This document shows positions 1 through 64,000 of a stretch of DNA of 64,000 nucleotides, piece by piece; positions within the stretch are counted from its first letter, which is position 1; every line of letters starts with the position of its first letter. A model generated the notes under the pieces. That model was not told the DNA's origin. It saw nothing but the letters and a program-made list of their open reading frames with translations, and did no database searches. Made by a program: the position numbers and the translations under genes. The stretch comes from a bacterium (GTDB lineage: Bacteria > Armatimonadota > Fimbriimonadia > Fimbriimonadales > Fimbriimonadaceae). Where the stretch lies: positions 806,001 to 870,000 of the forward strand of contig JAIXUN010000002.1 of NCBI GenBank assembly GCA_027483535.1, written 5' to 3'.

Positions 1-35
1 CGAAGTCCGCGCTGCCGACGTTCGAGACCGTTAAC

Positions 36-818
36 CTAGACCGCTTCCAGCCCCCGGCTACGGAACGCCTCTTGAACCCAAGAGATGCTTTCAGGAGTCG
101 GGGGCTCGGTGTTTGCGAGCCTGTAATCCAGGCCTAGCTCCTTCCATTTGAAGGCACCCATCTGGTGAAAGGGAAGGATCTCTACCCGTTGAACATTGCC
201 GAGGGTCGAGACGAAATCGGCGAGTCCTTCCACGTTCTGCGGCTGGTCGGTTAACCCGGGCACGAGGACGAAACGAACCCAGGCGGGGCGACCAAGGTCG
301 GCGAGTCGCCGGGCGGTTTCCAGAACGGGGGCGACAGGTTGTTCGACCGCGTCCAGGTGGATTGCCGGATCGAAGGACTTGATGTCGAGCAAGGTGAGGT
401 CGATCTTCGACAAGTCGTCATCGGAGAGCTTCGACCCGTAAAAGCCGTTCGTGTCGAGCGCCACGTGATACCCCTCGCCGTGAAAGGCGTCGACGAGACT
501 TCTCACAAAGTCCGGTTGGATCAACGGCTCGCCACCGCTGATGGTTACCCCGCCATGAGCGCCGTTCAAAAACGGTTCGTACGGACGAAGCACCTGCAGC
601 ACGTCCTCAACCGACATCTCCTTTCCGTTGTGAAGATGCCACGTGTCTGGGTTATGGCAGTACTGACATCGGAACGCGCAGCCGCTGAGCCAGAGCACAA
701 ACCGAACTCCCGGACCGTCTACAGAACTGCCCGGGAAGTAAGAGTGAACGAAGCCTTTCGTCATTGTCGAGTGGCTCGAATTCGCGCCCTCGGCATGGGC
801 GGGCTCAAGCCCGCTCAT
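36..818 (-). CDS. pflA: pyruvate formate-lyase activating enzyme (radical SAM)
   Basis: CxxxCxxC-type motif [14 protein letters not shown]; adjacent to pflB; alternative ATG start at 764. Confidence 0.93.
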
Positions 819-3087
819 GGAAGGTTCGGTTGATCACGTCTAGTTGCTGCTCTCGAGTCAACTTCACAAAGTTCACGGCGTATCCCGAGACTCGAATCGT
901 GAGCTGAGGATACTTTTCGGGGTGCTCCATGGCGTCCTGGAGCATCTCCCGATTCAGCACATTCACGTTCATGTGGAAACCTTTGGCGCTGAAGTAGCCA
1001 TCCAGCGTTGCAGTGAGATTCTTGATCTGCTCTTCCTTCACCTTGCCGAGTGCAGAAGGGACGAGGCTGGTGGTGAGAGAGATTCCATCCCGAGCGCTTT
1101 CGTAAGGCAACTTCGCCACCGAAAGAGCGCTCGCGATGAACCCGAGTTTGTCTCGACCGTGCATCGGGTTGGCACCGGGAGCGAACGGTTCGCCTTTGCG
1201 CCTGCCGTCCGGTGTGTTGCCCGTTGCCTTTCCATAAACGACGTTGCTGGTGATGGTCAGCACGCTCTGAGTGTGGGTGGCGTTTCGATAAGTCGGAATC
1301 TGGCGAAGCTTGTGCATGAACTTCTCCACCAGGTCGACCGCGAACTTGTCCACGCGATCGTCGTTGTTGCCGAACTTCGGAAAGTCGCCTTCAACTTCGA
1401 AGTCCACAATCAGGCCCGTTTCGTCGCGAATCGGTTTCACGGTTGCGTATTTGATCGCGCTCAGACTGTCTGCCACCACCGAGAGCCCCGCGATTCCGAA
1501 CGCCATTGATCGGAACGGGTTGTAGTCGTGCAGAGCCATTTCAATTCGCTCGTAGGCGTACTTGTCGTGCATGTAGTGAATGCAGTTCATCGCGTTGACG
1601 TAGGTCTTCGCGAGCCAGTTCATGGTGTGCTCGAACTTGATCATCACCTCGTCGATGTCCAATTTGTCGCCTAGGACAGGCATCGATCGAGGGGCGATCT
1701 GGTCTCCCGACACTTCGTCTCTTCCGCCGTTGAGGGCGTAGAGGAGGCACTTGGCAAGGTTCACCCGAGCGCCGAACAACTGCATGTGCTTGCCAACGGT
1801 CATTGCCGAGACGCAACAGGCAATCGCGGTGTCGTCGCCAAAAGCGGAGCGCATGAGATCGTCGCTCTCGTACTGAATGCTGCTGGTGTCGATGGAAACT
1901 TTGCTGCAGAAGTTCTTGAACCCTTCCGGCAACTGGGGAGACCAGAAGACGGTCATGTTCGGCTCCGGTGCCGGGCCCAGGTTGTACAGCGTTTGCAGAT
2001 ATCGGAACGAGGTCTTGGTGACCATCGGTCTGCCGTCTTGAGCGACGCCGCCGATGGACTCGGTGACCCAAGTCGGATCGCCGCTAAACAGCGCGTCGTA
2101 GTCGGGAGTTCTTAAGAACCGGACGAGTCGGAGTTTGATGACGAAGTCGTCAATGATCTCCTGCGCTTCGGTTTCGCTGAGAGTTCCTTCCGCAAGGTCG
2201 CGCTCGAAATAGACATCGAGGAACGTTCCGGTTCGACCCAGTGACATGGCCGCGCCGTTCTGTTCCTTCACCGCTGCCAGGTAGGCAAAGTACAGCCATT
2301 GAACCGCTTCTTTCGCGTTGATCGCGGGGCGAGAAATATCGAAGCCGTACTTGGCTGCCATCTGCTCGAGTTCTTTTAGGGCCCGAACTTGTTCGGACAA
2401 CTCTTCTCGATCCCGAATGATCTCGTCTGAACTGTGCTTGTCGTCGAGCGAGTTCTTCTCTTGCTTCTTGAACTCGATGAGAGCGGCCGTGCCGTAAAGG
2501 GGCACTCGGCGGTAGTCGCCAATGATTCGGCCCCGACCGTAGGCGTCTGGCAGACCCGTGACGATTCCCGCCGACCTTGCCTTGCGAATATCTTCCGTGT
2601 AGGCATCGAACACACCGTCGTTGTGGGTTTTGCGATACTTGGTGTAGATCTCCTCTAGCTTCGGATCCACCTCGAATCCGTACGCTTCTAGCCCGGATTG
2701 AACCATCCGGAAGCCACCGTTGGGGAAGACGGCTCGCTTGAGCGGGGCTTCGGTTTGTAGTCCAACAATGAGTTCGTGTTCGCGGTCGATGTAGCCCGGA
2801 TCGTGAGCGAGGATCGAACTGGGAACTTGGCTGACGTCCAGCACGCCCTTCGAACGCTCTTGTGCGAACAAGTCTCCAAGACCTTCCCAAAGTTTGGACG
2901 TCCGCTCGGTGGGACCCGCTAAGAACGATTCGTCCCCTAGGTACGGCGTGAAGTTGGCGAGAATGAAATCTCGAACGTTGACTTGCAGTTGCCAGAGACC
3001 GCCCTGAAAACCGCGCCATGCCACCGAAGATTCCTTGACGGGGTTCTGGAAGTGGGGAAGATGCTCGTGGGGTTGACCGGTAATCAT
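805..3087 (-). CDS. pflB: formate C-acetyltransferase (pyruvate formate-lyase)
   Basis: Active-site CC pair ([12 protein letters not shown]) and C-terminal glycyl-radical motif RVSGYAVNF; 14 nt overlap with pflA. Confidence 0.95.
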
Positions 3088-3348
3088 GGTGCGATCCGTG
3101 AAGATTTGATTTGGGATCGCAAAGGGGAAACGATGGGCTCCTCAAAAACGAGGTGGAGCGCCTTTGCTTGCACCTAGAGGAACCCGTTCCGTTCGATCTC
3201 TTCGCGAGTCCTGACCTTATGATGGGCTTCCGCATCCAAGGTTGCCGTCCTGTCATCTCATGTCCACTTTTTGCCGGACAGTGTCAAAGAGTGGCTAAAG
3301 GCCGCGGTTCGGGTGTCAACGCTTCGCTTGGGCTGTTAAGATATCGAC

Positions 3349-4554
3349 ATGGTTGGATCGACGGCGATCAATTTGGTTTTAGCTATCGCGATGGGCGGAG
3401 TGCAGTCGGCGAACATCGACTCCCCCTACGCACTGGAGCAGGCACTTCGCAAGCCCATCGATGGGTCGTCTCGCGCGGCGATCCTCAAGTATCTCGATCC
3501 GAATCAGCTTGAAAAGGGCATTTGGCCCCGATACGCGGGCAAGAAGGTTGCCTTCGCGATTCGCTCGAAAGACGCCGACAAGGTGAGTCTGCGACTCTCG
3601 GCGATCGACCAGAAAGATCGAGAGATCGCAATGACCCCAGTGGGTGAGGGTGTGTTCGCGACCGTCGTTGACTTTGCCTTTGGAGATGCGTTTGTCGCGA
3701 GCTATGTGGCCGAGGGCAAAACGTTTGGGGATAGAAGGAACGTCGAGGTTTATGAGACGCCCGAGGAGATGAAGGCGGACACCTCGGTTCCCCGGGGCAG
3801 GCTCCTTCCGATGCCGAAGCAAGAGAGCAGCATCTATCCCGGCACCACTTCCGAGTGGTGGGTTTACGTGCCCGCTAAGCCCGCGCCACCCGAAGGATAT
3901 GCGCTGATGGTGTTTCAAGATGGGCAATGGGCTAAGAACTACTCGGTCCCGTGCTTGGACAACATGATCGCCAAGGGAGACCTCCCGCCCACCGTTGCGG
4001 TCTTCATCAAGCCCAGTGAGCATTCCGACGGTCGTTCGATTCGTTGGCGCCAGTACGACGTGCTCAGCAACGAATACGTGCGCTTCGTTCTGGACGAGTA
4101 CATGCCCGTTGTCGAAAAGAACGTGCCGGGCAAAATCACCGACGATCCCGCCAAGAGGTGCATTGCCGGTCTCAGTTCGGGAGGGATCTGTGCGTTCACC
4201 GCGGCTTGGGAGCGCCCCGACAAGTTCGGTCTCGTTCTTTCCTGGATCGGCTCTTACACCAACATCGCATCGGGCGATTCTAAGCGCGACGGTGGTCACA
4301 ACTACCCCGCCCTGATCCGAAAGACGGATAAGAAACCCATGCGCGTCTTCCTTCAGGACGGCAAGCAAGATCTGGATAATGAGCACGGCAACTGGTGGAT
4401 CGCCAACCTGAACATGGTTGCCTCGCTCAAGTACAAGGGTTACGACTACAAGTGGGTCCCCGGAAACGGTTTCCATAGCGATGCTCAGGGTCGAGCAACC
4501 ATGCCCGATGCGCTGCGATGGCTGTTCAAAACGGGTCCCTACGCCCCCAAATGA
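3349..4554 (+). CDS. enterochelin-esterase-like alpha/beta hydrolase
   Basis: Nucleophile elbow AGLSSGGICAF, late His (GNGFHSDAQ), N-terminal hydrophobic segment. Confidence 0.8.
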   Translation: MVGSTAINLVLAIAMGGVQSANIDSPYALEQALRKPIDGSSRAAILKYLDPNQLEKGIWPRYAGKKVAFAIRSKDADKVSLRLSAIDQKDREIAMTPVGEGVFATVVDFAFGDAFVASYVAEGKTFGDRRNVEVYETPEEMKADTSVPRGRLLPMPKQESSIYPGTTSEWWVYVPAKPAPPEGYALMVFQDGQWAKNYSVPCLDNMIAKGDLPPTVAVFIKPSEHSDGRSIRWRQYDVLSNEYVRFVLDEYMPVVEKNVPGKITDDPAKRCIAGLSSGGICAFTAAWERPDKFGLVLSWIGSYTNIASGDSKRDGGHNYPALIRKTDKKPMRVFLQDGKQDLDNEHGNWWIANLNMVASLKYKGYDYKWVPGNGFHSDAQGRATMPDALRWLFKTGPYAPK

Positions 4555-4575
4555 GTTGAAGCGAATTTCTAGGAC

Positions 4576-4606
4576 AAGGATGCGTAAGTGCGCATCCTTT
4601 CCTTTT
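4576..4606 (+). terminator. rho-independent terminator
   Basis: AAGGATGCG-taagtg-CGCATCCTT followed by T-rich TTCCTTTT, just after the esterase ORF. Confidence 0.7.
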
Positions 4607-4626
4607 GAAAGAGGCACTCTAAGGGT

Positions 4627-5040
4627 ATGAGAGACATCATTCGACCCGCAGACCTCAAAGCGCTCCTGGAGAGTGAGGGTGGTCCCATTGATACCGGGCG
4701 ACCGCTGCTCATCGATGTCCGCACCGCCGCCGAGTTCCGCCACGGGCATATCGAAGGCTCGATTCACATTCCGCTTTCCGACATCATGGTCGGGTACGAA
4801 CACGGTCCCACCGGTCACCCGCTTACGGCTGAAGAACTCGAAGGAGCAGTCTTCATCTGCAAGATCGGTCACCGTGCGAACCTCGCCCGAGAGCGATTCG
4901 GAAACAAAGCGACGAACGCCTTCGTGCTGGAGCACGGAGTGATCGGGTGGAAGAACGCGGGCTATCCGCTAGTGAAGGGTGCCGACCATGCAGAAGCATC
5001 TAGAGGACTCTTTGCGCGGTTCTTTTCCAAGAATCGGTGA
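4627..5040 (+). CDS. rhodanese-like domain protein
   Basis: LIDVRTAAEFRHGHIEGSIHIPLSD and active-site-like CKIGHRA. Confidence 0.85.
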   Translation: MRDIIRPADLKALLESEGGPIDTGRPLLIDVRTAAEFRHGHIEGSIHIPLSDIMVGYEHGPTGHPLTAEELEGAVFICKIGHRANLARERFGNKATNAFVLEHGVIGWKNAGYPLVKGADHAEASRGLFARFFSKNR

Positions 5041-5083
5041 ACGGACCCGGTCGGGCTAGGCCTAGCTCGCGTAGTACGAATCT

Positions 5084-5836
5084 ATGCTGTTGATTCGACC
5101 CATCGCCGCCCTTGGGCTCCTTGTCGCCCTTCCGCTCATGTCTTTTGCAGACGAGGCGAAGAAGTGGAGCGTGGAGTTGGAACTCGGTCCGACCTGGAAT
5201 CCTCGGAACGATGTCCGGATTCCCAATCCTGGCGGCACCCGATGGTCGTTCAATCAACTGGCGGGTGAGGGGGCATTCTTGTCTGTTCGAACCGCCGTCA
5301 CCTGGGAAGGCGAGCAAGGCAATGGCTGGCGACTTCTTTACGCGCCTCTTCGAATCACGCGAACCGGGCAGTTCTCTTCACCCGTGAACTACGATGGCGG
5401 CACGTTTGACCCGGGTGTCGCTACGCGAGGCACCTACATGTTCAACTCGTATCGGCTCACCTACCGAAATCGGTGGATCAAAAACGATCGCCAAGACTTC
5501 CGAGTGGGTTTCACGCTGAAGGTCCGCGATGCCGAAGTGGCTCTTGAGCAAGCCGGAGCGAGCGAAAGCTTCTCAAACGTTGGGGTGGTGCCGCTGCTTC
5601 ACTTTTACGGCGAGCAGAAGTTGTCCGATCGGCTCTCCCTCATTGCCGACCTTGACGCAGCGGGGGCGCCGCAGGGCTACGCTATCGATCTCGGCGTCCG
5701 TGCGGCGTATCGAATGTCGGAGCGACTAGACCTTCTTGCCGGATTTAGGATCCTTGATGGTGGGGCCGATAACGACAAGGTTTATAACTTTTCAACATTT
5801 ACTTATGCGGTAGTTGGAGTTCGATATCGCTTTTAA
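5084..5836 (+). CDS. putative outer-membrane beta-barrel-like protein
   Basis: Signal-peptide-like N-terminus, alternating strands, terminal aromatic motif VVGVRYRF*. Confidence 0.55.
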   Translation: MLLIRPIAALGLLVALPLMSFADEAKKWSVELELGPTWNPRNDVRIPNPGGTRWSFNQLAGEGAFLSVRTAVTWEGEQGNGWRLLYAPLRITRTGQFSSPVNYDGGTFDPGVATRGTYMFNSYRLTYRNRWIKNDRQDFRVGFTLKVRDAEVALEQAGASESFSNVGVVPLLHFYGEQKLSDRLSLIADLDAAGAPQGYAIDLGVRAAYRMSERLDLLAGFRILDGGADNDKVYNFSTFTYAVVGVRYRF

Positions 5837-5906
5837 GAGCTTTTTCCAATAAGCGATAAAACGTGGGCGGGCATCTAGGCTCTGTCATGTAAACTCATGA
5901 CGCCAG

Positions 5907-6368
5907 ATGAACCATCTGCAAAAGAAACCCGCTTGGCAAATCCAGTTGGCGCGATTCATCGCGTTGATGGCGTGTTTCTTCATCCTCCTTGGTTCGGTGG
6001 GGCGCTACGCACCCCGAACGAAGCAGGGAGTTCACTGTCCTACCGCTTCCACTCAAGCGGTCACAGAAGTGATCGAAGAGAAGACCTGCTGCGGCACGGT
6101 CGTGAAGAAAGTGGTCGTCCGGAAGCCAACGATCGGTGAATCCAGCTTCAAACAGTGCTTGTGCGCTGAAAAGAAGTCGGCTCAATCATCCTCGGAAGCT
6201 GTCCAGAAGGACACGTCCAGCGGCAAGATCGCCGTGGGTTTGCCCCTAGAACGGCTCGCTTGGGCCGAAGTTCCCGTTCTCCCGAATGTGGAACTTGTGA
6301 TGCCGTGTGCATCGCTCTACCTTGATCCGATCAGCCCTCCGGGCACTCCTCCTCCAGATCAAGCCTAG
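5907..6368 (+). CDS. hypothetical protein with one N-terminal TM segment
   Basis: ORF with hydrophobic FIALMACFFILLGSVG; no family recognised. Confidence 0.45.
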   Translation: MNHLQKKPAWQIQLARFIALMACFFILLGSVGRYAPRTKQGVHCPTASTQAVTEVIEEKTCCGTVVKKVVVRKPTIGESSFKQCLCAEKKSAQSSSEAVQKDTSSGKIAVGLPLERLAWAEVPVLPNVELVMPCASLYLDPISPPGTPPPDQA

Positions 6369-6455
6369 TTTCCCTTCTTGTCAAAAGATATCCGTTAGGG
6401 TTTGAAAACTACTCAATGAGTAGAACGGATAGTCGTGACCGAAACTATCAACTAA

Positions 6456-7208
6456 ATGGAAACTAGAAGAGCATTTACGCTTATCGAATTACTCGTCGTC
6501 ATTGCGATCATCGCGATTCTCGCCGCCATCCTTTTCCCGGTCTTTGCTCAGGCAAAGCTCGCCGCAAAGAAGACCACCGACCTCAGCAACGTGAAGCAAC
6601 TCGGCACGATGCTGATGCTGTACTCCAACGATAACGATGACCGTTATCCTTTGACCTCGTTCCCGGCGCGTGGCAACACCTGGCCGCTGCGTTGTCAGGC
6701 GTATATCAAGAACTGGGACATGTTCCGATCACCGGGTGATCTGAGCACTCTCTGGCCACCCGCCGGAACGCAGCCTCCGCAGCCCGATGCACCTCAGAGC
6801 GATCCCCGTTGGGGCTTCAGGTGGACGAGCTATCTGTTGAACGCCTACATGAGCGGCGCGTTCAACGGTTCGGGCCCGTACTCGACGGTGACCGCCCTTC
6901 CTGCCCCTGCGTCGGTGATCTATCTCACCTTAGCGGCCGACAATGTGGCCCCGCGAGACCACTATCACCCGTTCTACTGGGGAACTCCTCCTGAACTCGT
7001 CAGTTCGTTCATGCAAAACCTAACATTCGACCCCGCAACAAATCGAACCCGAGAAATCAAACTCGAAGCGTTCAGCGGTGGCACCAACTACGCCTATGCC
7101 GACGGACACGCCAAGTTCCAAAAGTGGCCGCAGTTGTGGTGGCGAGATCTGCCGCGAAACATCTTTGCGGGCAATTTCGATCCCAAGAACGAGGGGCAGC
7201 GTCCGTAA
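6456..7208 (+). CDS. prepilin-type N-terminal cleavage/methylation protein (DUF1559-like)
   Basis: [31 protein letters not shown] leader; C-terminal [11 protein letters not shown] (H-X9-DG-like). Confidence 0.9.
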
Positions 7209-8000
7209 ATGCAAGTGCGGAATCGAGTGCTCGGTTCCATCGCCCTTGCCACGCTCGTGGCAGGGGCGGGCGCCCATGACATTTGGGTGGAGACTCTCCA
7301 GTCTGTCGTCAAGAGCGGTCAGCCCGTGCGGGTGGCGCTCTTAGTTGGGAATCACGGGAACAAGCATCGAGACTTCAAGTTGGCCTCGAAGTTGTCGCCT
7401 TCCATGCGCAAACTGGAGCTCTTTGAAGGAACCGGTCCTGGAAAAGCGATCACCGATCTCCTTCAAGACCAAGGTCTCGACGCGAAGGAAGGGTACTGGT
7501 CTTTCCAGTGGAAGCCCGATAAAGAAGGCTCGTATCTCATTGCGACCTCCTTTGATCAAGTGATGTCCTTTGCCCCGGTGCGGGACATCAAGTCCGGCAA
7601 GAAGTTCTTGCGAGTCGTGGGCTCCGAAAAGGATGCTCCGCGACCGACGATCGGCTTCGACCGCATCCTTGGGCACGGTTTGGAACTTGTGCCTCTTACC
7701 GACCCGGTATTGGGCGCAGTAGAAGGACGGAGTTTTCGAGTGAAGGTGATCTACAAAGGCAAGCCGTTCGCCGGAAACAAAGTGGCGTTCATTCCGCGAG
7801 GGAAGGTGCTTCAAGGCGATCTTGATCCGCAATATGAGGCGCTCACCGACTCGAACGGAACGGTAACGATGCCGCTCCGGGAATCTGGCGAAGTGCTAGT
7901 GGTCACCCAAGTTCACGATCGGGAAGCGAAAGGCGAAGGCTACCAATCGATTGGATACAGCGCCACGATTCACCTTTGGGTGGCGGCTAAGAGGCCTTAA
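7209..8000 (+). CDS. DUF4198-like secreted protein
   Basis: Signal peptide then AHDIWVETLQ; ATG immediately after the preceding stop (TAAATG). Confidence 0.6.
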   Translation: MQVRNRVLGSIALATLVAGAGAHDIWVETLQSVVKSGQPVRVALLVGNHGNKHRDFKLASKLSPSMRKLELFEGTGPGKAITDLLQDQGLDAKEGYWSFQWKPDKEGSYLIATSFDQVMSFAPVRDIKSGKKFLRVVGSEKDAPRPTIGFDRILGHGLELVPLTDPVLGAVEGRSFRVKVIYKGKPFAGNKVAFIPRGKVLQGDLDPQYEALTDSNGTVTMPLRESGEVLVVTQVHDREAKGEGYQSIGYSATIHLWVAAKRP

Positions 8001-8764
8001 CCACGAACGGCGACAAATCGCAATCGAACATAGTCGGCAATCCACTGACCCTCTTCGTCCCGCAGCGCCGGGGCGAGGAGGTCGGTGATCCGATCCAGAA
8101 GTTGATCCTGAGTCTCTTTCGGCTGATCTCCCAGATAAGGGACCGCGAAGGTTTCTAGCCAGCCTCTCATGCCCGTGGGGAGAGGAGTGGGTCGAGGGAA
8201 GTGAATCATCTGCTGCAGGGTGAAACCCGCGCGTTCGAGTCGCTTTTGGTAAACCCCGGGTGCAGGGAAGTACCACGGGCAACGTTCCAAAGAAGGCAGT
8301 CCGGCTCGATCCAGTTCTGCATGGATGGCGGTCATGATCGCCGCAACATTGCCGAGTCCGCCAAATTCCGCCACAAAGACTCCGCCGGGTTTGAGGGCTC
8401 TGGCGACCGAATCCAACACTTCATCGGGTCGCTTGAGCCAGTGAAGAGTGGCGTTGCTGAAAACAAAGTCAACCGGAGAATCCACGGTGAAGTGGTGGCC
8501 GTCGGCGACCTCTGCCCGAACGCCCAGCCCCCGAGTCTTCTCGACCATGCTCGGCGAGGCGTCCAGACCTAGAACATCCGCCCCGAGTTCTTGCAGTCGA
8601 AGCGTGAGCACCCCATCGCCGCACCCGAGGTCGATTCCGACTTTGCCCTGCAGAGAGCCACCGAACTGCTCGACCAACAAGTCCACAACGGCATTCCCGT
8701 AGGTGCTCACAAATCGGGCGTTCTTATCGTAATCGGCGGGGTTCCAATCGTACGGTTGCGACAT
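7997..8764 (-). CDS. class I SAM-dependent methyltransferase
   Basis: GIDLGCGDGVLTL and FSNATLHWL motifs; ATG at 8764 overlaps the upstream stop (TAATG); supplied ORF extends to 8785. Confidence 0.85.
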   Translation of the reverse strand: MSQPYDWNPADYDKNARFVSTYGNAVVDLLVEQFGGSLQGKVGIDLGCGDGVLTLRLQELGADVLGLDASPSMVEKTRGLGVRAEVADGHHFTVDSPVDFVFSNATLHWLKRPDEVLDSVARALKPGGVFVAEFGGLGNVAAIMTAIHAELDRAGLPSLERCPWYFPAPGVYQKRLERAGFTLQQMIHFPRPTPLPTGMRGWLETFAVPYLGDQPKETQDQLLDRITDLLAPALRDEEGQWIADYVRLRFVAVRG

Positions 8765-10281
8765 TAGCAACGCACGTTTCTCCAACCGTCGATCGCGTCC
8801 CAGTTCAGGCTGGGACCGCTTGATCCAACCGAGGTCGCTTTGCCGGCCACTGTCGCCGATTCCGCCAATGCGATGAGTTCGGGAAGATGATTATGAATGG
8901 GAGGTTGCCACTCGCCAAACTTGCGTGCCAGAAATCCGGTGTCCATTGCTCCGGCTTGAAATTCGCTGTCGGCGATGACGTCCAAAACGAAAGCGGTATT
9001 GGTCTTCACGCCAAGGATGTGCAGGTCCTTCAGGGCTTCTCGAAGCCTTGCGATGGCTGTCGCCCGGTCTGGACCGGTGGCAATCACCTTTGCCAAAAGA
9101 CTGTCGTAGTAGCGGCTGACTTCTGATCCCGCACGAAAGCCCGTGTCCACTCGAACGCCCGGGTGACGTGGTTCGACCCACGCTTTGATCGGACCGATGC
9201 TTGGTAAGAAGCCTTTCGCAGGGTCTTCGGCGATGATCCGTGCCTCCACCGACCAGCCCTTGATCGCCTTACGATCTCCCGACATTAGTTCTGCCGGAAG
9301 CTGAAGCGGTTTGCCCTCGGCGATTTCGATCTGGAGTCGGACCAAGTCGAGTCCAACGATCTCCTCGGTCACCGGGTGCTCCACCTGAAGTCGTGCGTTG
9401 ACCTCTAGGAAGTAGAACTTGCCCTCCGCCTCATCGACCATGAACTCCATGGTTCCCGCGCCGGAATATCCCGCCCCCTTAGCGAGTCGGATGGCGCACT
9501 CGCGCATGTCTTCCCACATTTGCGGATTGGCCGATAGGTAGGGCGAGGGTGCTTCTTCGATGACCTTTTGGTGGCGACGTTGCAAGGAACATTCGCGTTC
9601 AAAGAGAACCGCCACGTTGCCGTGAGTGTCCGCGAGCATCTGGAGTTCGATGTGGCGCGGTCGCTCCACTAGCTTTTCGACCATCATCGCATCGTCGCCG
9701 AACCCCTTTAGTGCCTCATCGGCGGCCAAGGCGCACTCTTCCATGAAGAGCGCCGGATCGCGAACCACGCGCATGCCTCGACCTCCACCGCCTGCAGATG
9801 CCTTCAGCATCACCGGAAAACCGATCTCTTTAGCCGCCTCAAAAAGTTGATCTGCGTTGGCGCCAGGCTGGAAGAAGCCGGGAGTGATTGGAACGTTGTT
9901 CTCGACCGCTAAGTTCTTCGCATCGATCTTGGATCCGAGCTTGCGCATGGCAGAGGCGCTGGGACCAATGAAAATGATTCCGCTAGCGGCACATGCTTCG
10001 GCGAAGGAATCTCGCTCGCTCAGGAATCCGTAGCCGGGATGGATGGCATCGGCTCCGGTTTGCTTGGCGGCGGCCAAAATCTTTTCGGCGTCTAGATAAC
10101 TCGCACTCGGTTCGGGTGCTCCTAGGTGAACCGCCTCATCGGCAAGAAGGGTGTGCATGGAGCCCGCATCAGCGTCTGAATAAACCGCGACCGTTCCAAT
10201 GCCCATCGCTCGGCAGGTGCGAATTATGCGCACCGCGATCTCGCCTCGGTTGGCGATAAGGACTTTACGAATCTGCTTCAT
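8764..10281 (-). CDS. biotin carboxylase (MCC/PCC-alpha-like, lacking BCCP domain)
   Basis: KVLIANRGEIAVRIIRT, GGGGRGMR, EVNARLQVEHPVTE; ends WDAIDGWRNVRC with no biotinyl MKM motif. Confidence 0.9.
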   Translation of the reverse strand: MKQIRKVLIANRGEIAVRIIRTCRAMGIGTVAVYSDADAGSMHTLLADEAVHLGAPEPSASYLDAEKILAAAKQTGADAIHPGYGFLSERDSFAEACAASGIIFIGPSASAMRKLGSKIDAKNLAVENNVPITPGFFQPGANADQLFEAAKEIGFPVMLKASAGGGGRGMRVVRDPALFMEECALAADEALKGFGDDAMMVEKLVERPRHIELQMLADTHGNVAVLFERECSLQRRHQKVIEEAPSPYLSANPQMWEDMRECAIRLAKGAGYSGAGTMEFMVDEAEGKFYFLEVNARLQVEHPVTEEIVGLDLVRLQIEIAEGKPLQLPAELMSGDRKAIKGWSVEARIIAEDPAKGFLPSIGPIKAWVEPRHPGVRVDTGFRAGSEVSRYYDSLLAKVIATGPDRATAIARLREALKDLHILGVKTNTAFVLDVIADSEFQAGAMDTGFLARKFGEWQPPIHNHLPELIALAESATVAGKATSVGSSGPSLNWDAIDGWRNVRC

Positions 10282-11093
10282 GCGGGTTCACCTGCGGGTC
10301 GGAACAGGGAGACTTGCGGAGCCTCTGCGACATATCCGGCGGGACGTTTGGAGAGGAAAGCGTCTATCCCTTCTTTTGCCTCGGCTCCAGCTCGAACCGT
10401 CGCGAGTCGGGTGGCGGCCTCTTCTCCGGTGGCGGGTGGGTTCAGTGCCAATTGCTTTGCCTGGCCGATCGCTTCCTGTCCCGATGCAAGGACCGACTTC
10501 ACGATCCGTCCAAGTTTCTTTTCAAGATCCGGCTGTTCGCCATGTTCAGAAGCCAAGCCGATTCGGTAAGCGTCGGAGGCGTCGAAAATCTCTCCCGAAC
10601 CAAAATAGCGACGCGCGTGTCCTTCCCCGATCCGTTTCATCACAAACGGACCGATGGTCGCCGGGATCAGCCCGAGTTTGACCTCGCTGAAACTGAAAAT
10701 TGTGCCGTCTAGAGCGAGCGAGCAATCGACCGCCGCCGCCAGCCCGCAACCGCCGCCAAAGCAGTGACCTTGGATCACCGCGATCGTAAACGCCTCGGTT
10801 TCGGCGATGGTTTTGAAGAGGTTGGAAAGAGCCGTGGCATCGCGCACGTTCTCCTCGAAGGTGTATCCCGCGGCGCGGCGCATCCATTCCAAATCGCCGC
10901 CCGCACAGAACGAGGTGCCCTCGCCGCGAAGAATCACCACGCGATCCGAATCCTGCAGGCTCGCGAACGCCTCGGTGAGGAGCGTGATCAACTCGTCATT
11001 GAACGCGTTACGCACCTCGGGGCGGTTCAACGTGATGTGAACAATCGGGCCTTCTCGCTCGACTCTGAGCATAGGATTCAGGATACCGGACAC
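10278..11093 (-). CDS. enoyl-CoA hydratase/isomerase (methylglutaconyl-CoA hydratase-like)
   Basis: ITLNRPEVRNAFNDEL, FCAGGDLEWM, GHCFGGGCGLAAAVD; 4 nt overlap with the biotin carboxylase. Confidence 0.88.
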   Translation of the reverse strand: MSGILNPMLRVEREGPIVHITLNRPEVRNAFNDELITLLTEAFASLQDSDRVVILRGEGTSFCAGGDLEWMRRAAGYTFEENVRDATALSNLFKTIAETEAFTIAVIQGHCFGGGCGLAAAVDCSLALDGTIFSFSEVKLGLIPATIGPFVMKRIGEGHARRYFGSGEIFDASDAYRIGLASEHGEQPDLEKKLGRIVKSVLASGQEAIGQAKQLALNPPATGEEAATRLATVRAGAEAKEGIDAFLSKRPAGYVAEAPQVSLFRPAGEPA

Positions 11094-12037
11094 TAGTTAT
11101 TGGCCTTGTCGACGATTCGGCGATAGGGCAAAGCGTCGGTGAGCCAGATGCGCTTGATGATCGGGAGTTGCTTGGGTCGATCCCCCTCGCCAACTTCCAC
11201 CGCAGCCAGTCGATTCAAGGTTTCGGCACCGGAAATGATCTGCCCAAAGGCAGGGTAGAGCCCATCTAATCGGGCAGTGGCTTCTCGGCTGAGAGCGACA
11301 AAAAACTGCGACCCGATGGTGTTGGGATCAGAAGAGCGAGCCATCGAGATCACGCCAAAATCGTGGCCCAAAGGTGATTTCTCAAGGGCGATCGCATAGC
11401 CCGGGCTACCCATTCCCGTACCCGTAGGGTCGCCCGCCTGAACCACAAACGGCTTGCCGTTTCGGTCTTTGGCAACAATTCGGTGAATGGGAATGTTGCG
11501 ATAGAACCCACCCTCAATGAGCTGAATCAGGTTGTAACAGGTGTTGGGCGCGCAGTCGGGTCGAAGCCGGAAACTCATCTCACCGAGGGAAGTTTCGAAG
11601 TTGACCACCTGGTCCACCCAGCATCGAATCCCGGCAAACGCATCGTCCTCGTCGGCGACAAACTCAACCTTCTTCTCTGCATTCAGTCGAGAAATCGCCG
11701 GGTTGGTCATGGGCACCAAAACCAGGGGGGCTCCGAATGGCTTTTCATCCGCAAAGAGTTGAACGTAGTGAACGGTGCGAATCTTGTCCTTCCAAAGAGT
11801 GGGGAAGAGTCGCGCCAAATCCATCTTGCCGGGGCGTGCCACTTTCTCAGAAAGCATCTCTGCGCTCCCCGCCGCCAACAGTTGAATCGTTAGTTCCCGC
11901 GCACCTTGCGGCTTTGTCACCGTAATCTCAAAGGGCTGATCAACAGGATTGTATAAGAAATTCGGCGAAAGTTGTCCAAATCCTAAAGAGGAAAGAAGAC
12001 AGGCAAGCCCAACAGCGAAGGTACGCACAACGAACAT
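11093..12037 (-). CDS. cyclophilin-type peptidyl-prolyl isomerase, exported
   Basis: Signal peptide; FYRNIPIHRI, GDPTGTGMGSPG, GSQFFVAL. Confidence 0.85.
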   Translation of the reverse strand: MFVVRTFAVGLACLLSSLGFGQLSPNFLYNPVDQPFEITVTKPQGARELTIQLLAAGSAEMLSEKVARPGKMDLARLFPTLWKDKIRTVHYVQLFADEKPFGAPLVLVPMTNPAISRLNAEKKVEFVADEDDAFAGIRCWVDQVVNFETSLGEMSFRLRPDCAPNTCYNLIQLIEGGFYRNIPIHRIVAKDRNGKPFVVQAGDPTGTGMGSPGYAIALEKSPLGHDFGVISMARSSDPNTIGSQFFVALSREATARLDGLYPAFGQIISGAETLNRLAAVEVGEGDRPKQLPIIKRIWLTDALPYRRIVDKANN

Positions 12038-12112
12038 TCTATCTTCACTCCCCTCTCAAGGGTTCCAACCTCTCAGGAATCGAACTCAGTCGAGTTCAAA
12101 ACGTGGAGAACT

Positions 12113-12724
12113 CTACGGGGCTAGGAATCGGTGTTCCCACGAGGAATCGCTGGCCGGGATGGAAAGCACCCGCCTGTGGCCCTCATAGTCCAGCGAAAAC
12201 GACTCCAAAGAAGTGATGTGCAAGCGAACGGCGCAGAAGTTATCGAAGCCCTCCACCGATTCTTCCTCCACGGGTTCTCTCCCAACGAGGTGCTCGGGCA
12301 TGTTTGGGTGGAAGTCATCGAGCACCGTTGACGGAACGAAGGGTGCCAAATAGCATCGCCGAGCGAGCAAGGCGGTCGCCTCCCAAGCCTCGCGCGCCAC
12401 CTCGTCCCCGTGATGGATCACGGCTTGCACGCGGGCTCGGACTTGAAACTTCTGAGCCGCATCGTAGAACAGAGCGGTTGCGTTCGGCTGACTTTTTAGC
12501 TCGATCACCTTTGCCGATCGGACATCCGAATTGAAGCGAATGAAGCGAGATTTGGGATCTACTTCCCTCAGAACCACCGTTCGAGCCTCGGCACCTTCGG
12601 CACCGATGGTCGCGAGGGTAAAGGTGCGGAAGCCCGACTTCCGGTTCTTCAACGCTTCATCCAGAAGTTGCCACCCGCGCTCGAAAATTGATGCTGGGTT
12701 TAGATCGATGGTCGTCTCGTTCAT
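12113..12724 (-). CDS. pyridoxamine 5'-phosphate oxidase-like flavoprotein
   Basis: TLATIGAEGAEARTVVLREVD ... IRFNSDVRSAKVIELKSQPNATALFYD; C-terminal RVLSIPAS. Confidence 0.75.
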   Translation of the reverse strand: MNETTIDLNPASIFERGWQLLDEALKNRKSGFRTFTLATIGAEGAEARTVVLREVDPKSRFIRFNSDVRSAKVIELKSQPNATALFYDAAQKFQVRARVQAVIHHGDEVAREAWEATALLARRCYLAPFVPSTVLDDFHPNMPEHLVGREPVEEESVEGFDNFCAVRLHITSLESFSLDYEGHRRVLSIPASDSSWEHRFLAP

Positions 12725-13473
12725 GCCCGTTCGTACCCTTCTTCCAGTTCCATTTCCGCGGCGCGCATCTCATTCAGGTGGGCAAGAGTGTTTTCCAATC
12801 GAGACAACCCTTCGCCGTCGGGAGTCAGAGCGGAGCTCTTTCCGTGACTCAATCCCAGAGCCGAGGCAAGTTCTTCCATGCCCGTTCGGATCTGATGAAT
12901 ATGAGAGACCACATCCGCCGCGTCTGGGTCTTTCCCCACCTCTTTTGCCCACTCCTTTTTACGCTCGCCGAGTCGCCGGAATTTGCGTTCGCAGGCTAGA
13001 ATCGCCTCGTCCATTGCTCCCTCCAGGGCATCGGTTGCCTGGGTGCTCAGTTGCTGCCACCGCTCAGAAGAATGTCGCGAACGCCAGTCGGTAGAAGAGA
13101 GAGCTTCTTTGATGTCGAAGTAGCGCTTGGCAAGATCTTCTAGCGCCACGCCCACCGCCGGGTGGATGCGCTCTTCCAGAGTTCGCTTCTCGGCGAAGTC
13201 GTTGAGCTGGTCGATCACTTGCTGGACGCGGTGCTTAAACGGAAACTTCTTTTGGAAACGCTTTTGGCGCACGTTCTCCAAAAATGAAATCACCGATTGA
13301 ACGATGCTCGGGACAACCACAAAGAGCCCAATGAAGGTCCAAGCTCCCCAGTCCTTTTTGGTGGCAATGATCCACCAGGCGATCCCGGCAAGAATGTGTG
13401 CCGTCGCCACGATCCCATCTCGAGAGATGGGCTTTCGAGTTTGCAGATACTCGGTGAATCGGGCCAACGACAT
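12721..13473 (-). CDS. hypothetical protein with N-terminal 2TM segment
   Basis: Two hydrophobic stretches then charged helical region; 4 nt overlap with neighbour. Confidence 0.6.
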   Translation of the reverse strand: MSLARFTEYLQTRKPISRDGIVATAHILAGIAWWIIATKKDWGAWTFIGLFVVVPSIVQSVISFLENVRQKRFQKKFPFKHRVQQVIDQLNDFAEKRTLEERIHPAVGVALEDLAKRYFDIKEALSSTDWRSRHSSERWQQLSTQATDALEGAMDEAILACERKFRRLGERKKEWAKEVGKDPDAADVVSHIHQIRTGMEELASALGLSHGKSSALTPDGEGLSRLENTLAHLNEMRAAEMELEEGYERA

Positions 13474-13492
13474 TCCGGTGTAAGTGTACGAA

Positions 13493-13524
13493 CAAAAAAG
13501 AGGACAGGATTCCTCCTGCCCTCT
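13493..13524 (-). terminator. rho-independent terminator downstream of nuoG
   Basis: Minus strand AGAGGGCAGGA-GGAA-TCCTGTCCTCT followed by TTTTTT. Confidence 0.8.
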
Positions 13525-13545
13525 GGATTCTTCTGATTTGAGAAA

Positions 13546-15705
13546 TTAGCCGACGGTGGACAAAGTGGGACGGTTGGAAAGGAAGCCTTCTCCGCCTAGA
13601 TTGTCGTGCGTTGCTCCGGCGTAAGCGGGAACCGTCGCTGCGATCTCTTTCGCAACGTCGACTGCGTGGAAGTAAGGCGCTCCCGGCTTGAGTCGAACCG
13701 CAATCTCGGTGACCGCCTTCCAGGCCGGCTTTGCGGAACCCACTGCCGGAAGAACCTGCTTCAGCATTTGTACACGACCCTCAAGGTTCGTGTACGAGCC
13801 GTCCTGCTCTCCGGGGGCGGTCATGGGAATCACGACGCTTGCGTAGTGGAAGGCTTCAGTTTGTTGAACGTCTTGCACCACCAGGAACTCCACGTTCTCT
13901 AGTGCTGCGACAACGGTCGCATGATCCGCGTGTGCGAAAGGATCGACTCCGGCGAGCCAGAGCGACTTCACCTTGCCCTCTGCAGCCAACTTAAGAATCT
14001 CAAGCGCCGACTGCGTGGAACCGGCGATGCCAAGTTGTCGCGAACCCTGCTCGTTGCCGCCTCGGGCGTAGCAGTTGAACGTGCCGCCCGTCGCCTTGGC
14101 GAAGGCGCTCAGCGTCTCGGCGATCAGCGCGCCGTCAACATGGTTGGCCAGACCGGAAGTGGTGACGATCGGTGCTCCTGCCACGAGTTCGTAAACCTCG
14201 GTTGCCTCTGCCTCGGAAATCTCTGCCGCTTCGGCAAAGGTTTTGAGAGAGGAATTGGCGATGAACACCTGAACTTGCTCGGGTAGCGAGACTCCTCCGC
14301 GTCGAACGGTTTCGGCAAGAAGACCCTTCGCGATCTCCGCCAGCTTCTCGGTCCGAAGGATCGAATGGGCAAAAGAGTCGATGTCGGTCTCAGTCGGGTG
14401 AGCAACCACGACCTTGGTGCCCTTGTTGAACCAGCCCTTTCGAACCCGAAGGAAGAGAATGGGCTCTTCATCGGCTAGGCTCGTGCCGAACACGAACACC
14501 GATTTGGCATGCTCGAAATCTGCGATCAGGTTTTCGACCTGAGTGAGAGCGGCAGGCTTTGCCGAGTGCGCTTCGAACCGGTAGTCGACCAGATCCGTGC
14601 CCACGACATCTGTCGCGAACTTCTTGAGCAGGTACTGACCCTCGTTCGAGATGCCCGTTCCGATCAGGAACGCCGCCTCGGATTTCTTGCCCGCAAAGGC
14701 TCCGCCGATCTCGGCATACGCTCCAGACCACTCGGTCTTGACCAGGGCGTTGCCTTGTCGAACAAGGACGTCTCCGAGTCGCTTCTCAGAGTTGTAGAAG
14801 TCGTGACCGAACTTGCCTTTGTCGCAGGTCCACTCTTCGTTGATCGCCTCATTAGTTCGACCGTTGACTCGCACAATCTTGCCCGCTCGGTAGTCGAACC
14901 AGACGTTGCAGTTGTTGGAACAAAGGGTGCAGAGCGAAGGGCGCGTTTCGAGGTCCCAAGGACGGGCGCGGAATCGATACTTGCGGTTGGTGAGCGCACC
15001 CACCGGACAAATCTCGATGACGTTGCCGCTGAACTTGCTGGTGAACTTGGTGAGCTGGAACGTGACCGGCTGAGTCTGCGCGCCTCGGAATCGGAAAGCG
15101 AGTTGGCTGTCGCCAGAAATCTCTTCCGTGAAGCGAACGCAACGAGCGCATTGAATGCATCGCTCGAGGTCTAGCGTGACGTAGTTGCTCAGCGGGAATG
15201 CCTTGGGGGCGTGTCGCTTAATCTCCACGTATCGGCTGGTGGATGGCCCGTAGAAAAGGGTGTTGTTCTGCAGGGGGCACTCACCGCCACGGTCGCAGAT
15301 CGGGCAGTCGAGCGGGTGGTTGATGAGCAGAAACTCAAGAACGCCTTTGCGATCTCGGTGAACCATTTCGCTATCGGTATTGATCACCAGACCTTCGCTG
15401 CACGGAAGGGTGCATCCTGCGGCGGGCTTCGGCATCATTCGAATGGTGCCGTCGGGTTGCTTCATGCCCGTTTCAACCAAGCACATTCGGCACATGCCCA
15501 CCGGCTTCATGCGAGGGTGGTAGCAGAAGATCGGAATCTCCAGCCCAAGACGTTTGACCGCCTCAACAACCAATTCCCCTTTGGGAACTTGCAATTCAAT
15601 GCCGTTGATGACGACGTTAACCATCGGAACTTCGGTTACTGCGGCCATAGTCTTTCCAGAGCCCTGCGACTTTTGCGAATCGCCATTAGAACATAAGCGC
15701 TTCAC
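13546..15705 (-). CDS. nuoG: NADH-quinone oxidoreductase subunit G
   Basis: 2Fe-2S domain CYHPRMKPVGMCRMCLVE, CPICDRGGECPLQ, molybdopterin-type C-terminus; likely start ATG 15648. Confidence 0.92.
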   Translation of the reverse strand: MKRLCSNGDSQKSQGSGKTMAAVTEVPMVNVVINGIELQVPKGELVVEAVKRLGLEIPIFCYHPRMKPVGMCRMCLVETGMKQPDGTIRMMPKPAAGCTLPCSEGLVINTDSEMVHRDRKGVLEFLLINHPLDCPICDRGGECPLQNNTLFYGPSTSRYVEIKRHAPKAFPLSNYVTLDLERCIQCARCVRFTEEISGDSQLAFRFRGAQTQPVTFQLTKFTSKFSGNVIEICPVGALTNRKYRFRARPWDLETRPSLCTLCSNNCNVWFDYRAGKIVRVNGRTNEAINEEWTCDKGKFGHDFYNSEKRLGDVLVRQGNALVKTEWSGAYAEIGGAFAGKKSEAAFLIGTGISNEGQYLLKKFATDVVGTDLVDYRFEAHSAKPAALTQVENLIADFEHAKSVFVFGTSLADEEPILFLRVRKGWFNKGTKVVVAHPTETDIDSFAHSILRTEKLAEIAKGLLAETVRRGGVSLPEQVQVFIANSSLKTFAEAAEISEAEATEVYELVAGAPIVTTSGLANHVDGALIAETLSAFAKATGGTFNCYARGGNEQGSRQLGIAGSTQSALEILKLAAEGKVKSLWLAGVDPFAHADHATVVAALENVEFLVVQDVQQTEAFHYASVVIPMTAPGEQDGSYTNLEGRVQMLKQVLPAVGSAKPAWKAVTEIAVRLKPGAPYFHAVDVAKEIAATVPAYAGATHDNLGGEGFLSNRPTLSTVG

Positions 15706-16011
15706 CCGGCGAGAGTTAGCATCACCGGAACCTCGTCGCGAGGCAGTTGCCAGTTTACCGATGCGCCCGCACGGATGGTGCGGTTTGAACCGCTTCCTGA
15801 TGAGCGATTACGCAGAACCGTCGTTTATCAATCCCTTCACGGGAATCTCGAAGGTTCGTTCCGTTGGATCGGCGAAAGGTGCGGCTCTTACTTGACTATT
15901 TCGTCAACTTTCTGGCGAAATCAGACGTAGAAACGCTCGGCTAGGCTCTTGGGCTTCGGTCGCGCAACCCCAAACACACCGGTCCACGCGGGACCAAACC
16001 CCGATACCATC

Positions 16012-16770
16012 ATGCTTGAAATTACGAATCTCCACGCACGCGTCGAGGAAAAAGAGATCCTGAAGGGAATCAACCTCACGGTTCGCCCCGGCGAAGTTCA
16101 CGCCATCATGGGCCCGAACGGTTCGGGCAAGAGCACCTTGGCAAGCATCTTGGCAGGCAAGAACGACTACGAAGTCACCGAGGGCTCCGTTGAGTTCAAC
16201 GCGAAGGACCTCTTGGAGCTCGATCCCGAAGAGCGAGCGGGCGAAGGTCTTTTCCTCGCCTTCCAGTATCCGGTGGAGATTCCGGGAGTCACCAACACCT
16301 ACTTCTTGCGATCTGCGCTGAATGCGATTCGCAAGTACCGCGGCGATAGCGAACTTAGCCCAACCGAGTTCATGAAGCACATCAAGTCGAAGGCGGCAAT
16401 GATGGAACTCGATTCGACGATGCTTTCCCGATCGGTGAACGAGGGCTTCTCCGGTGGTGAGAAGAAGCGCAACGAGATTTTCCAAATGGCGGTTCTGGAA
16501 CCGACTCTCTGCGTGCTTGATGAGACCGACTCCGGTCTGGACATCGACGCGCTCAAGATCGTTTCCAATGGCGTCAACACTCTTCGCGGCCCGGAGCGAG
16601 GCGTTCTGGTGATCACCCACTACCAGCGACTTCTTAACTACATCGTTCCCGATTTCGTGCACGTCCTGATGGGCGGTCGCATCGTGAAGAGTGGCGGTCG
16701 CGAACTCGCCCTCGAACTCGAAGAGAAGGGCTACGGATTCATCGAGGAAGAAATCGCCGCCAAGGCGTAA
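16012..16770 (+). CDS. sufC: Fe-S cluster assembly ATPase SufC
   Basis: MGPNGSGKSTLASILAGK, FSGGEKKRNEIFQMA; start trimmed to ATG 16012. Confidence 0.95.
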   Translation: MLEITNLHARVEEKEILKGINLTVRPGEVHAIMGPNGSGKSTLASILAGKNDYEVTEGSVEFNAKDLLELDPEERAGEGLFLAFQYPVEIPGVTNTYFLRSALNAIRKYRGDSELSPTEFMKHIKSKAAMMELDSTMLSRSVNEGFSGGEKKRNEIFQMAVLEPTLCVLDETDSGLDIDALKIVSNGVNTLRGPERGVLVITHYQRLLNYIVPDFVHVLMGGRIVKSGGRELALELEEKGYGFIEEEIAAKA

Positions 16771-16789
16771 GGCTAAGGATCGAAAACCG

Positions 16790-18118
16790 ATGCTAGACAT
16801 CAAGATTGCAAACGACCCTTTGCTGCTGGACTATGAAGACCGCGTTCGTGTGAACGCGGTGAATGGACCGGAGTGGTTCTCGGAGATTCGAAGCAAAGGC
16901 TTTCGAGCGTATTCCGAATTCGGTGTTCCGACCATCCGCGATGAGGAGTTCAAATACTTCCCGCTGAACGGAATCTCCGATTGGAAGCTGGGTCACCCAT
17001 ACGGCGTGACGCTCACCAGAGAAGCATTGGAAGCGACGGGTGTCGGCAAGATCGACGCTGTTACCCTTGTCTTCATCAACGGCGAATTCTCCCCTGAGCT
17101 TTCCTCGTACGACGCACTCCCAGAAGGAGTATTCGTCGGTACCCTTGCCGAAGGAGCGGAGGGATTTGAGCAAGTTGTAAAGGATAATCTTGCACAGATC
17201 GCCACTTACCAAGGCAAGCTTGGCTCCACCAACGACCCGCGATTTGTGGAGTTGAACAACGCCCTTCTGAGCGAAGGTGCCTTTGTTTACATTCAAAAGA
17301 ACCAGACTCTCGAGCGACCGATCCACGTGGTCTTCGTGAACCGAGCGGAAGAGAAGCGATTTACCGTCGCCCCGCGGCTGCTGGTTGTCCTAGAAGAGAA
17401 CGCTGAGGCCAAGCTTCTGGAGTCGCATATTGGGCTCGGTGGCGATTACCTCTCCATTCCGGTGGCGGAAGTTCGGCTCGCCGCATCGGCTCGGTTCGAA
17501 CATGATCGCTTCCAGCAAGAAACGCTGAGTGCCTATCACATCTCCAACACATTCGTTCACCAAGAAGGCAAGTCAGTTTACACGTCGAACAACGTGAACT
17601 TCGGCGGGAAATCAGCCCGGAACGACGTCAATGCTTATGTGAACGGCGAATATGCCGAGACCTTGCTGAACGGCGCCAACGTGGCAACGGGCGATCAGGT
17701 GCTGGACAACCACACCCGAATCGACCACGCGCTTCCGAACTGCCAATCTTTCGAGATCTACAAGTCGATCTTGAAAGACAACGGCGTAGGCGTCTTCAAC
17801 GGCAAGATCTTCGTTTACGAGGATGCTCAGAAGACGGACGCGAAGCAGACAAACCAAGCGATTCTCCTCTCGCCAACGGCGACCATGAACACCAAGCCTC
17901 AGTTGGAGATCTTTGCGGACGACGTGAAGTGCACCCATGGTGCGACCATTGGTCAACTGCGAGACGACGCGATGTTCTATCTGCGCGCTCGAGGCGTGCC
18001 GAAGGCTCAAGCCGAGGCTATCCTGGTTTACGCCTTCGCTGCGGAAGTGCTGGATAAGGTCACCATTGAAGAAGCGAAGAGCGCGTTAGAAGCTGTTCTC
18101 TTCGAGAAACTCGCCTGA
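16790..18118 (+). CDS. sufD: Fe-S cluster assembly protein SufD
   Basis: SufB/D family region KTDAKQTNQAILLSPTATMNTKPQLEIFADDVKCTHGATIGQL; start at ATG 16790. Confidence 0.92.
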   Translation: MLDIKIANDPLLLDYEDRVRVNAVNGPEWFSEIRSKGFRAYSEFGVPTIRDEEFKYFPLNGISDWKLGHPYGVTLTREALEATGVGKIDAVTLVFINGEFSPELSSYDALPEGVFVGTLAEGAEGFEQVVKDNLAQIATYQGKLGSTNDPRFVELNNALLSEGAFVYIQKNQTLERPIHVVFVNRAEEKRFTVAPRLLVVLEENAEAKLLESHIGLGGDYLSIPVAEVRLAASARFEHDRFQQETLSAYHISNTFVHQEGKSVYTSNNVNFGGKSARNDVNAYVNGEYAETLLNGANVATGDQVLDNHTRIDHALPNCQSFEIYKSILKDNGVGVFNGKIFVYEDAQKTDAKQTNQAILLSPTATMNTKPQLEIFADDVKCTHGATIGQLRDDAMFYLRARGVPKAQAEAILVYAFAAEVLDKVTIEEAKSALEAVLFEKLA

Positions 18119-18150
18119 GTCGGTTCTGCAAAGATCATCACTAATCTCGG

Positions 18151-18192
18151 CCCCACTGATCCTAGTAAGGGTCGGTGGGGTTGTTTGTTTTG
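18151..18192 (+). terminator. rho-independent terminator downstream of sufCD
   Basis: CCCCACTGATCC-tagtaa-GGGTCGGTGGGG (imperfect) followed by TTGTTTGTTTT. Confidence 0.75.
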
Positions 18193-18341
18193 AACGATTC
18201 AGCTCACCGGGTACCCTTCTAAAAAGAAGACCGCTCAGCGTTGAGCCGGACGACTCGTTCCCTTGCCAACGCGAGACGCCATTAGCGAGAGAGCGAGTTT
18301 TCGGCGCAATCCGGCGGGGCTTTTCGTAGAACTCAACGGCA

Positions 18342-18902
18342 ATGGCGACCCCCTCCCCGGCCCCCAACTCCCCTATCAACGGCGCATCGCAGATCATGGA
18401 AACCGCTTTCGAAAAGAAACGCGGCATTAGCGACGTTGAAGTTCGTCCCGGATTCACCCAGGTGCACGTCACACGGGTTCCCGGAGACTTGGTCGATGGC
18501 CGAATGGCCGTTCTGGACGCGGTGGAGAAGGTTCACGTGTCTATCGACTTCTTGAAGATGTCGAACACCGGGCTTTCGTTCTTGGTCAGCCAAGATTCAG
18601 CCGACCGTATCCGGGTGGCTTTCAGCGGGCTGGATTGCGATTTCGACTTGGTTCAGGACCGGGCCATTGTGCTGGTTCACGCGGTGAACATGCGCGACGA
18701 AGAGGGCATGATTGCAGGCATCGTTCGCCGGGCAATTCGCACGGGCGCGCCTGTGGAGCACGTCACCGATATGCACGACAGAATGCTCTTGGTGATGGCG
18801 CACAGCGACGCCCTTGCCTTCGAAACCAGCTTGGAGGCCGAGATTGAAACCGAGCTTCAGGCAACGGGATCCGAATTTGTTGGAGGTGTGGCACATGTCT
18901 GA
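18342..18902 (+). CDS. ACT-domain protein resembling an aspartate kinase regulatory half
   Basis: VTRVPGDLVDGRMAVLDAVEKVHVSIDFLKM...FLV; overlaps the start of aspartate kinase by 8 nt. Confidence 0.75.
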   Translation: MATPSPAPNSPINGASQIMETAFEKKRGISDVEVRPGFTQVHVTRVPGDLVDGRMAVLDAVEKVHVSIDFLKMSNTGLSFLVSQDSADRIRVAFSGLDCDFDLVQDRAIVLVHAVNMRDEEGMIAGIVRRAIRTGAPVEHVTDMHDRMLLVMAHSDALAFETSLEAEIETELQATGSEFVGGVAHV

Positions 18903-20262
18903 ACGAAATCGACGCGTTCGCGTGATGAAGTTTGGTGGCACGAGCGTTGCCACCCCCGAAGCTCGCTTGCAAGCCGCGATGCGGGTCGTTTCGGCTCGGG
19001 AGAAGGGAATCGAGCCCGTGGTTGTTGTCAGCGCGATCGGACGCAAGGGCATGCCATACGCCACCGATACCCTCATCAATCTGCTTTACGATATCGATGA
19101 GGACATCGATCCGGATCAACGCGAGCTAGACCTTCTGATCGCTTGCGGCGAGATCCTCTCCGCAGTTGTTTTTGCTCACACGCTCAAATCGCTGGGGCAT
19201 TCCGCGATGGCGCTGCGCGGCGGTCAGGCGGGCATTCGCACCGATGGCGTTTACGGCAACGCGCGAATCGCCAGCATCAACCCGCTGGCCATGTTCCGAG
19301 CCCTGGATGAAGGCAAGATTCCGGTGGTTTGCGGCTTCCAAGGCGTTTTTGTGCCTTATCCCGAGCTTCCCGGTGGCGAACTCACCACGCTTGGTCGAGG
19401 TGGATCCGACACGACGGCTTCGGCGGTCGGCGCGGCGATGAAGGCGGAAGCGGTTGAGATTTACACCGACGTGGACGGCGTAAAAACAGCCGACCCCGAT
19501 GCGGTGAAGCAGGCTCCCACTCTGCGGAAGGTTTCGTACGACGAGGTGGCGGAGATCGCTCACCTTGGCGCCAAGGTCGTTCACCCGCGAGCGGCGGAGA
19601 TCGCCATGAAGTACGGCATTCCGCTATGGGTCAAGAACACCTTTAGCGACGACGAAGGGACCGAAATTGTGCCTCGCGAGCAGGTTCCTGGTAGACGTCT
19701 CACAGGTGTCACCCACACGGGCAAGCTGGTCTACATGATGTTCGACCTCGGCGCCTCTACCGGCACCCACCGAGCCGAGCTCGAAGGGCACCTTTATTCG
19801 ACTCTGGAGAAGTACGGCGTTCAGCTTTACATGCTCAACCTTTCGCCCACGTCCACGGGCTTTGCGGTTCCTCGCGACCAGTTCCCGATCGTTCAAGACG
19901 TTTTGGATGGGTTGGTGCTCCCGCTTGGAGACGGCGCGGAGAAGACCATCTACGTCGTCCAAATCGGCAAGGCCTCGCCGGAAGTCGAGACCCAGGTCGA
20001 GTTGCTCAAGGGCTTTGGTGAGGTTCGCCGAATCCCGGCCGAGCTCACCGAGGGCTGTACGATGGTGTCGCTGGTGGGTCACGAGTACATGCAGCAGGCG
20101 GGTGTGTTCTTGAACGTGCTGAAGGCGCTCAAGGATGCTCAGATCACGGTGCTGCAAACGTCGGACTCGGACTTCTCGCTGAGCTGTCTGATTCCCGAGG
20201 CGGATACGAGTCGGGCGGTGCGGACGCTGCACGAACGTTTCGAGTTGTCGCAGACGCACTGA
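18895..20262 (+). CDS. aspartate kinase
   Basis: VMKFGGTSVATPEARLQAA, GRGGSDTTASAVGAAMKAEAVEIYTDVDGVKTADPD; ACT-like C-terminus; start trimmed to ATG 18895. Confidence 0.93.
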   Translation: MSERNRRVRVMKFGGTSVATPEARLQAAMRVVSAREKGIEPVVVVSAIGRKGMPYATDTLINLLYDIDEDIDPDQRELDLLIACGEILSAVVFAHTLKSLGHSAMALRGGQAGIRTDGVYGNARIASINPLAMFRALDEGKIPVVCGFQGVFVPYPELPGGELTTLGRGGSDTTASAVGAAMKAEAVEIYTDVDGVKTADPDAVKQAPTLRKVSYDEVAEIAHLGAKVVHPRAAEIAMKYGIPLWVKNTFSDDEGTEIVPREQVPGRRLTGVTHTGKLVYMMFDLGASTGTHRAELEGHLYSTLEKYGVQLYMLNLSPTSTGFAVPRDQFPIVQDVLDGLVLPLGDGAEKTIYVVQIGKASPEVETQVELLKGFGEVRRIPAELTEGCTMVSLVGHEYMQQAGVFLNVLKALKDAQITVLQTSDSDFSLSCLIPEADTSRAVRTLHERFELSQTH

Positions 20263-20273
20263 GGTCTGTTCCG

Positions 20274-20677
20274 GCACCCTCGCCCCTTTCCGGCAACTCA
20301 GGACTATTCGCGAAACCGCTGGAAAGTTCGTTTTTGAACCCTCGCCCCTCTGGCGCGAGGGTTCAAATTTGTGTCCCGATGTCGGCTTCATTCCCCTCTA
20401 TGGAGGGGTGGCGCGGAGCGACGGGGTGGTTCTCTGGTCTTCCCAATTTCCTCCCCAGTCGCCCCACGCAGGGGTTTTTCTTCTCAAAGTAGGTCTCATG
20501 GGCGTATGTTCTGCCGACCACCCCGCCCCTATCGGGGCACCCCTCCTTAGAGGGGAATTTCGCGGGACGCTCCCTCCTTAAGGTCCGGAGGACCGACCAG
20601 ATACTCTGGTCAACAACGAACTCGGACCCCTCACCCGGCCCTTTGGGCCACCCTCTCCCCCAGAGGGGCGAGGGTGC
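20274..20677. repeat. intergenic composite repeat with 14 bp terminal inverted repeats (MITE/REP-like candidate)
   Basis: GCACCCTCGCCCCT at 20274-20287 and its reverse complement AGGGGCGAGGGTGC at 20664-20677; internal inverted copies at 20391-20431 and 20517-20560; hairpin 20336-20364. Confidence 0.65.
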
Positions 20678-20698
20678 TAAATATCTTCTTTCCAGTAC

Positions 20699-21445
20699 CT
20701 AGCCCGTCAGGGTGAAGACGAGCGCGATCTGTGGGTCGCCAGTTTCCGTTGCCCCTATCCGAGCGACGATCTGCGAAGTTGGATACTCGGCTTGAATCGT
20801 CGCAATCCACCCTTCGACAGACGCCAGAAGGTCCTCGGTAACGGGCTCATGCAGCCTAAGCGTCACCTCCTCCAACACATCTCCCCGCAAAACCAGGGAA
20901 GCGGTTGCTTGCCCAAACTGAGTCGCACAGACTCCTCCGGTGAAGACGATTGAATCGTCCGTCTCCGCCTTCGCAGCAAAGTACGGTTCGACCTTGTCCC
21001 GTTGAACGTTGGTATTGCTGATCCAGAGCCCTCTCTGGCTACCAACACCCATTTTCAGGGGCAGAAACAGAAAGTTGCCGCCGAAGATGAAGTGCAGTTC
21101 ATCCGGCGGCACGTAGGCATCTATGGCCGAAAGGATCTCTCTTGCTTCAGAGACAAGTTGCCGCCAAGCCTCGTTGCTGGGTGGACTTTGCAAGATCGGC
21201 TCCAGCCGATAGTTGGCAGCGTCCTTGACGAGTTCGTAATAGCGTTCTCCCCAGTCGGCAAACTGCTCCGCGACTTGGGGTCCCCAAAAAATCTCCAATA
21301 GCCCGGCGATCTCGCTCGGAAAGAACTCTTCAAGAAAATGCTCTTCTAGAATGGCGTACCGATCCAAGTCATGCTCGCGACCCGCCTCAAGGTCTGAGAT
21401 AAATCGGAGGAACTCGTAATCATGGTCGATCGCGGCAGGAACCAT
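20699..21445 (-). CDS. hypothetical protein
   Basis: Long ORF immediately following the ALDH gene on the same strand; no family recognised. Confidence 0.55.
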   Translation of the reverse strand: MVPAAIDHDYEFLRFISDLEAGREHDLDRYAILEEHFLEEFFPSEIAGLLEIFWGPQVAEQFADWGERYYELVKDAANYRLEPILQSPPSNEAWRQLVSEAREILSAIDAYVPPDELHFIFGGNFLFLPLKMGVGSQRGLWISNTNVQRDKVEPYFAAKAETDDSIVFTGGVCATQFGQATASLVLRGDVLEEVTLRLHEPVTEDLLASVEGWIATIQAEYPTSQIVARIGATETGDPQIALVFTLTG

Positions 21446-21446
21446 C

Positions 21447-22895
21447 TCAACCTCGCAGGCGACTCGCTACCCTGGTCATCGACTCCATTGCGTATCGAAC
21501 CCCTTCCAGCCCGAGCCCGCTTTGCTTGACCCCGCCATACGGCAAAGCGTCGAACCGCACCGTCGGAACATTGTTCACCACAATCCCGACCGCCTCGACC
21601 TCATCCGCGAAACGATCCACAAAAGCCTCGTCGCGACTAAACACCCCGGCGTGGATGCCGTAAGCCGACCCGTTCACCAACGAGATCGCCTCAGAAAGGG
21701 AAGTGAACGACCCTAGCGTGCAAACCGGACCAAAAACCTCTTCCGTCCGCAGCAGAGAATCCGCCGGGGCGTTCTCCACCAAGATCGGATACAGCCGATT
21801 GCCCTCGGTGCGAACGGTCGTTGCCGAAGCCCCCGCCTTCACCGCCTGATCGACCCAGTCCAATACGCGATCGACCTGCCCCGGCATCATTGGGCCGACC
21901 ACTGTCGAAGGCTCGGCCGGATCACCGACCACCACCGCGTCCATCGCCTTCAGGAAAAGCTCGCGGAACTGAGAGAGCCGGGATTCGTGCACCCAAATGT
22001 GTTGCACCGAGATGCAAATCTGCCCCGCGTAGACGTAAGCCCCCCAGGCGCATCGCTGAGCGGCTCGCTGAAGTTCCTCGTCGGAAAGCGAGTCGTCTAT
22101 AACGACCGAAGCGTTCCCGCCCAGTTCCAAGGTCAAAACCTTGCGCGGATACTCCGCGAACAGTTCCCACCCGACCTTTGCCGAACCCGTGAAGCTGATT
22201 CCCGCCAGGCGCTCGTCTCCGAGATAACGCTTCAATATCGGCGTCGGTCCGTTCCAAGTGTTCAGAACCCCTGCCGGACAACCCGCGTCGTGAATCAGCA
22301 TCGCCAAAGAGAGCGAGCAGAGCGCGCCCAGCGGGGAAGGCTTGAGGATAATCGTGTTGCCCGTCGCCAAGGCGGGAGCGATCTTGTGAGCGGCTAGGTT
22401 GTAGGGCCAGTTGTAGGGCGTGATCGCCAAAATTGCGCCCAAGGGTTTGCGCACCACACGAGCCGAGTAGGCGGAGCCGCGAGGATCGTAAGATAAATCG
22501 ATAGGACTGCCGGTAGGACCCCACTCTTCCGGATGATCCTGCAACTCCTTTGCCGCCAACCGGAAGGTGATCTCCATGCGATCCACCTCTGCCAGAGCCG
22601 CCGTGATCGGCTTGCCGATCTCTTGAACGGCAAGGTCGGCAAGTTCCTCACGACGCTCGCGAACCAGGTCGGCGATGCGCAACAACAGCGAGATGCGATC
22701 GGAAAGAGAAGATTTTCGCCAAGTGTCGAACGCATCGTGAGCCGAGGCGATGGCGGTGGAAAGCTCCGAGCGTCCCCCTTCGGCAACGGTCGCAAAAATT
22801 CGACCCGTGTCGGGGTTCTTCACCGTCTCTTTACCCACCGAAGAGTCGCAGGGTCCGCCAATCTTGTGTCCGGCAATAAGCAGTTCTTGGTGCAT
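21447..22895 (-). CDS. aldehyde dehydrogenase family protein
   Basis: ITPYNWPYNLAAHKIAPALATGNTIILKPSP, LELGGNASVVI, catalytic Cys in YAGQICISVQ. Confidence 0.92.
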   Translation of the reverse strand: MHQELLIAGHKIGGPCDSSVGKETVKNPDTGRIFATVAEGGRSELSTAIASAHDAFDTWRKSSLSDRISLLLRIADLVRERREELADLAVQEIGKPITAALAEVDRMEITFRLAAKELQDHPEEWGPTGSPIDLSYDPRGSAYSARVVRKPLGAILAITPYNWPYNLAAHKIAPALATGNTIILKPSPLGALCSLSLAMLIHDAGCPAGVLNTWNGPTPILKRYLGDERLAGISFTGSAKVGWELFAEYPRKVLTLELGGNASVVIDDSLSDEELQRAAQRCAWGAYVYAGQICISVQHIWVHESRLSQFRELFLKAMDAVVVGDPAEPSTVVGPMMPGQVDRVLDWVDQAVKAGASATTVRTEGNRLYPILVENAPADSLLRTEEVFGPVCTLGSFTSLSEAISLVNGSAYGIHAGVFSRDEAFVDRFADEVEAVGIVVNNVPTVRFDALPYGGVKQSGLGLEGVRYAMESMTRVASRLRG

Positions 22896-23011
22896 GGCGA
22901 AGGGGACTCCGAAAGAGCAAAAGGCTAACTTTCTCTACGTCCTCATTTTGAAAGATCGAACCTTCAAAAGCATCTGTGAGCGCATACGGTTGGGTGCGGT
23001 AAATTTCACCC

Positions 23012-24208
23012 ATGAACGCGGGATTCCAAAGTTGGCTCCAAACCGAAATTCAGCACCTGAAAGATCAAAACCTGTACAAGGTTCCGAAGATCTTGGAGAG
23101 CCCGGCGGGTGGCCGCGTAAAGATGAACGGAAAGGAGGTGATCAACCTTTCCAGCAACAACTATTTGGGTCTTGCCAACCACCCCAAAGTGCGAGAAGCG
23201 GCGCTGAAGGCGGTGGAAGAGTGGGGAGTTGGCGCGGGCGCGGTGCGGTGGATCGGCGGCACCATGGCGGTTCACGATGAACTTGAAAAGCGACTCGCCA
23301 CCTTCAAGCACACCGAAGCGGTTCTGGTCTTCACGGGCGGATTCACCGCCAACAGCGGATGCATCCCGGCGGTGCTGACCAAAGAAGACGTCGTCATTAG
23401 CGACGAACTCAACCACGCCTCCATCATCGATGGCGTTCGGCTGAGCCCGGCGGAGTACCGAAAGAGCCAGGGCTGGGTTTACGCCCACAAAGACATGGAT
23501 GCTCTTGAGGATTGCCTTCGACGAGCCGCTGACAAAGGCTTCAAGAAGAAACTGATCATCACCGATGGCGTGTTCAGCATGGATGGCGATATCGCCCCTC
23601 TGCCGGAGATCGTGAACCTCGCCGAGCAGTACGACGCGTTTGTGATGGTAGACGATGCGCACGCTTCGGGAGTCCTGGGCGATAAGGGCGCGGGGACGAC
23701 CTCGCACTTTGGCCTCTACGGTCGGGTGGATATCCAACTGGGCACGCTCAGCAAGGCGCTGGGCGTCATGGGCGGATACATCGCTGGAAGCGCTCCGCTC
23801 AAGGAATGGCTGATCAACCGGGGTCGACCGTACCTCTTCAGCACGGGTCACCCGCCGATGGTGGCGGCGGCGCTGATCGCCGCTTTGGACGTGATGGAGA
23901 ACGATCCGGAGCCCATGAAGCGGCTTTGGGACAATGCCAACAAGTGGAAGGCGGCTTTGACCGCCGAGGGCTTCGACACCATGGGCAGCGAGACCCCGAT
24001 CACGCCCGTTTATGTGGGCGATGAAGGCAAGGCTCAGCAAATGGAGCGGCTCCTTTGGGATGAGGGTGTTTACGCGCTGGCGATCGTTTATCCAACGGTT
24101 GGGCTCGGCAAGGCTCGTATTCGAACCATGCCATCCGCGGCGCACACGGAAGAGGATCTGGCTGAGGCGCTGGAAGCCTTCAAGCGGGTTCGCGACAAAC
24201 TGTCTTAA
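23012..24208 (+). CDS. kbl: glycine C-acetyltransferase (2-amino-3-ketobutyrate CoA ligase family)
   Basis: INLSSNNYLGLANHP, DELNHASIIDG, DDAHASGVLG, GTLSKALGVMGGY. Confidence 0.9.
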   Translation: MNAGFQSWLQTEIQHLKDQNLYKVPKILESPAGGRVKMNGKEVINLSSNNYLGLANHPKVREAALKAVEEWGVGAGAVRWIGGTMAVHDELEKRLATFKHTEAVLVFTGGFTANSGCIPAVLTKEDVVISDELNHASIIDGVRLSPAEYRKSQGWVYAHKDMDALEDCLRRAADKGFKKKLIITDGVFSMDGDIAPLPEIVNLAEQYDAFVMVDDAHASGVLGDKGAGTTSHFGLYGRVDIQLGTLSKALGVMGGYIAGSAPLKEWLINRGRPYLFSTGHPPMVAAALIAALDVMENDPEPMKRLWDNANKWKAALTAEGFDTMGSETPITPVYVGDEGKAQQMERLLWDEGVYALAIVYPTVGLGKARIRTMPSAAHTEEDLAEALEAFKRVRDKLS

Positions 24209-24405
24209 GAGAAGAAAAGCCTCCCGGTGTCTCTAATGCATAGGGAGGAAGGAACCCGTAGGCGCGAGTGCTCATCTGCGCTTCCGGGTTTCCGAATTGA
24301 AGTCACGATCCACAAAAGGAGGGTTACTCTCCTAGGTTCGATAGTCGTGGAATCGCGGCCCGGACAAGCCGGGCGAAAGACACCGGGTGGAAACTGAACT
24401 GGCGT

Positions 24406-25698
24406 TTACTTCAGCTTGGACCGAAGAATGGAACCAAGGGGGCCTGGATCCTCAACTCCCAGCGGTACGATCGCCGTGATCGCGTTCTGAGCAAGGTGGT
24501 TCTGCTTCAGATTGCAAGGATAAACCCAGATGATCGCGGGATCTTTGGACTCCACCAGCACCACTCCGGCCAGCATGGAGAGGTCGGTTTTCACCCAGGC
24601 GCTTTCTCGCTCTTCCCAGGTCCACTTCACATCGCGCTGCCAGGCGCTGCCTGTAATGATCGTCCGTAAGATCTTCTTTCCGGGATAAAGCTTGTTGAAG
24701 GCGGTCTTCATCCCTTGCATCAGCGACGCTTTGTCTCCGCCCGAATACCCGTCGGTGGGAATCGGATTGTTGGCAATGATCTCCTTGGCGAGGGCTTTCA
24801 CTTTCGCTTCGCCGTTTGCTTTTGCAGCGTTTGCTTCTTTGATCAATGTTGGATCATAAGAAGGATCATCTTTCATCAAGATTTCGTAGCTTTGGCAACG
24901 AGGGTAAATGCCGTTGACCAGGTAATCCACCCGACCCGCGAGAGCAAGAAACATCTTGTCCTTAGCGCGCTCATTGATGACTGCGGTTAGCTCGGCAAGG
25001 AATTTCTTTTGCTTGGGTACTTCTTCTTTCTTGTACTTCTCGAAATCGCTTTTGATGCCGTCCATTTCAAGTTGAAGGGTGACGATTCTGGCCTTGAACT
25101 CTCGGTTGTCGGCTCGACCGCTTTGGGCACCGCCATACTTCTTGAGCAGTTCACTGGCCTGCGCAGAGATTTGAGCCCACTGCTTCGCCGTTTCCAGATC
25201 GGGAGTGGTGCCGCGAACATTGCCCCGGAATTTTCCGATCCGATCGATGAGTGCTTCGACCGTGGTCTGGTCCTTGGCTGCACCTTCGGCAAGAAGTTTG
25301 CCCTGCTCGCCGATGTTCTGCTGAGCCTTCTTCAGACGTTCCTCAGTCTCGGAAATCTTCTTTTCAGCGTCTTCAATCTCCTTTGCAACGGGAGCCTTCA
25401 ACACCTCGGGATCTTTGGCGTTGGACAATTGCTCTTTCGCCTTTTCGATCATCTCCTTCGCGGTTTCGATCTGCTTAGTGATCGACTTCACCGAGGAGTC
25501 TAGGATTTGACCATCCGAGCTTTGGTCGCCATCCATAATGCTGTTTGCTTTTTCTGCGGCAGAGAGCGCGCGAGTGACATATTGCTTTGCCCTTGCGATG
25601 GTTCCCTTCTGAGCAGATGCGGCCGGTAATACGGCTAGGGTGGTTGAGATGAGCGCGATGGCTAAAAAAGAACTCCTTGCCTTCATAAGACGATTCAC
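24406..25698 (-). CDS. secreted coiled-coil hypothetical protein
   Basis: Signal peptide (FLAIALISTTLAVLPAASAQ) and heptad-like KQIETAKEMIEKAKEQLSNAK...AEKKISETEERLKKAQQNI. Confidence 0.65.
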   Translation of the reverse strand: MNRLMKARSSFLAIALISTTLAVLPAASAQKGTIARAKQYVTRALSAAEKANSIMDGDQSSDGQILDSSVKSITKQIETAKEMIEKAKEQLSNAKDPEVLKAPVAKEIEDAEKKISETEERLKKAQQNIGEQGKLLAEGAAKDQTTVEALIDRIGKFRGNVRGTTPDLETAKQWAQISAQASELLKKYGGAQSGRADNREFKARIVTLQLEMDGIKSDFEKYKKEEVPKQKKFLAELTAVINERAKDKMFLALAGRVDYLVNGIYPRCQSYEILMKDDPSYDPTLIKEANAAKANGEAKVKALAKEIIANNPIPTDGYSGGDKASLMQGMKTAFNKLYPGKKILRTIITGSAWQRDVKWTWEERESAWVKTDLSMLAGVVLVESKDPAIIWVYPCNLKQNHLAQNAITAIVPLGVEDPGPLGSILRSKLK

Positions 25699-25771
25699 CA
25701 GGGCAGACCATCGTTCTTTTGACGATTGCGATCTTGCCTTTCTAATAGTGGATTCGGATAGGTGGGTAGTT

Positions 25772-25787
25772 CGTGATCCGGGTCACA
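25772..25787. promoter_or_regulatory. candidate CRP-type operator
   Basis: CGTGA-TCCGGG-TCACA in the divergent intergenic region (one mismatch to TGTGA-N6-TCACA). Confidence 0.45.
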
Positions 25788-25898
25788 AACAAGCGAGATT
25801 CTTCGCCGGTAAGGTGCATGTAAGGTTCTCGTGCTACGTCCATCAGGTGTGTAAACTGCACAGACCGACCGGTTTGGACCGGTCCACCGAGAATCTCG

Positions 25899-27731
25899 AT
25901 GACTCAGTCTCCGCAGCGAAAAATCGAGATGCTACACGTTGTCTATGCCGATGCGGTGGGCTATTCCGCGCTTTCTCTTGCCGAGAAAAGCGCCTTTGAC
26001 TCCGCGCTCGCCGAGACGGTGTCGCAGGTTCAAAGTCAGTACGAACCCGTTGCTAGAGTGGATAATGGCGACGGCTTTGCTCTCGTCTTTCGGGGCGATC
26101 CCGCCGAGACCTTTTACGCGGCCGAAGCACTGTTTCAAGGACTTCGGGCTCGCTCTTCGGTTGCAGTGCGGTTCGGAATCCATTCCGGAACGGGCTATCT
26201 GCGAGAAGACCTCAGCGGATCCAGTTCCATTTCGGGCCATGCCATCGAATTCGCCCAGCGAATCATGTCGTTGTCAGATGGTTCGGCGATTCTCTGCTCC
26301 AGCGCTTTTCGGCTTGCGCTCGATGCCTATCCGGAACTTCAGAGACGGTTGGGGTACCCACTCTTCGGGCGATCGAAGAACGGGAATTCGGTGGTCGCCT
26401 ATCCCATCCTAACGGGCGCGCAGAAATCGGTCGCCGTGATCGGCTCCCCACACGATCCGGTGGTGCTTAGATTCGCGACCGAGCTTCGCACCTTTTCAAT
26501 CCAGATCGTTCCGGACGTTCAATTCATCACGCTGGAACGGGAGTCGCTTTTTGCCGGATTGGCCGAAGTGGAGAGCAACCTCGATCTCCTTTTCGCCCTG
26601 GTCATTGTCGATAGCGGAGACGAGTTCTTCCGCCTCCTGGCAGAGAGCATCAGAGACCGCATTCGTTCCGAGGTGGTTGTTGTCCCCGTCACGCTCTCTA
26701 GCGAGGTCGAGGACGAAGTGGTTTTGGGGCAAGTTCGGAAATGCGCCCAAGCCATTTGGCCAGACTCCACACCAAAACCAACCGTTGGAGGAGTGGTCCC
26801 GCTCGGCTCCCCCTTTTACGTTTGGCGCGAATCCGACCGAGAATTGGAGGCGGCCATCGATCAGCGCGAGAGCATCGTGCTTCTCCGAGGGCCACGTCGG
26901 TTCGGAAAATCTTCCGCCGTGCTTCGCGCCACGCGGCGAGCGAAGGATCAAGGCATCAAGGTTCTGTCGATCGATCTCACCGCGGCCGATCGAAACGTGT
27001 TCGCCGATAGCACTCAGTTCTACCGATGGGTGGTCGGAAGGCTAATGGCGCAAATGGATCCCAAGCCCGCCCTGCCCGATTGGGAAGAGTGGTTAGGACC
27101 AAATTCCAATTTTGAAAATGCCATTCGCGAGATGTTTGGACACGGATCGGTGAGTCGGCTGCTGGTTTTTGATGGTGTTGACCGCTTGTTCGAGTGCGAC
27201 TTCCGCGACGACTTCTTTGGCCTTCTGAGAAGCTGGCACAATCGCCGCGCCGTGCAAGAAGAGGGCCCTTGGCAGTTCCTCACCGTGTTGTTGGCTTACT
27301 CTCGTTTCGGCGAAAACTTAGTTCGGGATGCGAACCAGTCGCCGTTCAATGTCGGACGCCGCGTGGACCTTGAGCCGTTCTCCCCAACTGCACTGGCGAC
27401 CCAAGCGAAACTTGCCGGAAAAGAGGACGAGGCCGACCGCTTAGAGGCACTCTCCGGGGGGCATCCGGCCTTGGCGATGGAACTGCTCGAGAGCTTAGGC
27501 TCGGTGCAGACGATCTCGACTGCAGAATTGAAGCACGTTCAATGGGTGCGCGAAAAGCTACAAGCGGCACCCGAAGTGAACAAAGACCTCCTCCGAATCC
27601 TGAACGGCTTACCACCTCATCACGCAACCAGTTGGGAACACTTGGTTTCGTTAGGCGTGCTGCAATACGGTGTTGAGCCCGCACGGCTCATTGGGTCTGC
27701 GATGAACTCTCTGCTATCGGTTGCTCCTTAG
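25899..27731 (+). CDS. class III cyclase-homology domain fused to AAA/STAND-like ATPase
   Basis: MLHVVYADAVGYSALS and NGDGFALVF (metal Asp residues), GHAIEFAQRI; Walker A LLRGPRRFGKSSAVLRATRRA; Walker B-like RLLVFDGVDRLF. Confidence 0.8.
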   Translation: MTQSPQRKIEMLHVVYADAVGYSALSLAEKSAFDSALAETVSQVQSQYEPVARVDNGDGFALVFRGDPAETFYAAEALFQGLRARSSVAVRFGIHSGTGYLREDLSGSSSISGHAIEFAQRIMSLSDGSAILCSSAFRLALDAYPELQRRLGYPLFGRSKNGNSVVAYPILTGAQKSVAVIGSPHDPVVLRFATELRTFSIQIVPDVQFITLERESLFAGLAEVESNLDLLFALVIVDSGDEFFRLLAESIRDRIRSEVVVVPVTLSSEVEDEVVLGQVRKCAQAIWPDSTPKPTVGGVVPLGSPFYVWRESDRELEAAIDQRESIVLLRGPRRFGKSSAVLRATRRAKDQGIKVLSIDLTAADRNVFADSTQFYRWVVGRLMAQMDPKPALPDWEEWLGPNSNFENAIREMFGHGSVSRLLVFDGVDRLFECDFRDDFFGLLRSWHNRRAVQEEGPWQFLTVLLAYSRFGENLVRDANQSPFNVGRRVDLEPFSPTALATQAKLAGKEDEADRLEALSGGHPALAMELLESLGSVQTISTAELKHVQWVREKLQAAPEVNKDLLRILNGLPPHHATSWEHLVSLGVLQYGVEPARLIGSAMNSLLSVAP

Positions 27732-30700
27732 GAGTGGTGAACACCAAAACGCGCCCGAGTGAATCGACCGAGACCACCGATCGGCCGCCATCGCAAAAGC
27801 GAGTCGCAAAGAGAGGGTTTGGACCTCGGTCGAGCACCAAAAGCTCCCGTCCGGTCGCGACGCTCCAAAGTCGTGAAGCCCCATCTCCGCAGGCGGTGAG
27901 CAGACGCTTTCCATCTGGGCTAAATGCGGTGTCGCCAACCCAAGACTTATGCTTCAGATTGAAGAGCATCTTGCCCGTGGCAACATCCCAAATCTTTGCA
28001 GTGTTGTCAAAACTGCTCGTGGCCAGTTGGGTGCCATCTGGGTTGAAACAGACTCGCCAAACGCGCGAGGTGTGACCTTTAAGAACCCGCGATTGAAAGT
28101 TCTGATTCAGCGCGAAGAGATTGATATCCCCCATTCCGGAGGCGATCCCAACGAGATCATCGGAGGGTGTGAAGCCAACTGCAATAGCCGCCCCTCCTCC
28201 CAAATCAACCTGATGGACAACCTTGCCGGATTCCGTATCAATGATTCTTACAAGGCCGCTGAACAGGCAGTGCACCAGCCACTTTCCGTTGTGAGAAAGG
28301 GCCATTGCTCGATAGACCCCGGATGGCGTAAGGACGCTCGTGGTCTTCAGCGACTTAGTATCTAGCCGAATCACGCTGCCATCATCGAGGGCAAAGTAAA
28401 CCCCACCTTTCGAATCAACGGAAGTCACCTGCCGGATGCGGCTAGAAACGGGGACTTTTACGTTTCTCACCGTTTGAAGAGTTCGGATTTGAATCTGTCC
28501 TTGTTCGGTTGCGAGAAGAACGGTGTCCGCGTCGATAAAATCTCCTTGAGCGTAAACCTGCCCGGCGAGATCAATCACCGAGGCATAGACGCCCGATCGG
28601 TACCAGACGGCCTTACCCGCTTCGAAGCCGACGAGGAACGATTCGTGATTGGAATCCACCCTAAGCTTGCCGATCTTGTACTCGGGCTTGGAGAGGACTG
28701 CCGGATTGGAGACCGGTTCCAACGCCCATTGGCGAATGGTCTCATCGAATGAGGAGCTCCAAATCGACTTGCCATCTAAGCTGAAGCGGACCTTTTGAAT
28801 TCGGTCCCGGTGTCCAACGTAGGTGGCAACTAGTGCTCCGGTTTCCAGATTGAATCGGCGAACCACCGCATCGGCGCCGCCGGAGATCAACCACTTCTTG
28901 TCTGGACTGATCGCAATGGAATACACCGGGCCCTGGTTGCCCAGGTAGGAAATTTCCTTTTTTCCGGTGCGATAGTTCACACGGACAATCTCTGGGTCGT
29001 CGCTGGCAAGGTACGCCGTGCCCGGCGTGGGAGCGAGAATGAACTGGTTGATGTGCCCAGAGTGGAGATAACGAACGGTTGTTTTGCCCGATTGAAAATC
29101 GACTTCGTTGAACTCTTTACTGTGCCGATAAGCCGCCTTGAGTCCGGAACCCGTGAATTCAAATCGACTGGCACTACAGGGCACGGGCTTCCCAACGGCT
29201 TGCCCAGATTGGTTGACAAGATAAGCCATCGGCTCAGCGCCCTTAAAGAAAATTCTGTAGCCGTTGCCCTCGCCAAGCAATCGCCCGGGAATGATCTTCG
29301 TGGAGTCCGGACTCACGAGTCGGTAGGTGTCTATCGGTCCGGTTGCGAAAAGCGGTCCGTCTCCATCGTGGCTCCCATTGTATTCCTCGGGGAGACGAAA
29401 CTCGAAAGCGGTCGAGCCTGACTCCGAGAAAGTAACAAACCCTTCCGTCCCAACCAGCGAACGGAGTTTGCCCGATGGATAGAAGTCGAAGTTGAAAGCG
29501 GTGCCAACGGTCGGAATCTGTTGGAGATGCTGCGAGATCTTCGCGTGGACATAATCCCATTCCCAACCCCGATATGGCGAGTCTTTCAGCGACTCCAGAA
29601 TGGTTGCGGCTCGGCTGTAGTTGCCGTCACTGATCTCGGCGGAAACGGACTGCATGCCTCCAACATAGGCCTCGTTGAGTGCGCGACTCTCGTTGTTCTT
29701 CGCGAGGGTCAAGGTTTGCCGAAGGTCGTTGTTAAGGTGGGTGTTCTGGACGACGAGCAGACTCAGAGCCATCGTGATGGCCCCAAAGACGGCAACGGAG
29801 GTTCCAACCGCTTGCCGTACGGCCTTCTTTTGCCGTTGAGCTTCGGCGTCTGGAAGATGGTCGCGAATCCACTGGCTGTCGAATGCTTCGGAGTAAATGC
29901 GGTTTCGTATTTGAATCCGACCGTCTCGTTCGGTAATCACTCCCGAGATGGCGAGGTAGTCCTGAACCTCGGGGTCGATGGGGCGTCTGCCTTGCCAGGT
30001 GGCCTTGGCTTGGATGGACTGAAGTGCCTTTAGAACGCGGGTTCTTGCCTCTTCACCTTGATAGTGGGGAATCGTTGGATTGAGCAGCAGGTTCGAAATC
30101 GCAAGAAGGTGATCGCTTTGGTAGCGATTTCCAACCGTCGAGAGCTGTTCGGAGAAGAATTCGTCGATGGTGGATTTCTCGCCACGATCGGTGCGGCGCT
30201 TCCATTCGTTGCAGGCTAACTGGGTGAGGTAGGGATGCCCGTTGGTCCATGCGAAGACGGAGGCGATCAATGCCTTTCCGACACTTTCGTCTTCCGAAAG
30301 TTCACGCCCGTACACCGTTAGATCTTGAATCGTGAAATCGTCAAGCTGAATTCGGCGACCTAAGATGACCTGCCCTCGATCGGGATTGCGAACCAATCCG
30401 ACGGGGGTGCAAGCGCCCGTAAAGCAGAAGACCAAGTTCCGAAGCGCGGGTTCATCGGTGCGTTTGAGATAGGAGCTTCTGATCGCGGCGAAGAAGTCGT
30501 CCGTATCGAATTTCAAGGATCGAACAAAGTCGATCTCGTCGATCCAGACGACAAGGGGATGCTCGCTCTTGCGGACCGCCGATTCCAGGTAGTCGATCCA
30601 CTTTCGACTAGGGCTTGCGTTCGGGGTTCCTTTCCAGTGCGCTCTTGCTTGTTCTGAATCGGCGAGTTGCTCTGCGCACCCAAAGAGGAGGGTCGCGTAC

Positions 30701-30951
30701 CACTGTTCCTCGGTGAGGTTGGACCCAAATCGCTGAAGATCGATCTTGATGCTTCGAAAAGACTCTGTTTCTAGCCGCTTAGAGATGCGGCTGATCAGGC
30801 TAGATTTTCCTTTCTGTCTGGAATCGAGAATGAGAGCGTAGTCTCTCTCTAGAAGTGTTTGCCAAAGATCTTCGTCCGCCCGTCTCTCAATGTAGCTAGG
30901 TGCGGAAGGAGGCAGGGTTCCTCCGAACGAGAAAAACGAAGAGTACGGCAT
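27688..30951 (-). CDS. AAA_35-like ATPase - TM - WD40 repeat protein
   Basis: DYALILDSRQKGKSSLISRISK P-loop, LVVWIDEIDFV Walker B, TM VAVFGAITMALSLLVVQ, several WD repeats (GHTSRVWRVCFNPDGTQLATSSFDNTAKIWD); ATG at 30951 (supplied ORF uses a TTG at 30987). Confidence 0.85.
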   Translation of the reverse strand: MPYSSFFSFGGTLPPSAPSYIERRADEDLWQTLLERDYALILDSRQKGKSSLISRISKRLETESFRSIKIDLQRFGSNLTEEQWYATLLFGCAEQLADSEQARAHWKGTPNASPSRKWIDYLESAVRKSEHPLVVWIDEIDFVRSLKFDTDDFFAAIRSSYLKRTDEPALRNLVFCFTGACTPVGLVRNPDRGQVILGRRIQLDDFTIQDLTVYGRELSEDESVGKALIASVFAWTNGHPYLTQLACNEWKRRTDRGEKSTIDEFFSEQLSTVGNRYQSDHLLAISNLLLNPTIPHYQGEEARTRVLKALQSIQAKATWQGRRPIDPEVQDYLAISGVITERDGRIQIRNRIYSEAFDSQWIRDHLPDAEAQRQKKAVRQAVGTSVAVFGAITMALSLLVVQNTHLNNDLRQTLTLAKNNESRALNEAYVGGMQSVSAEISDGNYSRAATILESLKDSPYRGWEWDYVHAKISQHLQQIPTVGTAFNFDFYPSGKLRSLVGTEGFVTFSESGSTAFEFRLPEEYNGSHDGDGPLFATGPIDTYRLVSPDSTKIIPGRLLGEGNGYRIFFKGAEPMAYLVNQSGQAVGKPVPCSASRFEFTGSGLKAAYRHSKEFNEVDFQSGKTTVRYLHSGHINQFILAPTPGTAYLASDDPEIVRVNYRTGKKEISYLGNQGPVYSIAISPDKKWLISGGADAVVRRFNLETGALVATYVGHRDRIQKVRFSLDGKSIWSSSFDETIRQWALEPVSNPAVLSKPEYKIGKLRVDSNHESFLVGFEAGKAVWYRSGVYASVIDLAGQVYAQGDFIDADTVLLATEQGQIQIRTLQTVRNVKVPVSSRIRQVTSVDSKGGVYFALDDGSVIRLDTKSLKTTSVLTPSGVYRAMALSHNGKWLVHCLFSGLVRIIDTESGKVVHQVDLGGGAAIAVGFTPSDDLVGIASGMGDINLFALNQNFQSRVLKGHTSRVWRVCFNPDGTQLATSSFDNTAKIWDVATGKMLFNLKHKSWVGDTAFSPDGKRLLTACGDGASRLWSVATGRELLVLDRGPNPLFATRFCDGGRSVVSVDSLGRVLVFTTPKEQPIAESSSQTQ

Positions 30952-30992
30952 GGAATTGAGATCACATATGAAGAAAAACTCTTGCAAACGCG

Positions 30993-31019
30993 TTGCTTGA
31001 ATTCAGGAAATTCTATAAT
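30993..31019 (+). promoter_or_regulatory. candidate sigma70-type promoter for the Crp-family gene
   Basis: TTGCTT - 15 nt - TATAAT in an AT-rich intergenic region. Confidence 0.45.
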
Positions 31020-31049
31020 ATTAAGGAAGTATAGCACCGGAGGAATTTT

Positions 31050-31688
31050 TTGATGAACTGGGCCGAGCACCTACAACGTATACCTATCTTTTCCAAGGTG
31101 CCGTTGCCAATTCTTCATCAACTCTCTGAGGTTTGCAGTGTCCGCACTCTTGAGCCCGAACAAGTTTTATTTCGGCAGGGAACTACCGGAAATGAAGTGT
31201 TCGTGGTGATGTCGGGTTCGGTGCGAGTTGAAGCGAGAAGCGATGCCGGATTAGACGTTACCATTGCGACACGCGGCCCCGGCGACGTGATCGGCGAGAT
31301 GGCGATTCTGGAAAACCAGCCCCGTTCGGCAACCGTCACCGCATCACGATTTTCTCGACTGCTCGTGCTCTCTCAGCATGATTTCACGCGGATGATCGAG
31401 CGAAATCCTCAACTCGCAGTCGAAATGCTCTCGCACCTTTCCGGCCGAATTCGACAGCTTTCGCTTACGATTCTGGAGAGCAGGACCGAGTCGCTGCGAG
31501 AGAGAGTGCATCATTACTTCTTGAGTAAGCGAGATAAAAACGACCTTGTTCTACTCGATGTTCCACAGCGGGTTGTGGCTCAAGAAATTGGTTGCACGAG
31601 AGAAGCTCTCAGTCGAAACTTATCACAACTAATCTTGGAAGGGAAACTCATAAAGATCTCCCGTTCTCAATACGTAATTAAGCCCTAG
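31050..31688 (+). CDS. Crp/Fnr-family transcriptional regulator (Crp1)
   Basis: cNMP pocket GEMAILENQPRSATV and HTH VVAQEIGCTREALSRNL. Confidence 0.93.
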   Translation: MMNWAEHLQRIPIFSKVPLPILHQLSEVCSVRTLEPEQVLFRQGTTGNEVFVVMSGSVRVEARSDAGLDVTIATRGPGDVIGEMAILENQPRSATVTASRFSRLLVLSQHDFTRMIERNPQLAVEMLSHLSGRIRQLSLTILESRTESLRERVHHYFLSKRDKNDLVLLDVPQRVVAQEIGCTREALSRNLSQLILEGKLIKISRSQYVIKP

Positions 31689-31712
31689 CGGCTCTTCTCA
31701 TAGCCGCTAGGG
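31683..31712. terminator. hairpin between convergent genes (possible terminator)
   Basis: Perfect CCCTAGCGGCT-cttctcat-AGCCGCTAGGG stem; weak T tract. Confidence 0.55.
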
Positions 31713-31741
31713 TTGATTGGGATTCTACGAGGGAAGGTTCT

Positions 31742-32497
31742 TTACTTTCGTCGTCGGCGACTCCTTGCAATTCCGAACAAGCCGACCGAAACGGCAAGAA
31801 TGGAAGTTGGCTCGGGGACCGCTGCCACCGCATTAACATGCAGGTTGTCAAAGTTGGTGGTGATCGAATCCGCAAAGGTATTGGTTGTCGCGTAGCTGAA
31901 GACGCCGAACTTTAGGTTCGACCCCACCAGACTGAAGTCGGGGTGACTGGAAAGATTCACGATATCGCCAGAGACAACATCGATCTCCGCAAAGTCGTTT
32001 GCGGTTAGGCCCGACGCGGAGATGGTGGAGTAGGGCGCAAACGGCGACTCATTGATCATTGCCGCATATCGTTTGCTCCCTTGCTCTAGGGCAAAGCCGA
32101 AGTACGCCGTGCCGAACTGGTCTTCGGAGAGCGACCGGTAGTCAACCCCCATGTTGACGTGCGACAACCCGGTCGAAGGAATCGTGTAGGCACTGCCAAA
32201 GGCAAGAGCGGTGACGGCCGTGATCTCGCCGGGTGCGATGGTGTGGTAGACCCCCATTCCCGATCCCGGGTTGCCCCCGGAGCTGGTGGTGAACACCGAA
32301 GTGGATGATAAGGTGCCGAACTTTACGTACGACTTCGCGTAAAAGAACGCCCCCATCGTGGGATCGTTGAAGGTGAACGCGGGGGACAAAGACGCGGCGG
32401 CCAAGAGACCAAAGGGAAGGACCATCTTCAGACCGATTCGCGACCGGTCGGAGCTCAATACAGTTTTCATTTTCAATCCAAGAGCGACATCGCTCAT
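31742..32497 (-). CDS. PEP-CTERM sorting domain protein
   Basis: C-terminus AVPEPTSILAVSVGLFGIARSRRRRK*; possible start ATG 32470. Confidence 0.88.
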   Translation of the reverse strand: MSDVALGLKMKTVLSSDRSRIGLKMVLPFGLLAAASLSPAFTFNDPTMGAFFYAKSYVKFGTLSSTSVFTTSSGGNPGSGMGVYHTIAPGEITAVTALAFGSAYTIPSTGLSHVNMGVDYRSLSEDQFGTAYFGFALEQGSKRYAAMINESPFAPYSTISASGLTANDFAEIDVVSGDIVNLSSHPDFSLVGSNLKFGVFSYATTNTFADSITTNFDNLHVNAVAAVPEPTSILAVSVGLFGIARSRRRRK

Positions 32498-32508
32498 GGA
32501 GAAAAGTG

Positions 32509-32547
32509 TGTGATCACTCTCGCAGGCTTTCAGTGATCGTGATCACA
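32509..32547. promoter_or_regulatory. two candidate CRP-type operators 23 bp apart
   Basis: TGTGA-TCACTC-TCGCA (32509-32524) and AGTGA-TCGTGA-TCACA (32532-32547), each one mismatch from TGTGA-N6-TCACA. Confidence 0.5.
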
Positions 32548-32565
32548 ACCGCCCAAACCCCGGGA

Positions 32566-33000
32566 TTACAACGGGGTGTTTCTTGGCTTCAGCAATTCAC
32601 GGATCGGCTCAACCGCATATCGGAGCGCGAATACGATAAACACGGGCCACCAGATAAGGTCGTTCGTTAGGATGGTCACACCGAACTTCCAAGGGAGTTC
32701 ACCCTTCAGAGCCGTGAACAAGAACCCCACCGGACCAAAGATCTTGCCGATCAATCCAACCCAAACAAGAGCGGCGTATCGAAGCGGATCTTTCGCGATC
32801 AGCCAATAACCGATGGCGTAAACCTGAACGATCATGCCGACCGACTGCCAGATTCCTGGGTAGTTGGGACGCTCCATCTGAAGGAGGTCGAAGAGGTGGT
32901 TGGGAAAGAGAATGACCCACGTGCCCCACAGAAAATTGTAGATGGCGGCCGCATAAAACCACCTCCGAAAACCCTTCAGGTCGCTTGTCTCCGTTACCAC
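32566..33000 (-). CDS. small multi-pass membrane protein, hypothetical
   Basis: Four hydrophobic helices; no family recognised. Confidence 0.65.
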   Translation of the reverse strand: MVTETSDLKGFRRWFYAAAIYNFLWGTWVILFPNHLFDLLQMERPNYPGIWQSVGMIVQVYAIGYWLIAKDPLRYAALVWVGLIGKIFGPVGFLFTALKGELPWKFGVTILTNDLIWWPVFIVFALRYAVEPIRELLKPRNTPL

Positions 33001-33210
33001 AGTTCTCTCTACGCTTTTCTTTCCAACTGCCTCTTCTTTGGAACTAGAAGGCGTTCTGATTCAATGGCTCTTCGGGCATGGGAGGGTTAGTTTCTTCTGG
33101 GTTTTGTTAAGAAGAGCGTGAATCTAGCATGAATACTGGTTTTTTAGGAGGGCGAACTGTTGGACACCAGGGCGAGTTGCTGTAACATTTACGTGGAGAG
33201 AAACTATTCA

Positions 33211-33870
33211 ATGAAATTTGCATTTTCAGCAATGGCATGCTTTGCATTCGCGGCCAGTCAGGCGACGATCCTGACCTTCAAGTCCAATACTGGAAGTAGT
33301 CTTCCAACGACGGCAGTGCAAGGGTCCCCTTGGTATGGCGACCGGGTCAATGCCACAACCGTAGGCTTGTTTGGCTATGGAGTTGGATCGGAAGGGTTCA
33401 CGCCCAATGTAGAGGTTCGCTACTCCGGCGACCGGTCCACGCCGACCACGTACAGCACGGGGTACGGAACGCTTGAAACCGTATTGTGGGGTAACTCGAA
33501 CTCGGCTGCGAATGATGTAAACCGGACGACGATCACGTTCACGGCTGATGCTGGATACGATGTTAGCATCCTTGGATTTAAGGCTGCCGACTGGTCTAAC
33601 TCCCTGCCTGGCGTCACTCGAAAACTTTGGATCACCGATGGCTCAACAACCATCTGGTCCTATGCCGGAAGCATCGATCACGTGACCTTCAATGATTTCA
33701 ATCTGTCTGGTCTCGGCTTAAGCGGCTCCACCCTAACGCTCAACTTCGATCACAGCTGGCACACGGGCATCACCGATGTCATCTTCGCTCAGTCTGCGGT
33801 GCCAGAGCCCGCTTCCATGCTCGCTCTCGGTCTGGGTGCAGTTGCACTTATCCGAAAGCGACGCAAATAA
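33211..33870 (+). CDS. PEP-CTERM sorting domain protein
   Basis: Signal peptide MKFAFSAMACFAFAASQA; C-terminus AVPEPASMLALGLGAVALIRKRRK*; ATG at 33211 with GGAGAG upstream (ORF listed from 33160). Confidence 0.88.
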   Translation: MKFAFSAMACFAFAASQATILTFKSNTGSSLPTTAVQGSPWYGDRVNATTVGLFGYGVGSEGFTPNVEVRYSGDRSTPTTYSTGYGTLETVLWGNSNSAANDVNRTTITFTADAGYDVSILGFKAADWSNSLPGVTRKLWITDGSTTIWSYAGSIDHVTFNDFNLSGLGLSGSTLTLNFDHSWHTGITDVIFAQSAVPEPASMLALGLGAVALIRKRRK

Positions 33871-33891
33871 TTCGGCAATCGAACGAATTGG

Positions 33892-33927
33892 AACGCCCCT
33901 CGGACATCCGAGGGGCGTTTTTTCGTT
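33892..33927. terminator. strong rho-independent terminator
   Basis: AACGCCCCTCGGA-ca-TCCGAGGGGCGTT followed by TTTTCGTTT. Confidence 0.85.
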
Positions 33928-34775
33928 TACGAGCGTTGGTAAACGCGTACCCAATCCACCTCGAACTTCGAAGGGAAGCGAGTCTTATCGGTTTTGCCGC
34001 CCGTGGCCCCGATCGCAAGATTAAAGATGATGTGGAATCGCTTTCGGAACGGGTTCGTCCCGTCCCAGTTGAGCGCCTTCGAAAGGTCGATTTCGTTCAG
34101 CAATCGCCCGTCGACGTATAGCCGAATGAAGTCTTTGTCCCAGTCCATTCGCCATAGGTGAAACTTTGAATCCCAATTCGGGTCAGTATCAATAAACTCC
34201 TTGATAGGGGTCGCAACCGCGTCCCAAGTGGCGGCAGAACCTTTCTCCGATCCCTTCCAACAGGCGTTGGCGTGCAGCTTCTGTTGGTAGTACTCCATGA
34301 CGTCGATTTCACCCTTGTACGGCCAAGGACCCTCGTCGCCAACCAGCCAGAAGGCGGGCCACAACCCGTCTTCCGCCTTAATCCGGCATCGAGCCTCAAA
34401 GCGTCCGTAGCGCCAACCGCGCTTGCCCGCAGTTTTGATACTTCCAGATGAAAAAGGAGCGAACTCTCGGTTCAGCTTCCAGTCTTTGGAATCGGCCTGA
34501 TACTTCGGGTTACGAATCTTATCGGGCTTGCCTGTGATCACCAGCAAACCGTCGACGATTTGCACGTTCTGTTCCTGATACCACTGCGGTTCTTGGTTCC
34601 GAATGAACCCAAGCTCGTAAATCCAATCCTGGGAATTTGGTTTGGTGCCCGAATTGAATTCGTCTGACCATACCAATCCGTAACCTTCCGATTTATAAAC
34701 CTCATCTGGGCTGGCCGAATGCGGGAGCAGGGCAGAAATGGACCCAGCGAAGAGGAGAGCGACGGGCGTGATCAA
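33927..34775 (-). CDS. glycoside hydrolase family 16 protein
   Basis: Catalytic motif GEIDVMEYY; FHLWRMDWDKDFIRLYVDG; signal peptide. Confidence 0.9.
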   Translation of the reverse strand: MITPVALLFAGSISALLPHSASPDEVYKSEGYGLVWSDEFNSGTKPNSQDWIYELGFIRNQEPQWYQEQNVQIVDGLLVITGKPDKIRNPKYQADSKDWKLNREFAPFSSGSIKTAGKRGWRYGRFEARCRIKAEDGLWPAFWLVGDEGPWPYKGEIDVMEYYQQKLHANACWKGSEKGSAATWDAVATPIKEFIDTDPNWDSKFHLWRMDWDKDFIRLYVDGRLLNEIDLSKALNWDGTNPFRKRFHIIFNLAIGATGGKTDKTRFPSKFEVDWVRVYQRS

Positions 34776-35692
34776 TTTTTCAACTCCTTAGGTAAATCCC
34801 AAACGCGAACATAGTCAATCAACGCTTCATCCTTTGCCGGACCATCCTTTTCCCACTCGCCGGAAGGGCCCGCCCAGGCAGATGCTTCACAGGTGAGTTT
34901 GAGATAGCCGGGCTCTTGGCAAGGACCCTTCGAAAGAGCCCGTTCCGGGCGGCCCAGACCCATCAGCTTCGTCCGAGTCACGCACTTACGGTCGACATAG
35001 AACGCATATTCCCGAGGCGTCCACAGCAGCCCGTAGGTGTGCCAGCCACCCCGGTCTAGGTCACCGACGGGGGTTTTGGGGAAAGCGGCAGAATTGAGTT
35101 TGTCGCCATAGCCTCCCCAGTGAACGGCTTGCGAGACGGCATTCTCCCACGAGAAAAACGACTCCATGATGTCGATTTCAGCCCCTTTGCGACTGTCGTC
35201 GTTTTTGCCAGAAAGGTCGCCCGCCATGATCCAAAAAGCGAACCAGACATCCGTGCGAACGGTCTTGGGAAGCCGGGCCCGAATCTCGAAGTAACCGTAG
35301 ACCTTCTCAAATTTCGTTTGCTTCGGATCGTAGTTCGCCCTGGTGCGAACCGCTCCGGCAAGATATCGAGAACCGGGAGGTCCGTCTCGAACAACGCCTA
35401 GCTCTAGGTTGCCGCCTGCCACTTTCACCAGCGACGGCGTCCAAAGGGCGGCGTTGTTCTGTCGCTCCATGGTAGGCGTGTCCCACTTGCTCCCATCCAG
35501 GGCAGCCCCGTTGAATTCGTCCGCCCAGTAGGGTTGTTCTTTCACCAGCTTCCCGGGGTCGAACGGCGGGGTCTCAAACGTTTCTTGTCCCGCGCCGACG
35601 GTGGCGCAGAGCAGTAGAGAGAGGATCATTGAGGTGATTCTAGCGGGGTTGACTCGGCTCGCAAAGGTCCCAGTCTTTTCAATCAGGCTCAA
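34772..35692 (-). CDS. glycoside hydrolase family 16 protein
   Basis: Catalytic motif GAEIDIMESFF; GWHTYGLLWTPREYAFYVD; 4 nt overlap with the next GH16 gene. Confidence 0.9.
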   Translation of the reverse strand: MSLIEKTGTFASRVNPARITSMILSLLLCATVGAGQETFETPPFDPGKLVKEQPYWADEFNGAALDGSKWDTPTMERQNNAALWTPSLVKVAGGNLELGVVRDGPPGSRYLAGAVRTRANYDPKQTKFEKVYGYFEIRARLPKTVRTDVWFAFWIMAGDLSGKNDDSRKGAEIDIMESFFSWENAVSQAVHWGGYGDKLNSAAFPKTPVGDLDRGGWHTYGLLWTPREYAFYVDRKCVTRTKLMGLGRPERALSKGPCQEPGYLKLTCEASAWAGPSGEWEKDGPAKDEALIDYVRVWDLPKELKN

Positions 35693-35754
35693 CCTCGCTA
35701 TAGTTCTCTATTCCTTTTTGTCGACGGCGTGGTCGCTTAGGGCAGGAAAGCAGC

Positions 35755-37248
35755 ATGGAATGGGCCACTCGACTCTCTGGATACGACGAAGCTTTTGATC
35801 GCGACGGATTCCCAAGGGAGCACTATCAAACGGTCGTCGAAAGCCTTGGCGCGCTCGATAACGGCCAAATCAAGCGGCGAGGGCAATTACAAAACATCTC
35901 TCTCCGCAACCAAGGAATCACCTTCAACGTGTACGGCGCAGATGGGGGTGAAGAAAGGATCTTCCCGTTTGACTTCGTGCCTCGAGTGGTGCCAGCCCAT
36001 GAATGGCAGATCATCGAGCGCGGACTGATCCAACGGGTCACCGCACTCAACCTCTTCTTGCGAGACCTCTACACAGAGCAAAAGGTGCTCAAAGACGGGC
36101 TCATCCCCTGGGATCTAATTCTGAGTCGTCCTGAATACGTGCGCCAACTCATGGGCGTGTTGCCTCCTCACAAGGTGTTTACGCACGTGACCGGTACCGA
36201 CCTGGTGCGAGACGCGGATGGAACGTACCGAGTCTTGGAAGACAACTGTCGCTGCCCAAGCGGAGTCTCGTACGTCATCGAAAACCGAAACATCCTGCAA
36301 CGGACCTTCCCGGAACTGTTCGCCAACTATCCGGTTCGACCCGTGCGCGACTACCCGGACATGCTTCTGGAAGCGCTTGAATTTGTCTCCCCGAGGAAGC
36401 TTCGAGGCGGGCTCATCGTGGTTCTTTCACCGGGAAGGGCCAACTCTGCTTACTTCGAGCACTCCTTCCTTGCTCGGGAGATGGGCGTTTTGCTGGTGGA
36501 AGGGTCCGACCTGGTTGTGGATGGCAACCACGTGTTCGTGCGCACCACCGGCGGACGTCGGCAAGTGGACGTGATTTACCGGCGTATAGACGATGAGTTC
36601 TTAGACCCGCTCGTCTTCCGAAGAGACTCTGTGCTCGGCGTGCCTGGGCTCATGAACGCCTACCGAGAAGGGAATGTCGCGCTTGCGAACGCTCCGGGAG
36701 CAGGGGTGGCCGATGACAAGGCGGTTTACCCGTACATGCCAGACGTTATTCGGTACTACCTTGGCGAAGAGCCTATTCTCGCTCAAGTTTCCACGTATAT
36801 CGGAGCTCGGCCGATCGATCTCAAATACATCCTTGACAACCTAGACAAGTTGGTCGTGAAGCAAACCGACGGTGCGGGTGGTTACGGCATGCTGATGGGT
36901 CCGTTCGCCACGAAAGCTGAGATCGAAGAGTATCGCAAAGGGGTGGAAGCGGAGCCCGGACGGTACATCGCTCAGCCGTTGGTAGAGATTTCGGCGCACC
37001 CCACTTACTTGGAAGGAAAGTTTGTCGCAAGGCGGGTGGACCTTCGCCCGTACGTGGTTTACGGCGACCGAATCAAGGTCTTGCCCGGCGGACTCACGCG
37101 GGTGGCGCTCAAAGACGGATCGTACGTGGTGAACTCTTCCCAGGGCGGCGGCAGTAAAGACACCTGGGTTCTAGAAGCCCCTCGGCCAGAGACCAATGGG
37201 GACGAAGAAGTCAACGGGGACCTAGACGTCAACGGGGGCCAAGACTAG
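35755..37248 (+). CDS. circularly permuted type 2 ATP-grasp protein
   Basis: GTDLVRDADGTYRVLEDNCRCPSGVSYVIENR; DKLVVKQTDGAGGYGMLMGP; first gene of an ATP-grasp/alpha-E/transglutaminase set. Confidence 0.92.
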   Translation: MEWATRLSGYDEAFDRDGFPREHYQTVVESLGALDNGQIKRRGQLQNISLRNQGITFNVYGADGGEERIFPFDFVPRVVPAHEWQIIERGLIQRVTALNLFLRDLYTEQKVLKDGLIPWDLILSRPEYVRQLMGVLPPHKVFTHVTGTDLVRDADGTYRVLEDNCRCPSGVSYVIENRNILQRTFPELFANYPVRPVRDYPDMLLEALEFVSPRKLRGGLIVVLSPGRANSAYFEHSFLAREMGVLLVEGSDLVVDGNHVFVRTTGGRRQVDVIYRRIDDEFLDPLVFRRDSVLGVPGLMNAYREGNVALANAPGAGVADDKAVYPYMPDVIRYYLGEEPILAQVSTYIGARPIDLKYILDNLDKLVVKQTDGAGGYGMLMGPFATKAEIEEYRKGVEAEPGRYIAQPLVEISAHPTYLEGKFVARRVDLRPYVVYGDRIKVLPGGLTRVALKDGSYVVNSSQGGGSKDTWVLEAPRPETNGDEEVNGDLDVNGGQD

Positions 37249-38210
37249 TGCTCCTGGCAAGAGTTGCCCAGTCTCTTTATTGGTTGGGCAGGTACCTAGA
37301 GCGAGCCGAAAACGCGAACCGGCATCTCCTTGTTGCCCGGGCGTTCTCGCTGGAGTTTGAGGGACTGGATCAAACCATGGCGCGAGCCGAATGGCAGGCG
37401 CTTCTGGATACCATGCCCGCATCTGGCCTTGCGATTCCAGACACCTCGGCGCGGGGAACCGCGGTTATCAAGACGATGCGATCGTTCTTGATCGATGAAG
37501 AAAATCCCGTCTCCGTTGCGTCCTCGCTCAACCGAGCCCGAGATAACGCGCGGACCGTCAACGAGCGTCTCACTCGCGAAGTGGTCGACTACCTCAACGA
37601 TGGCTACCGACGGCTCATTGCGCATCGGGAGGACGAATGGAACGACGCGGGTCGGATCAACGAGATCGCCGAGGAAACCCACGGAAGCATTCTCACGATT
37701 CTTGGGGCAATGGAAAACACGCTCTCTCGAGACGAGGGGTGGGGTTACCTGAAAAGCGGCGAGGCAATGGAGCGCACTCAGCACACCATTTTTGTGCTCA
37801 AGGCTCGATTGCCGATCATGGAGCACTGGGCAGGGGGGATGGATTCGCCGATCTCTCACGCCGCGTGGCGCAGCGTGCTTCGATCCGTCGCATCCCTAGA
37901 AAACTATCGACAGGTTCATGGACCGCGATTCGAAGAGGCCGATGTCGTGCGCTTCCTCGTCTTCGATAGCGCGACCCCAAGATCGGTGAACACGGGTGTC
38001 CGCCGGATCGTGGGCTACCTAAGGTCAATGGCAAGCGACGGACGGAACATCCCCACCGCTGCCAGATGCATGGGCAAGGCGGCGGCACAATTGGAGTTTG
38101 AGGAAGAGGAGGCGATGGCGCGAGAGAGTATTCTGCCCTTCTTGGAAGATATCCAGTGGCAACTGGTTCAAACCCACGAGATCCTTACCGGAGAGGCAAG
38201 GTCTTTCTAA
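37248..38210 (+). CDS. alpha-E domain-containing protein
   Basis: MLLARVAQSLYWLGRYLERAENANR start; helical; 1 nt overlap with ATP-grasp gene. Confidence 0.9.
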   Translation: MLLARVAQSLYWLGRYLERAENANRHLLVARAFSLEFEGLDQTMARAEWQALLDTMPASGLAIPDTSARGTAVIKTMRSFLIDEENPVSVASSLNRARDNARTVNERLTREVVDYLNDGYRRLIAHREDEWNDAGRINEIAEETHGSILTILGAMENTLSRDEGWGYLKSGEAMERTQHTIFVLKARLPIMEHWAGGMDSPISHAAWRSVLRSVASLENYRQVHGPRFEEADVVRFLVFDSATPRSVNTGVRRIVGYLRSMASDGRNIPTAARCMGKAAAQLEFEEEEAMARESILPFLEDIQWQLVQTHEILTGEARSF

Positions 38211-38225
38211 AAGTCCATTCGACCT

Positions 38226-39188
38226 ATGCTCCTAAACATTGAACACCGCATCCGGTTCCAGTACAGCGACTTCATCAGTGAGTCTTGGATGGAACTGCGC
38301 ATGGAGCCACTTCCAACGGAGCGTCAAGACGTTCACTCGTTCATTCTGGTGGTCGGTCCAACCACCAAAGTGCATCGTTATGCCGACTGGTTGGGCAACG
38401 CGGTTCACCACTTCAACATCGCCGAATACCACCGGGAGATCGAGATCTACGCTCGAAGCATTGTGGAAACAATGCCTCGACAAATGAGTGTCCTCGAGGT
38501 CACCGAGCCGCTGCGACCGTACGACAACGGACCCCTGCTCGACTATCTCGGATTTACGGGTCCGGTGGTCCATTCGCCGGCTCTGGTAGAGATCGCAGAG
38601 CGGGTGAAGGAAAGTTCTCCAAGTTCGCTTGGCGAGTTTATGTTCACGCTCGCAAAGTTGATCCACAACGAGTTTGAGTACCAGTCCAATTCCACGGAGT
38701 ATCACTCGTCTATCGAGCAAGCACTTCGTCAACGATCGGGTGTTTGCCAAGACTTTTCGCAGATCATGATCGGCGTGGGCCGAGTGATCGGCGTGCCTTG
38801 TCGGTATGTTTCCGGCTACCTCCACGTGGTTCGTGAAGGCCACGAAGTGAGCGAGAGTCACGCCTGGATGGAGTTTTACAGCCAAGAACATGGCTGGGTC
38901 GGATTCGACCCGACAAACGATTGTGAACCGAACGATCACTACGTGGTGGTTGGCTACGGTAGGCACTACGATGACGTGCCGCCGAACAAGGGCATCTTCC
39001 GGGGTAACGCAACGGAAATCATGGAAGTGGAAGTCCATACGCGCCTCACCGAACGGAAAACGATTGCCTCTATTCGAGAAGAGATCGGGGAGATCGATCT
39101 ACCCGTGTACGCGGAGATTCCCAAACGGGCCGTGCAAGCGACTCTGCTCGAAACGGTTTACGATCAGCAGCAACAGCAGCAGCAATAG
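38226..39188 (+). CDS. transglutaminase family protein
   Basis: QRSGVCQDFSQIMIGVGRVIGVPCRYVSGY, ESHAWMEFYSQEHGWVGFDPTND (C/H/D triad); C-terminal poly-Gln. Confidence 0.92.
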   Translation: MLLNIEHRIRFQYSDFISESWMELRMEPLPTERQDVHSFILVVGPTTKVHRYADWLGNAVHHFNIAEYHREIEIYARSIVETMPRQMSVLEVTEPLRPYDNGPLLDYLGFTGPVVHSPALVEIAERVKESSPSSLGEFMFTLAKLIHNEFEYQSNSTEYHSSIEQALRQRSGVCQDFSQIMIGVGRVIGVPCRYVSGYLHVVREGHEVSESHAWMEFYSQEHGWVGFDPTNDCEPNDHYVVVGYGRHYDDVPPNKGIFRGNATEIMEVEVHTRLTERKTIASIREEIGEIDLPVYAEIPKRAVQATLLETVYDQQQQQQQ

Positions 39189-39393
39189 GCCCCTCCGATT
39201 CCCCTTCGGAATGCCTGCCCAACCGGTCCTTTGGCCCATCCCTTAACGCGATTGCCGATGGTGCGCGTTTCATGGTTGTGACCGGAAACGACGAAAGAGG
39301 GGCGAGCGCTTCTTAGAAGTATCCAAATGAACTCGGTTCATTCGACACCATTTGGGTTCAATCGTCGTAAACTGTAAGCAAGATCACTCTGTA

Positions 39394-39413
39394 GGTGTGA
39401 TGGTTATCACACC
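39394..39413. promoter_or_regulatory. candidate CRP-type operator
   Basis: GGTGTGA-TGGTTA-TCACACC: perfect TGTGA-N6-TCACA with 7 bp symmetric arms. Confidence 0.65.
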
Positions 39414-39584
39414 GCATCTGGGGAGATGCACTCGGGCTTTGTTGAACAGGGGAGTTTGACTAAGCCGATCGAGCAGAGAGGTCCAGTTGCAGCGAGCGAT
39501 TTGTCGTTGCGGGAATGGAGGATAAATGAATCAATTCGAGTTACGGGATCGGCCGAAAGTGGCTTGGATTCTGAGGAGGTGTTC

Positions 39585-40760
39585 ATGATAGACGCCAACC
39601 TCGAATCATCCAAAACGGGAGGAACTCGCCGCATCATGGCGGTTCTCATGTCCGACGTTTACGGGTTCACAAGTGCGGTCGGCAAGCAAGAGGAGTTTGC
39701 CGCCTCTCGAGTAGAGGAAGACCTTGCCGAGTTCGCAAATATCATTGTCGCCAACAAGGGTCAAGTTGTGGCCGACCGAGGCGATGGTGTCAAAGCCGTC
39801 TTCGATTCCGGTGTGGACGCCCTGCGAGCCGCTCTTCAGATGCAAAGTTTGGTTCTCCAAAAGAACGCCAAGCTCGGACCAAACGCGTTGCGAGTTCGAC
39901 ACCGAGTCGGCATTCACGTGGGCGACGTCATCATCTCTGGCGATCACTATACGGGCCTCGCGGTTGCGATCGCGGCTCGTTTGGAAGCGCTTTGCCCGCC
40001 CGGAAAAGTGGCCTTCACCGATACCGTTCACGAGATGACTCGGCAAACCCTTCACTTCGATCGCTCTTTCATGGGGCAGTACGAGGTGAAGAATGTCGAG
40101 CATCCGGTGCGGGTTTGGGTTGGTCGGATTCCCGGAGACCTAGAGTCGATTGCGATGCCGACGAGCGCGGTTGTCGCGGGCAAACGGAAGGAGATCGTGA
40201 TTCAGCAGAAGTCTCACGATGGCTTCTGGAAGGCGATCACGGTCGTGATCTTGCTGGTTGTGGTGACGGCGGTGGGCTTCTATCTGCAGAAGATGGTTCT
40301 TTCTGATTCGGCGGAGAAGGGGGGAATCGTGGTTCCGCAAGGTTCGACGGGTACGACCAAACGCTCGAATGCTCCGACGGTCGATTGGAACACGCCGACT
40401 CCGGGACTCACGACAGGCGGCGGGAGTGGCAATGTCCAGCCCAGTCCTCGCTACCGACCGAAAGCAAAGCCTAATCCGGCCCCGGAGCAGAGGTCCGGTG
40501 ACGACGTGCCAGAAGCAGGTGCAACGCAAAAGCCGGAACCCAAGGTTGACCCTCATGCTGCCGCCACAGACGATGAGATTAAAAAGCTCTATCCCAACGT
40601 GACACAGGCAGAAAAGAAGACTGATCCGACCCCAGACGTCCCGGCCGCGGGATCGGGTGATTCTGGAGGAACCGGCTCCGACCAGCAGGCCACCGGGGGT
40701 GGAGCCGGTGATGGCGGGACGGGCGACTCGGATACCGGTGATCAGGCAGTTGGCGGCTAA
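39585..40760 (+). CDS. cyclase-homology domain protein with TM and low-complexity tail
   Basis: VLMSDVYGFTSAVG, VADRGDGVKAVF, GIHVGDVIISGDHYTGLAVAIAARLEAL; TM AITVVILLVVVTAVGFYL; strong SD GAGGAGGT before ATG 39585 (ORF listed from 39426). Confidence 0.85.
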   Translation: MIDANLESSKTGGTRRIMAVLMSDVYGFTSAVGKQEEFAASRVEEDLAEFANIIVANKGQVVADRGDGVKAVFDSGVDALRAALQMQSLVLQKNAKLGPNALRVRHRVGIHVGDVIISGDHYTGLAVAIAARLEALCPPGKVAFTDTVHEMTRQTLHFDRSFMGQYEVKNVEHPVRVWVGRIPGDLESIAMPTSAVVAGKRKEIVIQQKSHDGFWKAITVVILLVVVTAVGFYLQKMVLSDSAEKGGIVVPQGSTGTTKRSNAPTVDWNTPTPGLTTGGGSGNVQPSPRYRPKAKPNPAPEQRSGDDVPEAGATQKPEPKVDPHAAATDDEIKKLYPNVTQAEKKTDPTPDVPAAGSGDSGGTGSDQQATGGGAGDGGTGDSDTGDQAVGG

Positions 40761-40790
40761 TTTGCGAGACCTCATAATGCAAGCACAACC

Positions 40791-41525
40791 ATGAGGAACG
40801 ATCGAGACGCAAACGGAGCCCCAGGCGGCATCACGCCGACACAACTGGCGATCCTCAAAAAGACCGTCCTCTTCCGAGAACTCTCGGAAGAGGCGCTTCT
40901 CGAGCTGCTCCGTGATGCTCGCATTCGCAAATACAAAGAGAATCAGAATCTCTTTTGGGAAGGGGATGACGGCACCAAGGTTTTCGTGATCCTCTCCGGT
41001 CAAATCGCCATCGAGCGCTTTGCGGGTGATGGCTCGACTCAGGTGGTAGCGGTTCGCGGCGCGGGACAAGTGATCGGCGAGATCGCCCTTTTCCACCCCG
41101 AAGGTCGGAGCGCCGACGCCAGGACGACGATGGAGTCGGAGATCCTTGCCATGGATGGAGACTGGCTCATGGGCAAGATTCGGCAAACTCCGGATCTTGG
41201 GTTGGGCATGCTGACGCTGCTCGCCTCTAAGCTCCGCGAATCCATCGATGCGCGGGTGAACCTAAAACTCAAGGTGAGCCAACGACTGGCGATTGCCATC
41301 GTGCACGAATTCCGCGTCAATGGTCGCAAGAACGATGCGGGTGATTGGGAGCTCAACCACCGAGTCACCCAGACCGAATGGGGCTCCAGAATTGGCGCAA
41401 CTCGTGAACATGTGAACCGAGCGCTGAAAGAGCTTGCAGAAATGGGCCTTTTAGAGATAGAAAGTGGGAGCGTGGTCGTCACCGACCGCGACGGACTCAA
41501 AGAGTTCGCATTCCCACCAAGATGA
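40791..41525 (+). CDS. Crp/Fnr-family transcriptional regulator (Crp2)
   Basis: cNMP pocket GEIALFHPEGRSADA and HTH GSRIGATREHVNRALKEL. Confidence 0.93.
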   Translation: MRNDRDANGAPGGITPTQLAILKKTVLFRELSEEALLELLRDARIRKYKENQNLFWEGDDGTKVFVILSGQIAIERFAGDGSTQVVAVRGAGQVIGEIALFHPEGRSADARTTMESEILAMDGDWLMGKIRQTPDLGLGMLTLLASKLRESIDARVNLKLKVSQRLAIAIVHEFRVNGRKNDAGDWELNHRVTQTEWGSRIGATREHVNRALKELAEMGLLEIESGSVVVTDRDGLKEFAFPPR

Positions 41526-42505
41526 ACACCGTCGTTCTTACTCTAATCTCGGGAGTCCTCACTTCCGCTTCGTCTGCCCCGCTCGATGGCTTGCATGTGC
41601 AAGGCAAGAACCTGCTTGATAAAGGCAAGGCAGTCCATCTGCGAGGGGTTTGCGTGGGCGATGTCATCCTTGCCCGCAAGGATCGGCTCGGCGATTATCG
41701 GGTGCTCGCCAAGGATTGGAAGTGCAATACCGTCCGCATCGGAGTCGCTCCCAGCAGTTGGAAGCACGACGACAAGAAAAAGGTCTTTGCCGAACTGAAG
41801 AAAGAGGTCAAAGCTGCGCGAGCCCAAGGTCTGTACGTGCTGATCGACTGGCATGCGATTGGGTGGCCCGACGGCTACTTCCAAAAGTCGAGTGTGAAAG
41901 ATCTTTACGACAGCTCATTTTCGCTCGCTACCGACTTCTGGAAATCCTGCGCCAAGGAGTTCAAGGGAGATAATCGAGTCGGCTTCCACCTCTGGTGCGA
42001 GCCGCTGTACACGGAGAAAGACTGGGAGACCCCCTACGGTTCCACTTGGCCGAAGTTGAAGCCCTTCTTCGATCGACTGATCGCCGATATCCGAAAGCAG
42101 GGGGCGAGAAACCTCGTGATCGCCAGCGGAAACCGGTGGGCGTACGACCTGAACGGCATCAAGCAGAACCCGATTAAAGACTCCAATGTCGCTTACGAGT
42201 GGCACGTCTACGGTGGTCACGACAAGAACGATCCCAAGCTTTGGGCAAAGGCGCTGGGCGAGGTGCACACCTTTGCTCCGGTGATTGTTTCCGAATGGGG
42301 ATTCCAAGCCGATACCACCGGGCACTACAAGGGAACCCCGGAAGATTTTGGCAAGCCGTTTGTGAAGTTCATGCGCGAAAGAAAGCTCCACTGGACGGCG
42401 TGGTGCTATCACCCGGAGTGGGGTCCGGTGATGCTGGAGAAGGATTGGAAAACGCCAACGGCGTACGGAAAGTTCGTCAAGAACTTGCTCGCTGAGGGCA
42501 AATAG
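41522..42505 (+). CDS. glycoside hydrolase family 5-like (cellulase) protein
   Basis: Signal peptide; LIDWHAIGWP; HLWCEPLY (acid/base region); VIVSEWGF (nucleophile); ATGA overlap with Crp2. Confidence 0.85.
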   Translation: MNTVVLTLISGVLTSASSAPLDGLHVQGKNLLDKGKAVHLRGVCVGDVILARKDRLGDYRVLAKDWKCNTVRIGVAPSSWKHDDKKKVFAELKKEVKAARAQGLYVLIDWHAIGWPDGYFQKSSVKDLYDSSFSLATDFWKSCAKEFKGDNRVGFHLWCEPLYTEKDWETPYGSTWPKLKPFFDRLIADIRKQGARNLVIASGNRWAYDLNGIKQNPIKDSNVAYEWHVYGGHDKNDPKLWAKALGEVHTFAPVIVSEWGFQADTTGHYKGTPEDFGKPFVKFMRERKLHWTAWCYHPEWGPVMLEKDWKTPTAYGKFVKNLLAEGK

Positions 42506-42681
42506 AGTTCTTTCCTGACACTTCGGTAGTCAAAGCCGCGTGCTTCAAATAGTCAGCCTCCGAAGATGAGAGATTGGAAGCAAGGGCGACGGATGAACAT
42601 GAAATCGCCCTCATCGCCGAACAAATCGAAGATTTGGTCCGGAGGCATGATCTCAATTCCGGCGATGATCGCGCGCAAGAA

Positions 42682-42973
42682 TTAGAATGATGCTGGAGCG
42701 CAGAAAACGGCTCGACCTGAGTTCACATCATTATCAGCGACCAAGTAAGCCACGTCTGCCCCTGCGGACATGTCCAGGAGTTCGGTCGAGCCCCCGTCTA
42801 TCGTGGATTGAATTCTGACGATTGCGTCATTAGATTTTCCCATTGATCGTAAGTGTTATGTCATTCCAGGAGTCTCGATCCAGATAGTCCACGTCGGGTT
42901 TATGATGGAATCGCGATGACCTTGGATGGATACCAACATCAATCGTCTTTAGGCGTCGAGCCAGATTGGTTCG
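42682..42973 (-). pseudogene. frameshifted gene remnant
   Basis: Minus-strand frame ...LARRLKTIDVGIHPRSSRFHHKPDVDYLDRDSWNDITLTINGK then a +/-1 shift at an A4 run (plus-strand TTTT 42835-42838) into SNDAIVRIQSTIDGGSTELLDMSAGADVAYLVADNDVNSGRAVFCAPASF*. Confidence 0.35.
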
Positions 42974-43017
42974 TCACTTGAGATCATTCGTTGGACCATT
43001 TACTTGCCGACCTTCAG

Positions 43018-43350
43018 TTAGGAGCCAGGTTCGGCGTCCCGATCGATCGTTCTCAGCCGTAGCGCCAAAAACCGAGCGAGAGCCGCCGTGAGCAATATCA
43101 TCGCGATCGCAAGCGAAAGTAGCAGGGGACCGGATTCGAAGACGTTCAGTGCAAAGAGAAGCCCCGTGGCAGAGTTGAGAATCAACGCCCCGCCGGAAAA
43201 GAAGGCAATCGTCTTTATCCACAGTTTCAAGCCGAATGCGGTTTCTGATCTGCCACGCATATAAAGACGGGAGAGGAGGGCTAGGCCTCCTACAAAAAGG
43301 ACTCCAAACACGATTGATTCAAGAAATCGCCATTCACGGTCAGAGATCAA
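43018..43350 (-). CDS. small membrane protein, hypothetical
   Basis: Three hydrophobic helices in a 110 aa ORF. Confidence 0.5.
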   Translation of the reverse strand: MISDREWRFLESIVFGVLFVGGLALLSRLYMRGRSETAFGLKLWIKTIAFFSGGALILNSATGLLFALNVFESGPLLLSLAIAMILLTAALARFLALRLRTIDRDAEPGS

Positions 43351-43392
43351 CGTGCGATCCTCCAGAAATAAAAATGGGGGGAGCGGTCAAGA

Positions 43393-43596
43393 TTAATGGC
43401 GCCTCAACCCTTGGATCCCGCGCATGATCATCCAAACGGACAGCAAGACCAGCGGCGCACCTAAGTATAGAGTTGCGGTAATCCTGTTCTCCAGATAAAC
43501 CGCAACGGTTAACCCAAGAAAAACCACTAAGCAAATAACCCCCCAAACAAGGGAAGCTATAGGGCTGTCGGCAACCTCGTAAGCATAGTTTTTCAT
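43393..43596 (-). CDS. small membrane protein, hypothetical
   Basis: MKNYAYEVADSPIASLVWGVICLVVFLGLTVAVYLENRITATLYLGAPLVLLSVWMIM; start trimmed from 43725 to ATG 43596. Confidence 0.45.
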   Translation of the reverse strand: MKNYAYEVADSPIASLVWGVICLVVFLGLTVAVYLENRITATLYLGAPLVLLSVWMIMRGIQGLRRH

Positions 43597-44017
43597 CGCA
43601 CAAGCAGATTCCTGTTTAGGGAACCGGGGTTCTCGATCCAAGCTGAAAGTCCTACTTTGCACGAGAGAACTCGACTCAGGGTGAATCAAAAAGCTGGTTT
43701 GCGGTCTTCCGCACGCGGTACTCATAGTACAGCAACTTTCAAAGCTTTGGCTGCGAAAGAGATCTTTGTTCGAGGAGGCTGATCGTACTCCGCCCGCTTG
43801 CTGCCTTCGGCCAACCAGTCGTCGCTAGCTCATCAACTCTGCGATTCAGCCGAAGGTTGATCTTGCCCTAAGCCCCTAAGAGTAGCTAGCAGGAATTGTT
43901 TCTCAAAAGGTTCGATAAAGGAACGATTCTGACTTTGTCCTCATTCCGTTAGGGATAGCCGGATCTTTGCGCCATTCCCCGCAAAATCAGCGTAGGCTAT
44001 GTAATCTGTAGGTAGAA

Positions 44018-44968
44018 ATGGCGGTGCATGAATTAGGGCAGCAGGCTTCGGCCATCGTCGATGAAGTTTCCAAGGTGATCGTTGGCAAGTGTTCTGCGAT
44101 TGAAATGGCAGTGGTCAGCATTGTCTGCGAGGGCCATCTTCTCATCGAAGATATCCCCGGAGTGGGCAAAACGACTCTGGCACGATCTTTGGCAAAGACG
44201 ATTTCCGGCGAGTTCCGGCGGGTTCAGTTCACGCCAGACCTTCTTCCGGCAGACGTAACCGGTTCGTCCGTTTACAACCAGAAGAGCGGCGAATTTGAAT
44301 TCCGAGCGGGCCCCGTGTTCGCCAACGTTGTCTTGGCGGACGAAATCAACCGGGCGACCCCCAAAACTCAGGCGGCCCTGCTAGAGGCGATGGAAGAGGG
44401 TCAAGTCTCGACCGACGGTGAGACCCGATCGCTCCCGAGACCCTTCTTTGTCATCGCCACTCAAAACTCGGTGGAGATGACGGGTACCTACCCGCTGCCA
44501 GAAGCACAATTAGACCGTTTCTTTGCCCGAATCAGCCTGGGCTATCCCGACCGCGAGAGCGAGCGGGCGGTTCTGAGCGCGCAGCAGATTGCGCACCCGA
44601 TTGAACTGCTCCAGCCCGTGATTACGGCGGAGGAACTCCGAACCCTTCAGGCCAACGTTCGCGACATCTTTGTTCACGACAGCGTGAAGGATTACATCGT
44701 CGACATTGTCCGCGCAACTCGAGCCAGCAACCAATTGGCGCTTGGCGCATCGCCTCGGGCCACCCTTCACCTCATGCGAGCAGGGCAGGCGATGGCGGTG
44801 ATGGGTGGATTCGATTTCGTTCGACCGGACGACATTAAGAAGGTCGCCCCAACCATCATTGCTCACCGGGTTATGCCTCGGGCAGAGATGCGGGCGAGGG
44901 GTGTCACTACAAACGACCTCATCGCTCAAATCGTGGAAACCGTTCCCGCTCCGGTTCCGGTGGGCTAA
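44018..44968 (+). CDS. MoxR-family AAA ATPase
   Basis: LIEDIPGVGKTTLARSLA, FTPDLLPADVTG, VVLADEINRATPKTQAALLEAMEE. Confidence 0.95.
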   Translation: MAVHELGQQASAIVDEVSKVIVGKCSAIEMAVVSIVCEGHLLIEDIPGVGKTTLARSLAKTISGEFRRVQFTPDLLPADVTGSSVYNQKSGEFEFRAGPVFANVVLADEINRATPKTQAALLEAMEEGQVSTDGETRSLPRPFFVIATQNSVEMTGTYPLPEAQLDRFFARISLGYPDRESERAVLSAQQIAHPIELLQPVITAEELRTLQANVRDIFVHDSVKDYIVDIVRATRASNQLALGASPRATLHLMRAGQAMAVMGGFDFVRPDDIKKVAPTIIAHRVMPRAEMRARGVTTNDLIAQIVETVPAPVPVG

Positions 44969-45018
44969 GCGCTTCCAACCAAGGTCCACGAGCCTGACAA
45001 GCGAGCTATGAGAACGCC

Positions 45019-46203
45019 ATGAGAAGGATTGCTTACACCGCGTTGGCAACAGCGGCGCTGTTCTTGTCTCTCATGGCAATCCTCATCGACGCGCCCGCAT
45101 TGTTCTTTATGAGCTTTGCGCTGGTCGCGTTGCTCATTGCTTGTAACGTCCAGTCCTACCTATCCGCTCGGGCTCTCAAGATCGAACGGATCGTGCCGAA
45201 GAGCGTTCGAGTGAACGAACTCGTCACCATCGAGCTGGTCATCTGGAGCCTTCGGAAGCTGAAACGCCCGCTCGTGACGGTTCAAGACAACGTTCCGCTC
45301 AGGCTCACTCGGGGCGGAGTCGGTCTGAGTTTGCCCATTGCGCCTGCGTACGACCTCCCGGTTCGCACCATGTACAAGTTCCAGCCGAGAAAGCGGGGGC
45401 GGTTCTCGTGGAAGAACATCACCGTCACGGCCACCGACGCGCTTGGACTCACTACCCGAAGCGTGAAGTACGAAACGGAACCCACCGAGATCACGGTGCT
45501 CCCGGTGCCGATTCCCGTTGCCATCGAACTACCCAGTTCGGCAGGGTGGGGAATCAACGAAGCGGCGAGCGGTCAGGCGGCGGGTGCAGGAATCGAACCT
45601 CGTGGCGTTCGCGAATACGCCTCCGGCGATTCGTTAAGGCACGTGCACTGGCGATCGAGCGCCCGCATGGGTCGATTGATGGTGAAAGAGTTTCAGGCGG
45701 GTGCTCACGGCGCCTGCTCCTTCGTGTTGCAACGAACCGCGGGCACGGATCGCGGTGAAGGCGACGTTTCGACTCTAGACGTCATGTGCGGACACGTCCT
45801 GTTCCTGAGCGATCAACTCATTCGGATGGGCGTCACGGTCAGCTTCCCAACCCTTGAATCGAACGTGAAAAGCGGGGTGGACCATGATCGGGTGGAAGCG
45901 GTTGCCGCTCTGCTGGGCGAAATTCAAGCTTCCTCTCAAGAGCCGATCGGCGTGGAACTGGAACGGGTTCTCGATGAGGCAGAAAGCGGAAGCGTGATCT
46001 TTGTTTGTGCCGCTGTTGACGATGATTCGCTGACCGGAGTCATTTCCCGCCACCGAGGAAACCACACGATCGTTCCTCTGGTTTACGAGCCGAAACTATA
46101 CGATCCCAAGTTCACGGGTAGGTCCATGGCGTCTCCAGAAGCCATGGAACGGCTCCGTTCGGTAGGCGCCAACCCGAGTCTTATGCCGGAGTTTCTGCAA
46201 TGA
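45019..46203 (+). CDS. DUF58 domain-containing protein
   Basis: GIEPRGVREYASGDSLRHVHWRSSARMGRLMVKEF hallmark. Confidence 0.93.
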   Translation: MRRIAYTALATAALFLSLMAILIDAPALFFMSFALVALLIACNVQSYLSARALKIERIVPKSVRVNELVTIELVIWSLRKLKRPLVTVQDNVPLRLTRGGVGLSLPIAPAYDLPVRTMYKFQPRKRGRFSWKNITVTATDALGLTTRSVKYETEPTEITVLPVPIPVAIELPSSAGWGINEAASGQAAGAGIEPRGVREYASGDSLRHVHWRSSARMGRLMVKEFQAGAHGACSFVLQRTAGTDRGEGDVSTLDVMCGHVLFLSDQLIRMGVTVSFPTLESNVKSGVDHDRVEAVAALLGEIQASSQEPIGVELERVLDEAESGSVIFVCAAVDDDSLTGVISRHRGNHTIVPLVYEPKLYDPKFTGRSMASPEAMERLRSVGANPSLMPEFLQ

Positions 46204-48296
46204 TCGCTCTGAGGAAGTACGCGTTTAGGGGTCAGGTCGATGGGATGGATTACATCCTCTCGGCGGTGATGTCTCTTACGGCCGCTTTTTCCGGTGGTCA
46301 GGCGGTAGCGAGCAATCTTGTCTCCGTCGTTGCGGTAACGGTCGTTGCTCTCGGCATTGGCGTTTCTTTCCTTATCCGAAACGCCCGCCAAGAGCAGGGA
46401 ATCACTCGGTTCGACTGGCTTTTTTACACCGTTACCACGCTCGGCTCCTTCATGTTTGCCACGCGGTTCAACGTCATCTTCCCGCCGGATACCTTCCCAA
46501 GGGAGCTTCTCCCTTCTAGCTGGCTCCTTTGGATGATGATGTTGGGGAGCTTCTTTGTTTGGAGCGACCGAACCCTTCTTTTCCACGCGATCCCGTCGTT
46601 GGCGCTGTTCGGGTTCGTTGGGTGTTATGACACCTACCGACCCGTGGTCGTGTTCTTCTTCATCTTCCTGGTGGCTTTTGCGACGCTCTTCGCGAGGGCC
46701 CACGCCCGCGACATGCGGGTGAGAGCACAGGCAAGCGGATACTTTGCTGAGGATCCTCTGATGCAATCGGATCCGGATCGGCAGGTGGAACACCTTTCTT
46801 CGGGACCGTGGCGTTGGGCGGCAGGCGCAGAATGGGCACTCTGGTCGGCGATGGGAATCGTCGTGCTCAGCCTCATTGGCGCTCCGGTGGTTCAAACCAC
46901 CGTGAAGCCGATTTCGGGCGGTTTGAAGCTGAACAACCCGGTGACCCAAAGACTTGCTCGGGCGGCAACCGGAAGCAGCGCCGCTAACCAAAACCAACAG
47001 AGGATCGGCCAAGGACCCATCACCCTGCGAGAGACCCCGGTCTTCCAGGTGACTTCGGATGACCTTGCCCCCTATCGCGTCGATACCTTCGACTACTACA
47101 CGAACGCGAACACCTGGATCAAGAATTGGGACGACTCCGGTCCTTACTTCGACCAAAAGCAGAATGAACTTGAAGAGCGCACCGCACGATCGACCCTGTT
47201 CCGGATTGCTCAACCTACCGATCGCACCTACACCGTTCAAGCGTTGGTGGCGACCAACGAAATCCCGGGCCGTGGAACTTCGTTTAGCGTTTTGAACCCA
47301 CCTTCGCTCGTCCGAAACGATCGAGGTGGCACCCCGTTCTTGCCGCAGCCGATGGCATACGGAAAGACCCGTATCACCTACCTAGAATCGCGGGCTCCGA
47401 AGCGAAACGCCATGCGACCCAAAGTGCGCGGCGGATACATTTCGAATGCCCTCAACACGGGTTCGATCAAGACTTCCGTCTACGAGATGGCGGCGAAGGT
47501 CGCAGGAAAAGAGGGAAGTGACTACGAAAAGGCGGAACGGATTCGTGAGTACATCGCGAGCACCATTCGTTACACGCTCAAGCCGAAGCCAATTCCAGAA
47601 TCGGAAGAGGCCGTCTCTTACACCCTGTTCACCTCCAAAGAAGCGTATTGCGACATCTTCGCCACCGCGATGGTGCAGATGGCGCGATCGATCGGGATTC
47701 CCGCACGGTACTCGGTCGGCTACCTGCCGAATCCTCGCAACCTTGGCGAGAACGGCAGCCTGATCTTGCTTGAAGCCGACCGCCATGCCTGGGCTGAGCT
47801 GTTCTTTGAGGGGCACGGCTGGATGGTTTTTGATGCCACGGAAGGATCGGTTTCTATCGATGGGTCCACCCGTCCGAACGAGCGACCTCGGGCGACTCCG
47901 ACGGTTCCCATAGCCCTTTACCTGGCGGCAGGGGCACTCGTTGTGGTTGCAATCGGTGCGATTGGCTACTTTATCCTGAGCAGAAAGCCCAATCCCGAGA
48001 AGAAACTCGAATCTGAGCTCGAGCGCGTGACTCTGGATTACACGATCGCCCTGGAGCGGCATACGGGCAGAAGGCGACAACTCGGCCAAACCGTGATGGA
48101 GTACACCGAGACCTCGATTGAGAAGCTCAACGGTTCGGGAGCAAAAGCCAAAGAACTCGCCTCGCGATTCACGTACGCCCTTTACTCACAGTCTGGACTC
48201 ACGACCGAAAGCGTTGATTCGCTGAGGCAAGAAGTGCAAGACTTCAAGAACGTTTTGAAGGAAGAGGCCAAGAAAGCCAAATCCCGCAAAGGGTAG
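46200..48296 (+). CDS. transglutaminase-like membrane protein (TgpA-like)
   Basis: N-terminal TM helices; EAYCDIFATAMVQMARSIGIPARYSVGYLP, RHAWAELFFEGHGWMVFDAT; C-terminal TM; ATGA overlap. Confidence 0.9.
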   Translation: MIALRKYAFRGQVDGMDYILSAVMSLTAAFSGGQAVASNLVSVVAVTVVALGIGVSFLIRNARQEQGITRFDWLFYTVTTLGSFMFATRFNVIFPPDTFPRELLPSSWLLWMMMLGSFFVWSDRTLLFHAIPSLALFGFVGCYDTYRPVVVFFFIFLVAFATLFARAHARDMRVRAQASGYFAEDPLMQSDPDRQVEHLSSGPWRWAAGAEWALWSAMGIVVLSLIGAPVVQTTVKPISGGLKLNNPVTQRLARAATGSSAANQNQQRIGQGPITLRETPVFQVTSDDLAPYRVDTFDYYTNANTWIKNWDDSGPYFDQKQNELEERTARSTLFRIAQPTDRTYTVQALVATNEIPGRGTSFSVLNPPSLVRNDRGGTPFLPQPMAYGKTRITYLESRAPKRNAMRPKVRGGYISNALNTGSIKTSVYEMAAKVAGKEGSDYEKAERIREYIASTIRYTLKPKPIPESEEAVSYTLFTSKEAYCDIFATAMVQMARSIGIPARYSVGYLPNPRNLGENGSLILLEADRHAWAELFFEGHGWMVFDATEGSVSIDGSTRPNERPRATPTVPIALYLAAGALVVVAIGAIGYFILSRKPNPEKKLESELERVTLDYTIALERHTGRRRQLGQTVMEYTETSIEKLNGSGAKAKELASRFTYALYSQSGLTTESVDSLRQEVQDFKNVLKEEAKKAKSRKG

Positions 48297-48316
48297 CCCT
48301 TCCTTACCCCGATCTC

Positions 48317-49384
48317 ATGTCTGGATTCGATCCCGCCGTTGCGGCGAAAGCTCGCGTTGTGCTGCTCTACGGAGCAGAAAGCATCCTCATGCGTCGCGCA
48401 ATGGACGAAGTGATCCAAGCAAGCGGCGTCGCTGCGGATGACATGGAACTCGAGACCTTCATGGGCGACTCGGTCTCTCCCAAGGAGTGGGTTGCGGCGG
48501 CGGGAACCGTCCCTTTCCTCGCCGAACGGCGCGTGGTGATCGTTCGGAACGTGGGTCGTGCGGAACCCAAAGATCTTAGCCTAGAGAGCCTGAAGGGGCT
48601 CCCGGAGACCGCCCTGCTTGTCTTGGTGGGTGACGAAGAAGCGGGTAGCGACGATAAGAGCAAGAAGTCGGAAACCAATATTCGAAACTTCGCAAAGCTA
48701 GTGAAAGATGCCAAAGGCGGGGTCTTCGAATTCAAGGCAGATTCCAAGGCGGCTGCAGGATTTGTTAAAGTTGAAGTTGAAAAACTTGGAAAGAACATCT
48801 CTACGTCTGCTGCGAACCTTCTTGTAGAGATGACGGGTGGAAGCGCGGGTCGGGCGCTTCAAGAGGTTGAGAAGTTGGTGCTCTACACGTCGGGCAGTCG
48901 AATCTCTGAGCAAGAGATCAGAGACGTTGTTGTGCCCTCGCGGGAGTGGAACGTCTTCAACCTTATCGATGCCGCGATTTCTGGCAACGTCGGCGTGGCG
49001 TTGCGCCAGTTACAGACCGTTTTGACCAATAAGTCGAAGGTGGAAGACATCGCCTTCGCCAACATTTTCCCGCTTTTCGCCCGGCAGTTTCGGTTCCTTT
49101 GGCAGGCTCGGGCTTTCATTGAAACCGGGGGCTCGCCGGATTCCCCTAGCCCAGAAATGGCTCAACTGTATTCCGGAAAGTCGGCTTTGTCCGGCCAATC
49201 CGACTACGTCAAAAACGGGGTGATGCGCCAGGCCAAGCAAGTGACCTTCGACGGTCTAGCTCGGGCAATGGCCTTGCTGGAAGAGACCGACGGTAAGTTG
49301 AAGGGGCAGGGAGCTTCGTTTAACGGAGTGGATACGCTCGAACAGTTCCTGATTCGTCTTTCCCGAGAACTGAAAGCCGCCTGA
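48317..49384 (+). CDS. holA: DNA polymerase III subunit delta
   Basis: VVLLYGAESILMRRAMDEV, PFLAERRVVIVRN, LVEMTGGSAGRALQEVEKLVLY. Confidence 0.88.
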   Translation: MSGFDPAVAAKARVVLLYGAESILMRRAMDEVIQASGVAADDMELETFMGDSVSPKEWVAAAGTVPFLAERRVVIVRNVGRAEPKDLSLESLKGLPETALLVLVGDEEAGSDDKSKKSETNIRNFAKLVKDAKGGVFEFKADSKAAAGFVKVEVEKLGKNISTSAANLLVEMTGGSAGRALQEVEKLVLYTSGSRISEQEIRDVVVPSREWNVFNLIDAAISGNVGVALRQLQTVLTNKSKVEDIAFANIFPLFARQFRFLWQARAFIETGGSPDSPSPEMAQLYSGKSALSGQSDYVKNGVMRQAKQVTFDGLARAMALLEETDGKLKGQGASFNGVDTLEQFLIRLSRELKAA

Positions 49385-49463
49385 TTGCAACGAGGTCCTA
49401 CCAGGGCATAGGCCCTTTTGCGGAAACGGCGAACCTCGCCATCCCAGAATCGTTCCAGCGGTC

Positions 49464-50240
49464 ATGACTACGCCGATCGTTCTTCTTGCCGCCCTAGCCG
49501 TTGGGCAACGACAGTACAACGTCGAGACCATCCAGATAGACGGTGTCAATCGTGAGTTCATCGCTGTCCGAAGAGGGAGTTCGGATAGGCCCGCTCCGCT
49601 TGTTTTCGGATTTCACGGACACGGAGGCAACATGCGAAATGCCGCTCGCGCCTTCCGATTTCAAGAGCTTTGGCCGGAGGCAACGGTTGTTTACATGCAG
49701 GGGCTTAACACCCCCGGAAGGACCGATCCCGAAGGAAAGAAGCCGGGTTGGCAGAAGGTCACAGACGATCAAGATGGCCGAGATTTGAAGTTCTTCGACG
49801 CCGTTTTGAATCGGCTAAGAAAAGAGGGTGGCGTAGATGATAAGAGGATCTTTTGCTCGGGCCACTCCAATGGAGGGGCTTTCACGTACCTGCTTTGGGC
49901 AACGCACCCCGGTTTGTTCGCCGCTATCGGACCCTCAGCCTCAGGTTTTGCAGGCACGCGGGGAATCGATCGCGATGCTTGGAAGCCCACGCCCATGATC
50001 CATGTCGTGGGGACCGAAGATCCCATCGTCAATCCGGAAGGACAAGAGCGCAGCATCGCCTTCATGAGGACGCTCAACGGTTGTGAAGAAACAAAGGAGC
50101 GGCCGCTCGGCGTGATTGAATCGAGCTCGAAAAAAGGGGCTCCGGTAGTGGTCTACCGCTATCAGGGCGGACACAACTATCCCAAGGATGCGCCAGAGAA
50201 GATCGTGACGTTCTTTAAGCGGATCGCCGCGCTAAAGTAG
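49464..50240 (+). CDS. PHB depolymerase/LpqC-like esterase
   Basis: PLVFGFHGHGGNMRN, RIFCSGHSNGGAFTYLL (GHSNGG), HVVGTEDPIVNP, GGHNYP. Confidence 0.8.
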   Translation: MTTPIVLLAALAVGQRQYNVETIQIDGVNREFIAVRRGSSDRPAPLVFGFHGHGGNMRNAARAFRFQELWPEATVVYMQGLNTPGRTDPEGKKPGWQKVTDDQDGRDLKFFDAVLNRLRKEGGVDDKRIFCSGHSNGGAFTYLLWATHPGLFAAIGPSASGFAGTRGIDRDAWKPTPMIHVVGTEDPIVNPEGQERSIAFMRTLNGCEETKERPLGVIESSSKKGAPVVVYRYQGGHNYPKDAPEKIVTFFKRIAALK

Positions 50241-50303
50241 ATTCAAACGTTCGTCCGGTCTGCGAGCGGGACCCCCGTTGTGGGTAGCAAGTAAACTGAT
50301 GCC

Positions 50304-52163
50304 TTGCTACGAACTCACCTTGCTCAACTGTTGCGATCCGTTCTGGAGGCGCTTATTGCCTCGGGCGACCTCTCGGCCGACGTTCGAAACGTCGCGATCG
50401 AGATCGCAGACCCGAAGAACCCCGAGCACGGTGATTTCGCGACCAACTTTGCGATGGTTGCCTCCAAAGTGGCGGGGTTGAACCCACGCGCCCTTGCGGA
50501 AAAACTTCTTCCTGGGCTCCAAGCAGCCGAAGAGGTCGAGACGGTGGAGATTGCAGGACCGGGGTTCATCAACCTTCGGTTGAAGCGAGAATTCGTCGCC
50601 TCGTACGTGGGTCGAGTGCTCGAACTGGGTCCGGAAGGACTGCGAACGGAAGGGAAGGTTTCTCAGCCTAAGAAGATCAACGTCGAGTTCGTTTCGGTAA
50701 ACCCGAACGGGCCGATCACCATCGGTTCGGGGCGAGGCGCGGCATTTGGTTCGACCCTCTGCAACGTTCTCGATGCGGTTGGGAACTCGGTCCACCGCGA
50801 GTACTACATCAACGACGGTGTGAACTCGGAGCAGATGCGGCTCTTCGCCGTTTCGGTTCAGGCGCTGGTCAACGGTCAGCCCGTGCCGGACAACGGGTAC
50901 AAGGGCGACTACGTTCACGCGGTGGCAGATCGGGTGAAAACGGAATCTCCTGAAGCCGCCACCCAGGATGTGGCGTGGTTCCAGCAGAAGTCGCAGGACC
51001 TCATGATCGACGCTCAGCGAACCGCTCTCGCGGCATTCGGAGTCGTTTTCAACACGTGGTTCAGCGAGCAATCTCTTCACAACGCGGGGGTGGTGGAGAC
51101 CTGCATGAAAGAGATGGTGAGCAAGGGCGTTGCCGATGATGAGCCTTACCGAACCAAACTGAAACTCGGAAAGGGCGGGAAGGTCGAAGAGACGTTAAAA
51201 GAAGAGCAACCCGTGGACGAGGACGATGCGGCGGGATCGGAACGAACAGTTTGGCTGCGATCGACCAAGTTCGGCGACGACCAAGACCGCGTGCTTCGAC
51301 GAAAAGACGGTCGACTCACTTACATCGCCAGCGATGTCGCGTACCACGCGGATAAGTTCAATCGACCTGCCGATGCCGACAAGCTGATCACGATTCTGGG
51401 ACCCGACCACCACGGCTACATCGGTCGGTTGCAGGCTGTCGTCGCGGCGAACCTCTTGAAGGGCGATGCCTCGAGCGAAGAGGCTTGCGCGGCGGCTCTG
51501 TCCGAATCGAAAGAGCGACTCGAGGTGCTGATCTACCAGTTGGTGCGATTCCTGAAAGATGGTCAACCCGCGCCGATGCGAAAGCGCGACGGCAACATCT
51601 ACGCGATCCTGGACCTCATCGAGGAAATTGGTCGAAAGATGAGACCGGAGGGGACGCTTGCCGAGCAGCATGAAGCGGGTCGAGACGTGGCTCGATTCTT
51701 CTACTTGATGCGCCACCACGACACCACTTTTGACTTCGATCTCGACCTAGCCGAAAAGCAAAGCGATGAGAATCCGGTGTTTTACGTCCAGTACGCACAC
51801 GCGCGGATTTGCTCGATTCTGGCCAAGGGCTCCGAGGCGGGCCTGAAGCCTTCCACGGATGCGCTAAGTTTGCTAAGTCACGATCGGGAGAAGAACCTGA
51901 TTAAGAAGGTGGTCGATCTGCCCGACGAGATGCTTCGGTGCGCCGCCGACTACGGAGTTCACCGATTGGCTACCTTCGCCATTGAACTGGCGCGTGCGTT
52001 CCACGCCTTTTACGATGCTTGCAAGGTGGTTCAGCCCGGCGAACCAGAACTGAGTGCGGCCCGCTTGGCGCTTTGTGAATCGGCGAAGATTGGTCTTGCG
52101 GCGACTCTCGGAGTGCTCGGTGTGAGCACGCCCGAGCGGATGGAGTCTCGTTCTGCATCGTAG
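50304..52163 (+). CDS. argS: arginyl-tRNA synthetase
   Basis: VEFVSVNPNGPITIGSGRGAAFG (HIGH-like region), DALRON C-terminus; TTG start at 50304. Confidence 0.93.
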   Translation: MLRTHLAQLLRSVLEALIASGDLSADVRNVAIEIADPKNPEHGDFATNFAMVASKVAGLNPRALAEKLLPGLQAAEEVETVEIAGPGFINLRLKREFVASYVGRVLELGPEGLRTEGKVSQPKKINVEFVSVNPNGPITIGSGRGAAFGSTLCNVLDAVGNSVHREYYINDGVNSEQMRLFAVSVQALVNGQPVPDNGYKGDYVHAVADRVKTESPEAATQDVAWFQQKSQDLMIDAQRTALAAFGVVFNTWFSEQSLHNAGVVETCMKEMVSKGVADDEPYRTKLKLGKGGKVEETLKEEQPVDEDDAAGSERTVWLRSTKFGDDQDRVLRRKDGRLTYIASDVAYHADKFNRPADADKLITILGPDHHGYIGRLQAVVAANLLKGDASSEEACAAALSESKERLEVLIYQLVRFLKDGQPAPMRKRDGNIYAILDLIEEIGRKMRPEGTLAEQHEAGRDVARFFYLMRHHDTTFDFDLDLAEKQSDENPVFYVQYAHARICSILAKGSEAGLKPSTDALSLLSHDREKNLIKKVVDLPDEMLRCAADYGVHRLATFAIELARAFHAFYDACKVVQPGEPELSAARLALCESAKIGLAATLGVLGVSTPERMESRSAS

Positions 52164-52175
52164 TGAAGAGTTGCG

Positions 52176-52352
52176 ATGACAATTCTCAAGACACTTGTCG
52201 GACTGCTCATCGGAGCAAGTGCGGGTTACGGCTACCACATCCTGATGATCAACTGTAAATCCGAGTGCATCAACGCCAAGATTCCAGCGGTGCCGATTTT
52301 GGTTCTGGGTGTCCTTGGTGCTGTGATCGGCTATCAAGTAGCGGGTAAGTAG
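52176..52352 (+). CDS. 58 aa membrane protein, DUF6132-like
   Basis: Read directly (below the ORF-track cutoff): MTILKTLVGLLIGASAGYGYHILMINCKSECINAKIPAVPILVLGVLGAVIGYQVAGK*. Confidence 0.6.
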   Translation: MTILKTLVGLLIGASAGYGYHILMINCKSECINAKIPAVPILVLGVLGAVIGYQVAGK

Positions 52353-52359
52353 GTCGCGT

Positions 52360-53520
52360 TTGGATTCGATTGCGGTTTACGTTCACACCCCTTTCTGCCC
52401 GAGTAAGTGCGGATACTGTGACTTCAACAGTTACGCCATGTCGGGCGAGATTGTGGAACGAACCACCGCCGCGACGATCCGAGAGATTCTGCAATCGCCC
52501 TTGCGGGGGATACCCGCAAAAACGATTTTCCTCGGCGGAGGAACGCCCACCTTTCTTAGTGGCGAACAACTCCACCGCATCCTAGACGCGATTCGGGAGG
52601 TTCATCCTCCCGCCGAGGGATGCGAAATCACCAGCGAGGCCAACCCCGGCACAGTCGACATTCCAAAGTTCTCGGCGATGATTGCGGCGGGCTTCAACCG
52701 GATTTCGCTCGGCGCGCAAAGCTTTGTTGATGACGACCTGATTCGGCTCGACCGGGTTCATAAAGCAGCCGAGATCGACCGAGCGGTCACTGCGGCTCGC
52801 GAGGCGGGCTTTACGAACCTCAACCTCGACCTGATGTTCGCCCTTCCTGGTCAATCTATGCAAGGATGGCGTCGAAACTTAGACAAAGCGTTGAGTTTGG
52901 AGCCCGACCACCTGAGTCTTTACTGTCTCACCATCGAGCCGAACACCGCATTTTATCGGCAGGTTCAGCGGGGTCAACTCGACCTCCCGGAGGACGATGC
53001 GCAGGTGGACATGTACGATCGGTGCGTGGAGCAAACCGCAAAACTCGGCTTTCAGCAGTACGAGATTTCTAACTTCGCCAAGCCCGGGCACGAGTGCCAA
53101 CACAACCTTTGCTACTGGGAGAGTGAGCCTTACGCGGGCTACGGTCCGGGAGCTGTGGGAGCAATCCCCGGCGCGGCGTTTGCGGCCCTGAATGGGAAAC
53201 ACGCGGAGGCAACGCGCGTTCGATACACCAACCTCAAGCATCCCGAAAGGTACTGTGCGGCGATCGAGGGCGGGCAGCTTCTGGCGTTTGAATCGGAAGC
53301 TCTCGAACCTGAAACGCTCCGGCTGGAGCGAATCATGCTCGGCATCCGGTTGAACCAAGGGGTCCGGATCGAAGCGTTGAAAACAGAAGGGATCGAACTC
53401 GGGGAGAAGTCACTCCGGAAGGTTTTTGAACTGGGTTGGATCGAACCGTATGAAGAAAGATTGAAGCTCACGGCTGCGGGGCGACACTTTTGTTCGGAAG
53501 TTGCTCTTGAACTGGCATAA
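52360..53520 (+). CDS. hemW: HemW-like radical SAM protein
   Basis: YVHTPFCPSKCGYCDFNSY, FLGGGTPTFL, SLGAQSF, NLDLMFALPGQ; TTG start. Confidence 0.9.
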   Translation: MDSIAVYVHTPFCPSKCGYCDFNSYAMSGEIVERTTAATIREILQSPLRGIPAKTIFLGGGTPTFLSGEQLHRILDAIREVHPPAEGCEITSEANPGTVDIPKFSAMIAAGFNRISLGAQSFVDDDLIRLDRVHKAAEIDRAVTAAREAGFTNLNLDLMFALPGQSMQGWRRNLDKALSLEPDHLSLYCLTIEPNTAFYRQVQRGQLDLPEDDAQVDMYDRCVEQTAKLGFQQYEISNFAKPGHECQHNLCYWESEPYAGYGPGAVGAIPGAAFAALNGKHAEATRVRYTNLKHPERYCAAIEGGQLLAFESEALEPETLRLERIMLGIRLNQGVRIEALKTEGIELGEKSLRKVFELGWIEPYEERLKLTAAGRHFCSEVALELA

Positions 53521-53594
53521 AACTTTTTCCAGCTGCGAGTTTGTCGCAGTATAGTGACTGCAGGACCGCACTTTTGCGGGCTGCGTGATCTCGA

Positions 53595-54182
53595 ATGCTT
53601 TTCAGGAATCTATCCCTTTTGGCCCTTGGCCTCGTTGCTGTTTCCGCTCAAGCCGGCACTCTCACAGGGAATGTCAACGTCGATGACGAGTTCGACGCGT
53701 ACATCAGCACCAGCGACTCCGTCGTCGGCACCTTGATCGGTTCCGGTACCAGTTGGCCAACCACCTATACGTTTTCAACCACGTTGAACCCAGGGCAGGA
53801 CTACTACCTGCACATTGCCGCAAAAGATAACGCATCGCCCGCTGGTTTTCTTGGTCAATTCTCGCTGACAACTACCGACCACACGTTCGTGAACGGTGGC
53901 CAGTACATGCTCACGCAACCAAGCACCTTTAAGGTCAGTTCCACTGCCTTTGGCGGACCTTATGTGACCCCGGTCGACCTTGGTGCGAACGGTGTTGGCC
54001 CTTGGGGAAATCGCACGGGCGTGGATAGCACTGCGCGCTGGATCTGGAACCCGGATACAACATCTGGTCGGCAGTTCTTCTCTACAAAGATCACCGCGGC
54101 CGTTCCGGAACCCGCCTCGGGAGCGATTCTTGCCGGCCTCCTCGGCGTTTGGATTCGACGAAAGAAGAAAGCTACTCGCTAA
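53595..54182 (+). CDS. PEP-CTERM sorting domain protein
   Basis: Signal peptide; C-terminus AVPEPASGAILAGLLGVWIRRKKKATR*. Confidence 0.88.
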   Translation: MLFRNLSLLALGLVAVSAQAGTLTGNVNVDDEFDAYISTSDSVVGTLIGSGTSWPTTYTFSTTLNPGQDYYLHIAAKDNASPAGFLGQFSLTTTDHTFVNGGQYMLTQPSTFKVSSTAFGGPYVTPVDLGANGVGPWGNRTGVDSTARWIWNPDTTSGRQFFSTKITAAVPEPASGAILAGLLGVWIRRKKKATR

Positions 54183-55380
54183 GGAGCGATCCATAAATCT
54201 CGGTTAGCTGACCGATGTAGTTTGAGACGGAATAGGGGGCTTGCCAAAAACGACGGTGAGCCTCCTTTCCATATTTTTGGGCCTCAGAAACGGTGGTTTC
54301 CCGGAGAACTTGGGCAAGGCTTTCGGGGTCTGCCATTCGGAACCAACGACCATTCACCCGATCTTCCACAAACTCGGTAGCGGCGCAGCCCTCGCTTACG
54401 ATGCCAGGGAGTCCTTGGCTCAGCGCATCCAAGATCGCAAGTCCGGCGGTTTCATACCATCGAGACGGCATCACCACCGCTCGTGATGTGCGGACCTTCT
54501 CGATCACTTCCGATTGCGAAAGCCATCCGGTGATCTCCGCATTCGGGTTGGCTGCCTTCACCTTCTCAAGTTCTGGTCCATCGCCGATAAACCGAACCGG
54601 GACGCCCGCCATCTTGGCGGCTTCGGCAAGGGTCACCGGGTCCTTTTCCGGCTGCATCCGACCCACAAACGTAAACGGTGATCCTTCTTTGATCTCAGCC
54701 GGACCTCGGTCGGTTGCGGTGACAGGGTTATAAACCACGTCGACTTTCGCATTCGCGGGGAGATATTTGGTCAGGATCTTCTTCGAAAACTCGGAGACGG
54801 CAACGTAACGATCCACGCGGCCCGTCACGTTCTTGGATCGGACAACCATTCCTCGTCCCATCTGCATGGCTTTCATTGGCCAGCCATTCTTGGTGCATTG
54901 GGTTTTGAAACACGCGCCCGAAAAAGGATCGAGAGTGCAGATCGAACGGGATTCGAAGTTATAGAAGCTTGTGTTCGGGCATGCCAAGCCAAAGTCGTGG
55001 AGGGTTAAGACCGTCTTGAAACCGTGGGCGAAGGTCTCCTCCATCACCGAGGTGCTGAGGATGCGCCGGAAAGAGTGGACGTGGACGACGGTTTCAGCAG
55101 GGTCAAAGTCGTTGAGAAAGGTCGACCAATGCGAGCGGGCGTCTCGATTCCAGAAGAATCGTTTGAGCAGTTCTTTTTTGCTCGCGGTGTGATAGGCATC
55201 GGTGAGGTTGAGCGTTTGGGCGTTCATCCCCTGATCGACGATGAGCGGATCAAGCGCACCCTCTGCCCCAAAGAAGGAACTGTCGAACCCGCCTTTGGCG
55301 AGTTCGACAGCCGTCGTGATAGCGACCTTTTCGGCGCCTCCAGAAATAGAGGCACCGTCGCAGAGGGTGATAATCCGCAC
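54172..55380 (-). CDS. glycosyltransferase family 4 protein
   Basis: GGAEKVAITTAVELAKGGF; FVGRMQPEKDPVTLAEAAKMAGVPVRFIGDGPELEKV; PSRWYETAGLAILDALSQGLPGIVSE. Confidence 0.9.
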   Translation of the reverse strand: MRIITLCDGASISGGAEKVAITTAVELAKGGFDSSFFGAEGALDPLIVDQGMNAQTLNLTDAYHTASKKELLKRFFWNRDARSHWSTFLNDFDPAETVVHVHSFRRILSTSVMEETFAHGFKTVLTLHDFGLACPNTSFYNFESRSICTLDPFSGACFKTQCTKNGWPMKAMQMGRGMVVRSKNVTGRVDRYVAVSEFSKKILTKYLPANAKVDVVYNPVTATDRGPAEIKEGSPFTFVGRMQPEKDPVTLAEAAKMAGVPVRFIGDGPELEKVKAANPNAEITGWLSQSEVIEKVRTSRAVVMPSRWYETAGLAILDALSQGLPGIVSEGCAATEFVEDRVNGRWFRMADPESLAQVLRETTVSEAQKYGKEAHRRFWQAPYSVSNYIGQLTEIYGSLLSE

Positions 55381-55382
55381 GA

Positions 55383-56675
55383 TTATCGGCTACCGATGGT
55401 GTGGTACTCGAAGCCTGCTTCTTCAGCTTGCTTTCGAGTGTAGATGCGCCGACCGTCGAACAGAATCTTGCCCTTGCAGGAAGACGCCAGTCGGTCGAGG
55501 CTCAATTGCCGGAACTCGTTCCACTCGGTGACCACCACAATGGCATCGGCGTTTGCCGGGATCTCGTAAACGCTTTGAACGTAGGTGATGTCCGGGTAGA
55601 TCTCGCGGACGTTCTCTTCAGCAACTGGATCGTAGGCGCGGATGAAGCCACCCGACTTCAGGACGCGATCGATGATGACCAGTGCCTTCGCGTCTCGAAT
55701 GTCGTCCGTATTCGGCTTGAACGCAAGGCCCATCAGACCAATGGTCTTGCCCTCGAAGCCGCCGAGTCTCTTTTCGAGTCGATCGATGAAAGCGTGGGTT
55801 TGGTCTTCGTTGATCTGGATGACTTCGTTCATCAGACCGAAGTCGTATCCGAATCGCTCCGCCGTCTTGACCATTCCTTGAACGTCCTTGGGGAAGCAAC
55901 TTCCACCCCATCCAAGACCCGCACTGAGGAACTGCTTGCCGATTCGAGCATCGGAACCCATTCCACGAGCCACGTCGGCGACGTTGGCATCGCAAAGCTC
56001 GCAGATTCGGCTGAGAGCGTTGATGAAGCTGATCTTCATCGCGAGGAAGCTGTTAGCGCCGTACTTGATCAGCTCTGCCGAGTTGAGGTCGGTAACGATC
56101 ATCGGTGCTTCGAGGGTCGCGTAAAGCTCAACCAGTTTAATGGCCGCTTCCTTTCGCTTTGCTCCGATGACGATTCGGTCGGGGCGGAGGGTATCGGAGA
56201 TGGCAGAACCTTCTCGAAGGAATTCTGGGTTGCTGACCACGTCGAACAGTTCAGGGTCGGCACCTTGTTCGCGGAGGATGTTCTCGACCATGTCCCCTGA
56301 GCCCACGGGAACGGTGGACTTGTTGACGACCACGGTCGGCTTATCGATCGCCTTTCCGATGGCGGTGGCAACGGCTCGAACGGCGGTGAGGTCGGGAGTC
56401 CCGTCCTCGGCAGGAGGCGTTCCAACCGCGATGTAAACGATTTCGGAGGCCTTCACAGCTGCCGCAATGTCATCGGTGACGGTGAAGTTGCCGCTCTTGA
56501 GCCCTCGCTTCAGCAGTTCTTCGACGCCCGGTTCGTAGATGGGTGGTTGCCCCTTTCGGAGCATCTCCAACTTACGCTGATCCTTATCGACACAAATGAC
56601 CTGATTTCCAAGATCGGCCAAAACAACGCCGGTAACAAGCCCGACGTACCCTGTTCCCACTACGGCAACTTTCAT
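55383..56675 (-). CDS. ugd: UDP-glucose 6-dehydrogenase
   Basis: MKVAVVGTGYVGLVTGVVLADLGN; GLGWGGSCFPKDVQGM active-site Cys. Confidence 0.94.
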   Translation of the reverse strand: MKVAVVGTGYVGLVTGVVLADLGNQVICVDKDQRKLEMLRKGQPPIYEPGVEELLKRGLKSGNFTVTDDIAAAVKASEIVYIAVGTPPAEDGTPDLTAVRAVATAIGKAIDKPTVVVNKSTVPVGSGDMVENILREQGADPELFDVVSNPEFLREGSAISDTLRPDRIVIGAKRKEAAIKLVELYATLEAPMIVTDLNSAELIKYGANSFLAMKISFINALSRICELCDANVADVARGMGSDARIGKQFLSAGLGWGGSCFPKDVQGMVKTAERFGYDFGLMNEVIQINEDQTHAFIDRLEKRLGGFEGKTIGLMGLAFKPNTDDIRDAKALVIIDRVLKSGGFIRAYDPVAEENVREIYPDITYVQSVYEIPANADAIVVVTEWNEFRQLSLDRLASSCKGKILFDGRRIYTRKQAEEAGFEYHTIGSR

Positions 56676-57023
56676 TTTTTACACCAGAGGTTCGCACCAA
56701 GATCAACGAGAGCCTCCGCGCACGTCGTCGAAATCGGAAACGGTGCCGGTTTTGATCCACTTCGTTGAGTGAACCTTTCGTAGCACCAATTCTATTGTGG
56801 CAATTGTTGTGCCGGTTTCCACGTTTCCGTGCTCAATGCTTAACTTCCTTGGAGGCTATGGCACCTAAAGTCCAAAACTTATGCCGGTTCCAAGGCTGAA
56901 AGGGTTGCTTGGTTTTGTTAAGAGCCTCTGTTCGCTCTGAGGACTCAATTCGAATGTTGCCGAACATTTTAGGCATACTGGATCGGAAGTCGGATGTCTA
57001 AGGACTCCCGATTAGAAAGGAAC

Positions 57024-57953
57024 ATGCGAGTAGTTGTAACGGGGGGCGCGGGGTTTTTAGGTTCGCATTTATCGGACCTTCTTTTGAGTAAGGGGCACGA
57101 GGTTGTTATTGTTGACAACGTCATCACCGGGGCGTGGAAGAACGTAGCGCACCTTGACGGACGCAAAGATGTTGTCAAGATTGAGCAGGATGTCTCTTTG
57201 CCGTTCGATGTCGATGGTCCGGTGGACTTCGTCGCTCACTTTGCCAGCCCGGCTAGTCCCGTCGACTTCCAAAAGATTCCGTTTGATGTGTTGCGAGTTG
57301 GCTCGCACGGAACGGAAAACTCATTGAACCTTGCCGAGCGCAAGGGCGCCAAGTTCATTGTTGCCAGCACAAGCGAGGTGTACGGAGACCCGGAGGTCCA
57401 CCCCCAGCCGGAATCGTACTGGGGCAACGTCAATCCGAACGGAATTCGAGCCGTTTACGACGAAGGAAAGCGCTTTGCCGAAGCCATGACCATGGCCTAT
57501 CACCGGTTCAAGGGGATCGACACGAAGATCATTCGATTCTTCAACACCTACGGACCTCGCATGCGCCTCGACGATGGTCGCGTGGTGCCAAACTTCGTGA
57601 ACCAAGCTCTCCGCGGCGAACCGCTCACGGTTTACGGTGATGGATCGCAGACACGGTCGTTCGGCTACTATGGTGACATTCTCGACTGCGTCTATCGCCT
57701 GATGATGTCGGACCTTAACGATCCGGTGAATATCGGCACGCAGGAAGAGCGGACGATCCTGGAATTTGCGCAGGCGGTTCTGGCGGCGACAGGTTCGAGC
57801 AGCGAAATCGTGTTCATGCCCGCAACAGCGGACGATCCCAAGCAGCGGCGACCAGATACCACTCGGGCGCGGACTCTGCTTGGTTGGGAACCCACAACTT
57901 CGTTGGATGAAGGTCTCAAGCACACGATCGAGTACTTCAAGAATCTTGCATAG
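57024..57953 (+). CDS. NAD-dependent SDR, UDP-glucuronate decarboxylase-like
   Basis: [31 protein letters not shown] (YxxxK); [20 protein letters not shown]; start trimmed to 57024. Confidence 0.9.
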
Positions 57954-58225
57954 GTGCAACTAGATTCTCCGAAATGGGGACTTTGGCAAGAAAAGTGCTG
58001 GCCTAACTGTCAACACTCAATTCTCCCGTGCGGAAGGCTCGACGTCCTTAACACGAGAAGCGTTCGACACGGGAGAAGATTAAAAGCCTGACAGTATCCG
58101 TGCGTACAGGGGTTATCATCCTAGTACAAACCGGGGAATTCTTTCGCGAAGGAAAGCGTTGGAATCGTTTGGCTGATGTTAAGGCGGCAACTGAAACCGT
58201 CGGGTGATGAGGAGAGAGATTGACA

Positions 58226-59422
58226 ATGGATGCTACGGCAGCAACAGACAAGGACGGGCTGATCGAAAGTCCGGCGCAGAATCCGCCCCAAAAAGGGGGA
58301 AGCGTTCTGGACGATGTCTTGGGTTACGCCCAAGATGCGGTGAAATTTTTACGGTCGGTGAACTACAAGGCGATCGTATCGCACTGGGCCTTCCTACCGA
58401 CGTTTTTGATGGTGATCGGATTAGCCGCCGGTTACCGAGAGATGCTTAAGCTTCTCCCGAAGATTTGGCTGAACGACGACTACTACTCGCACGGATTCTT
58501 GGTCCCGGTCATCATCGGCGTCATTCTCTATCGACGGCGAGAAGACTTGAAGGCTCTGCCCAAAAAGAGTGGTTTCGGATCGCCTCTTTCTAGCCTCGTC
58601 GCGGTTGTCGGCGGCGGTCTTATCCTCGCCCTGGTCGCGGGTTATCTCATCATCGCCTACCGCAAGTTCGATGCCCTCGGCATTTGGATTTGGATGGCGA
58701 CGATGCTTGTGCTGGCGTATCCTCTCGGTCAAGGCTTGATGAAGCTGGTGGCCGCCGCGGAAAAGAAGGACGATTCGGCCCTTGCCAACTTTCTCGGAAA
58801 GCCGCTTGTAGCCGTTTTCCTCTTGGCGTTCTTAGCCGTCACCTTTGTCGGCGTGACAGGTCAGTTCTGGGTGATCGCCTCCGTCACCTTCATCCTGTCT
58901 CTCCTCGTTGGCGTCTGGTCGATTCTCGGAGTTCGCTGGTTGCTGGCGATGGCCCTTCCGGTGGGATACCTTGTCTTCGCCCTTCCGGTTTGGCAATCGG
59001 TGATCGATCAAAACACGAACCCGCTGCAGCTAATGTCCACCGACGTTGCCTATGCGTTGCTCAAGGCCGTTGGATTTGAGGCCCGCAAACCCGACTCCAC
59101 GACGATCATCCTTAACAACTTCACTTTAGACGTGGGTGTTCCCTGTAGCGGCATGAAGCTCATGCTGGCCGTCACGGCGTTCACCGCTCTGTTCACCATG
59201 ATCGGAGGGCTCAAGCTCTGGGCGAACCAACTCATGTTCGCCATTGCTCTTCCGTTCTGCTTGTTCATCAACGGTCTCCGAATCATGCTCATCGGCGTGG
59301 TCGGCGATCTCTACGGGTCCGAAGCTGGGCACCAGTTTCACGATTACAGTGGCTACTTGACGCTCATTCTGTGCTTCTATCTGCTGTTCAAATTCGCGAG
59401 GGTATTAGGTTGGAAAGATTGA
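58226..59422 (+). CDS. exosortase/archaeosortase family protein
   Basis: Multi-pass; Cys/Arg/His catalytic regions VPCSGMKLMLAVTAF, CLFINGLRIMLIGVVGD, AGHQFHDYSGYL; ATG 58226 after GGAGAG. Confidence 0.9.
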   Translation: MDATAATDKDGLIESPAQNPPQKGGSVLDDVLGYAQDAVKFLRSVNYKAIVSHWAFLPTFLMVIGLAAGYREMLKLLPKIWLNDDYYSHGFLVPVIIGVILYRRREDLKALPKKSGFGSPLSSLVAVVGGGLILALVAGYLIIAYRKFDALGIWIWMATMLVLAYPLGQGLMKLVAAAEKKDDSALANFLGKPLVAVFLLAFLAVTFVGVTGQFWVIASVTFILSLLVGVWSILGVRWLLAMALPVGYLVFALPVWQSVIDQNTNPLQLMSTDVAYALLKAVGFEARKPDSTTIILNNFTLDVGVPCSGMKLMLAVTAFTALFTMIGGLKLWANQLMFAIALPFCLFINGLRIMLIGVVGDLYGSEAGHQFHDYSGYLTLILCFYLLFKFARVLGWKD

Positions 59423-60078
59423 GATTTCGCCTGTGGGTCACCGCAGGTCTGTTCATCGTCATCGGCGGAATGCTTGCTTTTGCGGGTCGACCGCAACAGA
59501 TCAAGCGTGAAGAGACTTGGATTGCCAAGCAGCTTCCGGAGAAAGTGGGACCCTTCCAAATGGTCCCCAACGCGGAGCGAGAATTCGAGTACTGCACCTA
59601 CCGGATGAACGAGTCGACCTACAAGACTCTTCAGCCGTGGGGAATCGTAGCGCGAGTTTTCACTAAGGGAGACGAGTCTTACGACGTCGTTGTCATTGGC
59701 AGCAACGCCAAGGAATCGTTCCACGATCCTAAGGTGTGCTTTGGCGCGCAGGGTTGGGTTCTTGGACCGGAGCGGGTGGAATACATCACGACCAAGACAC
59801 GCGGCCAGGTACCGGTTTCGGTTGTAGAAATGACCAACCAAGGCAAGAAGACAGTTGCGGTCTACTTCTACAAAACGGTGAGTGCAGGCTTCACCGCCAG
59901 CAGCCAAACCCTTCGATGGGACATGCTGAAGCACAAATTGGTCAATATGGGCAAAGATGATGAAGGAGCGTTCCTTAGAATCATCCCGACCCACGACAAC
60001 CCCGATCTGGACAAGCTGAAGCAGTTTATTGCGGACTGGCTTGACGAAGCCAACACGACCAGTAACGGTTACTACTAA
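59410..60078 (+). CDS. EpsI-family exosortase-associated protein
   Basis: Follows exosortase; RRxQQIKREETWIAKQLPEKVGPF ... YRMNESTYKTLQPWGIVARVFTKGDESYDVVVIGSNAKESFHDPKVCFGAQGW; likely TTG start at 59410 (ORF listed from GTG 59371). Confidence 0.82.
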   Translation: MERLRFRLWVTAGLFIVIGGMLAFAGRPQQIKREETWIAKQLPEKVGPFQMVPNAEREFEYCTYRMNESTYKTLQPWGIVARVFTKGDESYDVVVIGSNAKESFHDPKVCFGAQGWVLGPERVEYITTKTRGQVPVSVVEMTNQGKKTVAVYFYKTVSAGFTASSQTLRWDMLKHKLVNMGKDDEGAFLRIIPTHDNPDLDKLKQFIADWLDEANTTSNGYY

Positions 60079-60107
60079 GTAGAGTTCCCGCTTCTGAAGC
60101 GAACGGT

Positions 60108-60145
60108 CCCCTGCATCCTTTGTTGGATGCAGGGGATTCTTTATT
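60108..60145 (+). terminator. rho-independent terminator downstream of epsI-like gene
   Basis: CCCCTGCATCC-tttgtt-GGATGCAGGGG followed by ATTCTTTATTC. Confidence 0.75.
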
Positions 60146-61415
60146 CGTCGGCCCCTAAGGCTGTAATGATGATCTCGAGCGAGACGTCGCGACCGTTCGC
60201 CGTGCCTTTCACGTTTCGCGAAGCGGGGAAGTGTTCCACGCCAACCTGAGCGAACGTGTCCTCGTAGCTGAGCTCTGTTTGTCGTTTGCCCGACTTATCG
60301 ATCTCGATGCGGCTGTATTTCTTGGGCAAATACTTTCCGTTTTTGAGCCACTGAACTTCCTCGACGCCCACCACAAGCGTTCGATCTCCCAAGGATCGTT
60401 CTACTCCGTACACGATCCCATCTTTAAGGGTGTAGCGCGCCTTGGTTGCATCCTCGACACTGATCCCTTCAGTCGGTGATCCAAATCCAGAAGGGATGAT
60501 TTTGCTCCGACCATCGCCCTCCCAGAACGGTTGTTCCTTTCGGTGCTCGAACATCGACCTCACTTGAGATTCGACTTCCTTCACTAGGTCGTCCGATTTT
60601 TCGTCAACCGTGATCACAATTCCGCTCGGTTTCCATTCCACTTTCCCAACGATGACGCGGGTTTCAAGTTTCGCGCTGAAAGTGAATTCCGTCGCCGGTG
60701 CAGTAGGCGAGACGGACTCTCTTTTCTCCAAGGCAGCTTCCAGTGCGCGGTACGAGGATGGATTCGAACCCTTCGAGACGCTTGTTGTAGGAGCGAGTAC
60801 CAGAGTGGTTCGGTGCGATTCGGCGGCGTACGACTCCTCACCGAAAGATCCGGCATTTGGAAGGGAATAGACGGAGTGGACGCTGTATCCGCTCGGCTTG
60901 GCGTGCAGCGGAATGAAGACCTCACCGTCTTTGGATGGGGCCGCTTTGCCATTCACAAAGATCGGTGCAGCGACCTTTTGACCTTGGTAAACGGTCCAAA
61001 CGCGCCATCGATCGCCTTCCAAAGCGGCACAAATCTCGAATCCGTTCATGCCCGCATCTTTGAAATGGTCCTTCAATGCGCTTGCCTTGACGTGGTTCAC
61101 CACAAGTGTCGGTTTTCCGTCGATATCCAAAACGCCTCCCGTTTGGCGTGCTCGAAATGCGGTTTTGAGCGTTTGGGCATCGAAGCGCATCCGACCGTTG
61201 GTGGCCTTGCGAAGGGATTTGGTGTAAGGCTGAATGCGGGAAAGCTGAAGGGCCGTCATTTCCGTGACGGGCTTGCCGGGAAGATCGGCAATCTCCATTC
61301 GATAGGTCCGGGTTTCCGGCTCGTAGCTTGCCCACAGGTAACTCGCATCTGCGCTCGGGGTGACGGCGGCAAGGATCGAGAAGGCGAAAATGGCAGGGAA
61401 TGGGCGTGGCTTCAT
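60141..61415 (-). CDS. exported hypothetical protein
   Basis: Signal peptide AIFAFSILAAVTPSADA; no family recognised. Confidence 0.6.
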   Translation of the reverse strand: MKPRPFPAIFAFSILAAVTPSADASYLWASYEPETRTYRMEIADLPGKPVTEMTALQLSRIQPYTKSLRKATNGRMRFDAQTLKTAFRARQTGGVLDIDGKPTLVVNHVKASALKDHFKDAGMNGFEICAALEGDRWRVWTVYQGQKVAAPIFVNGKAAPSKDGEVFIPLHAKPSGYSVHSVYSLPNAGSFGEESYAAESHRTTLVLAPTTSVSKGSNPSSYRALEAALEKRESVSPTAPATEFTFSAKLETRVIVGKVEWKPSGIVITVDEKSDDLVKEVESQVRSMFEHRKEQPFWEGDGRSKIIPSGFGSPTEGISVEDATKARYTLKDGIVYGVERSLGDRTLVVGVEEVQWLKNGKYLPKKYSRIEIDKSGKRQTELSYEDTFAQVGVEHFPASRNVKGTANGRDVSLEIIITALGADE

Positions 61416-61520
61416 GGGAAAGAAAATGCGACTTTCTAGTTTTCCCGGCTTAGGGCAGGGAAGTTAAGGGAAATCAGTCAAGGACGCCCGCATCGCCGTC
61501 GAGATGAAGAGAATCTGCAA

Positions 61521-61556
61521 CAAAAAACGGGAGAGGGGTGATCTCCTCTCCCGCTA
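61521..61556 (-). terminator. rho-independent terminator downstream of nuoD
   Basis: Minus strand CGGGAGAGG-agatca-CCCCTCTCCCG followed by TTTTTTG. Confidence 0.75.
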
Positions 61557-61572
61557 CGATCTTGCTGCGACC

Positions 61573-62790
61573 TTATCGGTCGATTTCGCCGAGAACGATG
61601 TCGATCGAACCGATGATTGCGATCACGTCGGCGATCATTCGCCCAACGGCGAGGATTTCCAGCGACTTCAGGTTCATGAAGCTGCTCGGACGCTCGTGCC
61701 AGCGATACGGTCGGTTCGTACCGTCCGACACGACATAGAAGCCGAGTTCTCCCTTCGAACCTTCGATGCCCGCGTAGGCCTCGCCGACCGGAGGTCGGAA
61801 ACCTTCGGTGTAGAGCTTGAAGTGGTGGATCACCGACTCCATTGAGTTGTCCAACTCTTCGCGAGGGGGAGGAGCAATCTTGCGATCCGAGGTGCGGAAT
61901 CCGCCTTCAGGGAGCCCGTCGATGGCTTGGCGGAGAATCTTTGCGCTCTCCTTCATCTCTGCCATTCGGACCAGGTAGCGATCGTAAACGTCGCCGCGCT
62001 TGCCGATGGCGATATCAAAGTTGAAGTCTTCGTAGCTCGAGTAAGGGTTCGACTTTCGCAGGTCAAACGGAACGCCGCTCGCACGAGCGATCGGACCGGA
62101 ACAGCCGAGTTCGAGCGCTTGTGTCGCCGTGAGAACTCCGACGTCGTAGGTCCGCTCTTTGAAGATCGGGTTCTCGCTGAGAAGTCCTTCCAAGACATCG
62201 ACTTCGCCGGGGAAGCCCTTCAAGAAGGCGTCTAGCTTCTCCGCAAAGCCGTCTGGCATGTCTCCGCGGAGTCCGCCAGGGACGATCCAAGAAGGCATCA
62301 TTCGAACGCCGCTGAACATCTCGAACATGTCGAGAATGAGTTCGCGTTGCTGCATGCAGTAGAAGAACGGCGTCATTGCGCCGAGATCCAAAGCGTGTGT
62401 GCCCAGCCAAACAAGGTGAGAGGCGATGCGGCTCAGTTCGGCAAGGATGACCCGTAGGTACTGAGCTCGTCGGGGAATTTCACAACCGAGAAGCTTTTCG
62501 ACTGCCAAGGCGTGGGCAAGGTTGTTCCCATTCGCATTGAGGTAGTCCATCCGGTCGGTCATGACCACACATTTGTGATACTGCTGGTACTCAGCCTCTT
62601 TCTCCATGCCCGTGTGGAGATAGCCGATCACGCACTTGCACTGGATGATCGTTTCGCCCTCGAGTTCGCAGATGACTCGGAGCACGCCGTGAGTGGACGG
62701 GTGCTGAGGGCCCATGTTGACGATCATCGTGTTCTCAGCGGTGCGCTGGAAGATCGTTTCCGTCGACGGCATGAACGTCGGCTGATTCAT
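61573..62790 (-). CDS. nuoD: NADH-quinone oxidoreductase subunit D
   Basis: MIVNMGPQHPSTHGVLRVICELEGE; GYLHTGMEKEAEYQQY; C-terminal DIVLGEIDR*. Confidence 0.95.
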   Translation of the reverse strand: MNQPTFMPSTETIFQRTAENTMIVNMGPQHPSTHGVLRVICELEGETIIQCKCVIGYLHTGMEKEAEYQQYHKCVVMTDRMDYLNANGNNLAHALAVEKLLGCEIPRRAQYLRVILAELSRIASHLVWLGTHALDLGAMTPFFYCMQQRELILDMFEMFSGVRMMPSWIVPGGLRGDMPDGFAEKLDAFLKGFPGEVDVLEGLLSENPIFKERTYDVGVLTATQALELGCSGPIARASGVPFDLRKSNPYSSYEDFNFDIAIGKRGDVYDRYLVRMAEMKESAKILRQAIDGLPEGGFRTSDRKIAPPPREELDNSMESVIHHFKLYTEGFRPPVGEAYAGIEGSKGELGFYVVSDGTNRPYRWHERPSSFMNLKSLEILAVGRMIADVIAIIGSIDIVLGEIDR

Positions 62791-62939
62791 TGTCTTTAAG
62801 ATACCGGGCGCGGAAGGAAGATGTTTCGCTGCACCCCGACCTCAGTTCATGAAGTTCGGATTTTCAACGATTCAGGCAAACGAACGGTCCCACATTCCCG
62901 CCTTGGGCATAAACCTGTTCATTCACTAAAAAAAGTGTT

Positions 62940-62967
62940 TTGCGTTTGGCGAAATCTGCTCTATAAT
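62940..62967 (+). promoter_or_regulatory. candidate sigma70-type promoter
   Basis: TTGCGT - 16 nt - TATAAT upstream of the prepilin gene. Confidence 0.5.
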
Positions 62968-63008
62968 CGTTTTTGTCCCGAACGGTTGGTTCTGGGACAG
63001 TTGATATT

Positions 63009-63974
63009 ATGCGATCACGTGCATTCACTCTCATCGAGTTGCTAGTGGTTATCGCAATCATCGCGATCCTTGCGGCGATCCTGTTCCCAGTGTTCGCCCA
63101 AGCCAAGATGGCTGCTAAGAAAACCGCTGCACTCTCTAACGTCAAGCAACTTGGTACGGCAGTTGCAATCTACACGGCTGACGTGGACGATACAATGCCG
63201 CTTGCCATGTCCTTCAACAGCGTTGCCGGTACCTGGCGAAACGGCTTCTATTCCGCCGTTCCTGAGGGTTCCACCACGTCTGCTAACCGACACCTGGATC
63301 CTCGACGAACCGAAGAGGCTTCGTTCATCTTCAATGCTATTCGCCCGTACACCAAGAACATTCAAATGTACGAAGCAACGGGTGTGAACACGGTTAACCC
63401 CGGATTCACGGCGTTCAACGGAGCTCAACAAGCAAACGTTGGCTTCAGCATGAACGGCATTCTGCACGGGTACAACGCAACCGCAATTGCCCAGCCTTCC
63501 CGAATTCCTCTGTTCTGGCAGCCTTGGCGCCAAAACTACACGGGTGGTATGTTCACCTCCCCGAACCTGGACTGTGGCGCTGGCGTCAACTGCCGATTCA
63601 ACCCGGGCGGATATCCTGGACAAAACACCGGATCTGGCTACGGCTACACCCCGTGGGTGCCTGCTCTCGATCCTCGTATCGTGAACCTTGCTGCTTACGG
63701 AACCACCTCGTTGGTCGTCCACACCGACTCGTCGGCTAAGCCGTACAACTTCGGCGGACTTCCTCGATGGCCGCAACATGCTGTCCTGAACGTCAACACC
63801 AACCCTGTTTCGTCTGCCGATCCTAATGGCGACCAATGGGCATGGTATTGGATGACGGACTGCGTTGCTCCTGGAACCCCTAAGGGTGGCGGAGTTCCGT
63901 ACTACCCGGGCTTCTTCCGACCTGACTCCGAGTTCAACTACACTACTGCTCAGTGTGACCATGGCTCCGGCTAG
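63009..63974 (+). CDS. prepilin-type N-terminal cleavage/methylation protein
   Basis: [50 protein letters not shown]; start trimmed to ATG 63009. Confidence 0.9.
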
Positions 63975-64000
63975 TCGATTGATTCTTGCTGCGCTCGTCT

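Follow-up and report, generated by a model that had tools for sequence, protein, structure and literature searches.

Four neighbouring genes in a 64,000-nucleotide stretch of a Fimbriimonadaceae genome (contig JAIXUN010000002.1; hereafter the window) form a real, conserved unit. They encode a protein with a signal-peptide-like N-terminus (S), two proteins with AAA_35 ATPase domains (C and W), and a Crp-family regulator (R). Their assignment to one system is well supported because of the adjacency of C and W, the matched trees and fusions of these two proteins, the C-W-R arrangement in three genera, the co-occurrence of S, and a conserved operator. The reading favored here, with a probability of about 0.5, is that the locus encodes a paired-STAND module for outside-in signalling that has a Crp-type regulator of its own and feedback. 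Its features, by position in the window, are:

24406-25698, minus strand: S, an open reading frame of 430 aa with a signal-peptide-like N-terminus, coiled-coil-like
25772-25787, S/C divergent promoter: Crp-like putative operator CGTGATCCGGGTCACA, one mismatch to TGTGA-N6-TCACA
25899-27731, plus strand: C, 610 aa, with a cyclase-homology domain, a degenerate middle domain, and AAA_35
25926-26393, plus strand: cyclase-homology domain of C (residues about 10-165), with a structure match to the Rv1900c and CyaC cyclases
26394-26768, plus strand: degenerate middle domain of C (residues 166-290), a low-confidence model of alternating strands and helices
26790-27509, plus strand: AAA_35 domain of C (residues 298-537; Pfam E=1.5e-41)
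27688-27731: overlap of the C and W 3' ends, 44 bp
27688-30951, minus strand: W, with AAA_35, a predicted transmembrane helix, and two WD40-like propellers
27736-29529, minus strand: the two WD40-like propellers of W (Pfam WD40 and AlphaFold model)
29743-29805, minus strand: predicted transmembrane helix of W, a hydrophobic segment right after the AAA domain
30097-30921, minus strand: AAA_35 domain of W (Pfam E=8.5e-20)
31053-31688, plus strand: R, a Crp-family regulator with cNMP-binding and HTH domains
32509-32547: two further Crp-like sites, one mismatch each, upstream of a PEP-CTERM gene (31742-32497)

A sequence-only reading had placed four genes here, two of them AAA genes that face each other and overlap, and had described W as an ATPase joined to a transmembrane helix and WD40 repeats. 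All four open reading frames are present and C and W overlap at their 3' ends, as they also do in G185, G186, and G190 and, by 48 bp, in G020. The frame of W extends to 30987 (TTG start), and the ATG at 30951 is the likelier start; the frame of R spans 31050-31688 on the plus strand, with an ATG at 31053. Both proteins carry the AAA_35 modules claimed for them, scoring 142.8 bits (C) and 71.3 bits (W) at a Pfam gathering cut-off of 27 bits for AAA_35 (PF14516). The described architecture of W is likewise borne out by its Pfam AAA_35 and WD40 matches, the predicted helix, and the modelled propellers. The P-loop GKS and the Walker B DE of the W ATPase are intact, and the first Gly of its P-loop is Asp. 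The C ATPase has kept Walker A and lost the Walker B Glu; its motifs are eroded in the cassette clade, and most C ATPases elsewhere keep them. A transmembrane helix was predicted at the same place, with more Lys and Arg preceding it, in 52 of the 69 W proteins, while 17 have no clear helix there.

The adjacency of the two AAA genes, on which the earlier reading had staked its case, was found across genomes of Armatimonadota, Chloroflexota, Cyanobacteriota, and other groups. A W-type AAA_35 lies within 1.5 kb of 77 of the 99 distinct C-type AAA_35 proteins, and 9 of the 22 C-type genes without a nearby W are located at contig edges. The trees of C and W match (Mantel r=0.88, 74 pairs), and the two proteins are fused in two cyanobacteria (L180 and L208); the pair has co-evolved. 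The N-terminal modules are swapped among C proteins and include cyclase plus TIR, TIR, SARP-like wHTH plus BTAD, trypsin plus TIR, and CHAT. The C-W-R arrangement occurs with identical layout in G000, G020, G185, G186, and G190, which represent three Fimbriimonadaceae genera. Across all C-W pairs, nearby Crp genes are not more frequent than expected by chance; an excess is confined to these five cassettes. Relatives of S were identified in G020, G185, G186, and G190, with a distant one in G112; among 291 genomes, S was found only in the five cassette genomes apart from this distant match. S is not linked to the C-W pair in G185, G186, and G190. It had no Pfam family over the cut-off, and a sequence search of solved structures found nothing for it.

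The class III cyclase-homology domain that had been attributed to C is below Pfam detection (C gave no PF00211 match at E values of 1 or less and was not among the PF00211 hits of the genome), yet the AlphaFold model of C matched the solved class III cyclases 1ybt, 1wc1, and 1ybu with a probability of 1.00 (Foldseek). Rv1900c is the closest solved structure to this domain, and Rv1900c (lipJ) was also the sole meaningful match of C to solved structures by sequence. Rv1900c has cyclase activity, and its specificity residues are non-canonical. Active sites of class III cyclases are formed only between two such domains. Both metal-binding Asps, the GDG, and the Arg are invariant in the five orthologues of C; the specificity Lys is missing, and all five have Glu at the position of the transition-state Asn. 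The domain may not make cyclic nucleotide because this Lys and Asn are missing. It is nonetheless the best conserved part of C (53% vs. 21-46%). The middle domain, with 21% identity to G020, occupies the position of the TIR domain in related C proteins. TIR is present in sister C proteins; a TIR identity for the middle domain found no support from profiles, with a score of only 3.8 bits and an hhalign probability of 0.1%.

R matched cNMP_binding (E=1.8e-23, 82.7 bits) and HTH_Crp_2 in Pfam and has the features of Crp/Fnr regulators, namely a CNB domain with the phosphate-cassette Glu and Arg, plus an HTH. The GEM and PRSA motifs of its phosphate cassette are conserved in the five orthologues, with GE and RSA invariant, in agreement with the cNMP-pocket residues noticed before. 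The site at 25772-25787 has a P of about 0.004 within the 200-bp S/C gap, and the same gap in G020, the closest relative, contains a site with 0 mismatches (P about 5e-5); the CRP-like site first seen in this divergent promoter therefore stands. A TGTGA-N6-TCACA operator is present in the S/C or W/R promoter of every one of the five cassettes and was absent upstream of 44 other C-type genes. The genome encodes further Crp proteins besides R, and it is probably R that binds the operator sites rather than one of these. As judged from motifs and promoter sequences, these results support a cyclic-nucleotide link on the regulator and operator side. The original proposal of one cyclic-nucleotide-linked system is thus upheld for the unit and for this side, and not for the synthesis side, where the canonical Lys and Asn are missing.

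In the favored model, W would be a membrane sensor with its AAA_35 ATPase in the cytoplasm, a transmembrane helix, and its propellers on the far side, and C would be its partner that carries the output module, here the class III cyclase-homology domain. When the propellers receive a signal, the W ATPase may be driven to assemble with its counterpart in C, which is weak or inactive. This assembly would bring cyclase domains together and alter the level or the binding of a nucleotide. R would then read the cyclic nucleotide and act at the TGTGA-N6-TCACA sites in the promoters of the cassette itself, including the promoter of the secreted S, which would close a feedback loop.

The same C-W-R module may also contain a cyclase-homology domain that serves only for non-catalytic nucleotide binding or dimerization, with R answering to cNMP from other cyclases such as the CHD-TM protein at 39426-41525, which has its own Crp neighbor. 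Since R would then sense the cyclic nucleotide of other enzymes, Crp control would be an input of the module and not its output. This is a credible reading, albeit not the expected one. The two residue losses in C agree with it, as do the seven further cyclase-domain proteins encoded in the genome and the degeneration of the middle domain and the ATPase of C, whereas the conservation of the cyclase domain, its invariant metal Asps, GDG, and Arg, and the activity of Rv1900c in spite of its own non-canonical residues argue for a working enzyme. Inactive cyclase domains have also been reported in conflict systems (PMC7159879). That the genes are chance neighbors, two unrelated AAA genes that merely adjoin a Crp gene and a secreted-protein gene, is extremely improbable. 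Most C-W pairs elsewhere are without R and S, and the left flanks of the cassette differ (KBL, trpE, and his genes), but this explanation is already contradicted by the C-W adjacency, the matched trees, and the layout common to three genera, and it also leaves aside the co-occurrence of S and the conserved operator.

An NLR-like anti-phage or conflict system, which the earlier reading had set beside stress signalling and in which W or C would recognize a trigger of an invader and the output module would kill or arrest the cell, is possible and rather unlikely. A conflict system is in line with the effector swapping in sister pairs (TIR, CHAT, and trypsin), with an occurrence that is patchy among relatives (30 of 121) and multiple within genomes, and with the related genes present in 68 plasmid records, some of them conjugative; published paired-STAND systems have been proposed to counter invaders (PMC8195603). 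On the other hand, SARP-type DNA-binding versions that are common in the same clade, the Crp-type control, and a propeller that is predicted to be extracytoplasmic fit signalling. Moreover, the killing-type domain is degenerate in this lineage and the retained module is cyclase-like. PADLOC gave no specific defense system for the window proteins, 24 C-type relatives, and 22 W-type relatives, and no defense genes were recognized around the window. No known defense model fits the locus.

The literature searched yielded no paper that combined AAA_35, a cyclase, and WD40, and AAA_35 as a topic returned only unrelated papers among the matches listed. Such pairs may reportedly have been noted by Leipe et al. 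in 2004 (Npun2340/2341 family). The locus resembles Pycsar in that a class III cyclase domain is encoded close to a cNMP-binding domain on another protein, but C was not recognized by any PycC model, R has a DNA-binding HTH instead of a TIR or transmembrane effector, and R matches PycTIR of PADLOC only through its CNB domain. A STAND-type ATPase coupled to WD40 propellers as the presumed sensor is reminiscent of APAF-1 and WD40 NLRs; here, however, sensing and output would be divided between W and C, and a membrane location is predicted for the propeller protein. A wHTH-BTAD joined to a P-loop NTPase is shared by AfsR/SARP-type regulators and sister C proteins, whereas C of this locus is without a DNA-binding domain and its NTPase is an AAA_35 with a membrane partner.

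In organization, the locus resembles the nSTAND2 two-gene counter-invader systems (eLife 2021, PMC8195603), which also comprise two adjacent STAND-type NTPase genes, one of them eroded and with a variable output module. In nSTAND2 systems, which are organized as operons, GT4 or HEPN predominates as the output (PMC8195603), whereas the C-type proteins scanned had no Pfam match to GT4 or HEPN. By this description, the C-W pairs are set apart by AAA_35 in both proteins, by cyclase, TIR, SARP, CHAT, and trypsin outputs, by the helix and WD40 of the partner, and by ATPase motifs that most C proteins keep. The MoxR-vWA ternary systems (2020, PMC7159879) likewise combine a core that depends on an NTPase with interchangeable modules (cyclase, TIR, and trypsin) and include inactive cyclases, but neither MoxR nor vWA was found among the cassette proteins. 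The earlier term "undescribed" was too strong for the general idea, since both paired STAND systems and conflict proteins with cyclase domains are in the literature (PMC8195603, PMC7159879). The degenerate middle domain of C, the frequent occurrence of the W helix in its family, and the recurring C-W-R cassette, with S, go beyond the earlier reading.

As a tentative and somewhat doubtful generalization, AAA_35 pairs may constitute a widespread, unnamed system of transmembrane STAND signalling. In it, a membrane-anchored ATPase with propellers would control a second ATPase whose output module is exchangeable (cyclase, TIR, SARP DNA-binding, CHAT, or trypsin), and the cyclase version of Fimbriimonadaceae may form a closed nucleotide circuit together with its own Crp regulator. 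Most studies of NLR-like STAND ATPases have dealt with single proteins of the cytoplasm. In the present pairs, sensing and output would be divided between two ATPase subfamilies that co-evolve, one of them predicted in the membrane, and one core carries either immune-type outputs (TIR and CHAT) or gene-regulatory ones (SARP) in exchange. If true, the favored reading would link bacterial immune-type ATPases to ordinary signal transduction and would provide a small cassette that is open to testing and has a defined operator.

Named relatives of the C-W pair described below belong to Fimbriimonadaceae and other Armatimonadota, so the host is probably a Fimbriimonadaceae member. The 3.77 Mb genome that contained the window harbored four adjacent genes, flanked by a KBL-type aminotransferase and a PEP-CTERM protein gene:

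23012-24208: KBL-type aminotransferase, left flank of the cassette
24406-25698, minus strand: S, ORF with a signal-peptide-like N-terminus followed by a coiled coil
25899-27731, plus strand: C, ORF
C, residues about 10-165: cyclase-homology domain (AlphaFold model, structure match)
C, residues 166-290: middle domain
C, residues 298-537: AAA_35 domain (Pfam, E=1.5e-41)
27688-30951, minus strand: W, ORF
31053-31688, plus strand: R, ORF for a Crp-family regulator
31742-32497: PEP-CTERM protein gene, right flank, directly downstream of R

Relatives of C were found in 30 of the 121 genomes searched, and the AAA_35 proteins of the fetched loci split into C-type and W-type subfamilies that were located together. 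Pairs were counted as distinct sequences in these loci and in 79 additional loci (Armatimonadota, Chloroflexota, Cyanobacteriota and Acidobacteriota, among other groups). A W-type gene lay within 1.5 kb of 77 of 99 C-type genes, and nine of the other 22 were located at contig edges. As a genome of ~3,000 genes has few of either type, adjacency by chance would be expected at roughly 1% or below. The C and W trees were concordant (Mantel r=0.88, 74 pairs; r=0.83 in the Armatimonadota set), with no permutation reaching such a value, and both AAA_35 types were fused in single proteins of Nodularia (locus L180, 7968-10244) and Trichormus (locus L208, 7986-10202). The sequence-only reading had named a lack of conserved adjacency of the two AAA genes in related genomes as grounds for refuting its proposal of one system, and the proposal withstands this test. 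The pair is a general paired-ATPase architecture. Related C-type genes also occurred on 68 plasmid records, many from cyanobacteria, showing that the wider family is mobile. Armatimonadota-type pairs were also present on two JADZEW contigs (L157 and L167) titled Methanoregulaceae archaeon; these equal contigs of the same-family genome G030, and the archaeal title appears to be mistaken.

C varied between pairs in its exchangeable N-terminus, which included cyclase plus TIR, TIR alone, wHTH-BTAD (SARP-like), BTAD plus TIR, trypsin plus TIR, CHAT and, in cyanobacteria, small HTH-like domains judged by eye. SARP-like versions were mostly convergent with W, and cyclase-TIR versions were mostly tandem. 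Window C and its counterpart in genome G020 formed a deep clade of their own in the tree. The most divergent Armatimonadota pair comprised a trypsin-TIR-AAA_35 protein (L127 5115-7193, genome G106) and a W-type partner. Small stand-alone cNMP-binding proteins were encoded immediately 3' of cyclase-TIR-AAA_35 genes in two genomes of the window's genus (L088 8434-8904 and L109 8553-9041).

The cassette is real and conserved. G020 contained S-C-W-R in the order and orientation of the window, with a 48 bp C/W overlap and different flanking genes. The two cassettes were 53% identical in the cyclase domain, 46% in the C AAA, 21% in the C middle domain, 51% in the W AAA and 33% in the propellers; their S proteins shared about 32% identity and their R proteins about 50%. 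C-W-R in the window layout also occurred in a third genus (G185, G186 and G190), with a MauG-type peroxidase in place of S and, in G185 and G186, the same KBL neighbor. These di-haem peroxidase genes (L220 3277-4449, L222 3043-4200) occupied the divergent slot beside C, where the window has S. S itself lay elsewhere in the third genus, apart from the AAA pair (L217 5936-10037, L218 9835-13919, L219 722-2077); in L217 it closed a series of genes for secreted proteins, one of them PEP-CTERM and others resembling lipoproteins, and several of these genes had Crp-like sites upstream. S matches were detected in only six of 291 phylum genomes, including all five cassette genomes (naive chance 4e-10, the true strength being lower with three of the five from one genus).

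The window S/C gap contained a TGTGA-N6-TCACA site with one mismatch (chance probability 0.0042), and the corresponding gap in G020 contained a perfect site (5e-5); none was found in 44 other C-type upstream regions tested. Perfect sites were located in the W/R promoter region of G185, G186 and G190, and CRP-type sites near or upstream of S in these genomes. The stricter TGTGATN4ATCACA occurred three times in the window genome and twice in G020 (once as the S/C site), was missing from 18 of 19 other same-genus genomes, and gave zero matches when reversed. Two Crp-like sites were observed in the promoter of the window PEP-CTERM gene (region 31742-32547). Because sites occur at the cassette promoters, at S and at the PEP-CTERM gene, a Crp-type regulon would span the cassette and secreted proteins. 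R carried a canonical cNMP phosphate cassette together with a recognition helix of the Crp kind. It is the obvious candidate for the regulator at these sites; it is possible that another Crp protein acts there instead.

The Pfam scan did not report the cyclase domain of C, and the confident AlphaFold model of this region matched the Rv1900c and CyaC cyclases structurally. All five cassettes retained the two metal Asps, the GDG motif and the catalytic-region Arg; the Asn position was Glu in all five, and the specificity Lys was absent from every relative aligned. The modified active site is a conserved variant rather than the product of free decay, and cAMP synthesis by this domain cannot be assumed. 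A second cyclase-Crp locus (window 39396-41525) lay 8 kb from R, with a perfect TGTGATGGTTATCACA just 5' of an ORF (39426-40760) that encodes a TM segment and a cyclase domain; next came a second gene of the Crp family (40791-41525). The middle domain of C was modeled at low confidence as strands alternating with helices. Related C proteins carried a clear TIR domain at this position; the TIR profile gave only 3.8 bits here, so a TIR identity was dropped and the domain was called degenerate.

W combined an AAA_35 domain with a hydrophobic helix, a stalk of helices and two WD40-like propellers (Pfam and AlphaFold model). Of 69 W proteins, 52 had such a helix after the AAA domain, and in 38 of these 52 the K+R content ahead of the helix exceeded that behind it, which favors a location of the propellers outside the cytoplasm; cysteine was somewhat scarcer on the propeller side. 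The C ATPases of the window and G020 had lost the Walker B Glu, and that of G190 had lost the Walker A. Because these motifs are eroded and those of W are intact, W may serve as motor and sensor, with C as the partner bearing the output module.

The nearest published idea to the C-W pair, in the accessible text of PMC8195603, is the two-gene nSTAND2 system, in which two STAND NTPases are encoded side by side and the eroded one bears an effector, usually GT4 or HEPN. The accessible text of PMC7159879 describes cyclase, TIR and trypsin modules, inactive cyclases included, in MoxR-vWA ternary systems; neither text describes this combination, with its Crp regulator and a WD40 partner in the membrane. 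A defense role for the cassette is possible, and PADLOC models gave no specific match. The best reading of the cassette is outside-in signaling with Crp feedback, in which putative cyclic-nucleotide production would be the key step.
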